Positions 1 through 64,000 of a stretch of 64,000 nucleotides of DNA are shown here, one piece after another (position 1 is the first letter of the stretch; each line of letters opens with the position of its first letter). Location: contig NZ_CP025000.1 in the NCBI RefSeq assembly GCF_002808045.1, positions 1,364,001 to 1,428,000 on the forward strand, in the 5' to 3' direction. The DNA comes from Idiomarina sp. X4 (GTDB taxonomy: Bacteria > Pseudomonadota > Gammaproteobacteria > Enterobacterales > Alteromonadaceae). The notes below the pieces were generated by a model. That model saw only the letters and a program-made list of their open reading frames with translations. It was not told the DNA's origin and did no database searches. The translations under genes were made by a program, and so were the position numbers.

Positions 1-944
1 ATGGTATTGGGAATGCGTTGGTTGGCTCGAACGCCTAACAGGGCATCGGCGCGAGCCTCCTGAATCATTTGCTTAGCCCGCTGCCAGCTGGTAACAACCG
101 GATGCAACTCTGCCATTTCTGGAAAGACGCGCTTTGCAAATGCCCACAATTTGCCTGTACCGTCTGCGTTAGTTAATCCTTTTTGAACAGGTCCCAAAAC
201 AACCACAGGCTTCGATGGGTCGAGTGGCTGTGCGGGAGGCGCTGTATGAACACCATAGGCCTTTTGCAGCTCTTCAATACGGCCACTTTCTTTCAGTTTT
301 TGCAGCTGGTACGTCAGTTGAGGAATAAGCCGGGCGTGCTCTTCGTTTAGGTAATGAAAGCCTTGTTCGATAGAGAGTCGGTGAGTAATAAAGTTAGGGT
401 TTTTGCTCAGCACAGACCCCTGATACTGGAAGTCCGCTATAAAGGCGGCGTCTACTCGACCAGCCTCAACCAGTTTTACTACTTGCTCTAAATCGGTTGG
501 CGTGACAACAGAGGGCGGTTTCGAAAGCTGTTTGACGACGGCAGTAATTGAATCCATGCCGTTAACGTACGCCAGGCTGTCATAGTGTCCCGGGCGACAA
601 TAACCACACTGACGTCGGTCGGTAACTGCCAGGATGTCAAACGTGAATAGTGGAAAAGGAACGCGTCGTAGTTCGTGCCGCTTGTTTTCTAAAGCAGTTG
701 TTCTGCCGAGCTCCCCGGCAATGGTTCCTTCGGCGGCTAACTGCTCACCTCGCACCCGCGGCAGGTCTATATAGTTAAGTTGAATACCAAGTTCACGGTA
801 CGCTTCTTCGAGCACAGCGGTAACATAGTTGGTAAAGGCACTCTCGTCCGGCGCACGGAAAGTGAGCTTTTCCTGGGCCATTGAAAGACCCGAAAATAAG
901 GTAGCCAGTAGTGCTACTGATGCGACTCGCACGATGAGCTTCAT
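1..944 (-). CDS. Periplasmic solute-binding protein with two SBP-type domains (3' end outside window)
   Basis: Translating the minus strand from the ATG at 944 gives an open frame that runs off the left edge, at least 314 residues without a stop. Residues 1-23 form a signal peptide (MKLIVRVASVALLATLFSGL then SMAQ), so the product is exported. Residues 24 to about 230 look like an extracellular solute-binding protein of the SBP_bac_3 type, with a DLPRVRGEQLAAEG stretch near the start and VEAGRVDAAF later. From about residue 255 a second N-terminal SBP-like unit begins: a GTGKLWAFAKRVFPEM stretch, then SWQRAKQMIQEARADALVGV, which is the usual 'W-x-R-a ... aDallG' signature. Substrate unknown. 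The gene diverges from the cyanophycinase-like gene at 1093. Family and export are likely; the tandem-domain reading depends on sequence beyond the edge. Confidence 0.75.
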   Translation of the reverse strand, partial: MKLIVRVASVALLATLFSGLSMAQEKLTFRAPDESAFTNYVTAVLEEAYRELGIQLNYIDLPRVRGEQLAAEGTIAGELGRTTALENKRHELRRVPFPLFTFDILAVTDRRQCGYCRPGHYDSLAYVNGMDSITAVVKQLSKPPSVVTPTDLEQVVKLVEAGRVDAAFIADFQYQGSVLSKNPNFITHRLSIEQGFHYLNEEHARLIPQLTYQLQKLKESGRIEELQKAYGVHTAPPAQPLDPSKPVVVLGPVQKGLTNADGTGKLWAFAKRVFPEMAELHPVVTSWQRAKQMIQEARADALLGVRANQRIPNT

Positions 945-1092
945 ACGTTAAAAATAACCTGAACACGAACAACAGTGAGCTAGTATAACAGCGAACACTC
1001 ACTATAATAAATGGAGTATTTACGAACGTTTGTTGACACGCATAGTCAGAATCTCTAGCGTTTCACGCGTTGTCACCCAATCGGAGTTTGTT

Positions 1093-2754
1093 ATGGTCAA
1101 AAGGTTGTTGTTTTTAGGGACATCTTGTTTATTAGCGTTAGGTACGGCTCAGGCTAACGAGGAGAGTTACCGTCATGTCATGCTGGCAGGCGGGGGGATG
1201 TCGGTGTGTTCCAGTATGGCTTCTGATAAATGCGATGACGCGGACTGGATCGATAATGACACCATGCGCACAGACCGTTACCTAAACATTTCTAAGAAGT
1301 TTCGCTCAAAAGTAACGGCAGAAGCTGTTTGGCCAACGTATCGTGAAGAGACTCGAAAAGAAGTCATTGATGCATTAGCGCTTATTCATGATCGAATAAA
1401 AGAAGATATTGTGCCGGAGCGAGTGTTTCTAAGGGAGTTTACACGGCGGGCGACTCAGCAGCTCTACAACAACTTATCTGACGCAGAGTGGAACCGTATC
1501 ATTGATTTATTGGAAATGCCGGTGCCGGACAATATTGAGGAAACGGTTAACCTAGATGATAACTTATCCGGAGAGTCGCGAGCTATTTACCGTCAGTTTG
1601 TTGGGATGGCAGAGACTGCCTCTGACGACAAACAGCCAACTATCTACTTCTTAACATCGTCGGCTCGAGACCCTTACGCTGAAATTGACTTTTACACTAG
1701 CGTCTTTGAACAACTTGGCGCAAAAGCAAAGTGGCTTCCCTTGGACTCTGCCGTTATTGAAGCACGCCGAGAAGGGCGTTGTGACGAGTTGGCTGATGTA
1801 CAGCAGGAAGTATTAGGCGCCTACGAGCGAGATCGTGTTTACCGTGCAGATTATGCTAAACAGGTTGAGTTTTGTAAGTCGCCAGAAATGACAAAGGCAA
1901 TGCTGTCAGATGCCGATGGGTTGTTTATTAACGATGGTAACGCTAACTATACACGCTCAACATTCGTAAAAAGCAACAACCAGATATCGGATGAACTGAA
2001 AGAAATAGTGGCATTAGTGCAGCAAAAAGAGCTGGTCGTTGGCGGTGTCGGTGCTGGCGCCGCAGTTATGACGGCTAAGCCGATGGTGTCCAACGGAACA
2101 ACGGCAGCTGCTGTGCAGTCGGGAGCCCTTGCTTCTGACCCTCCGTTGCACGGCTGTGACTTAGACACCACTTGCCCGCCAAATACTGGCCCAGATACGC
2201 TGACCTATCATCCATTAGGTGGTATAAGCTTGTTTCATTTCGCGACGGTCGACTGGGCATTATCGGGGAATGGTCGCCACGGACGCTTGTTGAGATTAGC
2301 AGCTGAAACCTCTACCCCTTTGTCGCTGGGTGTTGATGAAGAGACGGCAATGACCGTTAACCTAGAGACAGGCGCTTTTGATGTGCATGGCGAGCGTGGG
2401 GTGTTCTTTGTCGAAAATGCTCAGTCTACCGATAGCGCTGTTGCCGGAACTTTTCATTATTTAGTGGCCGGTGCTTCTGGCGTGATTTCACCCTTTGGTT
2501 TACAAACCGCTGAATTCGCAGAAAGTGATGATGTTGTGCAGACACAGCCGACGACAAATTTCCTGACGGATCGTGGCTTGATCGACTCTATGCGTATTTT
2601 ATGTGGTGAGCGAAACCAAGTCAGCTTGCTAAATAAGAGTTATCGACTGGTCGCGCAAAAGGGTGAGTCGAGCCGTGTTCAAGCTGCTGGCGGCGAATGC
2701 CAAATTGTGAACGGTAGCATTGGCATCGCCTACCAGCCGGAAGAGAAGTTATGA
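1093..2754 (+). CDS. Secreted cyanophycinase-like (peptidase S51 fold) protein with degenerate catalytic motif
   Basis: 553 residues. The start at 1093 is preferred over an upstream ATG at 1030 because CGGAG lies just before it and the product then begins with a signal peptide (MVKRLLFLGTSCLLALGTAQA). The middle resembles peptidase S51/cyanophycinase: TIYFLTSSARDP, a 'y-x-x-x-F-e-q-L-G-A' element, and GGVGAGAAVM at residues 317-326 where the family has G-T-S-A-G-A. The nucleophilic serine position is therefore Gly320, and the usual G-G-N-Q box is replaced by NDGNANY. It is probably an exported protein with the S51 fold but without classical serine peptidase chemistry. Hydrolysis of cyanophycin or beta-aspartyl peptides cannot be claimed. 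It diverges from the SBP gene. Confidence 0.65.
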   Translation: MVKRLLFLGTSCLLALGTAQANEESYRHVMLAGGGMSVCSSMASDKCDDADWIDNDTMRTDRYLNISKKFRSKVTAEAVWPTYREETRKEVIDALALIHDRIKEDIVPERVFLREFTRRATQQLYNNLSDAEWNRIIDLLEMPVPDNIEETVNLDDNLSGESRAIYRQFVGMAETASDDKQPTIYFLTSSARDPYAEIDFYTSVFEQLGAKAKWLPLDSAVIEARREGRCDELADVQQEVLGAYERDRVYRADYAKQVEFCKSPEMTKAMLSDADGLFINDGNANYTRSTFVKSNNQISDELKEIVALVQQKELVVGGVGAGAAVMTAKPMVSNGTTAAAVQSGALASDPPLHGCDLDTTCPPNTGPDTLTYHPLGGISLFHFATVDWALSGNGRHGRLLRLAAETSTPLSLGVDEETAMTVNLETGAFDVHGERGVFFVENAQSTDSAVAGTFHYLVAGASGVISPFGLQTAEFAESDDVVQTQPTTNFLTDRGLIDSMRILCGERNQVSLLNKSYRLVAQKGESSRVQAAGGECQIVNGSIGIAYQPEEKL

Positions 2755-2756
2755 TG

Positions 2757-2780
2757 TAGCCTGACGTTATTACGTCAGGT
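2757..2780. repeat. REP-like palindrome, copy 1
   Basis: Perfect 8-bp inverted repeat CCTGACGT / ACGTCAGG around a TATT loop (2760-2779), directly after the stop codon at 2754. It has no T-run, so it is a poor intrinsic terminator. It closely resembles the palindromes at 2844-2865 and 12148-12174, so I read it as one copy of a small interspersed palindrome family that may also stop or stabilise transcripts. Confidence 0.5.
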
Positions 2781-2843
2781 CACATCTTTAATTCAGCAAC
2801 TATGCCTAAATAACAAATGGGTGTTTGCGGTGTTCAGCATTGC

Positions 2844-2865
2844 GCCTGATGCAATAGCATCAGGC
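2844..2865. repeat. REP-like palindrome, copy 2, overlapping the pyrE stop
   Basis: Perfect 9-bp inverted repeat GCCTGATGC / GCATCAGGC around AATA. The pyrE stop codon (2860-2862) lies inside the right arm. On the minus strand it reads like copy 1 (AGCCTGA, TATT, TCAGG). With no following T-run on the minus strand it is at best a weak terminator for rph-pyrE. Confidence 0.5.
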
Positions 2866-3504
2866 TACGCCGAACTCGCTGCGATAAGCTTCAACTTTGG
2901 GTAAATACTCTTTGAACGTGTCGTCATCTTTCAAAAAGGTGATGACATCGTTCAGACTGACAATGCTAACCACTTTTGCTCCGAAGTCGCGCTCAACTTC
3001 CTGAATAGCCGACAGCTCGCCTTTTCCTTTTTCCTGACGGTCTAAAGCAATTAATACACCCGATAGCTCAGCGCCATTGGCTTGAACAATGTCCATGGCC
3101 TCGCGAATAGCGGTGCCTGCGGTAATAACGTCGTCAACCAGCATGACTTTACCTTCCAACGCAGAGCCAACCAGATTACCGCCTTCGCCGTGATCTTTCT
3201 TTTCTTTACGGTTAAAGCAGTAAGGTGTGTCTTGGTTGTGCTGGTCGTAAAGTGCGACAGCCGTTGCAGTAGCAATAGGAATGCCCTTATAAGCCGGGCC
3301 AAATAAAACATCAAAGTCGATACCTGAGTCGACGAGAGCCTCCGCGTAAAAGCGACCTAAACGCGCTAAGTCCGAACCTTTGTTAAAAAGTCCGGCATTA
3401 AAAAAGTAGGGACTGGTGCGTCCCGACTTTAAGGTAAACTCGCCAAATTTAAGAACACCACGCTCAATGGCAAATTCAATAAACTCTTTTTGATACGCTT
3501 TCAT
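2860..3504 (-). CDS. pyrE: Orotate phosphoribosyltransferase
   Basis: 214 residues, against about 213 in E. coli PyrE. It transfers the phosphoribosyl group of PRPP to orotate to make OMP in pyrimidine synthesis, in the cytoplasm. The PRPP-binding motif [13 protein letters not shown] sits at residues 120-132 and the flexible catalytic loop [11 protein letters not shown] at 99-109. An AGGAAG ribosome site precedes the ATG. It lies 28 bp downstream of rph on the same strand, the classic rph-pyrE operon order. In enterobacteria that operon is attenuated by UTP level; no obvious attenuator hairpin with a T-run is seen in this short gap. Confidence 0.97.
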
Positions 3505-3532
3505 TTGTTAACTTCCTGAACTATCACTGACA

Positions 3533-4246
3533 CTAGGCTAAAGCTTTTTTCTGAATATCGATAAGCTCGCGGATACTGTGGCGCGCCATATCGACCAGAC
3601 TGTTCATTTCATCAAAGCTGAACGCTTCGCCTTCGGCAGTGCCCTGAATTTCGATGAATTTGCCGGCTTCAGTCATAACAATGTTCATGTCGGTGTCGGC
3701 TTTTGAGTCTTCAACGTACTCTAAGTCGCTGACCGGGTCGCCATCTAAAATGCCTACCGAAATAGCTGCAACCATTTCTTTTAACGGGTTCACTTTGACC
3801 ATGCCCTGGCTACGCATCCAGTTAAGAGCGTCAACCAACGCAACGCAAGCGCCGGTGATAGAGGCCGTGCGTGTGCCCCCGTCTGCCTGAATAACGTCGC
3901 AGTCGACAGTAATCGTATTCTCGCCCAGCGCTGCCAAGTCGACACAGGTGCGTAGTGAGCGACCAATAAGACGTTGGATTTCCAAGGTGCGTCCGCCTTG
4001 CTTACCGCGGGATGCTTCACGTTGCGAACGTGTGTGCGTGGCCCTTGGTAACATGCTGTACTCGGCTGTGACCCAACCCTGACCTTTGCCTTTTAAAAAG
4101 CGCGGAACGCCTTTTTCAACAGATGCGTTACAAAGTACTTTGGTTTCGCCAAACTCAATTAGCACTGAGCCTTCAGCGTGCTTGGTAAAGTTGCGGGTAA
4201 TGGTTACCGGTCGAATTTGTTGTGCCGTACGGCCACTTGGACGCAT
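3533..4246 (-). CDS. rph: Ribonuclease PH
   Basis: 237 residues, matching the usual length of about 238. The start at 4246 ([14 protein letters not shown]) has a strong AAGGAGA site in front of it; an upstream in-frame ATG at 4339 would add 31 residues not typical of the family and is rejected. RNase PH trims the 3' ends of tRNA precursors phosphorolytically. Family signatures are present: the [20 protein letters not shown] region involved in RNA and phosphate handling, and [19 protein letters not shown]. First gene of the rph-pyrE unit, divergent from smrA. Confidence 0.96.
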
Positions 4247-4382
4247 GTCATCTCCTTGTTGAGTGAATGTCGCTGAGTAAGAAATTGAACGCAATTGTAG
4301 CAGAATTGCTCGATTAATGGATCGCGATTCCGCGAACAACGTATTACACTACACCTAGCAAAATGAATGGACGGGAGGCGGT

Positions 4383-4970
4383 ATGTCGCGTTCAGATGAT
4401 GAAGAATTTGAGCTGTTTCGTCAGGAAATGACGGACGTAACGCCACTGGCGGGCGAAGAAGTTGCTGATATTAAACAGGCTTTTGAGCCAACGTTGGCGC
4501 AAAAAGAACGGCGCCGCGCCGCTGAGGCAGAAGAGGCTGAAAACGAAAACTTTTTATCGACCGAGTACGTGGACTTAGTTGAGCCGGATGACGTTATTGA
4601 ATTTCATCGCGACGGTGTTCAGGCTGGTGTATTTAAGCGCCTGAAGCAAGGCCGCTATACCATGGAAGCGAGTCTGAACTTGCACCATCACTCGTTAGCG
4701 GAAGCGCGCACAGCACTGTTTAATTTTGTGCAGGACTGCCATGCGGCGGGTGTAAGAACGGCTCTGGTGATTCACGGTATGGGTAAGCATTCGAAACCAC
4801 ACCCGGCGCTGATAAAAAGTTATGTGAATAAATGGCTGCGTGAATTGCCGCCAGTGCTTGCGTTTCATAGCGCGCAACGGCCGCACGGCGGCCGCGGTGC
4901 CGTGTACATTATGATGAAGAAAAACGCCGAACAGAAACAGAAAAACCGCGAAAAGCATGCGAAAAAATAA
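4383..4970 (+). CDS. smrA: Smr-domain nuclease SmrA
   Basis: 195 residues with a good GGGAGG ribosome site. The N-terminus matches the SmrA extension (FRQEMTDVTPL, then EFHRDGVQAGVFKRLKQGRY), and the C-terminal Smr domain begins around SLNLHHHSLAEAR, with the characteristic IHGMGKH at about residue 138 and RPHGGRGAVYI near the end. The N-terminal 'F-R-x-G-x-Q-x-G-v' signature favours SmrA over SmrB, the collided-ribosome nuclease. E. coli SmrA is a small Smr endonuclease of unclear physiological role. Divergent from rph. Confidence 0.85.
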   Translation: MSRSDDEEFELFRQEMTDVTPLAGEEVADIKQAFEPTLAQKERRRAAEAEEAENENFLSTEYVDLVEPDDVIEFHRDGVQAGVFKRLKQGRYTMEASLNLHHHSLAEARTALFNFVQDCHAAGVRTALVIHGMGKHSKPHPALIKSYVNKWLRELPPVLAFHSAQRPHGGRGAVYIMMKKNAEQKQKNREKHAKK

Positions 4971-4984
4971 GGTTTAGCGGCCGA

Positions 4985-6058
4985 TTAAATACGGCCGCTC
5001 AATATAAAGCCTGCGACTAACCCACCAAAGCCACTGACAAATCCTACGACAGCGCCCAAGTAACACGTCCAGCGCTTGGACTTCGGGCTCTCGACATACG
5101 CTTGAGTCTTCAATTGATAATACATTACGCCACTGACCATCAGGCAGTAGGTAAGCGATGGTGCTATCCAGCCTGGATCAAACTCGTAACTGGCATAGAA
5201 CAAGCCGCCAACGATAGTAAGAAATACCGCTGCCCGATTGCGCAGGGTGATCAGGCGCTGTTTTGCTTCGGCGGTTGGGGCGTATTTTTGTGCATGTTGC
5301 GACCCGATAAACAAACCCGCTAGAGCCCCCAATAAGCCGATGGCTGCAATACCCACAACTGCGACCCATTTGGTCGCACCGCCCAGCGCGCCGGTTAACG
5401 ATAGGCCCGTGGCAGCCGCGGCTGGAGGGCTTGCTAACATGGTGGCGGAGCTAAGAATGGCGGTTACGCTTAATGACGGCGCGCTAAGCAAGGCGGCTTT
5501 ACCCACCCGCTTAAGCAGATCTTCAGCGAGCGCTTTGCGAGCCCGCGACAGCTTTTGTCTTACGGTGGCGGGCTCCAAACCTAACAGTTCGGCGACATGC
5601 TCGGTGGATTGCTGTTCGCGGTAAAACAGCAGCACGATATCTCGGCTGTCGTCAGGCAAGCGTGATAGCGCTGCGTTAATAATCGTTTGTCGTTGCTGTT
5701 GGTCCAGCTCGGCATCGGCTTGCTGTTCGAGCACCAACTGATCAAGTGCTTGTTCGAGAGACTCGGTGCGAGCTTGATGATTGTGCTTTTCGCGCTCTAA
5801 CCATTGGTAGGCGCAGTGACGAGTGATTTGGCGAAGCCACGGTAAGAAACTCTGTGTGCGTTGCAGTTGCGTCAGCTTTTGCCAGGTTTGCACATAGGCT
5901 TCTTGAGCAATGTCTTCGCTGGCGCGGATATCGTGCACAATGGCCAGTGCCACGCTAGTGACTAAGTTCTGGGTGCGTTCAACCACTTGACTGAAGGCTG
6001 ATCGATCGCCGCTTCTGGCCAATTCAACTTGAGCGGTCAAGCTGGCGTAATTAGTCAT
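4985..6058 (-). CDS. ECF-type RNA polymerase sigma factor fused to a C-terminal membrane domain
   Basis: 357 residues from the ATG at 6058; an in-frame upstream ATG at 6142 lies inside the hydrolase gene and is rejected. Residues 1 to about 90 carry sigma region 2 (IVHDIRASEDIAQEAYVQTW, then FLPWLRQITRH) and about 130-190 region 4 (LSRLPDDSRDIVLLFYRE, LGLEPATVRQKLSRARKAL). The remaining 160 or so residues hold about four hydrophobic segments (WVAVVGIAAIGLLGALAGLF and three later). It looks like a sigma factor that carries its own membrane anchor. It overlaps the 3' end of the upstream hydrolase gene by 8 bp, implying translational coupling. Confidence 0.8.
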   Translation of the reverse strand: MTNYASLTAQVELARSGDRSAFSQVVERTQNLVTSVALAIVHDIRASEDIAQEAYVQTWQKLTQLQRTQSFLPWLRQITRHCAYQWLEREKHNHQARTESLEQALDQLVLEQQADAELDQQQRQTIINAALSRLPDDSRDIVLLFYREQQSTEHVAELLGLEPATVRQKLSRARKALAEDLLKRVGKAALLSAPSLSVTAILSSATMLASPPAAAATGLSLTGALGGATKWVAVVGIAAIGLLGALAGLFIGSQHAQKYAPTAEAKQRLITLRNRAAVFLTIVGGLFYASYEFDPGWIAPSLTYCLMVSGVMYYQLKTQAYVESPKSKRWTCYLGAVVGFVSGFGGLVAGFILSGRI

Positions 6059-6938
6059 GACACTGCTCCTGTAAAAAACGTTGAGTGGCTTGCATAAAGG
6101 CGTCCGGCTGATCCCACATAATAAAGTGATGCGCATTATCAAACTCTAGCAAGGTTATTTGTTCGCTACCACTGACTTGTTGTTGGTAGTGCGGCAGCGC
6201 CATCGGTCGTTGTGCTTCCGGGAACGCCCCCGTCGCTGCCATTTGCAGAACTGGGATTTGAAGCTTAGGTAGTTGCGGACGTAAGTCGGTAATCATTAAT
6301 TCGTACATGGCACGCCCGACCACCTTAGGGTCGGATTTTTTTGCCATGTCGGTAATTAGCGCCTGACCTGGCTGCCACTGGGTTTGTCTCGCGACACTGG
6401 CCGAGGCTTGCTGCGTCATTGCTTTAGCAGACAATTGCTGGTAAACCGCCAACACCTGTTCCGCCTGCGGCTGGGCGTTTGACGAGGTCATGTCAGGGTT
6501 CATAGTGACCAGAGCCGAGAAAAAGGGTACCCCATCGACGGCTACTGAACAGCTAACGGAATCAGGGTAAGTAAGTGCTAACTGATAACTTAGAAAGCCC
6601 CCCAAACTATGCCCAATTACCGCAGCCTTACTATCGAGGCTTTCTGATAGGTATTGGCTAATGGCAGTTAGTACCGGTTGGGTGAACGATTGTCGTAAAC
6701 TCGGTCGGGTGGGCGTGTCGCCAAAGCCTGCAATCGCTAATTGGTGTACTTGATAATGGTCGTCCAGTTGCTCGACAGCCTGCTGCCACACTCTACTATC
6801 GCTCATTAGCCCGGGAATCAATACGACTGGCTTACCTTCACCAGAGACTTGGCTAGTTATTATTGGGTTTTCCGACTGCGGGAACGCCGTGGAGCTGAGT
6901 AGCAGCGTCAATACTGCCAATGGTTTCATCATGTTCAT
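6051..6938 (-). CDS. Exported alpha/beta hydrolase
   Basis: 295 residues from the ATG at 6938, chosen because AAGG precedes it and the product then starts with a signal peptide (MNMMKPLAVLTLLLSSTAFP). The alpha/beta hydrolase fold is shown by VVLIPGLMSDSRVW (oxyanion region), the nucleophile elbow GHSLGG and a C-terminal NAHHFIMWDQPD that supplies the catalytic histidine. Substrate unknown, perhaps an ester or lactone in the periplasm. It is the first gene of a two-gene operon with the membrane sigma factor, suggesting that its activity and the sigma response are linked. Divergent from yicC. Confidence 0.8.
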   Translation of the reverse strand: MNMMKPLAVLTLLLSSTAFPQSENPIITSQVSGEGKPVVLIPGLMSDSRVWQQAVEQLDDHYQVHQLAIAGFGDTPTRPSLRQSFTQPVLTAISQYLSESLDSKAAVIGHSLGGFLSYQLALTYPDSVSCSVAVDGVPFFSALVTMNPDMTSSNAQPQAEQVLAVYQQLSAKAMTQQASASVARQTQWQPGQALITDMAKKSDPKVVGRAMYELMITDLRPQLPKLQIPVLQMAATGAFPEAQRPMALPHYQQQVSGSEQITLLEFDNAHHFIMWDQPDAFMQATQRFLQEQCHD

Positions 6939-7065
6939 GGAGTTTGCCTTTTTATGTTGACGAGGTTCAACAGTAAGGTCGGGTTTGGTCGCAAAAGTGT
7001 GACAAACTTTTTTGTGGTAGTATTCTGACGCAAGATTTTCTGCGAAAAGCGATAAGGCACACACG

Positions 7066-7929
7066 ATGATTCAAAGTATGACAGGTTACGCTCGCTACGA
7101 GCATAAAGCCGACTGGGGCACCGCAACATGGGAAGTGCGTTCGGTAAACCAACGTTATTTGGAAACCTTTTTCCGCTTGCCGGAAAACTTTCGTTCGCTG
7201 GAAAATTCCCTGCGCGATAAGTTTCGGAAAAAGCTGCAGCGCGGAAAAGTAGAGTGCAAACTATACGTGCACATGGATGAGGCACGCCAAAGTGAATTGT
7301 CGATTAATGAAGAACTAGCGAAAAGCGTTATTGCCAGCGCTAAGTGGGTGAGTCAGCATTCTGCTGCAGGGCAGTTGAACCCCATTGATGTGCTGAAGTG
7401 GCCGGGCGTGGTTAACGCCGACGAGCAAGACACTGATGCACTGCAAAAAGAAGTACTGAAAGCACTTGATGCAACTATCGCTGAGTTCATAGAGAACCGT
7501 AAAAGCGAAGGTTCAGCTATTGATAGAATGCTGCAAGAGCGCCTGGATGGTGTCAGTAAACAGGTTGCTTTTGTCCGTGAACGTATGCCGAAAGTGATGC
7601 AATGGCAGCGTGAGCGCTTACTAACCCGTTTTGAAGAAGCGAAAATCGAACTAGACCCTCAGCGCGTTGAACAAGAAATGATTATGCTGGCGCAAAAAGT
7701 CGATGTAGCCGAAGAGCTCGATCGCCTGGACGCACACGTAGAAGAAGCTCGCAAAATCCTCAAAAAAGGCGGCCCCTGCGGACGTCGTTTGGACTTTATG
7801 ATGCAAGAGTTCAACCGCGAAGCGAACACACTAGCCTCCAAATCAATTAACGCAGATATCACCGCTGCTGCGGTGGAGCTAAAGGTGTTAATTGAGCAGA
7901 TGAGGGAGCAAATTCAAAATATCGAGTAA
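7066..7929 (+). CDS. yicC: YicC-family endoribonuclease
   Basis: 287 residues, the same length as E. coli YicC. It begins MIQSMTGYAR, the family's signature N-terminus, followed by WEVRSVNQRYLE, and ends with the conserved DUF1732 region (KKGGPCGRRLDFMMQEFNRE, then ANTLASKS). YicC proteins are RNA-cleaving enzymes implicated in sRNA turnover in E. coli. In many gammaproteobacteria yicC neighbours rph-pyrE or gmk; here it lies near rph but is separated by three other genes. Its 3' end forms the left border of the accessory island. Confidence 0.92.
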   Translation: MIQSMTGYARYEHKADWGTATWEVRSVNQRYLETFFRLPENFRSLENSLRDKFRKKLQRGKVECKLYVHMDEARQSELSINEELAKSVIASAKWVSQHSAAGQLNPIDVLKWPGVVNADEQDTDALQKEVLKALDATIAEFIENRKSEGSAIDRMLQERLDGVSKQVAFVRERMPKVMQWQRERLLTRFEEAKIELDPQRVEQEMIMLAQKVDVAEELDRLDAHVEEARKILKKGGPCGRRLDFMMQEFNREANTLASKSINADITAAAVELKVLIEQMREQIQNIE

Positions 7930-7985
7930 ATTTCTTTACCCTACCTGATATTTTTCTGATGCTTACAAAGCCCTTTTAAATTGAA

Positions 7986-8414
7986 ATGACCCTGGGTAAG
8001 TACCCATTTATGGGATTGGTCGATGCTCGCGGTGAACTAATGCTGAAGAAGCGCGGTCATTCGGTTCAGACTATGTTCTACCAGCACGAAGAGGTTCGAA
8101 TAGACCTTTCATTGGTGGCGACACTATTAATCGTGCGATCAACAAAATGTTTGGTATCGAACAAGGTCGCAAACGCCCTGGGCCTAACTTGATGGGAGAT
8201 AGAGCATTTTACTGTACATGACTTACGCCGTACCTTTCGCAGCCAAGTGTCAGCATTAGGTTTCAGTGGTGCTGTTGGTGAGCGGGCCATAAACCATAGT
8301 TTGAAAGGCGTGGAAGGTATTTATGACCGTTACGATTACTATGAAGAACGGCGGGAGGCGCATCAGAAGGTTGCGGATGTAATTGAGCCGCTGGTTTGGT
8401 ATGACTTAATGTAA
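7986..8414 (+). pseudogene. Remnant of a P4-type tyrosine recombinase (integrase)
   Basis: Three frame-broken pieces of one integrase can be read. 7986 to about 8060 encodes MTLGKYPFMGLVDARGE, typical of the N-terminal arm-binding domain of P4-family integrases. About 8104-8215 in another frame gives PFIGGDTINRAINKMFGIEQ and more. 8201-8414 in a third frame gives VHDLRRTFRSQVSALG (the H-x-x-R box) and RAINHSLKGVEGIYDRYDY with the likely catalytic tyrosine, ending at a TAA. The core-binding part between the pieces is missing. The element's integrase is therefore dead, through an internal deletion plus frameshifts. It marks the border of a former integrative element next to yicC. Confidence 0.82.
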
Positions 8415-8446
8415 CTAAAAATCGCAATCCGACAAGAAAGTGTTGT

Positions 8447-8540
8447 TTCGTAAGTTAAAAGCCTATTTTGTAACTACAATAGCGTATTTGTAAGTATGAT
8501 TTTTGATTTGTAATTAAAACATCTAAAATGTAATGATTTT
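8447..8540 (+). repeat. Five direct repeats of TTTGTAAnTA phased every 20 bp
   Basis: GTAA begins at 8450, 8470, 8490, 8510 and 8530, exactly 20 bp apart each time, preceded mostly by TTT and followed by GTT, CTA, GTA, TTA and TGA. The three central copies are the best (TTTGTAACTA, TTTGTAAGTA, TTTGTAATTA). The sequence between repeats is AT-rich and not conserved. Arrays of this kind are protein-binding iterons or operators placed on one face of the helix. It ends about 80 bp before the Fic start codon. Confidence 0.7.
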
Positions 8541-8541
8541 T

Positions 8542-8571
8542 TTGGTAAACTAGCTATCATATACGTATACA
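8542..8571 (+). promoter_or_regulatory. Candidate promoter of the Fic gene
   Basis: TTGGTA at 8542-8547 and TATACA at 8566-8571 are 18 bp apart, immediately after the phased repeats. The -10 lies in the palindrome TATACGTATA (8560-8569). The match to sigma-70 boxes is only moderate, so this is a suggestion from position and spacing. Confidence 0.35.
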
Positions 8572-8621
8572 TAAACGCTGACTAAAGATAAGACCTTTTT
8601 AGCAAGAAGTAAAGGACTGCT

Positions 8622-10178
8622 ATGAAACCAGTTGGATATGCTTACCTTAATCTGCATTACGATCTACGTCTACCGAAGCTCGGGGTGGAGGTTTATCAGG
8701 ATCCAAATGCGGAAAAGGAACAGTTGATCCAATATGGTGGTAGCAAGCGCAAGGTAATTCCTGGCCACCTAAAGTACGATGATAACCCCTATTCGCAGAT
8801 GCATGCGGCAATAAAAAACCAAGGCATCAGACTACATTTCTTTGCAGCAATTTATAAAAAAATTAATGTGACTGAATTTACTGCGTTTATTTTAGATAAA
8901 CCGACAAGTCAATATAACCGAGTCCTTTGGTTTCTTTACGAATGGCTAACTGGGCAGAAACTTGATATCCCGGACCTAAAGTCGTCGAATTATATAAAAT
9001 TGTTTGAAGACGAGTTCTACTACACCCTGAGAAATGGACAGAAAGATAAAAGAACACGGGTTATTAACAATGCGTTAGGTACACCTGAATTTTGTCCGAC
9101 GATCCGAAAAACAGCTGATATAAGTCAGCTTGATGAGGCTGACGTTTATAAAACTGCATTTGCGAAAATGCAGCGCATCGGAGAACAGCTATCAGTTGAT
9201 GTGATTGGGCGATCAGTTAATTACCTTTATACAAAAGAAACAAAGTCATCGACGGAGATAGAGAGAGAAGAGCCGAATCGGCAGCGAATGCAAAGATTCC
9301 TGAATGCAATAAAAAATGTTGGATTATATGAGTTGAACAAGCATTCGCTCATCAACGTTCAGAACCAAATTGTGGATGAGAAGTTTAAAGCGACCGATTA
9401 CCGTGAATCGGAAATTTATGTCGGTACAACGATTCAACGGTTTGGGAATCGAGATGAAGATGTTCATTACGTAGGTGCTAAACAAGAACACATAGCAAGT
9501 ATGATGAATGGTCTATTCAAGCTACATGAAAACTTGATGATCGATGGCTCAGTTCCCCCATTATTCCATGCAACTTTGATATCTTTCGGTGAAGTTTATA
9601 TTCACCCATTTGATGATGGAAATGGTCGCATTCATCGCTATCTGATTCATGACGTCATGAAGCATCGAGAACCAGAGCATAAGTTTATTATTCCGATATC
9701 TGCTGCGATCTTAAAAAACCAACAAAAATACGATCAGGTTCTTGAAACCATTTCGGTACCAATAATGGCGATGTTGGATTACGAATTCGACAATTCCAAT
9801 AGAATCGTAATCAATAATGATATTGATTACATGTATCGCTTTCCGGACTACACCGAGCATGTAAAGTTTGTATATGAGATGATGGATACAGCCATCTCCG
9901 ATGATCTACTAAAAGAAGTATGCTTACTTACCGTGTTCGACTGTTTGAAAAAATTTATCAACGAAAATGCGGACTTGCCGAACAATAAAATCGATATGGT
10001 TTTGTCGATTATTATTCAAAACGGTGGTGAAGTTTCGAAGCGCAAACGTAAGCAGATAGAGGCTCTACTAGAGGCTGGAGTTCTTAATGAACTAGAAGAG
10101 CTGGCGACGCACTTAATCGAGGATATCAGAGATAAATTCGAGATTGATGTTGTTGCCATGATGCATGAAGAGAGTTAG
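8622..10178 (+). CDS. Fic-domain protein (probable AMP-transferase)
   Basis: 518 residues with an AAGTAAAGGA site upstream. The Fic core motif HPFDDGNGRIHR is complete at residues 328-339, with the catalytic histidine at 328 and the glycines and arginines that hold the nucleotide, so transfer of AMP (or another nucleotide part) to a protein hydroxyl is expected. Residues 209-215 (SSTEIER) sit where class II Fic proteins carry the inhibitory helix [S/T]xxxE[G/N]; here the last position is Arg. Residues 1 to about 190 match no domain I recognise and the C-terminal 150 may be a winged-helix-like region. AT-rich codon use, unlike the flanks, indicates transfer. Followed after 22 bp by a small membrane protein gene. 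A role in phage defence or as a toxin is possible but unproven. Confidence 0.85.
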   Translation: MKPVGYAYLNLHYDLRLPKLGVEVYQDPNAEKEQLIQYGGSKRKVIPGHLKYDDNPYSQMHAAIKNQGIRLHFFAAIYKKINVTEFTAFILDKPTSQYNRVLWFLYEWLTGQKLDIPDLKSSNYIKLFEDEFYYTLRNGQKDKRTRVINNALGTPEFCPTIRKTADISQLDEADVYKTAFAKMQRIGEQLSVDVIGRSVNYLYTKETKSSTEIEREEPNRQRMQRFLNAIKNVGLYELNKHSLINVQNQIVDEKFKATDYRESEIYVGTTIQRFGNRDEDVHYVGAKQEHIASMMNGLFKLHENLMIDGSVPPLFHATLISFGEVYIHPFDDGNGRIHRYLIHDVMKHREPEHKFIIPISAAILKNQQKYDQVLETISVPIMAMLDYEFDNSNRIVINNDIDYMYRFPDYTEHVKFVYEMMDTAISDDLLKEVCLLTVFDCLKKFINENADLPNNKIDMVLSIIIQNGGEVSKRKRKQIEALLEAGVLNELEELATHLIEDIRDKFEIDVVAMMHEES

Positions 10179-10200
10179 GTGAGAATAAACAGGACAATAG

Positions 10201-10509
10201 ATGTTTCATGATTTTTGGTTAAGTATAAAGAAATTGTGGGCTGCAACAAAGCGTTTAGAACTTATGTCTGAAGCAGCGAAGAGAGCTCACGCAGAGCAAT
10301 TTCTAGCAATTGGTAAAGGTTTATATGCTCTAGCTGTAGCAATCCCTGTCACAGAGCTTCACAGCACTGGCTGGGAAGAGTGGAGTCAATTAGAATGGAT
10401 TTCTACGATTGGTATTACCGCATTTGTCGTGTGTTGTTTGGGAGGCCTTACTTCCCGAGCTGGGTTAAAGATGCTAGATGAAATCGAAGTGGCGAAGGTA
10501 GAAAAATAA
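10201..10509 (+). CDS. Small two-span membrane protein downstream of Fic
   Basis: 102 residues, not recognised. An AGGACAAT ribosome site lies before the ATG. A short amphipathic N-terminus (MFHDFWLSIKKLWAATKRL) is followed by a hydrophobic stretch around residues 38-52 (GLYALAVAIPV) and a second around 70-90 (ISTIGITAFVVCCLGGL), then a charged tail. The 22-bp gap and same strand suggest co-transcription with the Fic gene, as a membrane partner, effector or immunity factor. AT-rich like its neighbour. Confidence 0.6.
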   Translation: MFHDFWLSIKKLWAATKRLELMSEAAKRAHAEQFLAIGKGLYALAVAIPVTELHSTGWEEWSQLEWISTIGITAFVVCCLGGLTSRAGLKMLDEIEVAKVEK

Positions 10510-10586
10510 TTTTAATAGCTTCGACTTCACCTGTCGTATCTAACAAGCGGCCGAACTATCAGTTCGATTTAAGTTCGCACAACTTA

Positions 10587-11297
10587 CTATCCACCTTGTG
10601 TGTTGTCACTCGGCATGATCGCAGCTGCAATTTTATTGGCTATATCTTCAATAGAATCAAATTGAGTTGTGAAACCGGCTAAATCGGGAAGAATGCCGCT
10701 ATACTCTCTAACATCATCGAACGTTACATTATGGAGTACAGGAATTAAGGTTTCTTTGTTCAAAAGAGCACCCAACTCTCGCTCCGTCCAAAATCGACCA
10801 GTTAGGTAGGCCGGTGTCAATAAAGTAATGCCAGAACGAGCCTTTCGCAGACCAGCATCCATTTGAAGGGATTGACTTTTTCCTGGTGTAATAGAGATCT
10901 CATCGAACCAAACTGCTACGCCAAGTGCATTTAGTTGAGATCTAAGCTCTGATGCCACTTCGCTCCCATCGATGCGAGCATAACTTAGGAAGGCATCGTA
11001 CTCTCTGTCATCGAGAGCGGGAATTGCTTGCTTAACACGATCAGCTAGTCTTAATTCTGCTTCAGAATAATGGACTTTGCTGGCTGATGTCCTCAATTGT
11101 CGATTTAATTCCGCGATGGCTTTTTTATTGTAGCTATCTGCCTTTCGATTATAGGCGTTTATTTCTCTATTTATTTTACTAACCGCCTGTCGGTTCTGCT
11201 GGTTAATTTTATTTACTTCACGTTTATACTGTTGCTGTGCTTTTCGCTCAATTTGCTGAAGCTGCCGCTTGAATGTATTTGCGTTAAACTTGGCCAT
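10587..11297 (-). CDS. Coiled-coil plus TIR-domain protein (putative NAD-consuming effector)
   Basis: 236 residues with an AGGAGA ribosome site. Residues 1 to about 75 are a lysine-, glutamine- and asparagine-rich helix with heptad character (QLQQIERKAQQQYKREVNK and on), most likely a coiled coil. Residues 99 to about 225 form a TIR domain: YDAFLSYARIDG at the start, AVWFDEISITPG (BB-loop region), SGITLLTPAYL, and FWTERELGALL, in which Glu174 aligns with the catalytic glutamate of TIR NADases such as SARM1. Bacterial TIR proteins often deplete NAD or make cyclic ADP-ribose signals during phage infection. It lies 75 bp downstream of a 99-aa gene on the same strand. Confidence 0.82.
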   Translation of the reverse strand: MAKFNANTFKRQLQQIERKAQQQYKREVNKINQQNRQAVSKINREINAYNRKADSYNKKAIAELNRQLRTSASKVHYSEAELRLADRVKQAIPALDDREYDAFLSYARIDGSEVASELRSQLNALGVAVWFDEISITPGKSQSLQMDAGLRKARSGITLLTPAYLTGRFWTERELGALLNKETLIPVLHNVTFDDVREYSGILPDLAGFTTQFDSIEDIANKIAAAIMPSDNTQGG

Positions 11298-11372
11298 TCA
11301 TATCTCCTAGAAAGTGTTCGGCGTTAAACTGTGTTTTAGCTATAGACTATCTTTCATCCTTTACACCACTGC

Positions 11373-11672
11373 TTACTTAATGGAATTCAACAAGGCGACG
11401 AGTTTACCGCTATTCAAAGAGGGAGCCTCTACATCTAGTCGGTTCCAGTATTCAACAATTTCATTTTCGTGAGTGTTCAATGGGCGACCGCCGCCTCCCG
11501 AGTTATTGCAGATTCCGGCACTTAGGCATAAGTTGATATCACCATACTTGATTAGTACTCTCACGCAGACAGGCTCACCTGAGTTTTGTAACTCATTGAT
11601 TGTGCCCTTGAGCCACCCCACTTGGCTGCTGTCCCAAATTCGGTCTTGCTCGTTGATTATGACTTTAATCAT
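11373..11672 (-). CDS. Uncharacterised 99-residue protein upstream of the TIR gene
   Basis: Not recognised. A good AAGGAAGG site precedes the ATG, and the composition looks like a soluble folded protein: MIKVIINEQDRIWDSSQVGW, a central CVRVLIKYGDINLCLSAGIC, a glycine run NNSGGGGRPLN, and a C-terminal KLVALLNSIK. The alternating hydrophobic central part suggests a beta hairpin. It is on the same strand as, and just before, the TIR gene, so it may be a sensor or regulator for it. A plus-strand frame across the same bases lacks these signs and is treated as a shadow. Confidence 0.6.
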   Translation of the reverse strand: MIKVIINEQDRIWDSSQVGWLKGTINELQNSGEPVCVRVLIKYGDINLCLSAGICNNSGGGGRPLNTHENEIVEYWNRLDVEAPSLNSGKLVALLNSIK

Positions 11673-11710
11673 TGCCCTTCCTTGTAATAGATTTGCTATT
11701 TAATGGGATT

Positions 11711-11738
11711 AAAGAAGGGGCGACTGCAAACTGCCCCT
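11711..11738 (-). terminator. Intrinsic terminator after the 33-aa gene
   Basis: On the minus strand, AGGGGC (11738-11733) pairs with GCCCCT (11721-11716) around an 11-nt loop, followed by TTCTTTAAT. It lies 8 bp beyond the stop of the 33-residue gene and upstream of the 99-aa gene, so these two are probably separate transcripts. Confidence 0.5.
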
Positions 11739-11745
11739 GATAACG

Positions 11746-11847
11746 TTAGTTCGGCGTCGAGCGATAGTGTTCAGGAACCTTCGTGCCATCTTTCTTGGTG
11801 TATGCGGGAACGTGAACCTTCTTTTTGCCGCTTGTCGTCTTAGCCAT
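11746..11847 (-). CDS. 33-residue basic protein with a KDGTxVxxHYRSTPN tail
   Basis: An ATG at 11847 preceded by GAGGATG opens a 33-codon frame, product MAKTTSGKKKVHVPAYTKKD followed by GTKVPEHYRSTPN. The C-terminal pattern 'Y-T-x-K-D-G-T-x-V-x-x-H-Y-R-S-x-P-N' recurs at the ends of many small phage and mobile-element proteins, as I recall, which supports this as a real gene despite its size. Function unknown; the lysine-rich start suggests nucleic-acid or membrane-surface contact. Confidence 0.65.
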   Translation of the reverse strand: MAKTTSGKKKVHVPAYTKKDGTKVPEHYRSTPN

Positions 11848-11991
11848 GCGATCATCCTCATGGAAATTTAGACTAAAGGTATCAGCGAGGTACAAGCCAA
11901 ATCCTTGCCTTGTGGATTAAGTGGGGTTTTTGGGTTAAAAATTCAACACTTAAACAGATTTATTCACAATTATTTTTCAACGGAGGGTTAT

Positions 11992-12120
11992 ATGGTTGAC
12001 TTCTCTTGGACTGCAATAGGTTTTGGTGTGTTTGCGATTGTGGTGTTGTCGGTGTGTGGGCTGTTATATGCGAACGCTGATCGGTTGGAAGCGGCGCTAA
12101 AACGCTGTTTTCATGAATAA
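11992..12120 (+). CDS. 42-residue single-span membrane protein
   Basis: The start at 11992 is supported by the strong CGGAGGG site 6 bases upstream; an in-frame ATG at 11905 lacks one. The peptide is one hydrophobic helix (WTAIGFGVFAIVVLSVCGLL, residues 5-24) followed by a charged tail (ANADRLEAALKRCFHE). Unknown function. It could be a small membrane toxin or a helper of the island's other genes. Confidence 0.5.
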   Translation: MVDFSWTAIGFGVFAIVVLSVCGLLYANADRLEAALKRCFHE

Positions 12121-12147
12121 AGTTCGTTGGCTCGAAAGGTTCAGTTA

Positions 12148-12174
12148 GCGGCTGACGCAATAACATCAAGCCGC
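12148..12174. repeat. REP-like palindrome, copy 3
   Basis: GCGGCT / AGCCGC outer stem with an imperfect inner part. Read on the minus strand it contains TGATGTTATTGCGTCAG, close to the cores of the palindromes at 2760-2779 and 2844-2865. It lies between the 42-aa gene and the broken exonuclease gene. Confidence 0.45.
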
Positions 12175-12249
12175 TTGCTACTTATCTGAGTTTGTCCGGT
12201 TAGAACTGTCGCAAGCTTGCTTGCAATGCTCTGTAACGCTGAATGAGCT

Positions 12250-12453
12250 TTAATCGCTGAGCTTTGGATGTGCCTGCGGGCGAACCATAAACGATCGGGA
12301 GTCCACCACGGCTCCGTCTAATTGTGCGATGGCACAACCGAATTCAATGATCTCCATGTCATCGACTGTTTGCTTACGGTTCAAACCTTCAACATTGCCG
12401 TCCCAGCAAGTGGCTTCAAGATCGATGATCAGAATGAGCTTTTGTGAGTTCAT
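12250..12453 (-). pseudogene. N-terminal fragment of a DnaQ-like 3'-5' exonuclease
   Basis: 67 residues beginning MNSQKLILIIDLEATCW, in which Asp11 and Glu13 are the first acidic pair of the DEDD exonuclease family, then MEIIEFGCAIAQLDG. The frame stops at PKLSD, exactly where intact members continue with a phenylalanine-cysteine and a Leu-Thr-Gly stretch; the Exo II and Exo III motifs are absent and no continuation is seen in the 200 bases beyond. The product would be inactive. I read it as a gene truncated by deletion at the right border of the island. Confidence 0.7.
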
Positions 12454-12643
12454 AATATCCGGGGTCTTTTCTGGTGGTGCGTAAATGACTTTTCTTTATT
12501 TATCGAAATATATAGATAATAGTGAATTTTATATTTGGAAAGGAATTTATGTATAGGAAACGCAGTTTTTTATACATAATGGGCAGGGTATAAGTGGTGC
12601 GTTTCGCTTATTTTTCTTTGCAATGCACAATATAGTTTAATCG
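12454..12643. other. AT-rich intergenic stretch at the right edge of the island
   Basis: 190 bp without a convincing gene. It contains a 7-bp inverted repeat ATGTATA/TATACAT (12549-12555 and 12571-12577) and two loosely similar GGTGCGT...TTTTCTTT segments. A 14-codon frame at 12549 is too short to support. Confidence 0.4.
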
Positions 12644-12658
12644 ATGAGAAAACTGAGT

Positions 12659-12955
12659 ATGCGAAAAAGTCACAGAAAAATAGAACGCGAAATCATCCGC
12701 GAGCTGACTAAGGTGTGTGAGGAAGCTAAGTTTGATCATGACGGCTTTATTTGGCTGACGCACGAAGTGGATTACCAGCGTTTTCCGAAAAGTTTAAAGG
12801 TAACGCTGGTTTTTAATGAACAGGTAGATGAAACCGTTATGCTGTCAGAGTTTAGCCTTTTGATTCCTAAGGTGCAGGAAGCGCTGGAGCCTGTCATTGG
12901 TGTTATATTGCCAGCTAAACAAATTGAGGCGTGCCGCGAGCACACAATGCACTGA
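12659..12955 (+). CDS. Conserved small gammaproteobacterial protein of unknown function
   Basis: 98 residues from the second ATG (12659); an ATG at 12644 would add five residues and neither has a strong ribosome site. The sequence MRKSHRKIEREIIRELTKVC, then HDGFIWLTHEVDYQRFPKSLKVTLVF, resembles a widespread uncharacterised protein of Vibrio and Shewanella relatives, sometimes mis-labelled as a Fis-type regulator, from memory. No catalytic motif is visible. The stop is 17 bp before the start of the next gene, so the two are probably co-transcribed. Confidence 0.65.
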   Translation: MRKSHRKIEREIIRELTKVCEEAKFDHDGFIWLTHEVDYQRFPKSLKVTLVFNEQVDETVMLSEFSLLIPKVQEALEPVIGVILPAKQIEACREHTMH

Positions 12956-12972
12956 CGGAGTCAGGAGTTCCT

Positions 12973-13392
12973 ATGCGCTTTTTAAATGGTTGTTTAGTCC
13001 TTTTCTGCTTAGTTTTATCTGTACCAAGTTTCGCGGACTCGAATCGAGTTCAACAAGTTGAACAGTTTGTCGCTGCGTTTAATGCCCATGATGCAGAGCG
13101 AATGGCACAATATGTTACTAAAGACGTGCAGTGGCTATTCGTAAGTGGCGACGAGATCACGGTTGAGACCAGTGGTAAAGATAATCTGGTTACCGCTATG
13201 AGCGGTTACTTTGAGTCTTGTCCTTCGTGCCAAAGCCAATTAGCAAACTTTACCGTTTTAGGTCGTCGCCTCAGCGTTGTGGAAGAAGCCAGCTGGCGCC
13301 AGAACGGCAAGCCTCGTTCGCAGAAAAGCCTGACCGTTTATGAGTTCTCCAATAATCTAATCCACCGCGTTTATTATTTCCCTACTGAATAA
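12973..13392 (+). CDS. Exported SnoaL/NTF2-like protein
   Basis: 139 residues. The start at 12973 is fixed by AGGAG and by the signal peptide (MRFLNGCLVLFCLVLSVPSF, cleavage after FA). The mature part begins VQQVEQFVAAFNAHDAERMA, typical of SnoaL-like cone-shaped domains of the NTF2 superfamily, and continues with VQWLFVSGD and ending HRVYYFPTE. Such proteins bind small ligands or act as isomerases; no active-site residues can be named here. Resembles in type the protein at 22815-23246. Confidence 0.7.
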   Translation: MRFLNGCLVLFCLVLSVPSFADSNRVQQVEQFVAAFNAHDAERMAQYVTKDVQWLFVSGDEITVETSGKDNLVTAMSGYFESCPSCQSQLANFTVLGRRLSVVEEASWRQNGKPRSQKSLTVYEFSNNLIHRVYYFPTE

Positions 13393-13433
13393 GTCGATTG
13401 ACCTTAGTAACTGACCCCACCACCGCGCATACA

Positions 13434-13462
13434 TTGACATCCTGCGCTGCAACCGTTATCAA
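13434..13462 (+). promoter_or_regulatory. Sigma-70 promoter of the DUF885 lipoprotein gene
   Basis: A perfect TTGACA at 13434-13439, a 17-bp spacer, then TATCAA at 13457-13462, ending 30 bp before the start codon at 13492. Good spacing and a consensus -35 make this one of the clearer promoters in the window. Confidence 0.6.
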
Positions 13463-13491
13463 GATAAACAAAACAACAGGAGAACACACAC

Positions 13492-15360
13492 ATGTTTGAA
13501 TATAAGAAAATTGCACTGGCGGTTTCGCTGGTGCTAATGACAACCGCATGCTCTGACGCTTCCAAAGAAGAAGCGACAACGGCAAATGCTCAGTCTCAAA
13601 CCGCAACCGCTGAAAATGCGACTCAGAAGGCTGAACAGACTGAATCTGAAAAGGCTAACCAGCTGTTTGAAGACATTTTCATGGAAAATGTTATGCGCAG
13701 CCCAATGTACCAGTCCTACCTTGGTATTAAAGACGACCAGGATAAATGGGATGACATTTCTGAAGCACAGGCGGAAGAAGATCTGGCACTGACGAAGAAG
13801 CACTTAGAGCAAGTTAAAGCGATTGACGAGTCGAAGCTGAACGAGCAAACCAGAATCAGCTGGATGCTGATGAAGCAAAAACTCGAAAACGAGATCGCTG
13901 ACTTTAAATGGCGCCATCACAACTACCCGGTTAACCAAATGTTTGGGTTGCACTCAAGCGTGGCATCACTGCTGATTAACCAACACCGCATTAGCAGCGT
14001 GGATGACGCGCAAGACTATATTTCTCGCTTAAATGGCTTACCGGAATTGTTTGAACAGTTAGCGGAAAACCTAGAGCTGCGAGCTGAAAAAGGCATTATC
14101 GCACCGAAGTTTGTGTACCCGTACGTCATTAGCGATAGCAAAAACATTATTACCGGTGCACCGTTTGACGATGGCGAAGCCAGTGCACTGTGGGGCGACT
14201 TCACCGGCAAACTGGATAAGTTGGAAATCGACGAAAGCCAGCGTGAACAGCTGCTCGCAGACGCTAAAAAAGCGATGTTAGAGTCAGTGAAACCAGCTTA
14301 CGAAAACTTAATTACTGCGGTAGAGGGTATTGCCGAACAGGCCACGACGAAAGACGGTGCCTGGAAGTTCCCTGATGGCGAAGCGTTTTATAATAACGCG
14401 TTGCAGCGCACTACTACGACCGACCTGACAGCCGAAGAAATTCACGAAATTGGTTTAAGCGAGATGGAGCGTATTCATAACGAAATGCGCGGCATCATGG
14501 AGAAAGTGGGCTTTGAAGGCACGTTGCAAGAGTTCTTCGTGCACATGCGCAACAGCGATGAGTTCGTTTATCCGAATACCGAAGAGGGCCGTCAAAAATA
14601 CTTGAATGAAGCGAAAGCGATCATTGATGATATGCGCGGTCGTTTGGATGAACTATTTATCAACAAGCCGAAAGCCGACCTGATTGTTAAAGCGGTTGAA
14701 CCTTTCCGTGAAAAGTCAGCGGGTAAAGCCTTTTATCAGCAGCCTTCTATGGACGGCTCACGACCAGGCACCTACTACGCTAACCTGTATGACATGACTG
14801 CTATGCCAACCTATCAGATGGAAGCTTTGGCCTACCATGAGGGGATTCCCGGCCACCATATGCAGATCGCCATTCAGCAAGAACTGGAAGGCATTCCTAA
14901 GTTCCGCCGCTTTGGGCGCTATACCGCTTACAGCGAAGGTTGGGGTCTGTATACCGAGAAACTGCCAAAAGAGATTGGTCTATACAAAGACCCGTACTCA
15001 GACTTTGGTCGCTTAGCGATGGAATTGTGGCGCGCAGTTCGATTGGTTGTCGATACTGGCATCCACGCGAAAAAATGGACGCGTGAAGAAGGCATCGATT
15101 TTTATGTCACCAACACCCCGAATGCAAAATCTGACGCAGTGAAAATGGTCGAGCGTCATATTGTTATGCCAGGGCAGGCAACAGCCTACAAAATTGGCAT
15201 GAACAAGATTCTTGAACTGCGTGAGAAAGCGAAGTCAGAGCTGGGCGAGAAGTTTGATATTCGCGAGTTCCATGATGTGGTCCTGGGTAGTGGCCCAGTA
15301 CCGCTAAATATTCTGGAGCAGTTCGTTAACGATTACATTAACGAGAAGAAAAACGCGTAA
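13492..15360 (+). CDS. DUF885 family lipoprotein, putative metallopeptidase
   Basis: 622 residues with an ACAGGAG site. The N-terminus MFEYKKIALAVSLVLMTTAC is a lipoprotein signal with the lipobox at LMTTAC, so the mature protein is lipid-anchored in the envelope. A low-complexity linker rich in Ala, Thr, Gln and Glu follows (residues 21-55). The DUF885 domain fills the rest; its hallmark AYHEGIPGHHMQ (an H-E-x-x-x-x-H-H metal site) followed by YSEGWGLYTEKL is intact near residues 445-495. The family is thought to be metal-dependent peptidases; substrate unknown. Own promoter upstream and strong terminator downstream: a single-gene transcript. Confidence 0.88.
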   Translation: MFEYKKIALAVSLVLMTTACSDASKEEATTANAQSQTATAENATQKAEQTESEKANQLFEDIFMENVMRSPMYQSYLGIKDDQDKWDDISEAQAEEDLALTKKHLEQVKAIDESKLNEQTRISWMLMKQKLENEIADFKWRHHNYPVNQMFGLHSSVASLLINQHRISSVDDAQDYISRLNGLPELFEQLAENLELRAEKGIIAPKFVYPYVISDSKNIITGAPFDDGEASALWGDFTGKLDKLEIDESQREQLLADAKKAMLESVKPAYENLITAVEGIAEQATTKDGAWKFPDGEAFYNNALQRTTTTDLTAEEIHEIGLSEMERIHNEMRGIMEKVGFEGTLQEFFVHMRNSDEFVYPNTEEGRQKYLNEAKAIIDDMRGRLDELFINKPKADLIVKAVEPFREKSAGKAFYQQPSMDGSRPGTYYANLYDMTAMPTYQMEALAYHEGIPGHHMQIAIQQELEGIPKFRRFGRYTAYSEGWGLYTEKLPKEIGLYKDPYSDFGRLAMELWRAVRLVVDTGIHAKKWTREEGIDFYVTNTPNAKSDAVKMVERHIVMPGQATAYKIGMNKILELREKAKSELGEKFDIREFHDVVLGSGPVPLNILEQFVNDYINEKKNA

Positions 15361-15393
15361 AGCAATCGCGAATTAAAGCCTGCAACCCAAAAT

Positions 15394-15433
15394 AAACAGC
15401 GCATTGCTTTAGTCGGCTCTGCGCTGTTTTTTT
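15394..15433 (+). terminator. Intrinsic terminator after the DUF885 gene
   Basis: AAACAGCGCA (15394-15403) pairs with TGCGCTGTTT (15420-15429) across a 16-nt loop, and the right arm runs into seven T residues (15427-15433). A standard rho-independent terminator 34 bp after the stop codon. Confidence 0.85.
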
Positions 15434-15494
15434 ATAAAAGTCAGAACACCTTAAAACTGATATTATAGGCTCGATATTCATCGAGGAGTGATTC

Positions 15495-17327
15495 ATGTTT
15501 TCCTGGTTTGAGCGCCGACTAAATCCCTTCCCACCTGAGGAGCCGCAACAGGCTCCAACAGGCTTTTTCGCTTTTTGTTGGCATTACACTAAGGGCGCGA
15601 CACCGTTTATTCTTGTGACGGCTTTATTAATGGCGGGCATCGCCATTGCAGAAGTTTGGCTATTTGGCTTTTTAGGGCAAATTGTCGACTGGCTGGCTGC
15701 GCAAGACCGCAATACGTTTTTAAGTGACCAATTTTGGCCGCTTATTGGTATGAGTGCCTTGGTATTGCTGGGCTTACCTTTACTTGTATGGTTTCATTCG
15801 CTGCTGACGCATCAAACGCTGTTAGGCAACTTCCCTATGCGTATTCGCTGGCTGGGACACCGCTACCTGATGAAACAGTCTATGAGCTTTTATCAGGATG
15901 AGTTTGCCGGTCGTGTTGCTACTAAGCTGATGCAAACCGCGCTGGCGCTGCGGCAATGCATTATGACGTTTATTGAAATCGTCAACTATGTGGTGGTGTA
16001 CTTTCTGGGGATGTTCGTCATTATCGGTAGTGCCGATTGGCGAATGATGCTGCCATTAGCTGGCTGGCTTGTGCTTTATGCGTTGCTGTTGCGTTATTTT
16101 GTGCCGAAGCTTGGCAAAGTGTCGGCAGAGCAAGCCGATGCCCGCTCCGTCATGACCGGCCGAATTGTAGACTCTTATACCAACATTCAAACGGTGAAAC
16201 TGTTCTCCCACTCTCAACGTGAAGCTGCATTTGCGCACGAGGGCATGGACACCTTCTTAGGCACCGTTCATAAACAAATGCGTTTAGTGACCCAGCTTTA
16301 TGGCGCACTGTACTTCATTAACTGTGCATTATTGTTTGGCTCAGCGGCCACCGCCATTTATCTGTGGATGGATAACGCAGTCACGTTAGGTGCTGTCGCC
16401 GTAGTTATTGGTCTGGTTTTGCGGCTTTTTGGTATGTCACAGATGGTGATGTGGCAAATGTCGACGCTGTTTGAAAGCATCGGTACGGTGCAAGATGGTA
16501 TCGGGTCTATTGCAGTGCCGCAGCGTATCGTTGATAAATCTAACGCGCCTGCATTAACCGTGGAGCGTGGTGACATTCAGTTTGATCACGTGCAATTTCA
16601 TTATGGCAAGGGCCATGGCGTGATGGATGACTTTAACCTGCATATACAGCCGGGTGAAAAAGTGGGTATTGTCGGGCGTTCCGGCGCTGGAAAGTCCACT
16701 TTTGTGAATTTGCTATTGCGATTCTACGATGTGGAGCGTGGCGAGGTTCGTATTGATGGACAGGCGATACATAACGTTCAGCAAGACAGTTTGCGCGAAA
16801 ATATCGGCATGGTCACACAAGACACGTCGCTGCTGCATCGTTCGGTGCGAGACAATATTTTATATGGGCGCCCTGACGCCAGCGAAGAAGAGTTAATGAA
16901 TGCAGTCCGCCGGGCGCATTGCGAAGAGTTTATTGATGAGCTCAGTGATAGCAAAGGACGCAAAGGTTTGGATGCTCATGTCGGTGAGCGTGGCGTCAAA
17001 CTTTCCGGAGGTCAGCGACAGCGCATAGCTATTGCCCGTGTCATGTTAAAAGACGCACCAATATTAATTTTAGATGAGGCGACATCGGCACTGGACTCTG
17101 AAGTTGAAAATGCGATTCAGGAAAACCTGTATCAATTGATGCAGGGGAAAACGGTGATAGCCATTGCACACCGTCTTTCAACAATAGCGGCGATGGATAA
17201 GCTGGTGGTGATGGATCAGGGACAAATTATTGAGCAGGGCTCTCATGAAGAACTACTGGCAAAAGGCGGTTTATACGCCAAATTATGGCGTCATCAGTCC
17301 GGTGGCTTTTTGGCAGAAGAGGCATAA
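15495..17327 (+). CDS. ABC exporter, fused permease and ATPase
   Basis: 610 residues with a GAGGAG site. Residues 1 to about 330 form a six-helix exporter membrane domain; about 355-600 the ATPase, with Walker A GRSGAGKS, the signature LSGGQRQRIAIARV, Walker B ILILDEATSALD and the switch histidine in IAIAHRLSTI. All catalytic residues are present. One polypeptide would act as a homodimer, exporting a lipid, peptide or drug; the substrate cannot be told. The stop is 3 bp before yaiI, so the two genes share a transcript. Confidence 0.9.
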   Translation: MFSWFERRLNPFPPEEPQQAPTGFFAFCWHYTKGATPFILVTALLMAGIAIAEVWLFGFLGQIVDWLAAQDRNTFLSDQFWPLIGMSALVLLGLPLLVWFHSLLTHQTLLGNFPMRIRWLGHRYLMKQSMSFYQDEFAGRVATKLMQTALALRQCIMTFIEIVNYVVVYFLGMFVIIGSADWRMMLPLAGWLVLYALLLRYFVPKLGKVSAEQADARSVMTGRIVDSYTNIQTVKLFSHSQREAAFAHEGMDTFLGTVHKQMRLVTQLYGALYFINCALLFGSAATAIYLWMDNAVTLGAVAVVIGLVLRLFGMSQMVMWQMSTLFESIGTVQDGIGSIAVPQRIVDKSNAPALTVERGDIQFDHVQFHYGKGHGVMDDFNLHIQPGEKVGIVGRSGAGKSTFVNLLLRFYDVERGEVRIDGQAIHNVQQDSLRENIGMVTQDTSLLHRSVRDNILYGRPDASEEELMNAVRRAHCEEFIDELSDSKGRKGLDAHVGERGVKLSGGQRQRIAIARVMLKDAPILILDEATSALDSEVENAIQENLYQLMQGKTVIAIAHRLSTIAAMDKLVVMDQGQIIEQGSHEELLAKGGLYAKLWRHQSGGFLAEEA

Positions 17328-17330
17328 TCA

Positions 17331-17774
17331 ATGAATATCTGGGTAGATGCGGATGCTTGTCCCACCGTTATTAAAGACATTCTGTATCGGGCTGCAGAGC
17401 GCAAGCAGCTGCCGCTCATTTTAGTTGCGAATCAACCGCTGCGAGTACCGCCGTCAAAATTTATAAGAACGATGCAAGTGTCAGCCGGGTTTGATGTTGC
17501 GGATGATGCCATTGCCGAGCAGTGTGAGCCGGGTGACTTAGTCATTACCGCCGACATTCCGTTGGCGGCGGACGTGATTAAAAAAGGTGGGCAGGCGCTG
17601 AGCCCACGGGGTGAGCTTTTTACAAAAAGTAATATTGGTTCGCGTCTTAATATGCGCGATTTCATGGACACCATGCGCAGTAGCGGTGAACATACTGGTG
17701 GTCCACCGCCTTTGCATCAGCGTGACCGCATGGCTTTTGCGAACGAGCTGGATAAAATTCTGGCGCGGGTTTAA
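17331..17774 (+). CDS. yaiI: YaiI/YqxD family (UPF0178) protein
   Basis: 147 residues, typical for the family. It opens with [20 protein letters not shown], with the conserved acidic WVDADACP, and carries [12 protein letters not shown] and [11 protein letters not shown] near the end. These residues resemble a PIN-like nuclease fold, but no activity is established. Starts 3 bp after the ABC exporter gene and ends 6 bp before the convergent ppiC stop, so no room exists for a terminator. Confidence 0.9.
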
Positions 17775-17780
17775 TGAACC

Positions 17781-18059
17781 TTAGCCGCGTGATAGCGTTT
17801 TTATTAAATGCCAGCCAAACGCGGTTTTTACCGGACCATGCACTTCCAGCGTGGGCTTGCCGAAAACGACTTTGTCGAAAGCCGGTACCATTTCTCCGCG
17901 GCGAAACTCACCCAAGTCGCCGCCCTTTTTACCCGACGGGCAAAGTGAGTGCTTACGGGCTAAATCTGCAAACTTAGCGCCGCCAGCCAACTTCTTTTTC
18001 AAGTCTTCTGCTTCTTCTTTGGTTTTCACTAATATGTGTACTGCGTGTGCTCGTGCCAT
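17781..18059 (-). CDS. ppiC: Small parvulin peptidyl-prolyl isomerase
   Basis: 92 residues, the size of E. coli PpiC (93). [20 protein letters not shown] begins the parvulin fold, and [15 protein letters not shown] with [10 protein letters not shown] and [11 protein letters not shown] completes it. It has no signal peptide, so it acts in the cytoplasm on peptidyl-prolyl bonds. A strong TAAGGAG site precedes the ATG. Convergent with yaiI; divergent from the tag-type gene, with an array of TGAGCC half-sites between. Confidence 0.93.
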
Positions 18060-18106
18060 ATTGGACTCCTTAGTTTCTTTGATGCATTTTACCTAAATTT
18101 GCATCG

Positions 18107-18150
18107 TGAGCCGAATGGAATCATTATTTGGCTCAAAAGGTGAGCCGAAT
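18107..18150. promoter_or_regulatory. Three-part operator-like repeat between ppiC and the glycosylase gene
   Basis: TGAGCCGAAT at 18107-18116 and again at 18141-18150 (direct copies), with the inverted near-copy ATTTGGCTCA at 18126-18135, one mismatch from the exact complement. Copies 1 and 2 form an inverted repeat with a 9-bp spacer; copies 2 and 3 an everted pair with a 5-bp spacer. It sits in the short divergent promoter region, 48 bp from ppiC and 23 bp from the other start. Confidence 0.5.
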
Positions 18151-18172
18151 AGCGAGACTGGAGTAAACCAGA

Positions 18173-18850
18173 ATGACTGACATTATCGACTTTTCAGTAT
18201 TTTATGAGCGCGCCTGCGAACGCAAGGGCGGAGAACAAGCGATGCTTGCGTTAATGCCTAAGATGGCAAGTGACGCGGAGCTCGTGAAAATGACTGATGA
18301 TCGCGTACTATCACTCATGACCCGTTGTATCTTTCGGGCAGGTTTCGTATGGCAAATTATTGACCGTAAGTGGCCACAGTTCGAAGAAGCCTTCAGTGGT
18401 TTTGTACCGCTTTACTGGCAGCAAGTGCCACCGGAGCGACTCGAAGAGCTGGCGCAAGACGAGCGTATTGTGCGTAATTTTCAAAAAATAATAACCGTAC
18501 CGGTTAACGCCCGAATGATTGTCGAAGTGTCGGAAGAGCACGGGAGTTTTGGTAAGTTTTTGGCTAGCTGGCCGCATGATGACCAAGCTGGATTGCTGCT
18601 CTTTCTCAAGAAGAATGGTGCTCGCTTAGGCGGTAACACGGGGCAGTATTTATTGCGTATGTTGGGCTGGGACGGTTTCGTTTGCGCAAGCGATGTGCTC
18701 ACTGCACTACGGAATTTTAATTTACTGGATGCCTCACCAACCAGCCAAAAGGGCCTTAAGCAAATACAAACAGCGATTAATCACTGGCACCAGGAAACAG
18801 GACTGCCACGTAGCCATATTTCCCGGATATTGTCATACAGCGTTGGTTAA
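18173..18850 (+). CDS. DNA-3-methyladenine glycosylase I family protein
   Basis: 225 residues. Begins FSVFYERACERKGGEQAM and contains the helical body KMTDDRVLSLMTRCIFRAGF, then IIDRKWPQFEEAF, as in the Tag-like helix-hairpin-helix glycosylases of marine gammaproteobacteria. Late in the protein NTGQYLLRMLGWDGFV resembles the lesion-recognition end of the family. Expected role: removal of 3-methyladenine from alkylated DNA. It overlaps the 3' end of the convergent MFS gene by 4 bp. Confidence 0.75.
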   Translation: MTDIIDFSVFYERACERKGGEQAMLALMPKMASDAELVKMTDDRVLSLMTRCIFRAGFVWQIIDRKWPQFEEAFSGFVPLYWQQVPPERLEELAQDERIVRNFQKIITVPVNARMIVEVSEEHGSFGKFLASWPHDDQAGLLLFLKKNGARLGGNTGQYLLRMLGWDGFVCASDVLTALRNFNLLDASPTSQKGLKQIQTAINHWHQETGLPRSHISRILSYSVG

Positions 18851-20022
18851 TGCGTACCAAATTTTCGCATTGCCCAAAGCCCTAAAACAGGGCCGGGTAA
18901 TAGCAGCCAGGCAACCCATTCGTTTAATACTGGCCAGCTCCAGCTAGCTAACCAGATGGCCGGAATGGTCAGGGCAAAGCCAACCGAGTTCATTACGGCT
19001 AAGGCACTGCCAACTTTGTCAGCTGGCGCCTCTTGAGCGGCTAATGCTGAAAACTGAGGTGAGTCAGCAATAACCGAAATACCCCAAAGCGTTAGAGTTA
19101 AAAGGGCAACCGAGGCTGGCAATTCAGTAATGAATGGGTATAACAAGCACATTGCGCCGGAAGTGATAAGTGCGAGTCTGGCAACCGATATGCCGCCGTG
19201 CTTTTTGCTAAGCCAACCACCGCAGATACAACCAAGAGCGCCTACCCCAATTAACGAGAATGATAACCAGGGAATGGAAGACAAAGACCAGCCAAGCTGA
19301 GATACCGGTGCTAAAAGGAGCAGAGGTACCAGCATCCAGAAGGCGTAGAGCTCCCAACAGTGGCCAAAGTAGCCACCGGCAACCGCACGGAATCGTGGCT
19401 GTTTAAGCGCCGATAATCCCTGACTTAGCGCCGCAGGTTTAGCTGTTGCCGGCAAATGTGGCCCACTACCGAGGAGCCCCACGCCTATACCGCCTAAAAC
19501 GGCTAGTATAGAGGCAGCAAACAATGAGATGTGCCAATCTAAACCAAGAGTGAAGCCTCTCATTAAGTGCGGAAGTGCGGTTCCTAAAGTCAGCATAGCC
19601 AGCAACCAAGACAATGCAGCGCCTGCGTATTTAGGTACCCATGAAATAACTAGTTTCATGCCCATTGGGTAGATACCGGCTAAACACAGGCCGGTCAGTA
19701 AACGCAGAAACCACGCGAGCGAGAAATGGTCAACGGTAACGATGAAAAGCGCATTAACTGACGCACCGAGTAAACTGGAAAGGCAGAAAATAGCGCTGGC
19801 TTTGTAGCGGTCAGCCAAACCGGTAAGTGCTAAAGATAAAGTGCCTACAATGAAGCCTAACTGAACAGCGAGAGTTAATGCCCCTAAGTCGGCTTCTGAA
19901 AGACCTTGTTCTGACGAAAGACTTAACCAAACACCGTTAACACTGAACCATAACGAAGTACCCAGTAGCTGAGCTAAAATAATAACGGGTAAAGCAATGC
20001 GCGAACGGACATCCGATGTCAT
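18847..20022 (-). CDS. Major facilitator superfamily transporter
   Basis: 391 residues with twelve predicted membrane helices. The first helix IALPVIILAQLLGTSLWFSV and the short loop ADRYKAS between helices 2 and 3 match the MFS pattern (D-R-x-x-x-R motif). A GLCLAGIYPMGMKL stretch follows in helix 5. Substrate not identifiable. Divergent from the YkoF-like gene with 72 bp between, so the two might be co-regulated. Confidence 0.85.
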   Translation of the reverse strand: MTSDVRSRIALPVIILAQLLGTSLWFSVNGVWLSLSSEQGLSEADLGALTLAVQLGFIVGTLSLALTGLADRYKASAIFCLSSLLGASVNALFIVTVDHFSLAWFLRLLTGLCLAGIYPMGMKLVISWVPKYAGAALSWLLAMLTLGTALPHLMRGFTLGLDWHISLFAASILAVLGGIGVGLLGSGPHLPATAKPAALSQGLSALKQPRFRAVAGGYFGHCWELYAFWMLVPLLLLAPVSQLGWSLSSIPWLSFSLIGVGALGCICGGWLSKKHGGISVARLALITSGAMCLLYPFITELPASVALLTLTLWGISVIADSPQFSALAAQEAPADKVGSALAVMNSVGFALTIPAIWLASWSWPVLNEWVAWLLLPGPVLGLWAMRKFGTH

Positions 20023-20094
20023 TCATAAACCTCGTGTTAGTATGAACGGTCTGGTATTTTGCGTCGCAATAGTAACGACAAAGGAGTGACTATC

Positions 20095-20349
20095 ATGAAA
20101 CTGACGGTTGAAATTAGCAAGTACCCACTGGCGGATGATTATATTGGTCCAATAAAAGGTTTTATTGATGAGCTTAATAAAACCGATGATGTAAAAACTA
20201 TCACCAATACATTGAGTACTCAGGTATTTGGCGACTACGACAAGGTGATGGACGCCCTGCAACGCTGCATAAAATGGTCATTTGAGCGCTATGGCAAAGT
20301 CGTCTTTGTTTGTAAATTTTTACATGGTGATTTAAGTCCTGAAGACTAA
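20095..20349 (+). CDS. YkoF-like small protein (thiamine/HMP-binding family)
   Basis: 84 residues from the ATG at 20095, which has AAAGGAGTG 8 bases before it; an upstream ATG at 20059 lacks one. MKLTVEISKYPLADDYIGPI and TLSTQVFGDYDKVMDAL resemble a single ACT-like repeat of YkoF, the thiamine-precursor binding protein of Bacillus. A single-domain version would work as a dimer. Function is inferred from likeness only. It diverges from an MFS transporter. Confidence 0.65.
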   Translation: MKLTVEISKYPLADDYIGPIKGFIDELNKTDDVKTITNTLSTQVFGDYDKVMDALQRCIKWSFERYGKVVFVCKFLHGDLSPED

Positions 20350-20411
20350 GATGATAAGTATTCCAAGTATCGCTAGTTAGAGCTACTATAGTCAAAAATA
20401 GAGTGGCTTTT

Positions 20412-21491
20412 ATGAAGTATTGGCGTAAGTATCATCCGGAAATTAATGTTGATGACCCGCGTTACCATCAGGTGTCGTTAATATACAGTATACTATTGAT
20501 AATGCTGGCTTACTTTAGTGTTATAGGCCTGCTGAACGTTACGCTATTTGATGCGGCACATATTGCAGTATATGACTTTTCCGGCTTTCTTCTTATCGCT
20601 GGTATTTATTTTTATGTCAGCCGTGGAAGCAACTTTACGGTTGCTGGGTGGTTGGTTACAGGCACACTGATATTCGTGCTCTTGGCATTCATACACTTGG
20701 CGGAGGGCAGAAATTATTCATTAATTTGGGTCACAATACTTCCTCCTATTGCTTTTTTTCTTCATGGTCCTCGAGCGGGTGCCTGGGTAACCGGGGTTGT
20801 TTTTGCTTACTGCGGTTGGTTTCTTTACGTGCAGTTGAGTCGTGGGGTTCCGGGGGATTTGAGCCTTGGCGCATTTCTTAACTTTATTGAAGTTGCGACG
20901 GCACAGTTGTTTCTCTTCCGTTATTACGAGCGCTCCAGAAGAGAAGCTTATGAACAACTTCAGGCCACTTCTGTTACTGATCCTCTAACGGGTTTATATA
21001 ATCGCCTGCATCTGGACGTTAATCTCAACATGTTACTTTCGTCCTCCCGGCATAAAGACTTAAACCTGTCTGTCTTATTAATCGATGTTGATCATTTTAA
21101 GAAAATTAATGATGAATATGGCCACTTAATGGGCGATAGAGTGCTTTGTTCTATCGCGACGATTCTCAAAGAAGCAGTGAGAGAGTGTGATTTTGTGGGT
21201 CGGTGGGGTGGCGAAGAGTTTTTAGTTGTTTGTCCTGAAACCGGCAGCAAAGAGGCGATGACTCTGGCTAATAGAATCGTCGAAACTATTCAGTCTCGGC
21301 CACTCGTTGAAAGCATACATGCTACCGTTAGCATTGGGGTTGCTGAGGCATCAAATAACACAAACTTGACGGCTGAAGGGTTACTGCACCTGGCTGATAA
21401 AAACTTATACATGGCCAAAAGTAGAGGAAGAAATAGGGCTATTTCAATGTTGAATGCCGATTCCTTCGACAACGCTCTGAGCAATATTTAA
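20412..21491 (+). CDS. Membrane-bound diguanylate cyclase
   Basis: 359 residues from the ATG at 20412; a GTG at 20403 is possible. Residues 1 to about 175 contain about six hydrophobic helices (a MASE-like sensor, not assigned), and about 190-350 a GGDEF domain: [39 protein letters not shown] with intact GGEEF catalytic motif, and a [12 protein letters not shown] end. It should make cyclic di-GMP from GTP at the inner membrane. No clear RxxD inhibitory site is evident upstream of GGEEF. Confidence 0.9.
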
Positions 21492-21594
21492 CGCTATCCC
21501 AGCAGCCTTTCCATTTTTTTCGCCATGAAAATGGTCGTTGGCAGGTTTCACAAACCTTGTTAGGCAGGTGGGGCTTTTTGTGAGGCATAGCTAA

Positions 21595-22233
21595 TTAGAT
21601 CTTCAGCCATCTGGGCGTTTGAGCCTTATAGCTTTGATACTCATTGCCGTAAAGTTCGCTTAATGCCTGCTCCTCTTTAACCGCTTGAGCGCGCATCATG
21701 GCGATGCCGACCAATAAGCAAATCAAGGTGAAGACACTGGGGAGTGTCAGGAAGAGACCCAGTTGGCCGAGCATAATGGCTAAGAACATCGGGTTACGCG
21801 AGTGCGAAAAAGGCCCCTTCGTTAACAGTGCCCGGGAGTTATCGCTGTCGATACCTGAGCGCCAGTCCTGACGCATATAGGCGTGGCTGTAACTGACAAA
21901 CCCAAGTGACACCAACATTGTGATCATGCCAATAGACAGCACCCAGGGTGTGTAAAGTGGTTCTATAATGCCGAGCCAGGTATCAATAGGGTAAAAGACC
22001 CGGGCAATACAAATAACCAAAATTGCACCGCGGAAAAGGTTAAAAACCTGGCGTATCCACCATGTCGTACTGCCTTTTTTACCGTATTGAATATGGCTTT
22101 TTGAGGTGCGGCTATTCAGTCCAATAGCGGTACTCGCGTAGTGGACTGCTATGAATAGAAAATACACGGCTAAAAAATGGCGGCTAATCAGGTCAATATC
22201 GAACAAAAAGATCTCCAACTTCGGAACACGCAA
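21595..22233 (-). CDS. Isoprenylcysteine methyltransferase-like membrane protein
   Basis: 212 residues from a TTG at 22233 with GGAAA upstream; the start is uncertain. It has about five membrane helices and the C-terminal signature LLTKGPFSHSRNPMFLAIML followed by EEQALSELYGNEYQSYKAQT, which is the cofactor-binding end of the ICMT/PEMT-like methyltransferases. Substrate unknown, perhaps a lipid. The 5' end overlaps nothing; the opposing lipoprotein gene starts 100 bp away. Confidence 0.72.
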   Translation of the reverse strand: MRVPKLEIFLFDIDLISRHFLAVYFLFIAVHYASTAIGLNSRTSKSHIQYGKKGSTTWWIRQVFNLFRGAILVICIARVFYPIDTWLGIIEPLYTPWVLSIGMITMLVSLGFVSYSHAYMRQDWRSGIDSDNSRALLTKGPFSHSRNPMFLAIMLGQLGLFLTLPSVFTLICLLVGIAMMRAQAVKEEQALSELYGNEYQSYKAQTPRWLKI

Positions 22234-22333
22234 TCGTTTTCCATTCTACGGTTCTTTAAAGAGATTGAAAGAGTCAGGTGAAATATCGTTTTATGTGCTA
22301 TTGATTAATTATGTTCTTGGCAAAGGAAGTCGT

Positions 22334-22828
22334 ATGCGTTTTATAACCTATAGTGCTGTTTTATTGTTTGGTATGGCGCTGACAGGCTGTGCGTCACCCA
22401 CCTCTTCTATTCTAATTGGAGACGCTCGGCCGGAAATACCGGTAGCACAAGTAAAAGTGTACTTAGAGGCGCCTGAGAGCTATGAAGAAATAGCTTTAAT
22501 TGAAGCAAGCAGTGATGCCTCCTGGAGCTTTGGTGAACAAGCGAAAATGGAAGCAGTATTGAAGCGGCTGAAACTGGAAGCGGCTAAAGTAGGTGCTAAT
22601 GGCGTCTTGCTGCAAAAAACCGGTGACAAGCAAGGCGAGTCAGTTTATGTCGGGGCTGGCTCAGGTGGTTACTCAAGCAATGTGGGATTTGGGGTAAGTG
22701 TTGGTAAAGCCTTCGGTTTGACCGATAAAACAGGGGAAGGCATCGCCATTTATGTAAAACCAGACAATGGCGATGCGGCATCAGAGAACGACTCGTCAGA
22801 AATTAAGGAACCTGTTAAGGAACTTTAG
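22334..22828 (+). CDS. Small lipoprotein of unknown function
   Basis: 164 residues from the ATG at 22334 (AAAGGAAG upstream). MRFITYSAVLLFGMALTGC is a lipoprotein signal with lipobox LTGC. The mature part contains EEIALIEASSDASWSFGEQA and a domain with ANGVLLQKTGD, similar to a class of envelope lipoproteins with an alpha/beta fold of unknown role. The stop overlaps the convergent gene at 22815 by 14 bp. Confidence 0.72.
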   Translation: MRFITYSAVLLFGMALTGCASPTSSILIGDARPEIPVAQVKVYLEAPESYEEIALIEASSDASWSFGEQAKMEAVLKRLKLEAAKVGANGVLLQKTGDKQGESVYVGAGSGGYSSNVGFGVSVGKAFGLTDKTGEGIAIYVKPDNGDAASENDSSEIKEPVKEL

Positions 22829-23246
22829 TCGCGTTCCAGTTAACCGCTTGCCAACGGTCGTCGCGTTGAATTAAAACACCGGTATTATAAAAATATTGAG
22901 TGACTTTACCTTCCTCTTCAGCGGTTAACGTAAAGTTGAATACCACTGTGTCACCAAACTGTTTTACCTCGATGTCTTCAGCGCCATACCAGACACTAAT
23001 GTTGTCTGGGTCTTTGGGTTTAGCGTCTTTCATACCCGACATAAGGTGCTCTTTACCAAAACGTTCACCGCTGGAACTGGTATAGGTCAGTTCTTCCGCC
23101 CAGAAGCGGTCATGCGCTTTAGGTGAACCAATACTGGCGCCGTATAAAAAGGCCTCTACGGCTTTGGTTGTAGCTTCTTCAACGCTTTCTTGTGCGGTGC
23201 ACGTGGCACTGAACAAAACCGCGATGGCTAATAATAAGTAACGCAT
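22815..23246 (-). CDS. Exported DUF4440/NTF2-like protein
   Basis: 143 residues from the ATG at 23246 with an AAAGGAA site and a signal peptide ([19 protein letters not shown]). The mature part runs [20 protein letters not shown], then [20 protein letters not shown] and ends [20 protein letters not shown], a DUF4440/SnoaL-like layout. Ligand unknown. Divergent from yjbQ and convergent with the lipoprotein gene. Confidence 0.72.
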
Positions 23247-23325
23247 TGTCGTTATTCCTTTCGGTTGTTTTTCGGTATGCTGTAAGCATATGGCAAGCAC
23301 AGAGACACGGCAAACAGGTTTACAA

Positions 23326-23748
23326 ATGCTTATCAAACAAACAGAACTGCAATTGGCTCCTCACCCAAGGGGTTTTCACCTTATTACTGACGAGATTGAA
23401 CGGGCTCTGGTTGAGCTTGGGCAAGTATCAGCCGGGCTATTACAGGTGTTTATTCGGCACACATCGGCATCGTTGACCATTAATGAAAATGCAGACCCGA
23501 CGGTTCGTCAGGACTTTGAAAGCCATTTTAATGAAATGGTGCCAGAAAATGCGCCGTACTACCGTCATACGTTTGAGGGGCCTGATGACATGCCAGCACA
23601 TTTAAAGTCGAGCATATTAGGCAGTAACTTAACTCTACCGGTGACCAATGGACGTTTAAATTTAGGCACTTGGCAGGGAGTCTATCTTTGTGAACATAGA
23701 GATCACGGCGGCGCTCGCACCTTAATTCTGACTCTACAAGGCGAGTGA
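23326..23748 (+). CDS. yjbQ: YjbQ family (UPF0047) protein
   Basis: 140 residues from the ATG at 23326, close to the E. coli YjbQ length of 138; the upstream ATG at 23290 has no ribosome site. Conserved features are [20 protein letters not shown], a [15 protein letters not shown] segment with metal-type histidines, and [20 protein letters not shown] at the end. Some members have weak thiamine phosphate synthase activity. Its stop overlaps a possible GTG start of the next gene, implying coupling. Confidence 0.9.
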
Positions 23749-23750
23749 GC

Positions 23751-24197
23751 ATGCTACAACGAGCAACAATAGATGAACTCAAAGAAGCACTGACTTGGCC
23801 GGACAATGCGGCGGAGTTTCGCCTGTGGTTTGGTGAAAAAGTACCTTATGGCAGTTCCGCAGAGGCTATTTGGGATCAGATTAAAGCAGAAGAGCGTGGC
23901 ACTTATACCTTTTATCAAGATGGTGAGTTTATCGGTTTTGCACAAGCCTACCAAAAAGTCGAAAACGGTATACACATCGCGTGTCTTATTGTGAACTCTG
24001 CAGTTCGTGGTCAGGGGCTGGGTAGAAAATTTGTCGAGGCTTTGTTGGAAAACGCTTGGTCACAGGAAGAAACTCAGTTTATTACTTTGAATGTGTATCC
24101 GGAAAACGAGCCTGCCAGACGGTTATACAACAGTCTGGGCTTTGATGAAGTTGGCGAAAATCAAGGTATGGTTGCAATGCGGCTGGAGTCTCAATAA
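23751..24197 (+). CDS. GNAT acetyltransferase
   Basis: 148 residues from the ATG at 23751 (a GTG at 23745 is an alternative). The GNAT core is clear: IACLIVNSAVRGQGLGRKFV holds the acetyl-CoA-binding Q/R-x-x-G-x-G/A loop, and NVYPENEPARRLYNSLGFDE is the usual C-terminal motif. Substrate unknown. Coupled to yjbQ. Confidence 0.85.
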   Translation: MLQRATIDELKEALTWPDNAAEFRLWFGEKVPYGSSAEAIWDQIKAEERGTYTFYQDGEFIGFAQAYQKVENGIHIACLIVNSAVRGQGLGRKFVEALLENAWSQEETQFITLNVYPENEPARRLYNSLGFDEVGENQGMVAMRLESQ

Positions 24198-24267
24198 ATC
24201 AGCAGATTTAAGCCGTTTTTACGGTAAACTGATGCGAAACAATACATAAATCCCAACGGGACTCTCC

Positions 24268-25164
24268 ATGACAGAAAAAGAATTGCATCGACGTCGCCTC
24301 ATCTCGGCAAAACAGTCCGAAGAGTCTATCGCCAAAATTGAAGGGCAAGGCTCCTACAAATTGGCTTTTGCTGATCATGACTTTTTGCTGAGTGATGACT
24401 TACGAGCCGTGCGTCTTCAGCTGGAGTATTTGAAGCCACAGCTGACGTTAGAAAAGCATAATGTCGATGCCACTATTGTGGTGTTTGGCAGCGCCCGCTT
24501 TTTGCAGCCGGAGCAGGCGCAACATGATGTTGGTGTTGCTGAGCAAGCGTTGGAGAAAGACCCTGACAACGACACGTTGATGGGAAATTTGAAGCGAGCG
24601 AAAAGAGCACTTAAGAATAGTGCTTATTACCAACAAGCAATGGATTTTGCTCGCATCGCCACTGAACATAATCTCTGTCATGATGATGAAAATCTAATGA
24701 TCGTCAGTGGTGGCGGCCCGGGTATTATGGAAGCTGCAAATAGGGGAGCCATGGAGGCAGGTGGGCACAGTATTGGCCTGAATATCGTGCTACCTCATGA
24801 GCAGCGACCGAACCCTTATATAACGCCTGAGTATTGCTTTCAGTTTCATTATTTTGCTATTCGTAAAATGCATTTTTTGCAACGAGCCCGTGCTCTGGTC
24901 GCTTTCCCCGGTGGGTTTGGTACGTTGGATGAACTGTTTGAGACGTTAACATTGGTGCAAACGAAAAAGTCCGAACCTGTACCTATTGTGCTCGTTGGAA
25001 AAGAGTTCTGGCAGCGGTTAATTGACTTTGATTTACTCGTCGAGGAAGGGACTATCTCCGAGCATGACTTAGCATTATTTGAAATTGTCAATACCGCTGA
25101 AGAAGCCTGGCAGGCCATTTGCCATTGTTATGATTTAAAAAATGGATCACGCCATATCCGCTAA
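24268..25164 (+). CDS. LOG-family Rossmann-fold protein (TIGR00730-like)
   Basis: 298 residues with a CAACGGGA site. The nucleotide-binding signatures of the LOG family are intact: SGGGPGIMEAANRGA and PGGFGTLDELFET, with the catalytic Arg/Glu region between. Members cleave nucleoside 5'-monophosphates to free base plus ribose 5-phosphate. The N-terminal 90 residues form a helical extension found in the longer members. Convergent overlap of 18 bp with the yhhJ-like gene. Confidence 0.85.
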   Translation: MTEKELHRRRLISAKQSEESIAKIEGQGSYKLAFADHDFLLSDDLRAVRLQLEYLKPQLTLEKHNVDATIVVFGSARFLQPEQAQHDVGVAEQALEKDPDNDTLMGNLKRAKRALKNSAYYQQAMDFARIATEHNLCHDDENLMIVSGGGPGIMEAANRGAMEAGGHSIGLNIVLPHEQRPNPYITPEYCFQFHYFAIRKMHFLQRARALVAFPGGFGTLDELFETLTLVQTKKSEPVPIVLVGKEFWQRLIDFDLLVEEGTISEHDLALFEIVNTAEEAWQAICHCYDLKNGSRHIR

Positions 25165-26262
25165 GCGCTCTCGGAAGTGGCGCCACGAGATCCAAAAGAA
25201 TAGAGCGCCAATAGCGCCTAATGCTAACAGCTGTGGCCAGACGATATTGATACCGGCCCCCCGGAATAAGATGCTCTGGCCAAACTCAGTAAAATGAGAC
25301 GTTGGAGCAAAGTACATAACCGCCTGCACTACTGTTGGCATACTGTCGAAAGGTGTCATGCCACCGGACAGTATCTGCATCGGCATGATAATGAGCAAAA
25401 ATAACAAGCCGAACTGTGGCATCGAGCGAGCGTAAGTACCTAAAAAGATGCCGATGGATGTGGTCGCAAATAGATGCAATGCAGTGCCGAATAAAAAGAG
25501 GCCCAACGAACCACTCGTGGGTATTGCCAATGCTTGTTTTATCACCACGACTAAAGAAAAAGCGGATGCCACTAGGACTACTAACGCCATGGACCAAACT
25601 TTACTGACCATAATTTGAAAAGGCGTTACCGGCATCACCATCAGATGTTCGACGGTGCCATGTTCTCGCTCCTTGATCAGCGCAGCGCCAGTTAAAATAA
25701 TCGACAGCATGGTGATTTGGTTAATGAGCTCCATGATGGCGCTAAACCAGCCACTATCGAGCTCTGGATTGAACTGCGCTCGCACAGCAATATCGATGGG
25801 CAGTTGAGCTGCTGATTGAGTGAACGTACTGACCTCCCGGTTAATAATTGACTGAATGTATCCGTTACCAGTAAACGCCTGGCTCATTCGGGTCGCGTCG
25901 ACAATAAGCTGAACTTGTGGTCGTTCGCCATTGAGTAAATCTCTTTGCAGCCCCTCCGGAATATCCAGAATAAAGGTGTAACGACCTTCGTCCATGAGCT
26001 GATCGGCTTGATCCGCCGAAACGGCTTCTGGTGGCAGAAAATAAGGCATTAAAAAGCTATTAATTAATTGGTTAGACAGCTGTGAGCGATCATTATCGAT
26101 AACGGCTATGGGTGTTTTGTAAAGGGTTTGTGGTGTGGCTGATGCCGCGGTATAAACAAAGACGGTAAAAGCCAGCATAATAAATAAAAGCAGCATGGGA
26201 TCGCGTGACAAGCTCACTAACTCTTTTACGCCTAAATGCGAAATGTTTTTGAGAGAACGCAT
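25147..26262 (-). CDS. yhhJ: ABC-2 type permease, YhhJ-like
   Basis: 371 residues against 375 in E. coli YhhJ. One N-terminal membrane helix (LLLFIMLAFTVFVYTAASA), a large periplasmic domain (to about 170), then five helices at the C-terminal end with LTGAALIKEREHGTVEHLMV, the ABC-2 permease signature. Last gene of a three-gene operon: it begins at the base after the RbbA-like gene's stop. It would form the pore together with the permease half of the RbbA-like protein. Confidence 0.85.
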   Translation of the reverse strand: MRSLKNISHLGVKELVSLSRDPMLLLFIMLAFTVFVYTAASATPQTLYKTPIAVIDNDRSQLSNQLINSFLMPYFLPPEAVSADQADQLMDEGRYTFILDIPEGLQRDLLNGERPQVQLIVDATRMSQAFTGNGYIQSIINREVSTFTQSAAQLPIDIAVRAQFNPELDSGWFSAIMELINQITMLSIILTGAALIKEREHGTVEHLMVMPVTPFQIMVSKVWSMALVVLVASAFSLVVVIKQALAIPTSGSLGLFLFGTALHLFATTSIGIFLGTYARSMPQFGLLFLLIIMPMQILSGGMTPFDSMPTVVQAVMYFAPTSHFTEFGQSILFRGAGINIVWPQLLALGAIGALFFWISWRHFRERLADMA

Positions 26263-28989
26263 TTATCGCTCCTGCTTTTTCACTAAGCTAATGCCAACCG
26301 CTATAAAAATAATGGCAGCAATAATGAGTCCTACCAACATGACGTGCAGCTCATTAAAGGACAAGGCTTTTGAGAAAACACCACGGCTAACAATCATGTA
26401 ATAGGTCGTCGGATAAACCTCCCCAATAATTTTGGCCAACCCTTCTAATGATGTGACTGGCGTTATCATGCCGGAAAACTGTGAGGCTGGAAGAATGGTG
26501 GCCAGAGCGGTGCCAAAAAGTGCGGCAATTTGGCTGTTCAGGAAAGCCGACATAATAAGCCCTAATGCAGTGGCGCAAATGACGTAGAAAAACGTGGCGA
26601 GAGTAAACGCCAGAAAACTGCCGGTAAGTTCGACCTCGAAAATAAATAAAGCCTGTCCAACCAGTATTAGGAAGTTAACCATCGCAAGGACGACATAAGG
26701 CAGCTGCTTACCCAGGAAAAACTCACTTTTACGCGTTGGAGTGACATAAAAATTGGTAATGGAGCCTAACTCTTTTTCCCGCACGACAGAGAGGGAAGTC
26801 AAAATAGACGGAAACAGCATTAACAGAAGCGGTATTACTGCAGGGACCATAGCCGGCAAGCTTTTAATATCGGGGTTGTAACGGTATCTGGAAGCAATAT
26901 CGATAGTGGCTGTTTGGGGTGTAGGGGCACTCAGTTGCTGTTGTTGCTTCTGTAGCCAGTCTATGTGCATACCCTGAATATAACCCTGAGCAGTTTCTGC
27001 CCGCATAGGCATAGCGCCATCGACCCACGCACCGACGGTGACGTTGTCGCCTCTTTGTATATTGCGGGCGAAATTGTTGGGTATTTCAATGGCCAGACTA
27101 ATGTCGCCACTCTGCAGGCGGGCATCAACTTCTCCATAGCTCTTTAAAGGCGGCTGCTCGTTAAAGTAGCGAGAGCCCGATAAGCTAAGAATGTAATCGC
27201 GACTGGTGCTGGTCTTGTCGCGGTCAAGTACGGCAAAGTCAATTTCGTCGACATCCATGTTAATACCGTACCCCAAAACGAACATCAGAATGACGCTACC
27301 GACTAAAGCCATGACAAGTCGAACGGGGTCCCGGAACAATTCTAATGTTTCGCGGTGACTGATACTAAGCAGTCGTCTTACACTAAAGCCGTGACTTAGC
27401 TGAAGGTCACTATGAGTTTGTCGCCTTAGCGTCGGCTCTTCACGGTTATTAGCGGGTTGCCCTGATGCTGTCTCTAAATAGTCAACAAAAGCGTCTTCAA
27501 GAGAGCTTTTGTTACAGCTCTGGATAATGCCGTTAGGTGTGTCGGTGACTAACACCTTTCCTGCGTGCATGAGTGACACTCTGTCACACCGTTCCGCCTC
27601 ATTCATAAAGTGAGTGGATATAAAGATAGTGACGCCGTGCTCGCGGGAAAGTCTCAATAAAATATGCCAGAAACTATCACGGGCGACGGGGTCGACGCCG
27701 GAGGTTGGCTCGTCCAGAATCAGTATTTCTGGCTCATGAATCATGGCGACAGCCAGTGATAAGCGCTGACGCTCACCAATGGGTAACTGCTTGGGGAGCT
27801 GCGGGAATAGCCGTTGTAAATCGAATTGCTCCGCTATCGCCTCTATTCGCTCGTCAATGTTCTCTTTAGGAATATCAAATAGCTGAGCGTGCAATTTAAG
27901 ATTTTGATAGACCGTAAGCTCGCTATATAGGGAAAAGCTTTGCGCCATATAGCCAACGCGCTTACGAGTTTCTAAGGAGTGACTGTCAATGGGCTCATCG
28001 AAAAGCCAGGCTTTACCTGAGCTGGCTGTTAGCAGCCCGGTCAGCATTTTCATTGTTGTTGTTTTACCGCATCCATTCGACCCTAAAAAGCCGAAAATCT
28101 CACCCTTCTGAATACGAAAGCTGGCCTTATCAACGGCGGTAAAATCGCCAAAACGCATGGTCAGTTCTTCTGCCTCTATCGCTGTAGGGCTGTCTTTGTC
28201 GGACTGATGCGGCCGGCTCGTAAAAGGCTCTATAGATTGAGCACCAAGCAGTGATACGAAAGCGTGCTCTAAAGAAGACGTTGAGGTTTGAGTTAAAAGT
28301 TGGGTGGGAGATCCTGATGCGAGCACCTCTCCGTTATTCATGGTCGCTAACCAATCAAAGCGTTTGGCTTCATCCATATAAGCCGTTGCCACCAGCACGC
28401 TCATGTCCGGGTGTTGTTGTCTAATGTCGTCGATAAGCTGCCAAAACTGACGGCGAGACAAAGGATCAACTCCGGTCGTCGGCTCATCCAATATCAGCAG
28501 TTCTGGCTCATGAATCAATGCGCAACATAACCCCAGTTTTTGCTTCATTCCGCCTGACAGCTTTGCGCTGGGGCGGTCTTTAAACTCCCACAGACGGGTC
28601 GCTTTTAATAAGCGAAAAACGTGTTGTTCGCGTTGTTGGCCCTTAAGTCCAAAAAGCTGCGCAAAAAAGCTGAGGTTTTCTTCGACTGACAGTGTAGGGT
28701 AGAGATTTTTCCCCAACCCTTGCGGCATATAAGCAACACGGCGATACAGCCGCTTGCGTTGACGAGATTTACTCAGATCTTCGCCTAGCACAAACAGCTG
28801 GCCTGACTGTAACGCTCTAGCGCCGGAGATCAGGGATAGTAACGTTGATTTACCAACGCCATCAGGGCCAATGACACCGCACAACTTTCCTCGAGGGACA
28901 GCCAAAGATACAGAGCGCAGTGCTGGTTGCTTGCTGTAGTGATAGTTGAGCTCATTTAGAGAGACAACAACGTCATTCTCTTGGGTCAT
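26263..28989 (-). CDS. rbbA: RbbA-like fusion: two ABC ATPases plus ABC-2 permease
   Basis: 908 residues against 911 in E. coli RbbA (YhiH). Two ATPase domains: the first with GPDGVGKS, LSGGMKQKLGLCCAL and LLILDEPTTGVD; the second with GSNGCGKT and, where LSGGQ is usual, a weaker LPIGERQRLSLAVAM, then ILILDEPTSGVD. From about residue 555 an ABC-2 permease of six helices follows. E. coli RbbA has been described as a ribosome-bound ATPase; the gene order with a HlyD-type protein and a second permease equally suggests an efflux role. It overlaps the upstream yhiI-like stop by 4 bp. Confidence 0.87.
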   Translation of the reverse strand: MTQENDVVVSLNELNYHYSKQPALRSVSLAVPRGKLCGVIGPDGVGKSTLLSLISGARALQSGQLFVLGEDLSKSRQRKRLYRRVAYMPQGLGKNLYPTLSVEENLSFFAQLFGLKGQQREQHVFRLLKATRLWEFKDRPSAKLSGGMKQKLGLCCALIHEPELLILDEPTTGVDPLSRRQFWQLIDDIRQQHPDMSVLVATAYMDEAKRFDWLATMNNGEVLASGSPTQLLTQTSTSSLEHAFVSLLGAQSIEPFTSRPHQSDKDSPTAIEAEELTMRFGDFTAVDKASFRIQKGEIFGFLGSNGCGKTTTMKMLTGLLTASSGKAWLFDEPIDSHSLETRKRVGYMAQSFSLYSELTVYQNLKLHAQLFDIPKENIDERIEAIAEQFDLQRLFPQLPKQLPIGERQRLSLAVAMIHEPEILILDEPTSGVDPVARDSFWHILLRLSREHGVTIFISTHFMNEAERCDRVSLMHAGKVLVTDTPNGIIQSCNKSSLEDAFVDYLETASGQPANNREEPTLRRQTHSDLQLSHGFSVRRLLSISHRETLELFRDPVRLVMALVGSVILMFVLGYGINMDVDEIDFAVLDRDKTSTSRDYILSLSGSRYFNEQPPLKSYGEVDARLQSGDISLAIEIPNNFARNIQRGDNVTVGAWVDGAMPMRAETAQGYIQGMHIDWLQKQQQQLSAPTPQTATIDIASRYRYNPDIKSLPAMVPAVIPLLLMLFPSILTSLSVVREKELGSITNFYVTPTRKSEFFLGKQLPYVVLAMVNFLILVGQALFIFEVELTGSFLAFTLATFFYVICATALGLIMSAFLNSQIAALFGTALATILPASQFSGMITPVTSLEGLAKIIGEVYPTTYYMIVSRGVFSKALSFNELHVMLVGLIIAAIIFIAVGISLVKKQER

Positions 28990-30044
28990 TCATTGAGCTC
29001 CGACTTGAGCTCTTCGGGCCAAGCTTCTTGTTCATCAAGCTTCACGTAGGCAACGCCAGGTAGTCCCGTTTTTACACGTTCAAGATGCTTCTCTAAGAGT
29101 GCTTTGTCGATGCTGGCACGAACTCGAAACATGAGTTTTTCTCGTTCTTCCTGGGTTTCAACCGTTTTGGGTGTGAACTGTGCGATATCCGATATAAAGC
29201 TGATACTAGCGGGTATGCGATAGTTTGGCAGCGCATCTAACACAATGCGTGCTTCACTTCCTACTGATATCTTTCCAATAGCGCTGGTGGGGAGAAAGAA
29301 CGTCATATAAACATCGCTCAAGTCCACCATGTTCACAACTCGACCTCCGTTGCCAATAACTTCCCCCGGCCGAGCAATAACGTATTGAATGCGGCCGTCG
29401 CGAGGCGCAAGAAGTGTGCTGTCATCTATTTGAGTTTGTATGCGTTCAATCGTTGCTCTGGCGGCATCGGCACCGGACTTAGCTTCCTCATGTCTTGAAA
29501 TCGCTGTCGCTATGGCTGCATCGGTTGCGGAAATCTGAGATTTAGCTGCGGTGACGGCCGACTCGGCGCTAATAACGGACGCTTTTGCATCATCGAGATC
29601 TTGTACTGACATCGAGCCCGTTTGAGATAGACTTTGAACTCGGGTGAGTCGCTTTTTAGCAAGCTCTAACTCAGCGTTGCGTTGTTTCAGTAACGCTTGC
29701 GCCGCGCTTTTTTCCGCTCGACGCTGCTCAATTTGACTTTCAGCTGTGTTAATTGCGCTCTTTGCTTGGTTAAATTGTGCCTGTGCTTGGTGAAGTTCGG
29801 CTTCGAGCGTCGTGGTATCAATGCTCGCAAGCTTGCTTCCGGTAAGCACGAAGTCACCTTCCGCCACCGACAGGTTAGCGAGTCGCCCGGCAACTTTAGT
29901 GGCAACATTAATTTCAGCGGCTTCGATTCTCCCGTTGCCACTGACAATTCCCTCATAGCCTTCGCTTTCCTTGTTAACACCAAGGTAGACAAAAAAAACA
30001 AGACCGATAATGACTACGAGCCAAACAAGGTTTCTTTTATTCAT
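28986..30044 (-). CDS. yhiI: HlyD-type membrane fusion protein, YhiI-like
   Basis: 352 residues against 355 in E. coli YhiI. A single N-terminal anchor (LVWLVVIIGLVFFVYLGV), a biotinyl-lipoyl half-motif (GRIEAAEINVATKVAGRLA), a long coiled-coil hairpin of alternating Gln, Ala and Lys (about 85-205), then TLLAPRDGRIQYVIARPGEV. Periplasmic adaptor linking the RbbA/YhhJ exporter to an outer membrane channel. First gene of the operon yhiI-rbbA-yhhJ. Start has GGGATGA; a perfect 12-bp palindrome lies 14-25 bp before it. Confidence 0.87.
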   Translation of the reverse strand: MNKRNLVWLVVIIGLVFFVYLGVNKESEGYEGIVSGNGRIEAAEINVATKVAGRLANLSVAEGDFVLTGSKLASIDTTTLEAELHQAQAQFNQAKSAINTAESQIEQRRAEKSAAQALLKQRNAELELAKKRLTRVQSLSQTGSMSVQDLDDAKASVISAESAVTAAKSQISATDAAIATAISRHEEAKSGADAARATIERIQTQIDDSTLLAPRDGRIQYVIARPGEVIGNGGRVVNMVDLSDVYMTFFLPTSAIGKISVGSEARIVLDALPNYRIPASISFISDIAQFTPKTVETQEEREKLMFRVRASIDKALLEKHLERVKTGLPGVAYVKLDEQEAWPEELKSELNE

Positions 30045-30057
30045 AGAGTCATCCCAC

Positions 30058-30069
30058 CCTGGCGCCAGG
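30058..30069. promoter_or_regulatory. CCTGGCGCCAGG palindrome before yhiI
   Basis: A perfect 12-bp palindrome between the inverted-repeat element (30122-30192) and the yhiI start. It could be an operator for the exporter operon, or pair in the mRNA leader near the ribosome site. Nothing links it to a known regulator. Confidence 0.35.
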
Positions 30070-30121
30070 AGGATAAGAACAGAAATACTGTGGTGGGTTT
30101 ATTGGTTAAATGTCGATTCAT

Positions 30122-30192
30122 AAAGGGAGCCTTACATGGAAGTTGCCATTTATAGTTTTAGCATTAAACGACATAAATGTAAGGCTCTCTTT
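30122..30192. repeat. Long inverted repeat with 39-nt loop upstream of yhiI
   Basis: AAAGGGAGCCTTACAT (30122-30137) and ATGTAAGGCTCTCTTT (30177-30192) pair over 16 bp with one G-T wobble. The 39-nt loop is AT-rich and contains TTTATG and TATAAA 17 bp apart on the minus strand, a possible promoter facing yhiI. The right arm also includes part of ACATAAATGT (30171-30180). It lies between the pgs operon's end and yhiI. Confidence 0.55.
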
Positions 30193-30225
30193 TAGAGAAG
30201 AGAAGCTACTTTATAAGAGGTAGTG

Positions 30226-31377
30226 TTAAACCATCGGTTTTGTGCCTTTCCCGCTATGACCAGAGCGCTGCCATAAACTGGTAATACGTGCAGAGCGGAC
30301 GATAAGCCAGGTAAGCCCAAACAAGCCGACAGCTAAGCCCAGTGCTAACCAGCGGTTGTAAGTCGTGGCTGAGTATATACCGCCATTCCCTACTGGTACT
30401 GCCTCTGGTGGCATTAACGGTAAGCCATGGCGTTCTGCCATGGTTTTAATGCCAATAAAGTGAATACCCGGAATGTCTTCCTGCAGGAAGTAGCCCATAA
30501 CGGTCTCTACTGCAAAGGCACGTGCTGGTGCGTCTGTCTGTAAGCCAGATTTGAACATGTCATCAATGCCAGGGGGACCGACAACCGTCGCGCCACCACC
30601 CACGTTGATGTAGGCAGTGTAATTTCGCTCGGCAGAATACTCCCGAAAAATGGCAATTCTATCGGCGACCGCTTCTTGGTAGTTGGCAGGGTCAATGAAT
30701 TTAACGTCAGCACGTTCAATTGAACGGCGAATGGATTGAATGCCTTCCTCAGGAATGCCAATGCCTCTATCTTCAATGCCGCCAATCGATGCATAATCGG
30801 CATGGAGTGAAATAACGCCAGCTTCACGCAGCTTTCGCTCCATATCGAGCCATAAGAAGTTGGGAACGTTGGCCCCCCACTGCGACGACGAAGCAGATGC
30901 AACAATAACGGCATTTGCTTCCATCGCCTCAAGTGCTGAGTAGACAGCCAAGTTGAGCGCTGGGAACGAGCCTGAAACTGTCACGGCAACTAAATCGCCT
31001 TTTTTAACACCCGCTTCTGCTAATAATTTAACAGCAACTGCCGCCCAATTGGGATTAATAGTGGTTTGTTTAGATTCTCGACCGCCATGATTGGTTGTGA
31101 CAATACTGTTCTCTAAACCGACCAAGCCCGATCGTTGAGGATCAAACTCAGGATTAATGGGGGCTATTTGAGCTCTCAGTGGTTGCAACACGTTCATGCC
31201 CTGGCGCATGATTTTCGCCGCATTTACCATGGTCGCGTAGTTGTCTTCCACAACGGGGTCACGCTGCTTCATTTTTTCTGCCGCAATAACCACAATAATT
31301 GCGACGACAATTAAGAAAATGAGCCCCCAGGTCGGTACACCTGAAGAGCGCCAATAAATTTTAGTAAAACTACTCAT
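30226..31377 (-). CDS. Poly-gamma-glutamate system protein (PgsW-type)
   Basis: 383 residues. N-terminal helix (GLIFLIVVAIIVVIAA) and C-terminal helix (LALGLAVGLFGLTWLIVRSA) flank a large extracytoplasmic domain containing VKKGDLVAVTVSGSFPALNL and YINVGGGATVVGPPGIDDMF. It matches what I recall as the 'poly-gamma-glutamate system protein' family found with capB-capC in bacteria lacking capA. Exact role unknown; probably polymer export or processing. 15 bp downstream of the pgsC-like gene. Confidence 0.75.
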   Translation of the reverse strand: MSSFTKIYWRSSGVPTWGLIFLIVVAIIVVIAAEKMKQRDPVVEDNYATMVNAAKIMRQGMNVLQPLRAQIAPINPEFDPQRSGLVGLENSIVTTNHGGRESKQTTINPNWAAVAVKLLAEAGVKKGDLVAVTVSGSFPALNLAVYSALEAMEANAVIVASASSSQWGANVPNFLWLDMERKLREAGVISLHADYASIGGIEDRGIGIPEEGIQSIRRSIERADVKFIDPANYQEAVADRIAIFREYSAERNYTAYINVGGGATVVGPPGIDDMFKSGLQTDAPARAFAVETVMGYFLQEDIPGIHFIGIKTMAERHGLPLMPPEAVPVGNGGIYSATTYNRWLALGLAVGLFGLTWLIVRSARITSLWQRSGHSGKGTKPMV

Positions 31378-31392
31378 TATAGGGTTCTCCTG

Positions 31393-31968
31393 TTACCAAC
31401 CGGGCATTTGGAAAGCTTGACTAGCTTCATACATTTGCAAAGATTCAGGCATAATAACAATAAGCGCCAACCTCACTAACACGGCGGTCACTGCCAACCC
31501 ACACAAGGTTTGCAGTACGCCTTGTCGCTCAAACCAAATAGCAATAAGTCCCGGGATAATATAGCCAATGATGCTGCTCTCCATGACTGACATCATTACC
31601 GTCGACTCGAGAGCGCCAACTTGTGCTTGTGCATTGTCGCCGCCGGCTATCATTTGTAAGTCTGCCCAGTTCACTAAGTTGCCAATGAATAGGTCGAACA
31701 GACCGGCAATTAAATAGCCGGTTAGAATCATAATAATGGTTTGGCGACGACCATAAATAATCGCAAAGCTCGCTATGACTTTAACAATCAAATAGGTAAT
31801 TAGGGCGGCGAGTAATGTAATTGCCAGACTTAGTGGGTCGGTCAGTTGCAATGCAACATAACCCGGAACAACTAACCCCCCTGCGGCCAGCCCGAGCGTA
31901 TGGGTAAGCAGCAACGTAAAAAATAAGCCAACACCAATGGCAACAGCCAATATATTGAGCGCTATCAT
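31393..31968 (-). CDS. pgsC: Poly-gamma-glutamate synthesis membrane protein PgsC/CapC
   Basis: 191 residues in about five membrane helices, beginning with a LLLTHTLGLAAGGLVVPGYV stretch, characteristic of the CapC/PgsC family. With PgsB it forms the membrane synthase that polymerises glutamate with ATP. Its start overlaps the pgsB stop by 4 bp, so the two are translationally coupled, as in known capB-capC operons. Confidence 0.82.
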   Translation of the reverse strand: MIALNILAVAIGVGLFFTLLLTHTLGLAAGGLVVPGYVALQLTDPLSLAITLLAALITYLIVKVIASFAIIYGRRQTIIMILTGYLIAGLFDLFIGNLVNWADLQMIAGGDNAQAQVGALESTVMMSVMESSIIGYIIPGLIAIWFERQGVLQTLCGLAVTAVLVRLALIVIMPESLQMYEASQAFQMPGW

Positions 31969-33170
31969 AAATCTTCCTCTTTAACGGCACGGTTTTGGAA
32001 GAAGCGAGCGACTTCTTCGCCGCCGCCGTGAATATTGCACATACCAACAACCAGTGCGTTGCCTGCAGATTCTTCTAAAATGGTTTCTGTAATATCGGTC
32101 GTGTCACCGCCTTCAAGTACAAGCAGCTTTTCCGGGTCGAGCCCGTGCTTTACTGCGTTGCGAACAAAGACAAAACAACCAGAGCCCATTAAGATGACTT
32201 TATCGGCTTTGGTCCATTTTCCGGCTTCTTCAGCCATTTGCTGTGAGCGATGTGGGCGGTCGGCCCGGCAGTTAATCAACATGATTTTGCGGCGATTTTC
32301 ACCGAACTTCTCAATCATGTTTTCCCAAATTTTTCCGGTCGACTCCGGGTCGTTAGCGGCAAAGCCATTAACAAATACAATTTCACGCTTGAAATAGTTA
32401 ATGTGCAGAACTTGCATAGCACCGGCTTCTGGCTCAAGTTCGGTCATGCCTTTTAAGGCTTTATCTCGGTCAACGCCAAGGTGTTCGCATATTTTTAATG
32501 CCAGAGCGACGTTTTCTTTATGCTCGGCGTAACGAAATTGACTCATCGTGTCGTCAGAAATGGCCTCAACCTCTTCCAGTGTGACACCGTGGAGCTGTGA
32601 CTTTCTGTCGTTACAGGAGTGTTCAAAGGTGGGGAGTAAATCTCGTTCGGCGGTGAACAAATTGCCTTTAACGGGCGTACTCCCAGCCAAAGCTAAGGCG
32701 ACGTCTTCTTCGCCAGGTCCCATCACATCTAAATGGTCAGGGCGGGCATTGGTGATCACACCCACATTAGAACGCACCATGCGCAGCTCGCTCAGTGACT
32801 GATACTGCGGTTGCAGTGCCATGCACTCCATAACCACAATTTCCGGCTTTAATTTAGCCATGCGCTTTAGCGTGCGCATTTGTTCAATGATATTTGCACC
32901 ACTGATGCGGTAAATTGGAAACTCACGCCCGTCAGGGTCAGTGACTGCAGCGGCCGAGCCCGTTGTTTTTGCGCATACTCGCTTATCGCCGGCGCGAAGG
33001 CCTGCGGCAATCAACCGAGTGACACTGGTTTTCCCACGCGTACCATTCACATGAACACGTACCGGAATGCGGCTAACCAGCCAACGATGTTTTAGCGCTT
33101 CTAAACCACCTGCAAGAACAAGTGCTACCCAAAGTCCTGCAACAATGGCGAGCAAAACTGGCATTTCCAT
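31965..33170 (-). CDS. pgsB: Poly-gamma-glutamate synthase ligase subunit PgsB/CapB
   Basis: 401 residues from the ATG at 33170, which has AAGGGGAG before it; the upstream ATG at 33188 lies in the operator palindrome and is rejected. One N-terminal membrane helix (VLLAIVAGLWVALVLAGG), then the amide-ligase P-loop VHVNGTRGKTSVTRLIAAGL and later NVGVITNARPDHLDVMG, both diagnostic of the CapB family related to Mur ligases. It makes gamma-linked glutamate chains. First gene of pgsB-pgsC-pgsW-type; no pgsA/capA gene lies nearby. Confidence 0.88.
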   Translation of the reverse strand: MEMPVLLAIVAGLWVALVLAGGLEALKHRWLVSRIPVRVHVNGTRGKTSVTRLIAAGLRAGDKRVCAKTTGSAAAVTDPDGREFPIYRISGANIIEQMRTLKRMAKLKPEIVVMECMALQPQYQSLSELRMVRSNVGVITNARPDHLDVMGPGEEDVALALAGSTPVKGNLFTAERDLLPTFEHSCNDRKSQLHGVTLEEVEAISDDTMSQFRYAEHKENVALALKICEHLGVDRDKALKGMTELEPEAGAMQVLHINYFKREIVFVNGFAANDPESTGKIWENMIEKFGENRRKIMLINCRADRPHRSQQMAEEAGKWTKADKVILMGSGCFVFVRNAVKHGLDPEKLLVLEGGDTTDITETILEESAGNALVVGMCNIHGGGEEVARFFQNRAVKEEDL

Positions 33171-33184
33171 AATCGCTCCCCTTA

Positions 33185-33202
33185 ACATACATAAATGTAT
33201 GT
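33185..33202. promoter_or_regulatory. Operator-like palindrome before pgsB
   Basis: Perfect inverted repeat ACATACAT-AA-ATGTATGT, ending 15 bp upstream of the pgsB start. Its core ACATAAATGT recurs exactly at 30171-30180 in the inverted-repeat element upstream of yhiI. Size and symmetry fit a dimeric repressor site (TetR, GntR or similar). Confidence 0.5.
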
Positions 33203-33301
33203 ATTCTTTTTAGCGAACCTTTATGAAAAAGACCAATGAATTTAGGGATCTTTACACTTTAGTTCGCAAGAAGAAGCGTATTACAGTATGGCGAATTGAG
33301 A

Positions 33302-33640
33302 TTATGCTTTTTTAACGAATTCGGACTTTAATTTCATGGGACCAATGCCGTCTATTTTGCAGTCGATGTCATGATCACCCTCTACCAGGCGAATATTTTT
33401 TACTTTCGTGCCGACCTTAACGACGGAAGAAGATCCTTTTATTTTCAAGTCTTTAATCACAGTGACGGTATCGCCGTCTTCAAGCGGTGTGCCGTTAGAG
33501 TCACGGTACTGGGGGGTATTTTCAGTGTCTATTGGTTCATCTTCAGACCACTCATGGCCGCATTCAGGGCAAACCAGTAAGTTACCGTCGTGATAAGTGA
33601 AGGTTGACTGGCATTCAGGGCAGGCGGGGAAGTCGCTCAT
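33302..33640 (-). CDS. yjdM: Zinc-ribbon protein YjdM (PhnA)
   Basis: 112 residues, E. coli YjdM about 111. Two CxxC pairs (PACPECQ and [10 protein letters not shown]) form an N-terminal zinc ribbon; the rest is the PhnA domain with [20 protein letters not shown] and ending [10 protein letters not shown]. Despite the old name it is not part of the phosphonate pathway; function open. Single gene between pgs and the SLC13 transporter. Confidence 0.93.
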
Positions 33641-33699
33641 TAGAAATCCTTTTAAATTAAAAAGAGGCGCAATTATAGCCTGTTAGCGCCACGCCCGCA

Positions 33700-35064
33700 T
33701 TAAACGAACAGCAACACCGCAATTGTTGTTATTACGGCCAGTAGAACGTTAAGAACAACTCCCTCTCGTGCCATAGCTTTTATCGTAATGCGTTTAGAGG
33801 CAAACACAATAGAGTTTGGCGGTGTTGCGACAGGCATGCAGAATGCACAGCTACAGGCAATAACGGCCGGAATCATCAGTAATTCAATCGGTAACTGTAA
33901 TGCCGTAGCGGTGGCTGCCAAAATAGGCATAAGTAGAGTGGCGGTCGCTGTATTGGATGTGACTTCGGTGACAAACGAGACGGTCAGAGTGAGCACAAAA
34001 ATGAGCAACCATAAAGGAAGCGCACCTAACGCTGTGAGCGACTGGCCAATGATATTGCCCAAACCGCTTTCCATAACGCCCCGGGCCAGACAAATACCTC
34101 CGGCGAACAACAACAAGATGCCCCAGGGAATGTCCTTTGCCAACGGCCAGTTAAGCAGTTTTTCGTGCTTAACTTTGCCGCTTGGAATCACAAACATCGC
34201 AACCACACCGGCTAAAGCGACAGTGGCATCATTTAAGCTGCCCAGCCCTAAAAAGCCGGTCCAGCCGCCAAATGGTGCTGTGCGGGTTATCCACAGGAAA
34301 ACGACGGCACCAAACACTATTAATACGCGCTTTTCATAGGTGGTCATTTTACTCGTAGTGGGAAGCTCTAATGGTTTTGTGAGCTTGACGTGTCGGGTGA
34401 GCCACAAAGCAATCACTGGTAACCCGAGCAGAACCATCGGTAAACCAATGCCAAGCCAGCGGGTAAAGCTGAACTCGGCTCCGGTAATATTTTGATAAAT
34501 GGAGGCGAAAATTAAATTAGGCGGTGTGCCGACCAGGGTAGCAATACCGCCTAACGAGCCAGCGTAAGCCAGACCCAATAACAGTGCGCGTTGAAAGCTT
34601 TCATCCTCACTGGCATCGGCGAGTGCCAGAGCGACGGGCAAAAGTGCCAGAACACCAGCGGTATTCGATATCCACATGGATAAAAATGCGGTCGCAGCCA
34701 TAAACGAAATAACCACTTTGCGACCATTGTCAGCTCCGATACGGGCGATAAGCGTTAATGCCATACGTTTGTGAACGCCGCTGGCTTCTACCGCTTTGGC
34801 CAGCATAAAAGCACCCATAAACAATAAAATGATATTGTCACCCAGCGCGCCTGCAGCGGTGCTGGTATCAATAACCCCAAACACGGGTAGTAACACGAAG
34901 GGTAATAATGAGGTGACGGGCAATGGAATGCATTCGGTGACCCACCACCAAGCGACCCAGACAACTGTGCTTAGAGTGAGAGCCGCCGGTAAAGGCATGT
35001 TGGCGAGTTGGGTGGCAAGCAGTACAATGAGAGCGGTTAATGGCCCCAGCGCTAAATGTTTCAT
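33700..35064 (-). CDS. SLC13/DASS family sodium-anion symporter
   Basis: 454 residues with about eleven to twelve membrane segments. The family's paired S-N-T signatures are present: MWISNTAGVLALLP in the first half and TEVTSNTATATLLMPILAAT in the second, which bind sodium and the dicarboxylate or sulfate. The WWVTECIPLPVTSLLPFVLL start is typical of dicarboxylate carriers. Probable substrates are succinate, malate or fumarate. Divergent from the ATP-grasp ligase gene. Confidence 0.88.
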   Translation of the reverse strand: MKHLALGPLTALIVLLATQLANMPLPAALTLSTVVWVAWWWVTECIPLPVTSLLPFVLLPVFGVIDTSTAAGALGDNIILLFMGAFMLAKAVEASGVHKRMALTLIARIGADNGRKVVISFMAATAFLSMWISNTAGVLALLPVALALADASEDESFQRALLLGLAYAGSLGGIATLVGTPPNLIFASIYQNITGAEFSFTRWLGIGLPMVLLGLPVIALWLTRHVKLTKPLELPTTSKMTTYEKRVLIVFGAVVFLWITRTAPFGGWTGFLGLGSLNDATVALAGVVAMFVIPSGKVKHEKLLNWPLAKDIPWGILLLFAGGICLARGVMESGLGNIIGQSLTALGALPLWLLIFVLTLTVSFVTEVTSNTATATLLMPILAATATALQLPIELLMIPAVIACSCAFCMPVATPPNSIVFASKRITIKAMAREGVVLNVLLAVITTIAVLLFV

Positions 35065-35125
35065 TAAACGATTTTTCTATCCATAGCGTATCTTTCCCAG
35101 TAAAGATAATAGATAAGAGGTTCAC

Positions 35126-36067
35126 ATGCGAGATATTGTTATTCTGCACGAAAATGAAGAGTGGCTAGTGCCATTGAGAGCAGAATTTGAGAAGCGCGGA
35201 GTTGCGGCCAAAGAATGGTTTCTTGATACGGGCGTCATTCCTTTTACTGAACTGCCTGACGATGCGGTGTATTACAACCGCATGAGTGCCTCTTCGCATA
35301 CCCGCGGGCATCGTTTTGCGCCAGAGCTAACTCGCATGGCCTTAACCTGGCTGGAAAGCAATAATCGAACGGTTGTGAATGGTACCGGTGTTCTTGCGCT
35401 AGAAGTCTGCAAGTTATCGCAGTATGCGGCATTGCAAAAAGCCGGGTTGAATGTTCCCAAAACACAAGCGGTCGTGGGTAAGAGTTTATTGGTTGAAGCT
35501 GCTGAAAAGTTCGCTCAGTGGCCCGTTATTTTGAAACCGAACCGCGGCGGCAAAGGTCTGGGTGTTATTAAGTTTGATGATGCGGCTGGTTTGCAAGCTT
35601 ATATTGACAGTGCTGACTACGAAGAGCCTCTGGACGGTGTTTGGTTGTTGCAGGAGTACATCAAACCGAAACAACCGCACATTACCCGCAGCGAGTTTGT
35701 TGGTCAGAAATTTGTTTATGCAGTGAATGTGAATACTGAGCAGGGTTTTGAGCTCTGCCCGGCCGATGTATGCAGTGTTGATGATGCGTTCTGCCCGACC
35801 AGTGAAACGCCGGCGGAAACCCCGAATAAATTCACAATTACTAAGCGCTTTAACGACCACGAAATTATTTTTGCCCTTGAGGCGTTTTTAAAGGCCAATG
35901 ATATTGATGTTGCAGGTATTGAATTCATTGAGGACGACAAAGGCGAGTTGTACGTGTATGACGTGAATACTAATACCAACTATAACCAAACTGCCGAGCG
36001 GGAAGCGGGTGTAAAGCAAACTGGAATGGGTGCTCTGGCTGATTATCTTATTGATTTAGCCAAATAA
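35126..36067 (+). CDS. RimK-like ATP-grasp ligase
   Basis: 313 residues with an AGAGGTTC site. ATP-grasp signatures: WPVILKPNRGGKGLGVIKF (lysine and glycine loop), WLLQEYIKPKQP, and the magnesium site EFIEDDKGELYVYDVNTNTN. It resembles RimK-family glutamate ligases, which attach amino acids to a carboxylate, but the target is unknown. It is near a poly-gamma-glutamate operon but on the other strand and separated by two genes, so any tie is a guess. Confidence 0.78.
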   Translation: MRDIVILHENEEWLVPLRAEFEKRGVAAKEWFLDTGVIPFTELPDDAVYYNRMSASSHTRGHRFAPELTRMALTWLESNNRTVVNGTGVLALEVCKLSQYAALQKAGLNVPKTQAVVGKSLLVEAAEKFAQWPVILKPNRGGKGLGVIKFDDAAGLQAYIDSADYEEPLDGVWLLQEYIKPKQPHITRSEFVGQKFVYAVNVNTEQGFELCPADVCSVDDAFCPTSETPAETPNKFTITKRFNDHEIIFALEAFLKANDIDVAGIEFIEDDKGELYVYDVNTNTNYNQTAEREAGVKQTGMGALADYLIDLAK

Positions 36068-36086
36068 CGACTCCCCAATAAGGGGT

Positions 36087-36114
36087 AAAAAAACGGCCCC
36101 AACAAGTGGGGCCG
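36087..36114 (-). terminator. Intrinsic terminator of the TonB receptor gene
   Basis: On the minus strand, CGGCCCCA and TGGGGCCG (36114-36107 and 36101-36094) form an 8-bp stem with a 5-nt loop, followed by seven T residues (36093-36087). It lies 28 bp after the receptor's stop. Confidence 0.8.
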
Positions 36115-36142
36115 CAAAAAAGCCAGGGAGAGAGTCTGGCGT

Positions 36143-38275
36143 TTAGAAAGTGTATTCAACACCAAAGGAGGCTGTTTGAGGCTTGTTAGGACGAGCACCG
36201 TGAGGTGAACGAGCGACAATTTGTTGCTGATCAAACAGGTTTTCGACTTTGAAATAAACCGCCATGTTGTTGTTCATCTCATAACGGCTGACGAAATCCG
36301 TGACAAACACAGATTCCGTTCTGTCGAATTGGCTGTCGGTACGGTTACAGCCCGTGCTGACGCACATTTCGTCGGCGTATTTTGCCACAATGTAGTTTAT
36401 CCAACCGTTTTGGTTGTCTAGTGCAACGCGCATACTGAACGTATTTTGCGGAATGTCTGCCAATTCATCACCGTCAAGGTTATTCAGGTTATCTTCGCTG
36501 ATTTCACCTTTGGTGTAGGTATAGGTTACATCCACAGGAATCAGGAAGCTGCCTGCTTCAAACGTGTTGCTCGCCTGGAATTCCAACCCACGAACGACCG
36601 ACTCACCCAATACGTAGTTGCCTGACTCCGCGCCGTTGTCACATGGGTTAGCGATTGAGCATTGCTGTGTTGTGTCGTTAAAGTCGCTGTAGAAGCCAAC
36701 CGCTTCGACAAATAAAGTACCTTGGTTATAACGTACACCAGCTTCATAGTTTGTGCTGGTTTCAGGCTCCTGGTTTTCTTTTGCGCCACCACCTAAAGGA
36801 GAAAAACCTTTATGAACACCAGCCAAAACTTGCCAGTTTTCGCTTAGGTCATAAGTAAAAGATGCACCAGGTAACCATTCGCTGCTGTCATTAGAGCGAG
36901 TGCTGTCTAACTCGCTGCGGTCCGGCACTGCAAACTGGAGGCGTGAAGATTCAACGTTTTCATGACGAAGTGCCAGATTAACCATCAAATCGTCAGTAAC
37001 TTGCCACTGGTCAGTAACCCAAAAGCTGACGGCTTCCGCTTTTTCTAAACGGTTGTCGCCACCGGTTGGTTGAATGAACGAGTCAAACACCAGGCTACCG
37101 TTAACTTGATCGAAGACTTCTTTTAACTGGTAACGATCCATTTCGTCAGTGTGATCACGTACGCCAATTTCGAGGAAATGCGATGCCAACTCAATACCGG
37201 TATTTACTTCAACACCATAAGAGTCGTAGCCACGGTTACCGTTGGTCCAGGTTATGTCTTGGTAATCTTGCTCGCCGTGCAAAACCGCTAGCGCGTCTGT
37301 GTCACCCGCATTGGCTAAGTCAACTAAGCCATTAACAACACCCGCTTTAAACCAGTTGCGCTTAAAGTGGTTCTTATAAGTCAGAACATTCAATTCAACG
37401 GTGTCAGTTAGCTCCACGTTGTAGTTAAGACTGATAGCGTCATGATGATTGTTCATCTGGTCAATTTCAGACAGCCCATAACGGCGGTTAGGGTCTTCCG
37501 CAAAGTCTGCGTCAGTAAGCCCTGCATACGTTTCGTTTGAGGTTTCTTCTGAATACTGGAATTTAGCCAGTAAACTTTGGCTATCCCCTGTCCATTTTAA
37601 TTTCGCAACATAGTCTTCAATGTCGAATCCAGCGTCACGGCTGCTGCGGTCGATATCTTTAAAACCGTCGCTGCTGCGTTGAACGGTTTCTAGCAAGAAG
37701 CCCCACTGACCTTTTGTGCCGCCAACATGCGCATGAATATCGCGGCTGCTGTTTTCACCGAACTCAGTCAATACTTGACCACCGAACTGCTCCGGCACGG
37801 GTGTCGTAACCAGGTTAAGTACACCACCAGTGGTTTGAGGACCATAACGCAATAATGGAGCGCCCTTCAGCACTTCAATAGACGACATGCGGAAGGTGGT
37901 TGGGAAGTAATATGCCGCCGGGTTTGAATAGGGTGCTGGCGCCATCATCACGCCGTCTTCCAAAATAGTGACTTTACTGACACGGCCGGCGGTTGCGGCA
38001 CGGATGCCAATGTTTGGGCGGAGGCCTTGGCCGTCTTCTTCACGCACATAGACACCAGGGATGGTTTTCATCAACTGGTTAATGTCGGATGGTACTTCAA
38101 TTCGCATTTGCTCTTCGTCGATAACGGCGCTTGAGCCTGCAGTGGCTCTGGAGTCAGTTTTTGTACCGATAATTTTGATTTGTTCAATGTCATCAGTTCG
38201 GTCAATAGCCACTTCTGCAAAGGTCGGAGCAGCGAAGCTTGCAAGAATAGCCGTAGTCAGTAACGTCTTTTTCAT
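36143..38275 (-). CDS. TonB-dependent outer membrane receptor (iron-siderophore type)
   Basis: 710 residues. Signal peptide MKKTLLTTAILASFAAPTFA, then a TonB box-like stretch DIEQIKIIGTK, the plug domain (PGVYVREEDGQGLRPNIGIR, and KGAPLLRYGPQTTGGVLNLV), and a 22-strand barrel ending in the aromatic C-terminus FGVEYTF. Closest in kind to FecA-like receptors. It should import an iron chelate; a Fur-type site and promoter lie upstream. No transport partner genes are adjacent. Confidence 0.9.
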   Translation of the reverse strand: MKKTLLTTAILASFAAPTFAEVAIDRTDDIEQIKIIGTKTDSRATAGSSAVIDEEQMRIEVPSDINQLMKTIPGVYVREEDGQGLRPNIGIRAATAGRVSKVTILEDGVMMAPAPYSNPAAYYFPTTFRMSSIEVLKGAPLLRYGPQTTGGVLNLVTTPVPEQFGGQVLTEFGENSSRDIHAHVGGTKGQWGFLLETVQRSSDGFKDIDRSSRDAGFDIEDYVAKLKWTGDSQSLLAKFQYSEETSNETYAGLTDADFAEDPNRRYGLSEIDQMNNHHDAISLNYNVELTDTVELNVLTYKNHFKRNWFKAGVVNGLVDLANAGDTDALAVLHGEQDYQDITWTNGNRGYDSYGVEVNTGIELASHFLEIGVRDHTDEMDRYQLKEVFDQVNGSLVFDSFIQPTGGDNRLEKAEAVSFWVTDQWQVTDDLMVNLALRHENVESSRLQFAVPDRSELDSTRSNDSSEWLPGASFTYDLSENWQVLAGVHKGFSPLGGGAKENQEPETSTNYEAGVRYNQGTLFVEAVGFYSDFNDTTQQCSIANPCDNGAESGNYVLGESVVRGLEFQASNTFEAGSFLIPVDVTYTYTKGEISEDNLNNLDGDELADIPQNTFSMRVALDNQNGWINYIVAKYADEMCVSTGCNRTDSQFDRTESVFVTDFVSRYEMNNNMAVYFKVENLFDQQQIVARSPHGARPNKPQTASFGVEYTF

Positions 38276-38340
38276 GATCTACCCTGTTAATGTTTTTTGA
38301 AAGGTTATTTCATTATTGGTTTATCAAATCGCCGCGAATG

Positions 38341-38369
38341 CTAATATAAATAATAATGATTCGCAACAA
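38341..38369 (-). promoter_or_regulatory. Promoter with overlapping Fur-box-like site
   Basis: On the minus strand TTGTTG (38369-38364), 17 bp, then TATTAG (38346-38341). The spacer holds AATAAT-AATGAT-T (38348-38361), repeated hexamers like those of Fur sites (GATAAT). The match is partial but placed exactly where Fur would block RNA polymerase at an iron-receptor gene. Confidence 0.5.
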
Positions 38370-38503
38370 CAGTTTTGATCTTTAGCAATTCTTTGGTCGG
38401 TTTTTTTGTGGTACTTGTCGTTGTCTTAGTCAGAGAGTTTGGTTAAAAGCGCTTGGGCGAGGTAAAGTCTTTACAAAGAGGGGAAACCGTTAAGGCGCTT
38501 TAA

Positions 38504-39439
38504 ATGACGAAAATAATAAAACTGACCACGGTGCTAACCGTATTAGCTGGTGTAGTCGGTTGCAGTTCATTAACTAGTGACTCAGAGCAAACCATTCAGT
38601 ATCAATGCGGGGCGGCCGAAGTGGCGCTCAACTTTACTGACGAGGCAGCGACACTTCATTACAAAGGCAGCTCGGCACGCTTGCAGCCAGTGGTTAGTGC
38701 ATCGGGCGCACGCTATAACGACGGTGCTGACCCTGTCACCCAGTACTGGGGGAAAGGTAATGAAGCGACCATTACCTGGCAGGGACAGGAATTGCCAACC
38801 TGTGTGGAAAAAGGCACTTTGCCTAAGCACTTTACAGGCCGTGGCAACGAACCTTTCTGGCAGGTTGCGGTTAATCCGCAACACATGACCATTACGACAC
38901 CGAATACTGAAGCAATTGTTGATGTCGCGCCGGCCAAAGTCGTTTCTGAGAACCCTTATGAATGGCGCATTGACTCAGCCACAGCAACGCAGTTAGTGGT
39001 TATTGATACGTTATGTCGGGACTCGATGAGTGGCAGGCTTTACCCCTACCAAGTCGATTTGCACGAAGACGGTAACGTTTATTCCGGCTGTGGTGGCGAC
39101 AGTGAATGGTTAGTGCAGGGTGTCGAGTGGCAATTGGTTAAATTTGGCGACCATCCGCTCAATACAAAAGCGCCAACATTGAGTTTTCTGGCCGACGGTC
39201 AGCTGACTGGATTCAATGGTTGTAATCGGTACTTCGGACAATACAACTTAGGTGGCGAGCTGGCACAAATACAGCTTATGGGAAGTACCAAAATGGCGTG
39301 TCCGGAAACCGCCAGTCAACTGGAAAGAGAGTTCAGTGACGCTATGCAACGTGTCTATCAAGTATTTATTGATAACAATGAACGCTTAGTGTTGACCACT
39401 CGTGGTAATCGACAACTGATTTTTGTCGAGCAACAGTAG
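38504..39439 (+). CDS. Lipoprotein with MliC-like, COG3650-like and META (HslJ) domains
   Basis: 311 residues. Lipoprotein signal MTKIIKLTTVLTVLAGVVGC. Residues about 28-105 resemble MliC (YQCGAAEVALNFTD, then ATITWQGQELPTCVE), a C-type lysozyme inhibitor; about 108-205 matches the COG3650-type domain (FTGRGNEPFWQVAVNPQHM, then CRDSMSGRLYPYQV); about 205-310 is a META/HslJ domain (WQLVKFGDHPL, then TGFNGCNRYFGQYNL). All three are envelope-stress domains usually seen separately. The META end suggests heat or stress resistance. Confidence 0.75.
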   Translation: MTKIIKLTTVLTVLAGVVGCSSLTSDSEQTIQYQCGAAEVALNFTDEAATLHYKGSSARLQPVVSASGARYNDGADPVTQYWGKGNEATITWQGQELPTCVEKGTLPKHFTGRGNEPFWQVAVNPQHMTITTPNTEAIVDVAPAKVVSENPYEWRIDSATATQLVVIDTLCRDSMSGRLYPYQVDLHEDGNVYSGCGGDSEWLVQGVEWQLVKFGDHPLNTKAPTLSFLADGQLTGFNGCNRYFGQYNLGGELAQIQLMGSTKMACPETASQLEREFSDAMQRVYQVFIDNNERLVLTTRGNRQLIFVEQQ

Positions 39440-39464
39440 TAATATCCTGATAGGGTTAACACCT

Positions 39465-39914
39465 ATGCAACTTAAAAAATACACCGATTATGGTTTGCGC
39501 GTTTTAATGTATCTTGCGGCCAAAAAAAACGACAACAGAGTCACCATTGATGAACTCAGTGGCATCTTCAATGTGCCCAGAAACCACTTAAATAAAGTGG
39601 TGCACCAGTTAGGAAAAGAAGGGTTCATTGACACTCGCCGGGGGAAAAATGGTGGCTTTTTGCTGGCTGTTGACCCTGCCGATGTGCGGTTAGACAAGAT
39701 CATACGCCGGCTTGAAGGTGACGAGTACTGGATAGATTGTCATAAGCCGGAGTGCGCTATATTCCCGGCCTGCGAGCTGAAGAATTTAATCAACGAAGGT
39801 AAGGAAACGTTCTACCGGTTTTTATCAGACTATACATTAGCCTCGCTAATGCAGAATGATGCTGATATTCGCCGACTCTGGGGACAGGAAATTCCAATAA
39901 ACGAAGCACAATAA
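39465..39914 (+). CDS. nsrR: Rrf2 family regulator, NsrR-like
   Basis: 149 residues from the ATG at 39465; an in-frame ATG at 39423 overlaps the previous gene and is rejected. [20 protein letters not shown] is the Rrf2 winged-helix start, then [20 protein letters not shown] (recognition helix) and [11 protein letters not shown]. Three cysteines in [17 protein letters not shown] match the [2Fe-2S] pattern of NsrR, the nitric-oxide sensor. No NO-detoxifying gene is adjacent; the following amidohydrolase starts 14 bp later. Confidence 0.8.
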
Positions 39915-39928
39915 TTAAGGGGAGTTCC

Positions 39929-41200
39929 ATGCTTAAGAAATTAGCAGTAGGCATAGCCGTTGGTTTGGCGGCGACATCAGCGCAGGCAGGAAACTGGCTG
40001 CATTGCGGGGACGTATTCGATAGTCAATCCGGACAGCTTATTGGTGAGCGGTACATTGAAGTTGAAAATGGTGATATTAAGGCGGTCAAAGTGAATTCAC
40101 CGGGAAGCTCCAACCAAGTAACCGACTTGTCAGACAGTACGTGTTTGCCGGGGTTTATTGACCTCCATGTGCACTTAGACGGTCAGTCCGGGCCAAATTC
40201 GTACATCAAGCAGTTTACTCAAAACCCGGCGGACTTAGCCTTGATTGCTCAGCACTACGGCATGAAAACGCTGAAAGCGGGATTCACAACGGTTCGTAAT
40301 CCAGGTGATTCTGACAATGTGACCATTGCTTTGCGAGATGCCATTAACGCCGGTATTACCGATGGACCACGCATTTACACCGCAGGCAAGTCTATTGCAA
40401 CAACGGGGGGGCATGCGGACCCGACAAACGGTTGGAAAGAACAACTGATGGGTCGTCCAACTCCAAAAGATGGTGTTATTAATAGCGCCGAAGGTGCTCG
40501 AGAAGCGGTTCGTCAACATTACAAAGACGGTGCTGACTTCATCAAAATTACCGCAACGGGCGGTGTATTGAGCATGGCAAGCAGCGGTGACAACCCTCAG
40601 TTTACTGACGATGAGTTAGAAGCCTTGGTTGATATTGCTGATGATTACAATTTTCATGTCGCCGCCCATGCGCACGGCAAAGCCGGTATGCTTCGTGCGG
40701 TAAAAGCGGGTATTGCTTCAGTTGAACATGGTACTTATATGGACGACGAAGTGATTGCGGCAATGAAAGAGCATGGTACGTATTTAGTACCGACGATTTT
40801 GGCTGGAAAATTTGTTGCTGAGAAAGCTGAAATTGACGGATATTTTCCTGAGGTTGTGAGACCCAAAGCGCGCGAAATTGGTCCGAAAATTCAGGATACC
40901 TTCGCCAAAGCTTATAAAGCGGGTGTGAATGTGGCGTTTGGTACTGATAGCGGCGTATCTGCACATGGTGACAATGCTCTGGAATTCCAGTACATGGTTG
41001 AAGCAGGCATGCCTGCAGCTGAAGCGATCCAAGCAGCGACAAGCGTCGCAGCTGATTTTCTGAAGAACGATAAAATTGGCCGTATTGAAGCGAATAAAAA
41101 GGCGGATATTGTGGCAGTAAAAGGTAATCCTTTAGAGGATATTACTCTGCTACAAAATGTCAGTTTCGTGATGAAAGACGGAAAAGTGTATAAGCAATAA
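39929..41200 (+). CDS. Exported metal-dependent amidohydrolase
   Basis: 423 residues with AAGGGGAG before the ATG and signal peptide [20 protein letters not shown]. Metal ligands are visible: HVHLDG (first H-x-H), a later KITATGG lysine region, [16 protein letters not shown] and [13 protein letters not shown] (the terminal Asp). This fits the imidazolonepropionase-like/Xaa-Pro dipeptidase group, with members that cleave prolidase or arylamide substrates. It would act in the periplasm. Follows nsrR by 14 bp; may be under the same promoter. Confidence 0.87.
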
Positions 41201-41215
41201 AATAACCAAGAGGGG

Positions 41216-42103
41216 TCAGTCGAAACGCACTGACCCTTCTAGTTTCAAAGAGGTGTGGTCGCTACTGCGCACTTCGTACTTGGTTTTATCTTCCTCGCAA
41301 TTCACCCACAGCTGTACTCTCGCCGGCAAAATAACCGGGCGCTTAAAAGTCACGTCTATGTAGGTTACCGCTTTTGACTGTTTGCGTTCCAGCTCAGCCT
41401 GAGCTCGAGCCATCATGTACATACCGTGAATAATCGGTTTTTCGAAACCAAACCAGCGCGACACGAGCGGATGTAGGTGAATGGGGTTAAAGTCGCCGGA
41501 TATACGGGCGTATCGGCGGCCCATACCGCTGCCTAACTGCCAATGAGCCAAGTTGTCCCAGCCTTCGTCGGGTTCGAAAGGTTTCGGCGGTGCTTTCTTT
41601 GTTTGTGCCTTTGCGTTATCGGACTTCATGACTTGATAAACGCTGGTACAGGTCGCCACTTTTTCACCTTCTTGCCAAAACTCGACCGTAAACTGCGGTC
41701 TTAACCGGCGTGGAGACACATCAGGTCCGCGCTTAGGTACTTTGACTTTTGACACCAGCTGAAACGACTGGTCAGTTTGAATAACCGCATGGCGCTCTAG
41801 TTTGTTGCTGACGTGCACCAGACCCGGTGCAGGCCAAGGGAAGCTGTCGTCGAGCATTTGCGCTAAGTGTGCGCGTTGTGCAATGCAATACAGCATGGCA
41901 AGCGGAACATCACTAACAAAACCACCAAAAGCCTCGTGATATTTTTCTAGCTGTTTAGCTGCCGGAGCCGGAATAGAATAATGCTTTTCCAGCGTTTCTG
42001 AATCAGCCTCAGACTCATCGCTACGCTGTAAGGTAAATAATGACCTGAACAGCATAGTTGGCATGGGGGCAAGTTTTTGCGGATGGTTATCCACACGTTC
42101 CAT
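41216..42103 (-). CDS. MaoC-like dehydratase (hotdog fold)
   Basis: 295 residues. The MaoC signature ISGDFNPIHLHPLVSRWFGF, with Asp and His at the active site, lies near residue 208, followed by KPIIHGMYMMARAQAELE. The first half holds a second, degenerate hotdog unit. It should hydrate enoyl thioesters, perhaps in an aryl or fatty acid side pathway. Convergent with the amidohydrolase gene, 15 bp apart. Confidence 0.82.
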   Translation of the reverse strand: MERVDNHPQKLAPMPTMLFRSLFTLQRSDESEADSETLEKHYSIPAPAAKQLEKYHEAFGGFVSDVPLAMLYCIAQRAHLAQMLDDSFPWPAPGLVHVSNKLERHAVIQTDQSFQLVSKVKVPKRGPDVSPRRLRPQFTVEFWQEGEKVATCTSVYQVMKSDNAKAQTKKAPPKPFEPDEGWDNLAHWQLGSGMGRRYARISGDFNPIHLHPLVSRWFGFEKPIIHGMYMMARAQAELERKQSKAVTYIDVTFKRPVILPARVQLWVNCEEDKTKYEVRSSDHTSLKLEGSVRFD

Positions 42104-42174
42104 AGTGATAGTGACTCCCTACTGACTTAGTGGTTATTCTCGCACATGTTGCAAAAATTCAACAGTCCGACCAC

Positions 42175-42199
42175 TAAAAAGCCGCTCCGAAGAGCGGCT
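42175..42199 (-). terminator. Intrinsic terminator of betT
   Basis: On the minus strand AGCCGCTC/GAGCGGCT with a four-base loop (42199-42180), then TTTTT (42180-42176). It lies 19 bp after the betT stop at 42218. Confidence 0.8.
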
Positions 42200-42217
42200 A
42201 CTCTAGTTTTCCCGGTG

Positions 42218-44257
42218 TTACTTGTTGGTTTCTATATCGTCATTGAGATCTTCATCGTGCTTTTCGAGATCCCATGGCAGAACACCCGGACTGTGATGTC
42301 TGAAGTGCAGGTAGTTCTCGAATTGGTTAATGACGTCATTGATGATATCTGATGACTCATAACCGTATAGATCATACGACTGACCACCTTGTCTCAGGAA
42401 CACCTCTGCTCGGTAGTAGCTTTCACGGTTTTGGTCGTTGCTGAGCACAAACTCCGGCAGTAAGTAGTCGCGCAGACGAATTTCATACGCAAAATCGAGA
42501 TCATTTTCTCGTTCAACACTAAGAATGATGCGATTGTGCTCTTCGTCCGTTGTAAATTCGGCTGGCCAGTCCTGACTTTTCAGTTCTTCTTTTACTTTTT
42601 TCAAAGAGTCTGTCGCAGGTCCGTTAATAAATTCCAATACAGGTTCTTTCTTCGGAAAATCGACCAAGCCGGCTAAACGTTTTTTCCAATAGTCCGGACC
42701 CTCGTTAACACCACGACGGTGATGATGGCGGTGGCTCTTCAGACTATTGTATTGGTGCCCTTCAATAACCAATGCACGCCACATACCGGCTGCCGATATC
42801 AAAATAATGACAGCGAACGGTAAGGCACTGGTTATTGCCGCGGTTTGCAGCGCGCCTAACCCGCCGGCAACCAGCAATACTGCGGCAACAATACCTTCAC
42901 TGCTTGCCCAGAAAACACGTTGCCAAACGGGAGTCTCCATACCGCCTGAAGCTAATGAGTCGATAACCAGTGAGCCAGAGTCCGATGATGTGACGAAGAA
43001 GGTAATAATTAAGAGTACGGTAACAAAGCTAACAATACTGGTCAGTGGCAATTGCTCGTACAGTTTGAACAAAGCGATGGCCTGGTTATCCTGCACTTCC
43101 GAAATGAGTGCTGTGTAACCTTCGTTCATGATCATATTCAAAGCGGTATCGCCAAATACGGCGAACCAGAAAAACGTGAATATGGTAGGCACGAACATGA
43201 CTCCAAAGACAAATTGACGAATCGTTCTGCCGCGACTGATTTTAGCAATGAACAGCCCAACGAAAGGCGCCCACGCGATGGTCCAGCCAAAGATAAATAG
43301 CGTCCAGTTACCAATCCAGTCACTGCGTTCATAGGCTTGCAAGTTAAAGGTCCGTTCGACAATGCCGCTTAAGTAGGCCCCAGTGTTTTGCAGGAAGGTT
43401 TCCAGAATGTGGATGGTAGGCCCGGCAATAAACACGAATAACAACAGGAAAAGCACCAGTGTCATGTTCAATAGAGATAATCGTTTAATCCCCTTATCCA
43501 TACCGGCAACAACCGAGGCTATCGCCGCGAGAGTGATAACACCTATCGCAATCACTTGCACGGTTGTCCCCACAGGAATATCTTCCCACAGGTAATTGAG
43601 GCCGGTGTTAATTTGTATCACCGACAAGCCCAGGGTTGTGGCAATACCAAACATGGTGCCTAACACGGCAAAGGTGTCCACAGCGTGTCCTGCCGGGCCA
43701 TTAATTTTCTCGCCAATTAACGGGTACAAGGTTGAGCGCATCGAAAGTGGCAGGCCATGTCGAAATGAGAAATACGCTAAAACTAAGCCGACCAGCCCGT
43801 AGATGGCCCAAATGTGAAACCCCCAGTGGAAATAAGCAATTTGCATTGCCTGCTTGGCGGAGCCAACGGTTTCTGCGGCGCCCGCAGGGGGCTCAGCATA
43901 GTGCAACACTGGCTCGGCAACGCCGAAGAAAAGTAAAGCAATACCGTACCCTGCAGAAAACAGCATGGCGAACCAAGAGGTAAAGCTGTATTCCGGTTCA
44001 CAATGGTCTGGGCCTAACTTAATACGCCCCCAGCGTGATATTGCCACACCAATAATGAACACTAAGAAAAGAGCGACGGCGAGCATGTAAAACCAACCAA
44101 AGTTGTCAGTAATGCCTGCTAACGTCCAGTTAAACAGTTCACCGGCTTTTTCAGGCGCGCTTAACGTCCCTATTACCAGCAAAGCGATGACAATAACAGC
44201 CGGTAAAAACACCGGAATCAGTATTGCGTTGTGCCACTTAGCTTTCTCCGCTGACAT
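42218..44257 (-). CDS. betT: BCCT family choline/betaine transporter, BetT-like
   Basis: 679 residues against 677 in E. coli BetT. Twelve membrane helices with the BCCT signature around WTLFIFGWTIAWAPFVGLFI and ISRGRTIRQFVFGVMFVPTI, then a cytoplasmic C-terminal domain of about 150 residues (LRDYLLPEFVLSNDQNRESY and YDLYGYESSDIINDVINQFE), typical of the osmosensing tail of BetT. Imports choline or glycine betaine with a proton under osmotic stress, fitting a marine or halophilic host. No betA/betB neighbours here. Confidence 0.85.
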   Translation of the reverse strand: MSAEKAKWHNAILIPVFLPAVIVIALLVIGTLSAPEKAGELFNWTLAGITDNFGWFYMLAVALFLVFIIGVAISRWGRIKLGPDHCEPEYSFTSWFAMLFSAGYGIALLFFGVAEPVLHYAEPPAGAAETVGSAKQAMQIAYFHWGFHIWAIYGLVGLVLAYFSFRHGLPLSMRSTLYPLIGEKINGPAGHAVDTFAVLGTMFGIATTLGLSVIQINTGLNYLWEDIPVGTTVQVIAIGVITLAAIASVVAGMDKGIKRLSLLNMTLVLFLLLFVFIAGPTIHILETFLQNTGAYLSGIVERTFNLQAYERSDWIGNWTLFIFGWTIAWAPFVGLFIAKISRGRTIRQFVFGVMFVPTIFTFFWFAVFGDTALNMIMNEGYTALISEVQDNQAIALFKLYEQLPLTSIVSFVTVLLIITFFVTSSDSGSLVIDSLASGGMETPVWQRVFWASSEGIVAAVLLVAGGLGALQTAAITSALPFAVIILISAAGMWRALVIEGHQYNSLKSHRHHHRRGVNEGPDYWKKRLAGLVDFPKKEPVLEFINGPATDSLKKVKEELKSQDWPAEFTTDEEHNRIILSVERENDLDFAYEIRLRDYLLPEFVLSNDQNRESYYRAEVFLRQGGQSYDLYGYESSDIINDVINQFENYLHFRHHSPGVLPWDLEKHDEDLNDDIETNK

Positions 44258-44403
44258 AAAAACTCCTGTTTTTATTATGGTTTGTATATATATAGCCTAC
44301 TTAAATTGTTTTGTAATGGGTCACTTTACATTTCTTTTACTGCTTATTTTGTAGTCTTTACGGTATGATGAATGCCCGTTCATATTTTTCAGTTAGTGGT
44401 TAT

Positions 44404-45594
44404 ATGAAGGCTCAGAATTCATCAGTTGATTTAGTGAGTTTAACGAATGCACTGCCGGGCGCGGTCTATCAATTAGAGCTAACCGAAAGTGGCGACTGGC
44501 ACTTTCATTTTGTTAGTGAAGGTATTGAAAGCATTTACGGGTGCACCGTGAGTGAACTTCAGAAAAACACATGTGTCTTGAAAGATATTATTGTCGCTGA
44601 TGACTATGAGGCGGTAGTCAATAGCTTACTCGAGTCCGCGAAATATCAAATTCCGTGGAACAAAGAGTACCGAGTGGTTCGTAACGGTGAATTGCACTGG
44701 GTGTACGGGCATGCAGTGACCGAGCGGCAGGCGAATGGCAGTACGCTCTGGAAAGGGCAGTTACTGGATATTACTGAGCGGAAGCAGTTGGAATTGGCGG
44801 TGAAACGTCACCAGCGAAACCTTGAGCTGGCCGAACGAGTGGCAAATTTAGGCCACTGGAAACTGAATTTAAACACTGGCAAGTCGGTTTGGTCGGATAC
44901 TGTGTATGAGCTCTATGGTTTGGAAAAAAGCAAGACTGACCCCGGTCTTGATATTGTCATGGAAAAAACGCACCCACAGGACCGAAAAGCCGTAACCGAC
45001 GCTATTGAAGCCGCCAAAAAGTCAGGTGTGCGCGACGTGGAACATCGTATTATTCGCAGTGACGACACCGTTCGGTGGTTGCGGGAATCCGGTATTTATC
45101 AGCTTGATGAGAATGGTGATGAAATTATTTTTGGCACGGTTCAGGATATTACCGACTACAAAGAGATGGAGCTGAAGTTGCGCAGCACCGGTGGGGAGGA
45201 TGAACACACAGGCTTCTATAACCGACGTATGATGTTGCGTGCTCTCCAGCGACGGTTCAGTTTTTATAAAGCCCACCCAGAATACCCTTATTTTTTACTG
45301 GTTTTGAAAGTCACTAATGACTCTAAAACGCTCGCTAGAGCGGCAGAAATTGTTCGCGCGAATATCAGAGATTACGACACACCAGGACATTTAGGCAATG
45401 GCTTAATTACCGTTTTGCTGTCGACTCTGTCACGTCCGGAAAATAACAGCAGCCTTCGTCGTGTTATAACGGAACTGAGCGACGCCGGCATTGAAAGCCA
45501 TTGTATGTTGGAAGAAGCGAAGAATACCGATAACCGATTCGATGACATACTGGCGCGGGCATTACCTCGAGAAGCTGATTGCAGTTTAAATTGA
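44404..45594 (+). CDS. PAS-PAS protein with degenerate GGDEF domain
   Basis: 396 residues from the ATG at 44404; ATGs at 44365 and 44368 are alternatives and none has a strong ribosome site. A first PAS-like domain (about 10-130; LPGAVYQLELTESGDWHFHF, ending LLDITERKQLE), a second PAS/PAC (about 140-265; LGHWKLNLNTGKSVWSDTVY and FGTVQDITDYKEMELKL), then a worn GGDEF-like region (TGFYNRRMMLRALQRRF) where the catalytic GG[DE]EF is replaced by PGHLGNGLITV. It cannot be a cyclase; it may bind c-di-GMP or partner proteins. Its stop overlaps the convergent ligase stop by 9 bp; the photoactive yellow protein gene lies beyond. Confidence 0.82.
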   Translation: MKAQNSSVDLVSLTNALPGAVYQLELTESGDWHFHFVSEGIESIYGCTVSELQKNTCVLKDIIVADDYEAVVNSLLESAKYQIPWNKEYRVVRNGELHWVYGHAVTERQANGSTLWKGQLLDITERKQLELAVKRHQRNLELAERVANLGHWKLNLNTGKSVWSDTVYELYGLEKSKTDPGLDIVMEKTHPQDRKAVTDAIEAAKKSGVRDVEHRIIRSDDTVRWLRESGIYQLDENGDEIIFGTVQDITDYKEMELKLRSTGGEDEHTGFYNRRMMLRALQRRFSFYKAHPEYPYFLLVLKVTNDSKTLARAAEIVRANIRDYDTPGHLGNGLITVLLSTLSRPENNSSLRRVITELSDAGIESHCMLEEAKNTDNRFDDILARALPREADCSLN

Positions 45595-46821
45595 CCAATC
45601 TTGCTGCTTGCCCATTTCATTGACCGGAATGGCGTCTCCAAACGTAATATGCGTGGGGACTTCAATATCGAGAAGATGCTCGCTTAACCAATGCTTCAGA
45701 TCAGCTTCCGTTATTTTCTCGCTATGGTTTTTCAGAACCACAAACGCTTTTAACCCTTTACCTTCTGCTGGCTTTTTTTGTCTTACGGCAGCTGCACTGA
45801 CGGCTGGGTGTGACTCGATAAGTGTCATTACTCGCGACGGATAGACATTGGTGCCTTTAATAACAACAGCACTATCAACCCGCCCACTGACAATAAAGCT
45901 CTTATCGGATAGCCAGTTGAGCTTATCGGGCAACTCGTAACTTTGTTGTGTGTGCTTTTCCTGCAGGGTGTTTATCGACTCTTGTTGCCAGCGAGGCAGA
46001 AGTAGAAAGGGTTGCTCCGGTGAGAAGCGATAACCAATACCGGCAGTCTCAGAGCTGCCATAAATTTCAATAACGCGGGATGCGCCTGCCTCATAAAGCG
46101 CATTGATGGTTTCTGCTGGGCACGGGCCCGACGACGTTGTGAAAGTGACTCCGTGGGGTATATGGCTTAGTAGTTTGGTTGCCTGAGTTAAAGCTTCAGG
46201 GAAGCCTATAACGAGGTCGCCCGGCTGCAATGAACCGCTGGTAAATTGCTGAAAGGCACTAAAGCCCCGTATAACGGGAACGTCCAGAATGTCAGGCAGT
46301 AATACCGAGAATAACAACCCGTAAATATGATGCGACGGAACCAACGCAATGACGCGATGAACACTTGTACTTTGGGTACTAATCAGTTTGGCAAAGTAGT
46401 CTGCTTCGTCAGTGAGTTGAGCCCAGGAGTGTCTGCATGGCTTTGGCTGGCCTGTGCTGCCGGAGGTTGTGACCGTTATGTTGTTTGATGCAATGTCGCG
46501 GGCTTTCTGCACTATTTCCGACCAGTCACCGAGCGTGTTTTTGCGCAATAGATAGTCTTCAATACCGCTTTCTTCCATTTGGAAAAACTGTACAACACGA
46601 CCAGCAATTGCCATCCATTCAAGCGAGTCGACCACGATTTCGTTGTCGGTGCTATCGGTTGCTTTCCCGGTTGCTTTACTTTGCGGAACCAGCTCGTCGG
46701 TCGGCAGCCAGCGACGACGTCGCCACTCGTTACTTTCAGCAGGTCGAAGTCTTGTCAGCTCCTCGGCGATAAGATCACCAATGAGCTGAACAAGTGCTGG
46801 CTTTTTTAAGTTGACGCTCAC
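45586..46821 (-). CDS. AMP-dependent acyl/aryl-CoA ligase, probable p-coumarate ligase for PYP
   Basis: 411 residues, short for a typical ligase. The adenylation P-loop TTSGSTGQPK is at 118-127; YGSSETAGIGYRF holds the substrate/adenylate motif, and VSGRVDSAVVIKGTNVYPSR the hinge. Upstream of these, residues 63-105 (VVDSLEWMAIAGRVVQFF and on) resemble an acyl carrier protein with a DSL serine (Ser66). The gene follows the photoactive yellow protein gene after only 1 bp on the same strand, so its likely job is activating p-coumaric acid for the PYP chromophore. A fatty-acid or aryl polyene role is less likely in this context. Confidence 0.8.
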   Translation of the reverse strand: MSVNLKKPALVQLIGDLIAEELTRLRPAESNEWRRRRWLPTDELVPQSKATGKATDSTDNEIVVDSLEWMAIAGRVVQFFQMEESGIEDYLLRKNTLGDWSEIVQKARDIASNNITVTTSGSTGQPKPCRHSWAQLTDEADYFAKLISTQSTSVHRVIALVPSHHIYGLLFSVLLPDILDVPVIRGFSAFQQFTSGSLQPGDLVIGFPEALTQATKLLSHIPHGVTFTTSSGPCPAETINALYEAGASRVIEIYGSSETAGIGYRFSPEQPFLLLPRWQQESINTLQEKHTQQSYELPDKLNWLSDKSFIVSGRVDSAVVIKGTNVYPSRVMTLIESHPAVSAAAVRQKKPAEGKGLKAFVVLKNHSEKITEADLKHWLSEHLLDIEVPTHITFGDAIPVNEMGKQQDWSI

Positions 46822-46822
46822 T

Positions 46823-47200
46823 TTACAGGCGCTTTACAAAGACCCAGTAACTATCACCAGATAAGGCTTTTTTCATATGGACTTTGACTTTCGTGGGCTT
46901 CATTTCATAGTCGAAGACATACTCAAACATGGTATTTAAATCACCATTTTTTACGCCGTCGTCAAAGCGACCCTTGAATTCAGGGCTGTTTGTACAAGGT
47001 GCAACGTCTCGGAAAAAGTTTTTACCGACCACTTCTTCAGGGTTACGACCCGTAATGTCGCCTTCCGCTGCATTGTATTGAATAATTTTTCCGTGACTGT
47101 CGAGCTGAATAGCACCAAACGCAATATCATTGATTTTGTCATCAGACATTTGCGCCAGTTTGTTTTCAATATCTTCTGAACCGAATTGAACAATTTCCAT
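46823..47200 (-). CDS. pyp: Photoactive yellow protein
   Basis: 125 residues, the same length as Halorhodospira halophila PYP and very similar along its whole length. All chromophore residues are in place with the same numbering: Tyr42 and Glu46 ([12 protein letters not shown]), Thr50, Arg52, Cys69 ([11 protein letters not shown]), which carries p-coumarate through a thioester, and Met100 ([13 protein letters not shown]). A blue-light receptor of the PAS fold, in the cytoplasm. RBS AAAGGT. First gene of a two-gene unit with the ligase. No tyrosine ammonia lyase, which would supply p-coumarate, is found in the window. Confidence 0.97.
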
Positions 47201-47346
47201 CGTCTTTTACCTTTTTTGGTCAATGTCTTTCTTTTAGTACCGAACGATGGAGATTAGATCACACTCCTTAACAAATTCTTTACTGTCATAGTCAAAATAG
47301 AGGTCTATACTTATTCTTTTATTAGCAACGTCGAGGGGACACAAGG

Positions 47347-47937
47347 ATGCCAAGAACACCCCAATTTCACCGTGAAACTGCCTTAAATAACGCGTTGTAT
47401 CTTTTTTGGCGACAGGGCTATCACGCCACTTCGATGAAAGACATTGAAGAAGCTATGGATATGCGTCCCGGTAGTATTTATGCGGCGTTCGGTAATAAGG
47501 AAGCCTTATTTAAAGAAGCGTTGGATGCTTACTTTTCTATGGTTGAGCAAAATTTTCGGGAAACCATCGCCAAGCAGCCATCGGTGCTACAAGGGTTCCG
47601 TCAATATTTGAAAGATATTGCAAGCACGGGCGAGAGTTGTGCGCCCACTAAAGCGTGCATGTTGGTCAAAACATTATTGGAGTTTGCGCCGGAAGATAAA
47701 GCCTTTAGTGACCCGGTATATGCATACTTTGATTCAATTGAGACAATGTTTAAAAGCGCGTTGGAAGACGCAAGAAGCCGTGGCGAGCTCAGTAAAAAAA
47801 GCTCACCCGGGCAGTTGGCTAGACTGATTCAAACCAATGTGATTGGTTTGAGGACAATGGCACGGCGGAGCCTGCCGCAGGCGCAATTGGAAGTGTTGGT
47901 CGATGACGTTATCGCCCGCATTATTCCAGTGAATTAA
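47347..47937 (+). CDS. TetR family regulator
   Basis: 196 residues. MPRTPQFHRETALNNALYLF and then RQGYHATSMKDIEEAMDMRPGSIYAAFGNKEALF give the TetR helix-turn-helix; the rest is a helical ligand domain with a conserved CAPTKACMLVKTL segment that resembles the AcrR/ComR-type regulators. It starts 146 bp from pyp in divergent orientation, and it may govern that operon or the convergent MFS gene, whose stop it overlaps by 17 bp. Confidence 0.88.
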   Translation: MPRTPQFHRETALNNALYLFWRQGYHATSMKDIEEAMDMRPGSIYAAFGNKEALFKEALDAYFSMVEQNFRETIAKQPSVLQGFRQYLKDIASTGESCAPTKACMLVKTLLEFAPEDKAFSDPVYAYFDSIETMFKSALEDARSRGELSKKSSPGQLARLIQTNVIGLRTMARRSLPQAQLEVLVDDVIARIIPVN

Positions 47938-49129
47938 ATAGTCCTTTGTAGCCCCTGGGATTAAACTGCCAAGTCATTGCCAGAATAATTAAGCCGACCG
48001 CAATGTGCAATTGCCAGCCGAATGTATAGTTGCCGGAAACATCACGAAACCAACCGGTAATTAACGGCATAAAGCTGGCAAACATAAAACCGATGCCTTG
48101 CATAAAAGACACCAGGCGCCCTGCCTGAACGGGATTATCAATATGGTCTAACGCCATGACAATACACAGTGGAAAGGCGCCGCCTAAACCGAATCCGCAA
48201 AGCGCCGACCATAGCCAGGGGGAAACGCCAGGAAACCAGCTCAGGCCAACAAAGCCAATCATTTGCGTCATAACGGCAAGCGTTAACCAAGGTCGGCGAT
48301 CTTGAGAACGTGATAACGTAGGCAGCACTAACGCCCCAATGACTTGAACGAGAGAGAAAAGCGCCAACAGGTTCCCTGATGCTTGGGCTGACCAACCAAA
48401 CTCTGCGTAAAAGGGAGCTATCCAGGCAATAAAGCCCGCATAGCCTGCATTTACTAAAGCGAAGTAGGCACCGAGCACCCAGGCTCTTGGTGACTTGTAG
48501 GCTCGCAGTAATAAATGCCTGGGTGGAATACTGGCGACGGGTGTCCGGTTGACTGGTAAATACCAAATGACCAAAACCAGCGCTGCCAGAAGACTCCAGC
48601 TACCCATTGCCTGATAGCGTTCTGGCAATAAATTAGCGGCCCAGGGCGTGGCAACCGCGCCTAATGCTGCCCCGCCTATTAAAGCCGCTGACCACAGCCC
48701 CGTGACCAATCCAAGACGTTTAAGATATTGCTGCTTTGTCAGCTCGGGAATCACTATGTGCAATAGGGAAATGCCGACACCGCCAACCACCGCGCTGGTT
48801 ATCATACTGGTACTGGTTGGTTCAAAGAGGCGGGAAACTAAACCAGCGGTTAAAATGAAAAGTCCCAAACCAATACCATGGCGGTAACCCAAAGCGGTGG
48901 TAACACGTCCGGCAAATAGCGCCATAGCACCAATCATTAGAATAGGAATGGTCGTAAGCAGCGATACTTCACTGAATGACAACCCGGTTATGTCGCGTAA
49001 TTCACCCGTTAATGGACCGATAGACGTAAGTAACGGTCTTAAATTCAGCCCTAATAGTACTAAAACAGCCAAGCTAACGACGAGTAGAATTCCTGAGGGC
49101 GCAGGAGTAAACGTTGGTCCTTTTGACAA
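47921..49129 (-). CDS. MFS transporter of the CynX/NimT type
   Basis: 402 residues, twelve helices. The family signature LGLNLRPLLTSIGPLTGELR stands in helix 1, followed by SLLTTIPILMIGAMALFAGR. CynX/NimT members export or import cyanate, nitroimidazoles and other small compounds; the substrate here is unknown. Convergent with tetR and divergent from gmk. Confidence 0.85.
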   Translation of the reverse strand: MSKGPTFTPAPSGILLVVSLAVLVLLGLNLRPLLTSIGPLTGELRDITGLSFSEVSLLTTIPILMIGAMALFAGRVTTALGYRHGIGLGLFILTAGLVSRLFEPTSTSMITSAVVGGVGISLLHIVIPELTKQQYLKRLGLVTGLWSAALIGGAALGAVATPWAANLLPERYQAMGSWSLLAALVLVIWYLPVNRTPVASIPPRHLLLRAYKSPRAWVLGAYFALVNAGYAGFIAWIAPFYAEFGWSAQASGNLLALFSLVQVIGALVLPTLSRSQDRRPWLTLAVMTQMIGFVGLSWFPGVSPWLWSALCGFGLGGAFPLCIVMALDHIDNPVQAGRLVSFMQGIGFMFASFMPLITGWFRDVSGNYTFGWQLHIAVGLIILAMTWQFNPRGYKGLFNSLE

Positions 49130-49242
49130 AATAATACCGCTGGTTATTTAAAACCTTACTTTACTGAATTTTCATCGTTGTGTGAAACCGTGTTATTCTT
49201 TGGCGCCAACAGTCGCTATCCTTTACTGAAAGAGTACCCGTT

Positions 49243-49884
49243 ATGACCGCATCTACGGCGCCAGGGAATTTATTTATCGTTGCAGCCCCCAGTGGTGCAG
49301 GTAAGTCGAGTTTAATAAAAGCTTTGTTGGACAAACACGCAGACAACTCCATGCAGGTGTCTGTTTCATCAACCACGCGCGCTCCCAGACCGGGAGAGGT
49401 AGACGGTGTGCATTACCACTTTTTAGACGTTGATGCATTTGAGAAGCGCATAGCCGCCGGGGAATTTTACGAATGGGCCAAAGTGTTCGACAACTACTAT
49501 GGTACGTCACGTAAGGTCGTTGAGTCGCTGTTGGCTGAAGGCAAAGATGTCTTTTTGGATATTGACTGGCAGGGTGCTCAGCAAGTGCGTGAACATCACC
49601 CCGAGGTGCGTTCTATCTTTATTGTGCCACCAAGTTTGTCAATTTTAGAGCAACGTCTCAGGGCGCGTGGGCAAGACTCAGAAGAAGTTATTGCTAAACG
49701 CATGGCCAAAGCTCAGGCGGAAATGTCGCATTATCATGAGTTCGATTACCTGTTGGTGAACGACGATTTTAATGACTCGCTGAATGCGCTGGAGCACATT
49801 GTGATGGCACAACGGCACAAAATGCCGCACCAACAAGTAAGATATTCACAGGTATTGAAGGAATTACTTGGATCGTCAGGCTGA
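49243..49884 (+). CDS. gmk: Guanylate kinase
   Basis: 213 residues. P-loop [15 protein letters not shown] near residues 15-29, then [20 protein letters not shown] and [12 protein letters not shown], the GMP-binding signatures. Converts GMP to GDP with ATP, in the cytoplasm. Heads the gmk-rpoZ-spoT-ridA block; the rpoZ promoter seems to overlap its 3' end. Confidence 0.97.
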
Positions 49885-49896
49885 ATTCCGTATAAT
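49868..49896 (+). promoter_or_regulatory. Candidate promoter of rpoZ-spoT
   Basis: TTGGAT at 49868-49873 and a perfect TATAAT at 49891-49896, separated by 17 bp and overlapping the gmk stop. It is 52 bp before the rpoZ start. Confidence 0.5.
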
Positions 49897-49947
49897 TCTT
49901 AGCCTTTCGAAAAATGTCACTCAAGTTTTAGTGGGAGTAAGTAAGCC

Positions 49948-50217
49948 ATGGCTCGCGTAACTGTAGAAGATGCTGTAGACCGTGTAGGTAACCGTTTTGA
50001 TTTAATCTTGTTAGCGTCACGCCGCGCGCGTCAATTAGCTAATGGTAAAGAGCCACTCGTTGAAACTAAAAACGAAAAACCAACCGTTATTGCGTTGCGT
50101 GAAATTGAGCACGGCTTAATTGATGGCGAACGCTTAGACGTAGAAGAGCAAGCGGCTCAGCAAGAGCAAGATGCTGAAGAACTTCGTGCCGTTGATGCAC
50201 TGCGTGGCATTGAATAA
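49948..50217 (+). CDS. rpoZ: RNA polymerase omega subunit
   Basis: 89 residues. [20 protein letters not shown] and then [10 protein letters not shown] are the omega signature, with a Glu/Gln-rich C-terminal tail. Binds the beta-prime subunit and is needed for ppGpp response; pairing with spoT just downstream is classical. GTGGGAG lies before the start. Confidence 0.97.
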
Positions 50218-50230
50218 TAGAAGTCAGTTC

Positions 50231-50254
50231 GCCAACGGTATCAATACCGTTGGC
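50231..50254 (+). terminator. Hairpin between rpoZ and spoT
   Basis: A perfect 10-bp stem GCCAACGGTA / TACCGTTGGC with loop TCAA, 14 bp after the rpoZ stop. It lacks a T-run, so partial termination, mRNA processing or 3' protection are more likely than full termination. Confidence 0.5.
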
Positions 50255-50319
50255 AAATCCCTCAAATCCCCTTATTCTGAAAGTATATCTATTATCCAGT
50301 CTTAACTGGGGAGTTACTG

Positions 50320-52425
50320 GTGTACCTATTTGAAGGTTTAAAAGCGCAAATTAGCGAGTATCTGCCGTCTGACCAAGTCGACAGAGTAGCCGAGGCATTT
50401 GTTGTGGCTAATGAAGCTCACAGCACGCAAAAGCGCAGTAGTGGTGAACCTTATATTACCCACCCGGTGGCGGTCGCCAGCTTACTGGCCGATATGCGGC
50501 TTGACTGCGAAACTATCATGGCAGCGTTGCTGCATGATGTCATAGAAGACACAGAAACCAGCCAGGAAGACCTCGCCGAGCAGTTTGGTTCAACGGTTGC
50601 GACCTTGGTAGAGGGCGTGTCTAAACTCGATAAGCTGCAATTTAACTCAAAAGAAGAAGCGCAAGCGGAAAACTATCGCAAAATGATAATGGCGATGGTG
50701 CAGGACATTCGTGTGGTGTTAATAAAGCTGGCGGATCGCACACACAATATGCGAACCATTGAACACCTGCGCCCCGACAAGCGTCGCCGCATTGCCCGGG
50801 AAACATTAGAGATTTATGCTCCCTTGGCTCACCGGCTGGGTATTCATGACATAAAGAATGAACTTGAGCATTTAGGCTTTTGGGCACTTTATCCGTGGCG
50901 TGCGCGGCTATTGGAGTCGGAAGTTAAAAGAGCGCGGGGTAATCGCCGTGAATTTACTGATCGAGTCAAAAGCGAAATATATTCTCGGTTGGAAGGTAAT
51001 AACATCAGTGCCCGCGTGCTGGGACGCGAAAAGCATTTACACAGTATTTATCGGAAAATGCAGACCAAAGAACTCAAGTTTGAGCAAGTAATGGATATTT
51101 ATGCGTTCCGGGTCATTGTGGACAGCGTCGACACCTGTTACCGGGTTCTGGGAGCGTTGCATAATCTGTACAAACCAATCGAGACGCGTTTTAAGGACTA
51201 TATTGCGATTCCAAAGTCCAATGGCTACCAGTCGTTGCATACCTCATTGAAAGGACCGCATGGAGTACCGGTTGAAATCCAAATTCGTACGGAAGAAATG
51301 GATTTAATGGCTGACCGAGGGGTTGCGGCGCACTGGATGTACAAGAAAACCGATGACTCTGGCACTACCGCTCAGGTGCGTGCTCGTAAATGGATGCAAA
51401 GCTTGCTTGAACTCCAGCAAAGCGCTGGCAACTCTTTTGAGTTCATTGAAAGCGTTAAGTCAGATTTATTCCCCGAAGAGATTTACGTGTTCAGTCCAGA
51501 CGGACGAATTACTGAGTTGCCGCAAGGGGCAACCGCGGTTGACTTCGCCTACGCCGTGCATACCGACGTTGGCAACACGTGCATTGGTGCGCGCGTCAAT
51601 CATCGCACCTATTCACTCAGTAAGCCGCTGGAAACTGGGCAAACCGTAGAAATAAAAACGGCACCGAATTCGCGTCCGAATATTGCCTGGCTGAATTTTG
51701 TGGTGACCGGTAAAGCACGGGCAAAAATACGACAGTACCTGAAAAGTCAGGAGGCCGACGAAGCTCAACAGTTGGGTGAGCGCTTACTTCGCTCAGCATT
51801 GGGGCCTGTCAGTTACGACGATATCCCCGAATCAGAATTTGATCGTGTGCTAACGGACACCAAAGTCGCTTCGAAAGAAGAACTGCTGAAGCAAATTGGT
51901 CTGGGCAACTTAATGTCCATTGCCATAGCGAAACGACTGTTGGGTGAGTTACAGCCAATAAAAGATGAAAACGCTTCAGAAAAGAGCTTGTCTATTAAAG
52001 GCGCTGAGGGCTTGCTGGTGAGCTTTGCGAAATGCTGCCGGCCAATTCCGGGCGATGACATCATTGCACACGTCAGTCCCGGTAAAGGTTTGGTCATTCA
52101 TCGCCGTGAATGCAAAAACGTGCGTGGTCATGAGGATGATCCGGGACGTTATTTCCCGGTCGAGTGGGATAACAAGCCAGAAGCGGAATTTATTTCAGAA
52201 ATTAGAATCGAAATTATTAACCATCAGGGTGTTTTAGCCCGATTAACCTCTTCAATAGCGACCACCGGTTGTAATATTGACGGACTGAAAACAGAAGAAA
52301 TTGACGCCAATATTTACTTTATCGATGTCGCACTAACGATAAGAAACCGGAAACATTTAGCGGATGTCATACGCCACATTCGAAAAATGCCGGATGTTCA
52401 GCGCGTGACGCGCTTAAGGAAGTAG
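50320..52425 (+). CDS. spoT: Bifunctional ppGpp hydrolase/synthase SpoT
   Basis: 701 residues from a GTG at 50320 preceded by GGGGAG; E. coli SpoT is 702. The HD hydrolase domain ([14 protein letters not shown] and [10 protein letters not shown]) lies at the start, the synthase around [20 protein letters not shown], then TGS ([16 protein letters not shown]), the zinc-finger region [10 protein letters not shown] and a C-terminal ACT domain. Sets the alarmone level in fatty acid, carbon and iron starvation. Confidence 0.97.
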
Positions 52426-52426
52426 T

Positions 52427-52819
52427 ATGTCAAAAGTGATTATTTCTACCGATAACGCACCTGCAGCGATAGGCACTTATTCGCAGGCAGTAAAAATTGG
52501 CACAACGGTGTATTTGTCAGGGCAAATTCCATTGGTACCTGAAACCATGGAACTGGTGAGTGAAGACTTTACCGCACAAGCGGAACAAGTCTTTAAAAAC
52601 CTGACGGCGGTTTGTGAAGCTGCTGGCGGTGAACTTCAGGACATGGTTAAGCTACAAATTTATCTGACCGATTTGGGCGAGTTCGCCATTGTGAACGAAG
52701 TCATGGCGAAGTTCTTTAAAGAACCTTACCCAGCCCGTGCGGCTATTGGCGTGAAGCAATTGCCAAAAGGCGCACAGATTGAGATAGACGGTATTCTAGA
52801 GTTGCCGAGCACTAACTAA
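52427..52819 (+). CDS. ridA: RidA family enamine/imine deaminase
   Basis: 130 residues; [20 protein letters not shown], then [20 protein letters not shown] hold the catalytic Arg and Glu of RidA. Hydrolyses reactive 2-aminoacrylate. The start is 1 bp after the spoT stop; a standard gammaproteobacterial order. Confidence 0.94.
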
Positions 52820-52822
52820 GCC

Positions 52823-54166
52823 TCATGCCACTGTTTCTGGCGCTGGCTCTCTGTCTTCCAGAGGTCGGCGCCAAATAATAATAGCGATAGCGACTGCCGC
52901 CAGAATAAAGCAGTAACCCGTGTGGATACTGACCGACAACGGCGATATTTTAAAGCTGGCCCCCATCAGTAAAGCCTGCGCTCCGTAAGGTAATGCCCCT
53001 TGTACCACACAGGCAAAAATATCCAGTAAGCTGGCGCTTTGACGTGGCGCTAAATTACCAATTTTAGCCAGCCGTTTACTGACTTCCCCGGCTAATAGAA
53101 TACTGACTGTATTGTTAGCAACGCACAAGTTTGTTAGTGCCGTGAGCCCCGCGACGCCAATAGCAGAAGCGCGTTGCTTGTGCTTGCTGACTTTGTTTGC
53201 GGCGGCTTCGACAAACTGCGCTAAGAAAGCTAACCCGCCCTGCTGGCGAATCAATGCTGATAACCCGCCAATAAGCAATGACAGCAAGAAAATTTCCTGC
53301 ATGCTTTCAAAGCCTTTGTAAATGTCCTGACTGAAAGCAACCCATTGGTAGTCGACGGTGAACATACCAAATGCTGCAGCCATAACGATACCAAGACCAA
53401 GAACTGCGAATACGTTCAGGCCTAACACCGCCAGTATAATGATCGCAAAATAAGGAATGGCGAGCCAAAGGTTAGCGTCCGGAACATTAAGAGGGACCCC
53501 GCTGGTGTCGTAAGTAACCAACCACAGAACAGTGACAATAGCCGCGGGTATCGCAATTTTTAAGTTCGCTCGGAACTTGTCACGCATGGTACAACCTTGA
53601 GTACGCGTTGCGGCAATGGTGGTGTCAGATATTATCGACAAGTTGTCACCAAACATAGCGCCGCTGACCAACACGCCTGCGAGTAGTGGCAAGCTAATGT
53701 CAGTGGCTTCGCCAATACCTAAAACCACCGGCGCTAACGCCGCCAGAGTGCCCATGGATGTCCCCATTGCGGTTGAGATAACCCCGGCAATAATGAACAG
53801 ACCCGGCAGCAGGAACGCGGCAGGAATAATGCTGAGACCTAATGCAACCATTGCATCCACACCACCCGTGGCTTCAGCAACTGTACTGAATGCGCCTGCC
53901 AGAAGGTAGATAACGCACATGGTAATGATGTTATTGTCACCCACACCGGCGACAAAGGTGTTAATTCTTTCTTCAAAGGCCTGCTTGCTGAGCAGTATAC
54001 CTAATACAATGGCGGGTAATATGGCGACAGGACTTGGTAGTTGATAGAAAGCGTACTCAACACCTTCGTTCTGAAAGTAGAGGCCAGTGCCTAAAAATAA
54101 AATCAGGAATAGCGCGAGTGGAAGAAGCGCTTTAGCACTTGCCGGTTGTGGCGACGAATCTGTCAT
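52823..54166 (-). CDS. NhaC-family sodium/proton antiporter
   Basis: 447 residues, about twelve helices. MGTSMGTLAALAPVVLGIGE and FGDNLSIISDTTIAATRTQG are the core NhaC/YfiB signatures with membrane-embedded polar residues. May exchange sodium for protons or a dicarboxylate pair. Convergent with ridA. Confidence 0.82.
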   Translation of the reverse strand: MTDSSPQPASAKALLPLALFLILFLGTGLYFQNEGVEYAFYQLPSPVAILPAIVLGILLSKQAFEERINTFVAGVGDNNIITMCVIYLLAGAFSTVAEATGGVDAMVALGLSIIPAAFLLPGLFIIAGVISTAMGTSMGTLAALAPVVLGIGEATDISLPLLAGVLVSGAMFGDNLSIISDTTIAATRTQGCTMRDKFRANLKIAIPAAIVTVLWLVTYDTSGVPLNVPDANLWLAIPYFAIIILAVLGLNVFAVLGLGIVMAAAFGMFTVDYQWVAFSQDIYKGFESMQEIFLLSLLIGGLSALIRQQGGLAFLAQFVEAAANKVSKHKQRASAIGVAGLTALTNLCVANNTVSILLAGEVSKRLAKIGNLAPRQSASLLDIFACVVQGALPYGAQALLMGASFKISPLSVSIHTGYCFILAAVAIAIIIWRRPLEDREPAPETVA

Positions 54167-54302
54167 AAACTACCTTTTATTTTTATTTTGGACGTCCAGA
54201 AGCTTATCCGTCCATTGGTTTTTGTGCAACATTTTTTCTGCAACACGAAAGTAATGCATTGATTGTGACCACAGTGGTATATTTTTGCAAAAGGAGGCGT
54301 TT

Positions 54303-55526
54303 ATGGATCAGTTTTTTGGCAGGGCTTATGTGTTTATTCCCTGCTATTTGGACGGAAAAGCACTAAAAGCGGTTGAAACTGAACAAGGGTCCTATGTCAG
54401 TGAAATGGCTGACAGGTTTTCAGAAGAAGTGTCGAACCGCAGCTGGAACCAGTTCGAACGCGGAACGCTGGGTCGCTTTTCATTTAACTTTTACGGCGAA
54501 AGCGAAAAAGACACGAATTGCGAGCAACTGCCGGGTGACGTTTATTTCACCTTAAACCAGCGTACTCAGTTATGCATTTTAACGATTGTATTTGGTGTTA
54601 ATGGTGAGCCAATAACTCAGCTGTTAGACAGAGTCTCGCGTGAAGGCATTGAAATAACGAATGGTGATGAGCGTAACGCCAGTTTCTATGAATACTTAAA
54701 AGCAAACCATGGATTGCAGGTGTCCGGCAAAGCACGCGTTTGCCTCAGTACAGGTCAAAAGCTGTCAGACATTTTAAAGCCGTCGATATTTGCGAACGAG
54801 ATGTTTGAGTCCGATGTGATGGAGTCGGCGGGTTTATTGCCGACCTTTGGTCAAGGCTGCTGGCAGGAAAATATAGCGGTGTACAACAGCAGTGAGATAT
54901 ACGCGAGCAAGACAACTGTGCTTCGTTACGACAGTAATCTGGATAATGATGATCCTGAGCTATCGGGCACGTCAGTAAATGCCATTCGGCGTGACTTAAT
55001 GCTGACCTTTATTATTGAGTTGTTGATGTTCAGAGAAGCGTCTATAAAGCGCGCGAACTTGCGAGTGACCCATTCAATACAAACCGATGAGAAACTGGAG
55101 CTGGACGACATTAATGACTTGATGGGTGACTTTAAAGCGGCCATTTTGTTTTGGGATTTGGATATATTTCTCTATCCATCAGCCCAGCAGTTGGCTGACA
55201 GCTTGTTTGAAAAGTTTGATATTGATCGTTCGCTGGAAACGTACCGAAAGAACCAAAGCTTCCTCGAACAGCGAGTAAACCTGTCGAATGCTGCGCAGGC
55301 AGAAAAAGAAACCCGCACGATAAACTACATTGCTATTATTGTGTTCTTTTTCGAGGCGGTGCCGTTACTATTCGTGTTAGCGGAATCACTTATCCAGAAA
55401 AAGCCGCTTAATATGCTAGCGATATATTCCGGGATAGCTGCGATTAGTGTTAGTTTTGTCTTATTTGTTGCGATTTTGGGCATTGTAAGAATGCGTCGGC
55501 TCACCAAAAAAGCGGTACGAAGTTAA
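54303..55526 (+). CDS. Unrecognised membrane protein, first gene of a coupled three-gene operon
   Basis: 407 residues from the ATG at 54303, which has a near-perfect AAAGGAGG before it; a TTG at 54285 is less likely. Residues 1 to about 345 look soluble (VSNRSWNQFERGTLGRFSFN; EITNGDERNASFYEYLKANH; LEQRVNLSNAAQAEKETR), the last 60 hold two membrane helices (NYIAIIVFFFEAVPLLFVLA and LAIYSGIAAISVSFVLFVAI) and a short basic tail. The layout recalls CorA-like proteins but the G-M-N motif is absent. Its TAA overlaps the next ATG (TAATG). Confidence 0.7.
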   Translation: MDQFFGRAYVFIPCYLDGKALKAVETEQGSYVSEMADRFSEEVSNRSWNQFERGTLGRFSFNFYGESEKDTNCEQLPGDVYFTLNQRTQLCILTIVFGVNGEPITQLLDRVSREGIEITNGDERNASFYEYLKANHGLQVSGKARVCLSTGQKLSDILKPSIFANEMFESDVMESAGLLPTFGQGCWQENIAVYNSSEIYASKTTVLRYDSNLDNDDPELSGTSVNAIRRDLMLTFIIELLMFREASIKRANLRVTHSIQTDEKLELDDINDLMGDFKAAILFWDLDIFLYPSAQQLADSLFEKFDIDRSLETYRKNQSFLEQRVNLSNAAQAEKETRTINYIAIIVFFFEAVPLLFVLAESLIQKKPLNMLAIYSGIAAISVSFVLFVAILGIVRMRRLTKKAVRS

Positions 55527-56080
55527 TGCAAGAAAAACAGTTAAGCCCCGGCTTTTTCACCTATGCAGAATTACAGGGAATGGGCTACACCGTTGATGAC
55601 ATTGTTGAAAAAACCGTCGCGCTATCAGCCGATGATATTTCCGGCTATGACTCGCAAGATAACGAGAGTCAGTATTGGTTAAAGCATCGTCGGAACAATA
55701 TGTCATTGTTTGTTTGTGCTATGCAGGGTGACACTATGTTAGGCCACTTCTCAGCCATGCGCGTAAAAACAGATGAAGCAATGGCGTTTTTAGAGGGGAA
55801 GTGCTCTGAGACTGAGTTCACCGTGGTTTCAGGGCAGGATGCTCAAACAGCACCGCACTATGTTTATATTAGCGCCGTCGTGGTGAAGAAGACTTTGCGA
55901 AACAGCTCTGTTGCAATGAAACTCATACGCCAAGGGTATCGTCTCTTGAATCAGTATTTAAGGGAAACCCCGCAAGCTAAGGGGATTTTTGCGGAAGCCT
56001 ACTCGGCAGAAGGGCGAAGACTCTGCGAACTCTTCGGTATGAACAATATATCGGCTAACTTTTATCGTAAGGACAGGTAA
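55526..56080 (+). CDS. GNAT-like protein, second gene of the coupled operon
   Basis: 184 residues. YISAVVVKKTLRNSSVAMKL resembles the acetyl-CoA strand-helix of GNAT enzymes, and AEAYSAEGRRLCELFGMNNI the end of the domain; the canonical Q/R-x-x-G-x-G loop is altered. Substrate unknown. Its start and stop overlap the neighbouring genes by single bases, so it is translated with the membrane protein and the CDF transporter. Confidence 0.68.
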   Translation: MQEKQLSPGFFTYAELQGMGYTVDDIVEKTVALSADDISGYDSQDNESQYWLKHRRNNMSLFVCAMQGDTMLGHFSAMRVKTDEAMAFLEGKCSETEFTVVSGQDAQTAPHYVYISAVVVKKTLRNSSVAMKLIRQGYRLLNQYLRETPQAKGIFAEAYSAEGRRLCELFGMNNISANFYRKDR

Positions 56081-57003
56081 TGTTCAGTAAAAAGCTCGAC
56101 CCAGAGTTAGAGTCACAACTGTTATCTTTATCCGTATTGGCCTCGTTGTTCTTCACGGTGTCGGGTATTGTGGTTGGGCTGTTAACCGGCTCGTCAGTGG
56201 TTCTTTTTGACGGCTTGTACTCAGGTATCAGCTTATTACTGTCCTATTTGTCGCTCATTGCTGCTAAAAATGTGAATGCCGACGATAGTGTCTCCTTTCC
56301 TTATGGTAAAAGCGCTATTGAACCCTTTTTAGTCGGCGTTAAATACCTCACGTTAATTGTCTTATGTGTGTATTCTGCTTTTGCTGCCGCCTTTGATATT
56401 GCCGCTGGCGGCAGTGACGTGAATATCGACGTGGCGTTGGTGTATTCGCTTATCTCCTCGGTTGTCTGTGCGGGTGTTTACTTTTATTTCAAAAAAGCCT
56501 CAGCCAATTTGGAGTCAGACTTGGTTCGCTCTGAGTCTTACGAATGGTTTCTGGATACCATTTTGTCCACGGGTATATTTATTGGCTTTGTTGGTGCGCT
56601 AATACTCATGCGCGTTTCGATGGAAGAGTGGGTGCCCTATATTGACCCTGTATTGGTGTTGGTAGCGTCACTTGCGTTTATTGCTACTCCGCTGAAAGGG
56701 CTAATCCAAAGTGCCAAAGAACTCATCGGTTTTCAGCCGAAAGGAAAACTCGTCAAGCAGTTAAATCGCATTGTGGAAGAGGTTGAAAAAGAAAATAACT
56801 TTGACGCAAGTGTGGTTCGTATTCAAAAAGTCGGTCGCACCGTATTCCTGGAAATTGACTTTATTGTTAAGGATGATGACTTCTCTGTGACAGTCCTTCG
56901 GCAAGATGACATACGTGAAAAAATACACAGTCAAATTGTAAAACTGGGATACCGTTGGTGGCTCACAGTTGCCTTTACCAAAGACGAGAAATGGGTGGCT
57001 TAA
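56080..57003 (+). CDS. Cation diffusion facilitator family transporter, atypical metal site
   Basis: 307 residues with six helices and a C-terminal cytoplasmic domain. FDGLYSGISLLLS (Asp44, Ser48 where the family has D-x-x-x-D) and SYEWFLDTILS (Glu155, Asp159 in place of H/D-x-x-x-D) make up the likely metal site. This unusual Asp, Ser, Glu, Asp set suggests a metal other than zinc, or loss of binding. The role is probably metal efflux. Third gene of the operon. Confidence 0.78.
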   Translation: MFSKKLDPELESQLLSLSVLASLFFTVSGIVVGLLTGSSVVLFDGLYSGISLLLSYLSLIAAKNVNADDSVSFPYGKSAIEPFLVGVKYLTLIVLCVYSAFAAAFDIAAGGSDVNIDVALVYSLISSVVCAGVYFYFKKASANLESDLVRSESYEWFLDTILSTGIFIGFVGALILMRVSMEEWVPYIDPVLVLVASLAFIATPLKGLIQSAKELIGFQPKGKLVKQLNRIVEEVEKENNFDASVVRIQKVGRTVFLEIDFIVKDDDFSVTVLRQDDIREKIHSQIVKLGYRWWLTVAFTKDEKWVA

Positions 57004-58208
57004 CTGATGGCTAGGCGGCACCACTGACTGGCATCGACGTACAATTGGCCAACATTAGTGCCGTTCATTTTTTGTTTTAACGGATGCTTTTCCAGTTTGT
57101 CCCACTTACCGCGTTCATATAGCTCGGTCATTTCCAGTAAAAAGCCCCAGGCACCCTCACGTTTTAATAGGGCGCGTTCGATGTCTTTCGACACAGGAAG
57201 CTGCTTTAATATGTCTTCCATGGAGACACCTAAAATAATATCCAGTAATGACAGCATGCCCGTTAAAAACGCAGCAGAATGGTACTTCTCGCTAAGAATT
57301 TCAGCACTAATAAGCTCCATAAACCGCGCACGGGTAATTGACTTTATAGTCAGTTCTTCGGGTTCACCTGCAGATACATTGGCCAAAACCACCAGCGTGA
57401 TGAAACGCTTTATCTCATTGGTGCCTAAATAGGCCAGCGCATGTTGTATGGTTTCTATTCGCTTGCGGCCGCCGTGTAACGCGCTATTGACCAATTTCAG
57501 CAAACTGTAAGTGAGCGACAAGTCCTGCTCGATAATCTGCCGTAACACTTTTAAGTCAATATCGTCTTTGTGAGTCTCTTTCAGCAGTGTCAGCATGCTG
57601 AGCCGATTGGGAGACAATGACTTTCGTTGAAGTACTTGCGGTTGCTCAAAGAAAAAACCCTGAAAGTAGTCAAACCCGAGCTCCAGACAGCGTTCAAATT
57701 CTTCTCTGGTTTCGACGCGCTCCGCAAGTAACGGAACGCCTTGTTCTTTGAAGTATTTTATTTTGTCATCCAGAGCCAGTCCCTGCTCCTGAATATCAAT
57801 TTTCACCATATTGATCATGGGAATGACCGGCTCCCACTGATTATCGAAGTCGTGATCATCAAGGGCGATGCGATAACCTTTTGATTTGGCGGAGTTGCAT
57901 GCTTTTAACAAGGGCTCGTCGACACCAACGGTTTCAAGCAACTCCACCCAGACCGTTCGGGCATTAAGAAAAGACGGGAAGTCATTCAACAATGTTTGTG
58001 CATGAAAATTAATAAACGCTTGCTTGCCCATACACAAGGTTTGAATGTCGCCCAGCAAGTGCTGTTCGAGCAAAAGCTTTGATGTCGCTTCGTTGGGATC
58101 AATATTCGGGAAGCTGTTTGCTTCACTGTCGCGAAACAATAACTCGTACCCGTAAACTTTTTGGTCGCGGGTAAGAATCGGCTGTCTGGCGATGTACGAA
58201 TATGACAT
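57000..58208 (-). CDS. EAL-HDOD signalling protein
   Basis: 402 residues. Residues 1 to about 200 are an EAL-like domain (YIARQPILTRDQKVYGYELLFR, AERVETREEFERCLELGFDYFQG) with EAL replaced by YELLF and metal ligands incomplete; about 200-390 an HDOD domain (RLSMLTLLKETHKDDIDLKV, SALHGGRKRIETIQHALAYL). Similar to CdgJ/YuxH types that act as signalling scaffolds rather than hydrolases. Overlaps the convergent CDF stop by 4 bp. Confidence 0.85.
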   Translation of the reverse strand: MSYSYIARQPILTRDQKVYGYELLFRDSEANSFPNIDPNEATSKLLLEQHLLGDIQTLCMGKQAFINFHAQTLLNDFPSFLNARTVWVELLETVGVDEPLLKACNSAKSKGYRIALDDHDFDNQWEPVIPMINMVKIDIQEQGLALDDKIKYFKEQGVPLLAERVETREEFERCLELGFDYFQGFFFEQPQVLQRKSLSPNRLSMLTLLKETHKDDIDLKVLRQIIEQDLSLTYSLLKLVNSALHGGRKRIETIQHALAYLGTNEIKRFITLVVLANVSAGEPEELTIKSITRARFMELISAEILSEKYHSAAFLTGMLSLLDIILGVSMEDILKQLPVSKDIERALLKREGAWGFLLEMTELYERGKWDKLEKHPLKQKMNGTNVGQLYVDASQWCRLAIS

Positions 58209-58302
58209 TCAATGTCCTGTTTTGTGTCATTGTTTTCGGTTAGGACTGATTCACTGACTCGGGTATACTGCTAATAATTAGTTCTTTTTTCGAAAAAATG
58301 CA

Positions 58303-58986
58303 ATGAGTCCTGAACGCTATTTAAGAATTAACCAAATGCTTGATAAACGCCAGCCTGACTTAACGGTGATTATGGAGAATGTTCATAAGAACCATAACTT
58401 GTCAGCGGTGGTGCGCTCTGCCGACGCAGTGGGTGTACACGAAATGCATGCGGTATGGCTGACTAAAAAGGCAAGACTATCGGGTGGCACTGCACTAGGC
58501 AGTCAAAACTGGGTGAAAATTCATAACCACCGGTCTATGGATGACGCTATAAGCACTGTGCGTGAGCAGGGAATGCAGGTTGTGGTGACGCACTTATCAG
58601 AGCATTCAGTCGACTTCAGAGACATTGATTACACGAAACCAACGGCGATTTTACTTGGGCAGGAAAAGTACGGGGTGACTGAGCGGGCGTTGGCGCAAGC
58701 TGACCATCATGTGATGATACCCATGGTGGGAATGGTGCAGTCGTTGAATGTGTCAGTGGCAGGAGCGGTAATGTTTTATGAAGCACAGCGTCAGCGTGAA
58801 CTGGCTGGTATGTATCAGTCGCCTCAAATGAGTGCGCAAGAGCGTCACCGAGTGCTTTTTGAGGGCGGCCACCCCATTTATGCGAAAGCGTGTAAACGCA
58901 AAGGTATAGCTTATCCTGAGCTCGATGAGAGCGGTCAAATTATGGCGGATGATACTTGGTGGCAAAGCATGCGGGAAAAACGTTAA
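58303..58986 (+). CDS. trmH: tRNA (guanosine-18-2'-O)-methyltransferase
   Basis: 227 residues. MSPERYLRINQMLDKRQPDL matches the TrmH start; ILLGQEKYGVTERAL and MIPMVGMVQSLNVSVAGAVM are the SPOUT knot motifs that bind AdoMet. Methylates Gm18 in tRNA. Ends 9 bp before recG, as in many gammaproteobacteria. Confidence 0.95.
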   Translation: MSPERYLRINQMLDKRQPDLTVIMENVHKNHNLSAVVRSADAVGVHEMHAVWLTKKARLSGGTALGSQNWVKIHNHRSMDDAISTVREQGMQVVVTHLSEHSVDFRDIDYTKPTAILLGQEKYGVTERALAQADHHVMIPMVGMVQSLNVSVAGAVMFYEAQRQRELAGMYQSPQMSAQERHRVLFEGGHPIYAKACKRKGIAYPELDESGQIMADDTWWQSMREKR

Positions 58987-58995
58987 GGGGGCATT

Positions 58996-61077
58996 GTGCC
59001 GGAAAGCGGGCTGCACCGAATTCCATTAACGGTGCTAAAAGGCGTTGGAGACAAAGTAGCGGTTAAGCTGAAAAAGCTTGGGCTTGAGTCTGTCAGTGAC
59101 GCGTTATTGCACCTGCCGCTTCGTTACGAAGATCGCACCCGTATTGAATCGGTCGCTCAGCTGCGCCAAGGCATGTCGACGAATGTGTTGGTCACTGTCA
59201 GGCATGCTGATATTAAATATGGTCGTCGGCGTATGTTGATCTGTCAGGCGTCGGACGACACCGGCAGCATCTCGTTGCGGTTCTTTCAATTCAGTGCCGC
59301 TCAGTTGAAGCAGTTTGCCGCCGGGACAAAGATTCTGGCATTCGGTGAAGTGCGGCGTGGTATGACTGGATGGGAGATGATTCACCCGGAATACAAAGTG
59401 ATGCGGGGGGACGACGCTGTGCCCACCGAAGATACGCTGACACCGGTATACCCTATGACTGAAGGGGTCACTCAAGGGCTACTAAGAAAGGTCATAGAGC
59501 AAGCACTGAGTTACTTAACCCCGGGAGCCTTACCTGAGTTACTCCCCAATACGTTGCAGCCACATCATTTATCATTGGAACAGGCTATTTTAACGCTTCA
59601 CAAGCCTCCGAAAGACGTGTCTCTGCAAGCGCTTGAACAAGGTGAACACCCTGCCCAGCAGCGGCTGGCCATGGAAGAGCTTATTGCTCACCAATTAAGT
59701 ATGCTGCAACTGCGACATTCGAAACAGCAGCAAGCCGGCTTTAAAGTGGCGGGTTCAGGGCGTTTAACTCAGCCCTTTTTAAGCCAGCTTCCGTTTTCTC
59801 CGACGAATGCACAACAGCGTGTAGTGGATGAAATTACCGGTGATATGGCACAGGGCGCCCCTATGATGCGGCTTGTGCAGGGCGATGTCGGCTCAGGTAA
59901 AACACTGGTGGCTGCGCTGAGCGCCTTATCGGCTATTGAGGCAGGATACCAGGTTGCGCTAATGGCCCCCACCGAACTGCTGTCCGAGCAACACGCCATT
60001 ACGTTCGAGCAGTGGTTAAGTTCGCTGGGCGTTAATGTTGCCTGGTTAAGCGGTAAGTCGAAAGGCAAACGCCGTACCGAGCTACTCGACCAATTAAAGG
60101 CCGGCGATATTCATCTGTTAGTGGGTACTCACGCGCTTTTTCAAAATGACGTTGAATATCAGAACCTGGCGTTAGTTATTATTGATGAACAGCACCGTTT
60201 TGGGGTACATCAACGGTTACAATTGCGGGAGAAAGGTGTTCAGGCGGGTGTGCATCCGCACCAATTAATTATGACGGCAACGCCAATACCCCGAACATTA
60301 GCCATGACGGCTTATGCGGACTTGGCCACGTCCATTATCGACGAATTGCCGCCGGGGCGAACCCCGGTGACAACGGTGGCGGTGCCGGATACACGACGAC
60401 AGGACGTAGTCGAGCGCGTGCGGGACGTGTGTCAGAGCGAAGGCCGGCAAGCGTATTGGGTGTGTACGCTTATTGAAGAGTCTGATGTATTGGAATGCCA
60501 GGCAGCGGAGGACACCGCTAACGATCTTCAAGAGCAATTGCCGGGGTTAAATATCGGATTAGTGCATGGCCGCCTCAAGCATGAACAAAAAGAACAGGTT
60601 ATGCAGGCATTTAAGGCGGGTGACGTTGATCTTTTGGTGGCAACAACGGTTATTGAAGTCGGAGTGGATGTCCCCAATGCGTCGTTGATGATCATTGAAA
60701 ACCCAGAGCGCCTTGGTTTAGCGCAGTTGCATCAGTTGCGGGGACGTGTTGGTAGAGGTTCGGTGGCCAGTCACTGTGTGCTGCTTTACCACAGCCCGCT
60801 GTCGCAAACTGCCCAGCAGCGGCTCGGCGTCTTGCGTGAAAGTAACGACGGCTTTGTGATTGCCCAGAAGGATTTAGAAATTCGTGGACCGGGTGAATTG
60901 CTTGGTCATCGACAGACAGGTTTGGCGGCGTTAAAAGTGGCGGACTTAGAGCGTGACGAGCCGCTTATTCCGGAAGCTCAGCGAATTGCTGAAATTGTAT
61001 TGAAAGAGTATCCGCAAAGCGCAAATGCGCTGATTGAGCGGTGGTTACCAAGGCGTGACCACTATGCTCAAGTGTGA
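58996..61077 (+). CDS. recG: ATP-dependent DNA helicase RecG
   Basis: 693 residues, equal to E. coli RecG. GTG start at 58996 with GGGGG before it. N-terminal wedge (LPLRYEDRTRIESVAQLR), Walker A GDVGSGKTLVA, DEQH box IIDEQHRFGVHQR, MTATPIPRTLAMT, TTVIEVGVDVPNAS and QLRGRVGRG complete the helicase. Reverses stalled forks and processes Holliday junctions. Confidence 0.97.
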   Translation: MPESGLHRIPLTVLKGVGDKVAVKLKKLGLESVSDALLHLPLRYEDRTRIESVAQLRQGMSTNVLVTVRHADIKYGRRRMLICQASDDTGSISLRFFQFSAAQLKQFAAGTKILAFGEVRRGMTGWEMIHPEYKVMRGDDAVPTEDTLTPVYPMTEGVTQGLLRKVIEQALSYLTPGALPELLPNTLQPHHLSLEQAILTLHKPPKDVSLQALEQGEHPAQQRLAMEELIAHQLSMLQLRHSKQQQAGFKVAGSGRLTQPFLSQLPFSPTNAQQRVVDEITGDMAQGAPMMRLVQGDVGSGKTLVAALSALSAIEAGYQVALMAPTELLSEQHAITFEQWLSSLGVNVAWLSGKSKGKRRTELLDQLKAGDIHLLVGTHALFQNDVEYQNLALVIIDEQHRFGVHQRLQLREKGVQAGVHPHQLIMTATPIPRTLAMTAYADLATSIIDELPPGRTPVTTVAVPDTRRQDVVERVRDVCQSEGRQAYWVCTLIEESDVLECQAAEDTANDLQEQLPGLNIGLVHGRLKHEQKEQVMQAFKAGDVDLLVATTVIEVGVDVPNASLMIIENPERLGLAQLHQLRGRVGRGSVASHCVLLYHSPLSQTAQQRLGVLRESNDGFVIAQKDLEIRGPGELLGHRQTGLAALKVADLERDEPLIPEAQRIAEIVLKEYPQSANALIERWLPRRDHYAQV

Positions 61078-61119
61078 ACATCAAGTACACTACAGGAAAT
61101 TGAGTTCGGGACAGTTTGA

Positions 61120-61875
61120 ATGAACGATAGAAAAGACGATTCGATAGATTTTGGCTACCAAAAAGTCGCCAGAAGTGAAAAGAAAAACCTGGTCGCCAAC
61201 GTGTTTCAATCGGTTGCGGCTAAATACGATGTCATGAACGACTTAATGTCGTTTGGCATTCATCGGTTATGGAAACGTTACACCATTGATTGTAGCGGTG
61301 TTCGTAAAGGTATGAAAATACTGGACATTGCTGGTGGTACAGGCGACTTAACCGCGCAATTTTCGCGCCGGGTGGGTCCGGAAGGTGAAGTGGTGTTAGC
61401 GGACATTAATGACGCTATGTTAAAAGTTGGCCGCGACAAACTGCGTGACAGAGGTGTTGTTGGCAACGTGCGTTATGTGCAGGCAGACGCGGAAGAATTG
61501 CCGTTTGACGACAACACTTTCGATGTTATTACCATTGCTTTTGGTCTGCGTAACGTGACCGACAAAGACAAAGCATTGCGCTCTATGTTGCGTGTTTTAA
61601 AGCCTGGCGGTCGACTGTTAATTCTGGAGTTTTCTAAACCTGTATCAGCCACCTTAAATCAGGTGTACGACTTTTACTCGTTTAATATACTGCCCAAAAT
61701 GGGGCAGGTGGTTGCGAATGACGCCGATAGTTATCAGTATCTGGCGGAATCGATTCGTATGCATCCTGATCAGAACACTCTAAAGTCGATGATGGAAACC
61801 GCCGGCTACGAAAAAGTCGACTATCAAAATATGACAGGCGGTGTTGTCGCTCTGCATAGAGGATATAAGTTCTAA
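61120..61875 (+). CDS. ubiE: Ubiquinone/menaquinone C-methyltransferase
   Basis: 251 residues. The AdoMet site [18 protein letters not shown] and the UbiE signatures [17 protein letters not shown] and [11 protein letters not shown] are present. Adds a methyl group to the quinone ring in ubiquinone synthesis. Followed without gap by ubiJ and ubiB. Confidence 0.97.
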
Positions 61876-62480
61876 TGACGTTATTACCGCTATTGCCAAC
61901 GGTTCTGTTTGAGAAGTTAGCAAATTCGCTGTTAAAAAAAGACGCGCAAAGCTCTGAAAGACTGCGCCGTTTAGCGGGTAAACGCATTCGGCTGAAACTT
62001 AAAGAGTTGCCATTTACAACCACCGTTAGTGTGGATGAAGCGGGTATTTATATCAGCACGGCGGATAGCGATGACGTTGACTGCTGCATAAGCACTGAAC
62101 TTGGCGTTTTACCGGAACTGCAGGATACCGCCAATTTAACGCGTCTAATTAAGGCTGATCAGCTCGATATTGATGGCGACCCTATGTTGGCGCAACAACT
62201 GGTGGGCTTGTTTAAGTCGCTGGATGTCGACTGGGAAGCCGAATTGGCGAATACACTCGGAGATGCCCCCGCACATTGGTTCATGAAACTGTGGCACAAA
62301 AGTCGAAGCCACGTCGAGAAAAGGTTGGAAGAAAGTAAACGTTGGTTTAAAGGCGTTGTCACAGATGAGAAACAGTTGCTTCCAACGCGCGAAGAATTTA
62401 ATGAATTCAAAGACAATATGCAGCAATTGCGTGCAAAAGTAGAGCGCCTGCAAAGGCAGTTCGGGGAAAGGAAGAGCTAA
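61875..62480 (+). CDS. ubiJ: Ubiquinone accessory protein UbiJ
   Basis: 201 residues, same as E. coli UbiJ. SCP2 lipid-binding domain at the start (about 15-110) and a coiled coil at the C-terminus ([20 protein letters not shown]). Organises the Ubi complex by holding hydrophobic intermediates with UbiK. Start overlaps the ubiE stop by 1 base, and its stop overlaps ubiB's start. Confidence 0.94.
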
Positions 62481-64000
62481 TGCGGACTCGGCGTTTTTAC
62501 AAAATCACTAAAACCTTACTGACTTACGGGCTGGATGACTTAATTCCGGCTCGTTGGCTACCCTGGACGATACGCTTAGGTCGTCATGCGTTATTCTGGA
62601 TGCCGAATAAGCACAAAGACAAACCGGCTGGGGTTCGCCTAAGGTTAGCGTTGGAACAGCTGGGGCCAGTTTGGGTTAAATTTGGTCAAATGCTGTCAAC
62701 TCGCCGTGACTTACTGCCGCCGGATATTGCTATTGAGCTGGCGCGCTTGCAGGACAAGGTACCGCCATTCAACGGTGAAGCGGCCCAGAAGATCATTGAG
62801 AAGTCGTTAAACCTGAATAGTATCGACGATTGTTTTATTGATTTTGACACGACACCTTTGGCTTCGGCCTCGATTGCCCAAGTGCATACTGCGCAGCTAA
62901 AACAGGCGGACGATATTGTCGACGTGGTCATTAAAGTCATTCGGCCAGATATTCGTGAAACCATTCATGCCGACCTTGAGTTGATGGAAACACTGGCCTC
63001 TGTGGCGGCGCGACACCTGCCCGACGGGCGTCGGCTAAAGCCCAAAGAAGTGGTTAAAGAATACCGTAAGACATTGCTAGACGAGTTGGACTTATTGCGT
63101 GAAGCGGGCAATGCGATTCAGCTTAAGCGTAACTTTGAAAACTCTGACATGCTCTATATTCCGGTGGTTTACAGTGACTACAGCCGCCATAACGTAATGG
63201 TGATGGAGCGCATTGACGGCATACCGGTGAGCGATGTTGATACTCTGCGAGCCCGTGGTGTCGATATGAAAAAGCTGGCTGAGCGCGGTGTTGAAGTGTT
63301 CTTTACACAAGTATTCCGCGACAGCTTCTTTCACGCCGACATGCATCCTGGCAATATTTTTGTCGCCAAAGACGACCCGTTGCACCCACGCTATATTGGC
63401 ATCGATTTTGGTATTGTCGGTACCCTGAACAGGGACGACAAACGCTATTTGGCGGAAAACTTTTTGGCCTTTTTTAATCGCGACTATCGAAAAGTCGCTG
63501 AGCTGCATGTTGACTCCGGTTGGGTACCCCGCCACACCAATATCGAAGAGTTCGAATCGGCGATTCGCACGGTTTGTGAGCCTATCTTCGAAAAGCCACT
63601 GGCGGAAATTTCGTTTGGACATGTACTGATCAATTTGTTTAACACTGCCCGCCGTTTTGAAATGGAAGTGCAGCCGCAGCTAGTGCTACTGCAAAAAACC
63701 CTGCTTTATATTGAAGGCTTAGGACGTCAGCTTTACCCCGAGCTGGATTTGTGGAAAACCGCAAAACCTTTCCTTGAGCGCTGGATGAATGAGCAATTAG
63801 GTTGGCGTGCCGTTGTTCGCTCGGTAAAAGAGAATGCGCCTTACTGGGCGGAAAAAATGCCGGAAATTCCGAACATGATTTACGACAGTCTGCGCCAGTA
63901 TCAAACGCAACCTAAGCAAAATGACTATCGTTGGCAAGCGCTGCTTCGCGCGCAAAAGCAGGCCTCAACGTCAACCTTCTGGACCGTGTTAAGTGCCAGC
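62480..64000 (+). CDS. ubiB: Ubiquinone synthesis kinase-like protein UbiB (3' end outside window)
   Basis: Opens at the ATG at 62480 (TAATG overlap with ubiJ) and stays open for 507 codons to the window edge; complete UbiB proteins have about 546. The family's K-x-G-Q motif is in [20 protein letters not shown] and its ADCK loop in [13 protein letters not shown]; the catalytic loop [10 protein letters not shown] and metal site IGIDFGIVG follow. An ATPase of the ADCK/COQ8 family, membrane-bound by C-terminal helices that mostly lie past the edge. Confidence 0.95.

Follow-up and report, generated by a model that had tools for sequence, protein, structure and literature searches.

Two described systems lie closest to the locus studied here. 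In Halorhodospira halophila, photoactive yellow protein (PYP) is a single-domain protein of 125 residues encoded in a pyp-pCL-TAL operon, in which TAL is a tyrosine ammonia-lyase gene (PMC12826048). In Idiomarina loihiensis, PYP (Q5QYH6) is also single-domain and 125 residues long and, likened without an alignment, has the same key residues as the protein described below; it has been characterized (447 nm, 0.23 s recovery, biofilm reduced by blue light; PMC12826048) and an adjacent GGDEF protein is its putative binding partner (PMC9664959). The former paper, from 2025, counted 984 PYP homologs, reported a tyrosine ammonia-lyase gene in only 7 predicted pyp operons, and proposed uptake of the chromophore acid for bacteria without this enzyme.

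We looked at the pyp locus of Idiomarina sp. X4 within a stretch of 64,000 nucleotides, hereafter the window, belonging to a genome of 2.617 Mb in a single contig (G000). The host is presumably a non-phototroph. The gene order is BCCT(-), PAS-PAS protein(+), pCL(-), pyp(-), TetR(+), CynX-like(-), gmk(+), and the features used below are the following.

42218..44257, minus strand: BCCT-family transporter, left flank of a probable inserted block (PF02028, 617 bits)
44365..45594, plus strand: PAS-PAS protein with a degenerate GGDEF-like C-terminus, 409 aa (PAS_3 twice; GNGLI replaces GGEEF)
45586..46821, minus strand: pCL, 4-coumarate-CoA-ligase-like, 411 aa, GTG start, beside pyp (TIGR02372, 287.3 bits)
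46823..47200, minus strand: pyp, photoactive yellow protein, chromophore Cys69 (TIGR02373, PDB matches over 1-125, key residues)
47201..47346, no strand: pyp/TetR intergenic region, 146 bp (from ORF coordinates)
47347..47937, plus strand: TetR-family regulator, divergent from pyp (PF00440; retained in two pyp-deleted relatives)

The ORF list and a profile search identified pyp as a single ATG-start open reading frame encoding 125 residues. Its product scored 206.3 bits against the photo_yellow model TIGR02373 (cut-off 143.05) and thus belongs to the modelled family. H. halophila PYP chains aligned with it without a gap over residues 1-125 (1otd_A best, E 3.2e-64; 1kou_A, E 1.7e-62), and 93 of the 125 residues were identical to the 1kou_A sequence, so that a chance match can be excluded on these scores. 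The first-pass annotation had called a complete PYP here and had stated that six residues keep the Halorhodospira numbering. Both claims were confirmed, Y42, E46, T50, R52, C69, and M100 each being found at that number in the alignment with 1kou_A. The same six were identical in all 80 PYP relatives compared; these were the 80 best of 131 found in genome contigs, and the conservation therefore shows only that these residues are typical among close relatives. The window protein is very probably an ordinary, functional PYP. A working photocycle, as the annotation had expected, is well supported as a prediction, and the adjoining downstream ligase-like gene, on which the annotation had been silent, adds to this support. 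Since the I. loihiensis PYP is already characterized, a working PYP in the genus was to be expected, and the finding is correct, not surprising. The rarity ascribed to PYP was overstated: besides the 984 published homologs (PMC12826048), it was present in 13 of 19 genomes of the genus and not found in the other six, one of which (G171) was set aside.

The GTG of pCL starts one base past the pyp stop. Its product missed the curated TIGR02372 cut-off of 334.7, as did all six other Idiomarinaceae pCLs tested (249-289 bits), TIGR02372 being the best model for each. A pCL homolog lay beside pyp in 78 of 80 PYP loci, and in the remaining two (L066, L089) the stretch stops within 310 bases past pyp. 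The pCL of the window's clade is fast-evolving, with 49-52% identity to clade relatives against 86-91% for PYP.

Our best explanation of the locus, with a probability of roughly 0.65 as a whole, combines a pyp-pCL unit, a precursor enzyme common to sensor and pigment, and a pseudo-enzyme neighbour. Genes, motifs, a natural deletion, and co-occurrence are read directly from sequence; every enzyme activity, as well as the substrate, photocycle, and output, is inferred. In this explanation, pyp and pCL would act as a two-gene unit, PYP being a single-domain blue-light receptor, and pCL would produce p-coumaroyl-CoA to be loaded onto Cys69. The p-coumarate would not come from the pyp operon; its likeliest source would be a pigment cluster of the aryl-polyene type at another genomic site, whose ammonia lyase would then serve light sensor and pigment alike as precursor enzyme. 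On illumination, PYP would bleach and its signalling state would act on a partner, the outcome, by analogy with I. loihiensis, being less biofilm in blue light. The PAS-PAS protein would belong to the inserted block yet have its own function, perhaps as a scaffold or binding partner but not as a cyclase. The locus makes it testable where PYPs without an operon tyrosine ammonia-lyase obtain their chromophore, and whether the proposed Idiomarina output partner, the GGDEF protein, truly has that role.

Unlike in H. halophila, the candidate lyase lies away from pyp. G000 encodes two PF00221 lyases, neither of them in the pyp operon. One is HutH, which follows a gene read as urocanase and has NQED at motif 2, and is therefore unlikely to be the chromophore enzyme. 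The second is clustered with genes whose family matches are to an AMP ligase, a ketosynthase, and an MMPL exporter. ORF reading added acyl carrier proteins, acyltransferases, a thioesterase, and a glycosyltransferase to this set, and we take the whole to be a pigment cluster of the aryl-polyene type. As the only PF00221 candidate besides HutH, this lyase suggests that sensor and pigment share their precursor enzyme. A search for papers joining aryl polyene with photoactive yellow protein found none.

Lyases of this aryl-polyene type were present in 17 of the 19 genus genomes and absent from two. The cluster-marker acyltransferase was detected in eight genomes, with the lyase beside it every time (8/8): G000, G188, G196, and G152 have PYP, no PYP was found in G199, G206, and G205, and G171, its PYP status set aside, fits the lyase rule either way. 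Among the 11 genomes without the marker, the lyase was found in 9/9 with PYP and in 0/2 without (G072, G198). Hence, in 19/19 genomes, presence of the lyase coincided with that of PYP or of the pigment cluster, and its absence with the lack of both. The Fisher p for 9/9 versus 0/2 was 0.018, which overstates independence because the 19 genomes are related, and absence of the lyase without PYP and cluster is represented by two genomes only. In G072, the sequence of the pyp site is free of N; its flanks match those of G202, and unrelated genes stand in place of the operon; in G198, the pyp region is rearranged and PYP absence is the result of the search alone.

The setting of the lyase differed among the nine PYP-positive genomes without the marker. 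Five (G197, G201, G202, G203, and G204) have a pyp-pCL-lyase operon. In G200, G132, and G104, the lyase lies behind cryptochrome/photolyase-like genes, the stretch read in G104 holding only the nearer of these. It is alone in G028, where it is 94% identical to the G000 lyase and where the pyp-pCL surroundings resemble those of G197, but with the operon lyase missing. One chromosomal site near a prolyl-oligopeptidase-like gene carries the pigment cluster in G000, the cryptochrome-lyase genes in G200 and G132, and the lone lyase in G028. A DASH-type cryptochrome, a second photolyase/cryptochrome, and an aryl-polyene-type lyase stand in a row at L268:10206-14536 (G200) and L270:5455-9849 (G132), the DASH model having been scored for G200 only (TIGR02765, 555.8 bits). 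In these PYP-positive species without a pigment cluster, the row is possibly a light-related gene set.

Operon lyases of Idiomarina, Aliidiomarina, and Arsukibacterium were 61-68% identical to the G000 pigment-cluster lyase. Those of Halomonas, Alkalimonas, Thiorhodospira, and Pseudidiomarina planktonica were of the classical Tyr-His-Leu type and about 29-37% identical to it (the motif of L055, L083, L084, and L106 was read from the tree alignment and that of L058 and L098 left unread). We built a lyase tree of 48 rows by a quick method with SH-aLRT values only, 11 of 31 pigment-cluster rows being left out. In this tree, 12 operon, 3 cryptochrome-linked, 20 pigment-cluster, and 1 lone lyase formed one group (SH-aLRT 99), from which seven classical lyases, one on a long branch, stood apart (SH-aLRT 96); the order of the settings is not given by it. 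Two spirochaete MAGs have a third sort of lyase beside pyp (L096:2924-4489, L100:8346-9890), with Tyr-His at the selectivity site and 41% identity to the Idiomarina pigment-cluster lyase.

The G000 pigment-cluster lyase has the ASG triad and Gln, not Glu, at motif 2. NQD was present at this motif in 47/47 aryl-polyene-type lyases, versus NQED in 3/3 HutH, and the pattern failed on 7/7 classical tyrosine ammonia-lyases. By a rule quoted in PMC3992019, NQD marks the tyrosine/phenylalanine side. At selectivity motif 1, the G000 enzyme has Phe-His (RFHGCG), not the His at first position that tyrosine ammonia-lyases usually have (a rule quoted in the same paper); it may thus prefer phenylalanine, which counts against the p-coumarate reading. 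FlxA, an ammonia lyase of the flexirubin (aryl-polyene) cluster of Chitinophaga pinensis, likewise departs from motif 1 and yet makes 4-coumarate, and in Chitinophaga a tyrosine ammonia-lyase is known to start an aryl polyene (PMC3992019). The FlxA model gave 313.9 bits with the G000 lyase (cut-off 700), none of the NCBIfam lyase models reached its own cut-off with it, and its activity is a prediction.

Alternatively, p-coumarate of plant or algal origin would be taken up, as proposed for bacteria without tyrosine ammonia-lyase (PMC12826048), and the pigment-cluster lyase would serve the pigment alone, which is consistent with its position in G000. The distribution among genomes without the cluster marker (9/9 versus 0/2) argues against uptake, as do the five of nine PYP-positive genomes of this set that have the lyase within the pyp operon, and we consider this alternative unlikely.

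The output side of the best explanation depends on the PAS-PAS neighbour. The window gene order was identical in I. abyssalis, I. rhizosphaerae, and Idiomarina sp. ATCH4 (3/80 named loci) and was also found in G200, G132, and G188. Outside this clade, the TetR and BCCT orthologs adjoin directly, 122-166 bp apart, in 7/7 genus genomes having both, and for this reason a block made up of pyp, pCL, and the PAS-PAS gene was probably inserted at this junction in one clade. A dedicated role of TetR in pyp regulation is unsupported, since TetR is retained without pyp in G199 and G206 and adjoins BCCT in other species; the pyp/TetR intergenic region contained no operator-like inverted repeat of at least 7 within 40 bases. 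No neighbour recurrent beyond pCL and the lyase was seen across 13 pyp loci, the commonest occurring in 4/13. A tRNA scan of the window and an Rfam scan of 40000-52000 returned nothing.

The PAS-PAS gene is convergent with pCL, their 3' ends overlapping by 9 bases, and its product is 98% identical to a protein of I. piscisalsi, its nearest named relative. Pfam GGDEF gave no match to it at E 0.001, and the cyclase SiaD matched it weakly (E 1.6e-4). We aligned the window protein with 11 of the 14 orthologs found (P0003, P0005, and P0014 were left out) and with one intact paralog from the same genome, L154:4383-6071, which matches Pfam GGDEF across the whole profile. Active PAS-GGDEF cyclases such as this paralog share with the window protein the PAS modules, the domain order, and a predicted alpha/beta C-terminus. 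They differ at the catalytic site: the paralog has GGEEF, whereas the window protein has GNGLI and the orthologs GNGLI, GKGII, or ENGML, so that GG(D/E)EF occurs in 0/12 when the window protein is included. The region of the paralog's FDLDHFKRVNDNYGHAAGD stretch, which we take to be metal- and nucleotide-binding, is also shortened in the window protein. On this motif, we reject the reading of the window protein as an active diguanylate cyclase, and it is predicted not to make c-di-GMP. A structure model from 13 sequences (mean pLDDT 71.7, pTM 0.38) predicted a C-terminal alpha/beta domain, and its Foldseek matches include the LOV-activated diguanylate cyclase 8c05; as the model is modest, these matches count as support only. 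We therefore favour a GGDEF pseudo-enzyme with a role of its own.

Nature has provided a pyp deletion. In G199 and G206, the PAS-PAS neighbour is present (88-90% identity) and PYP was not found; in the interval from the PAS-PAS gene to TetR, pCL is reduced to remnants of 37 and 69 residues, respectively. The junction contains no N, the fused part is letter-identical in both genomes across the join, and G199 misses 71 more bases than G206. Because of this identity over the join, a single shared deletion probably took pyp and most of pCL before G199 and G206 split. Their PAS-PAS genes differ by 74 synonymous and 23 non-synonymous changes (omega 0.070), compared with an omega of 0.066 for the PYP-positive pair G000 and G200; these are Nei-Gojobori counts, the difference between pairs being without a test and dS values above about 1, seen in other pairs, being saturated. 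Strong purifying selection after the loss of pyp indicates that the neighbour does something without PYP, and it could still also serve as a PYP partner where both occur. With the neighbouring genes intact, G199 and G206 are ready-made natural controls.

In the published model, proposed for I. loihiensis, PYP binds to its GGDEF neighbour, and blue light shifts the c-di-GMP output of the latter and hence biofilm (PMC9664959). The PAS-PAS neighbour is probably that protein, the I. loihiensis ortholog itself not being among those aligned. Precomputed annotation assigns Pfam GGDEF to 4 of the 14 orthologs, a possible reason for the published name. This label and the SiaD match speak for the model, as does the fact that the neighbour gene and pyp belong to one inserted block. 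An ortholog occurs in 9/19 genus genomes, seven of them PYP-positive, but is absent from 6 of the 13 PYP-positive genomes. Together with the motif missing from 12/12 aligned proteins and the selection that outlasted pyp in G199 and G206, this makes the model improbable here, and the partner proposed in print is unlikely to act as a cyclase in the window's clade. The first-pass annotation had called the output partner unknown in most bacteria with PYP; the mystery was overstated, yet it stands that the partner is unproven. That pyp is a decaying, functionless relic in the window strain is very improbable, even though it was not found in 6/19 genus genomes (one set aside) and was deleted in the G199/G206 lineage, since all key residues are intact and, between G000 and G200, pyp has an omega of 0.072 and pCL one of 0.175 (Nei-Gojobori counts).

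A wider, joint proposal could equally prove right or wrong. Its first part is that, for PYP of Idiomarinaceae, an aryl-polyene-type lyase replaced the classical tyrosine ammonia-lyase and is now found in the pyp operon, in the pigment cluster, behind cryptochrome genes, or alone, one enzyme feeding both sensor and pigment in strains like the present one. Its second part is that the PYP signal of the clade would bypass a neighbouring cyclase, because the neighbour would be catalytically dead with its own role. What is new here, as read from sequence, is the apparently dead neighbour outliving pyp and the distribution pattern of the lyase.

Two further observations concern the surroundings of pyp. 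Short DNA repeat arrays, seen as many overlapping matches, lie between genes near the former or present pyp site at L277:8618-13435 (G198), L206:11754-14213 (G202), and L278:6873-8181 (G072), and may have helped rearrangement there. A photolyase-like gene, named from sequence reading, lies at most about six genes from pyp in 3/13 loci (L207:3214-4671, L208:13343-14839, and L210:3781-5247).
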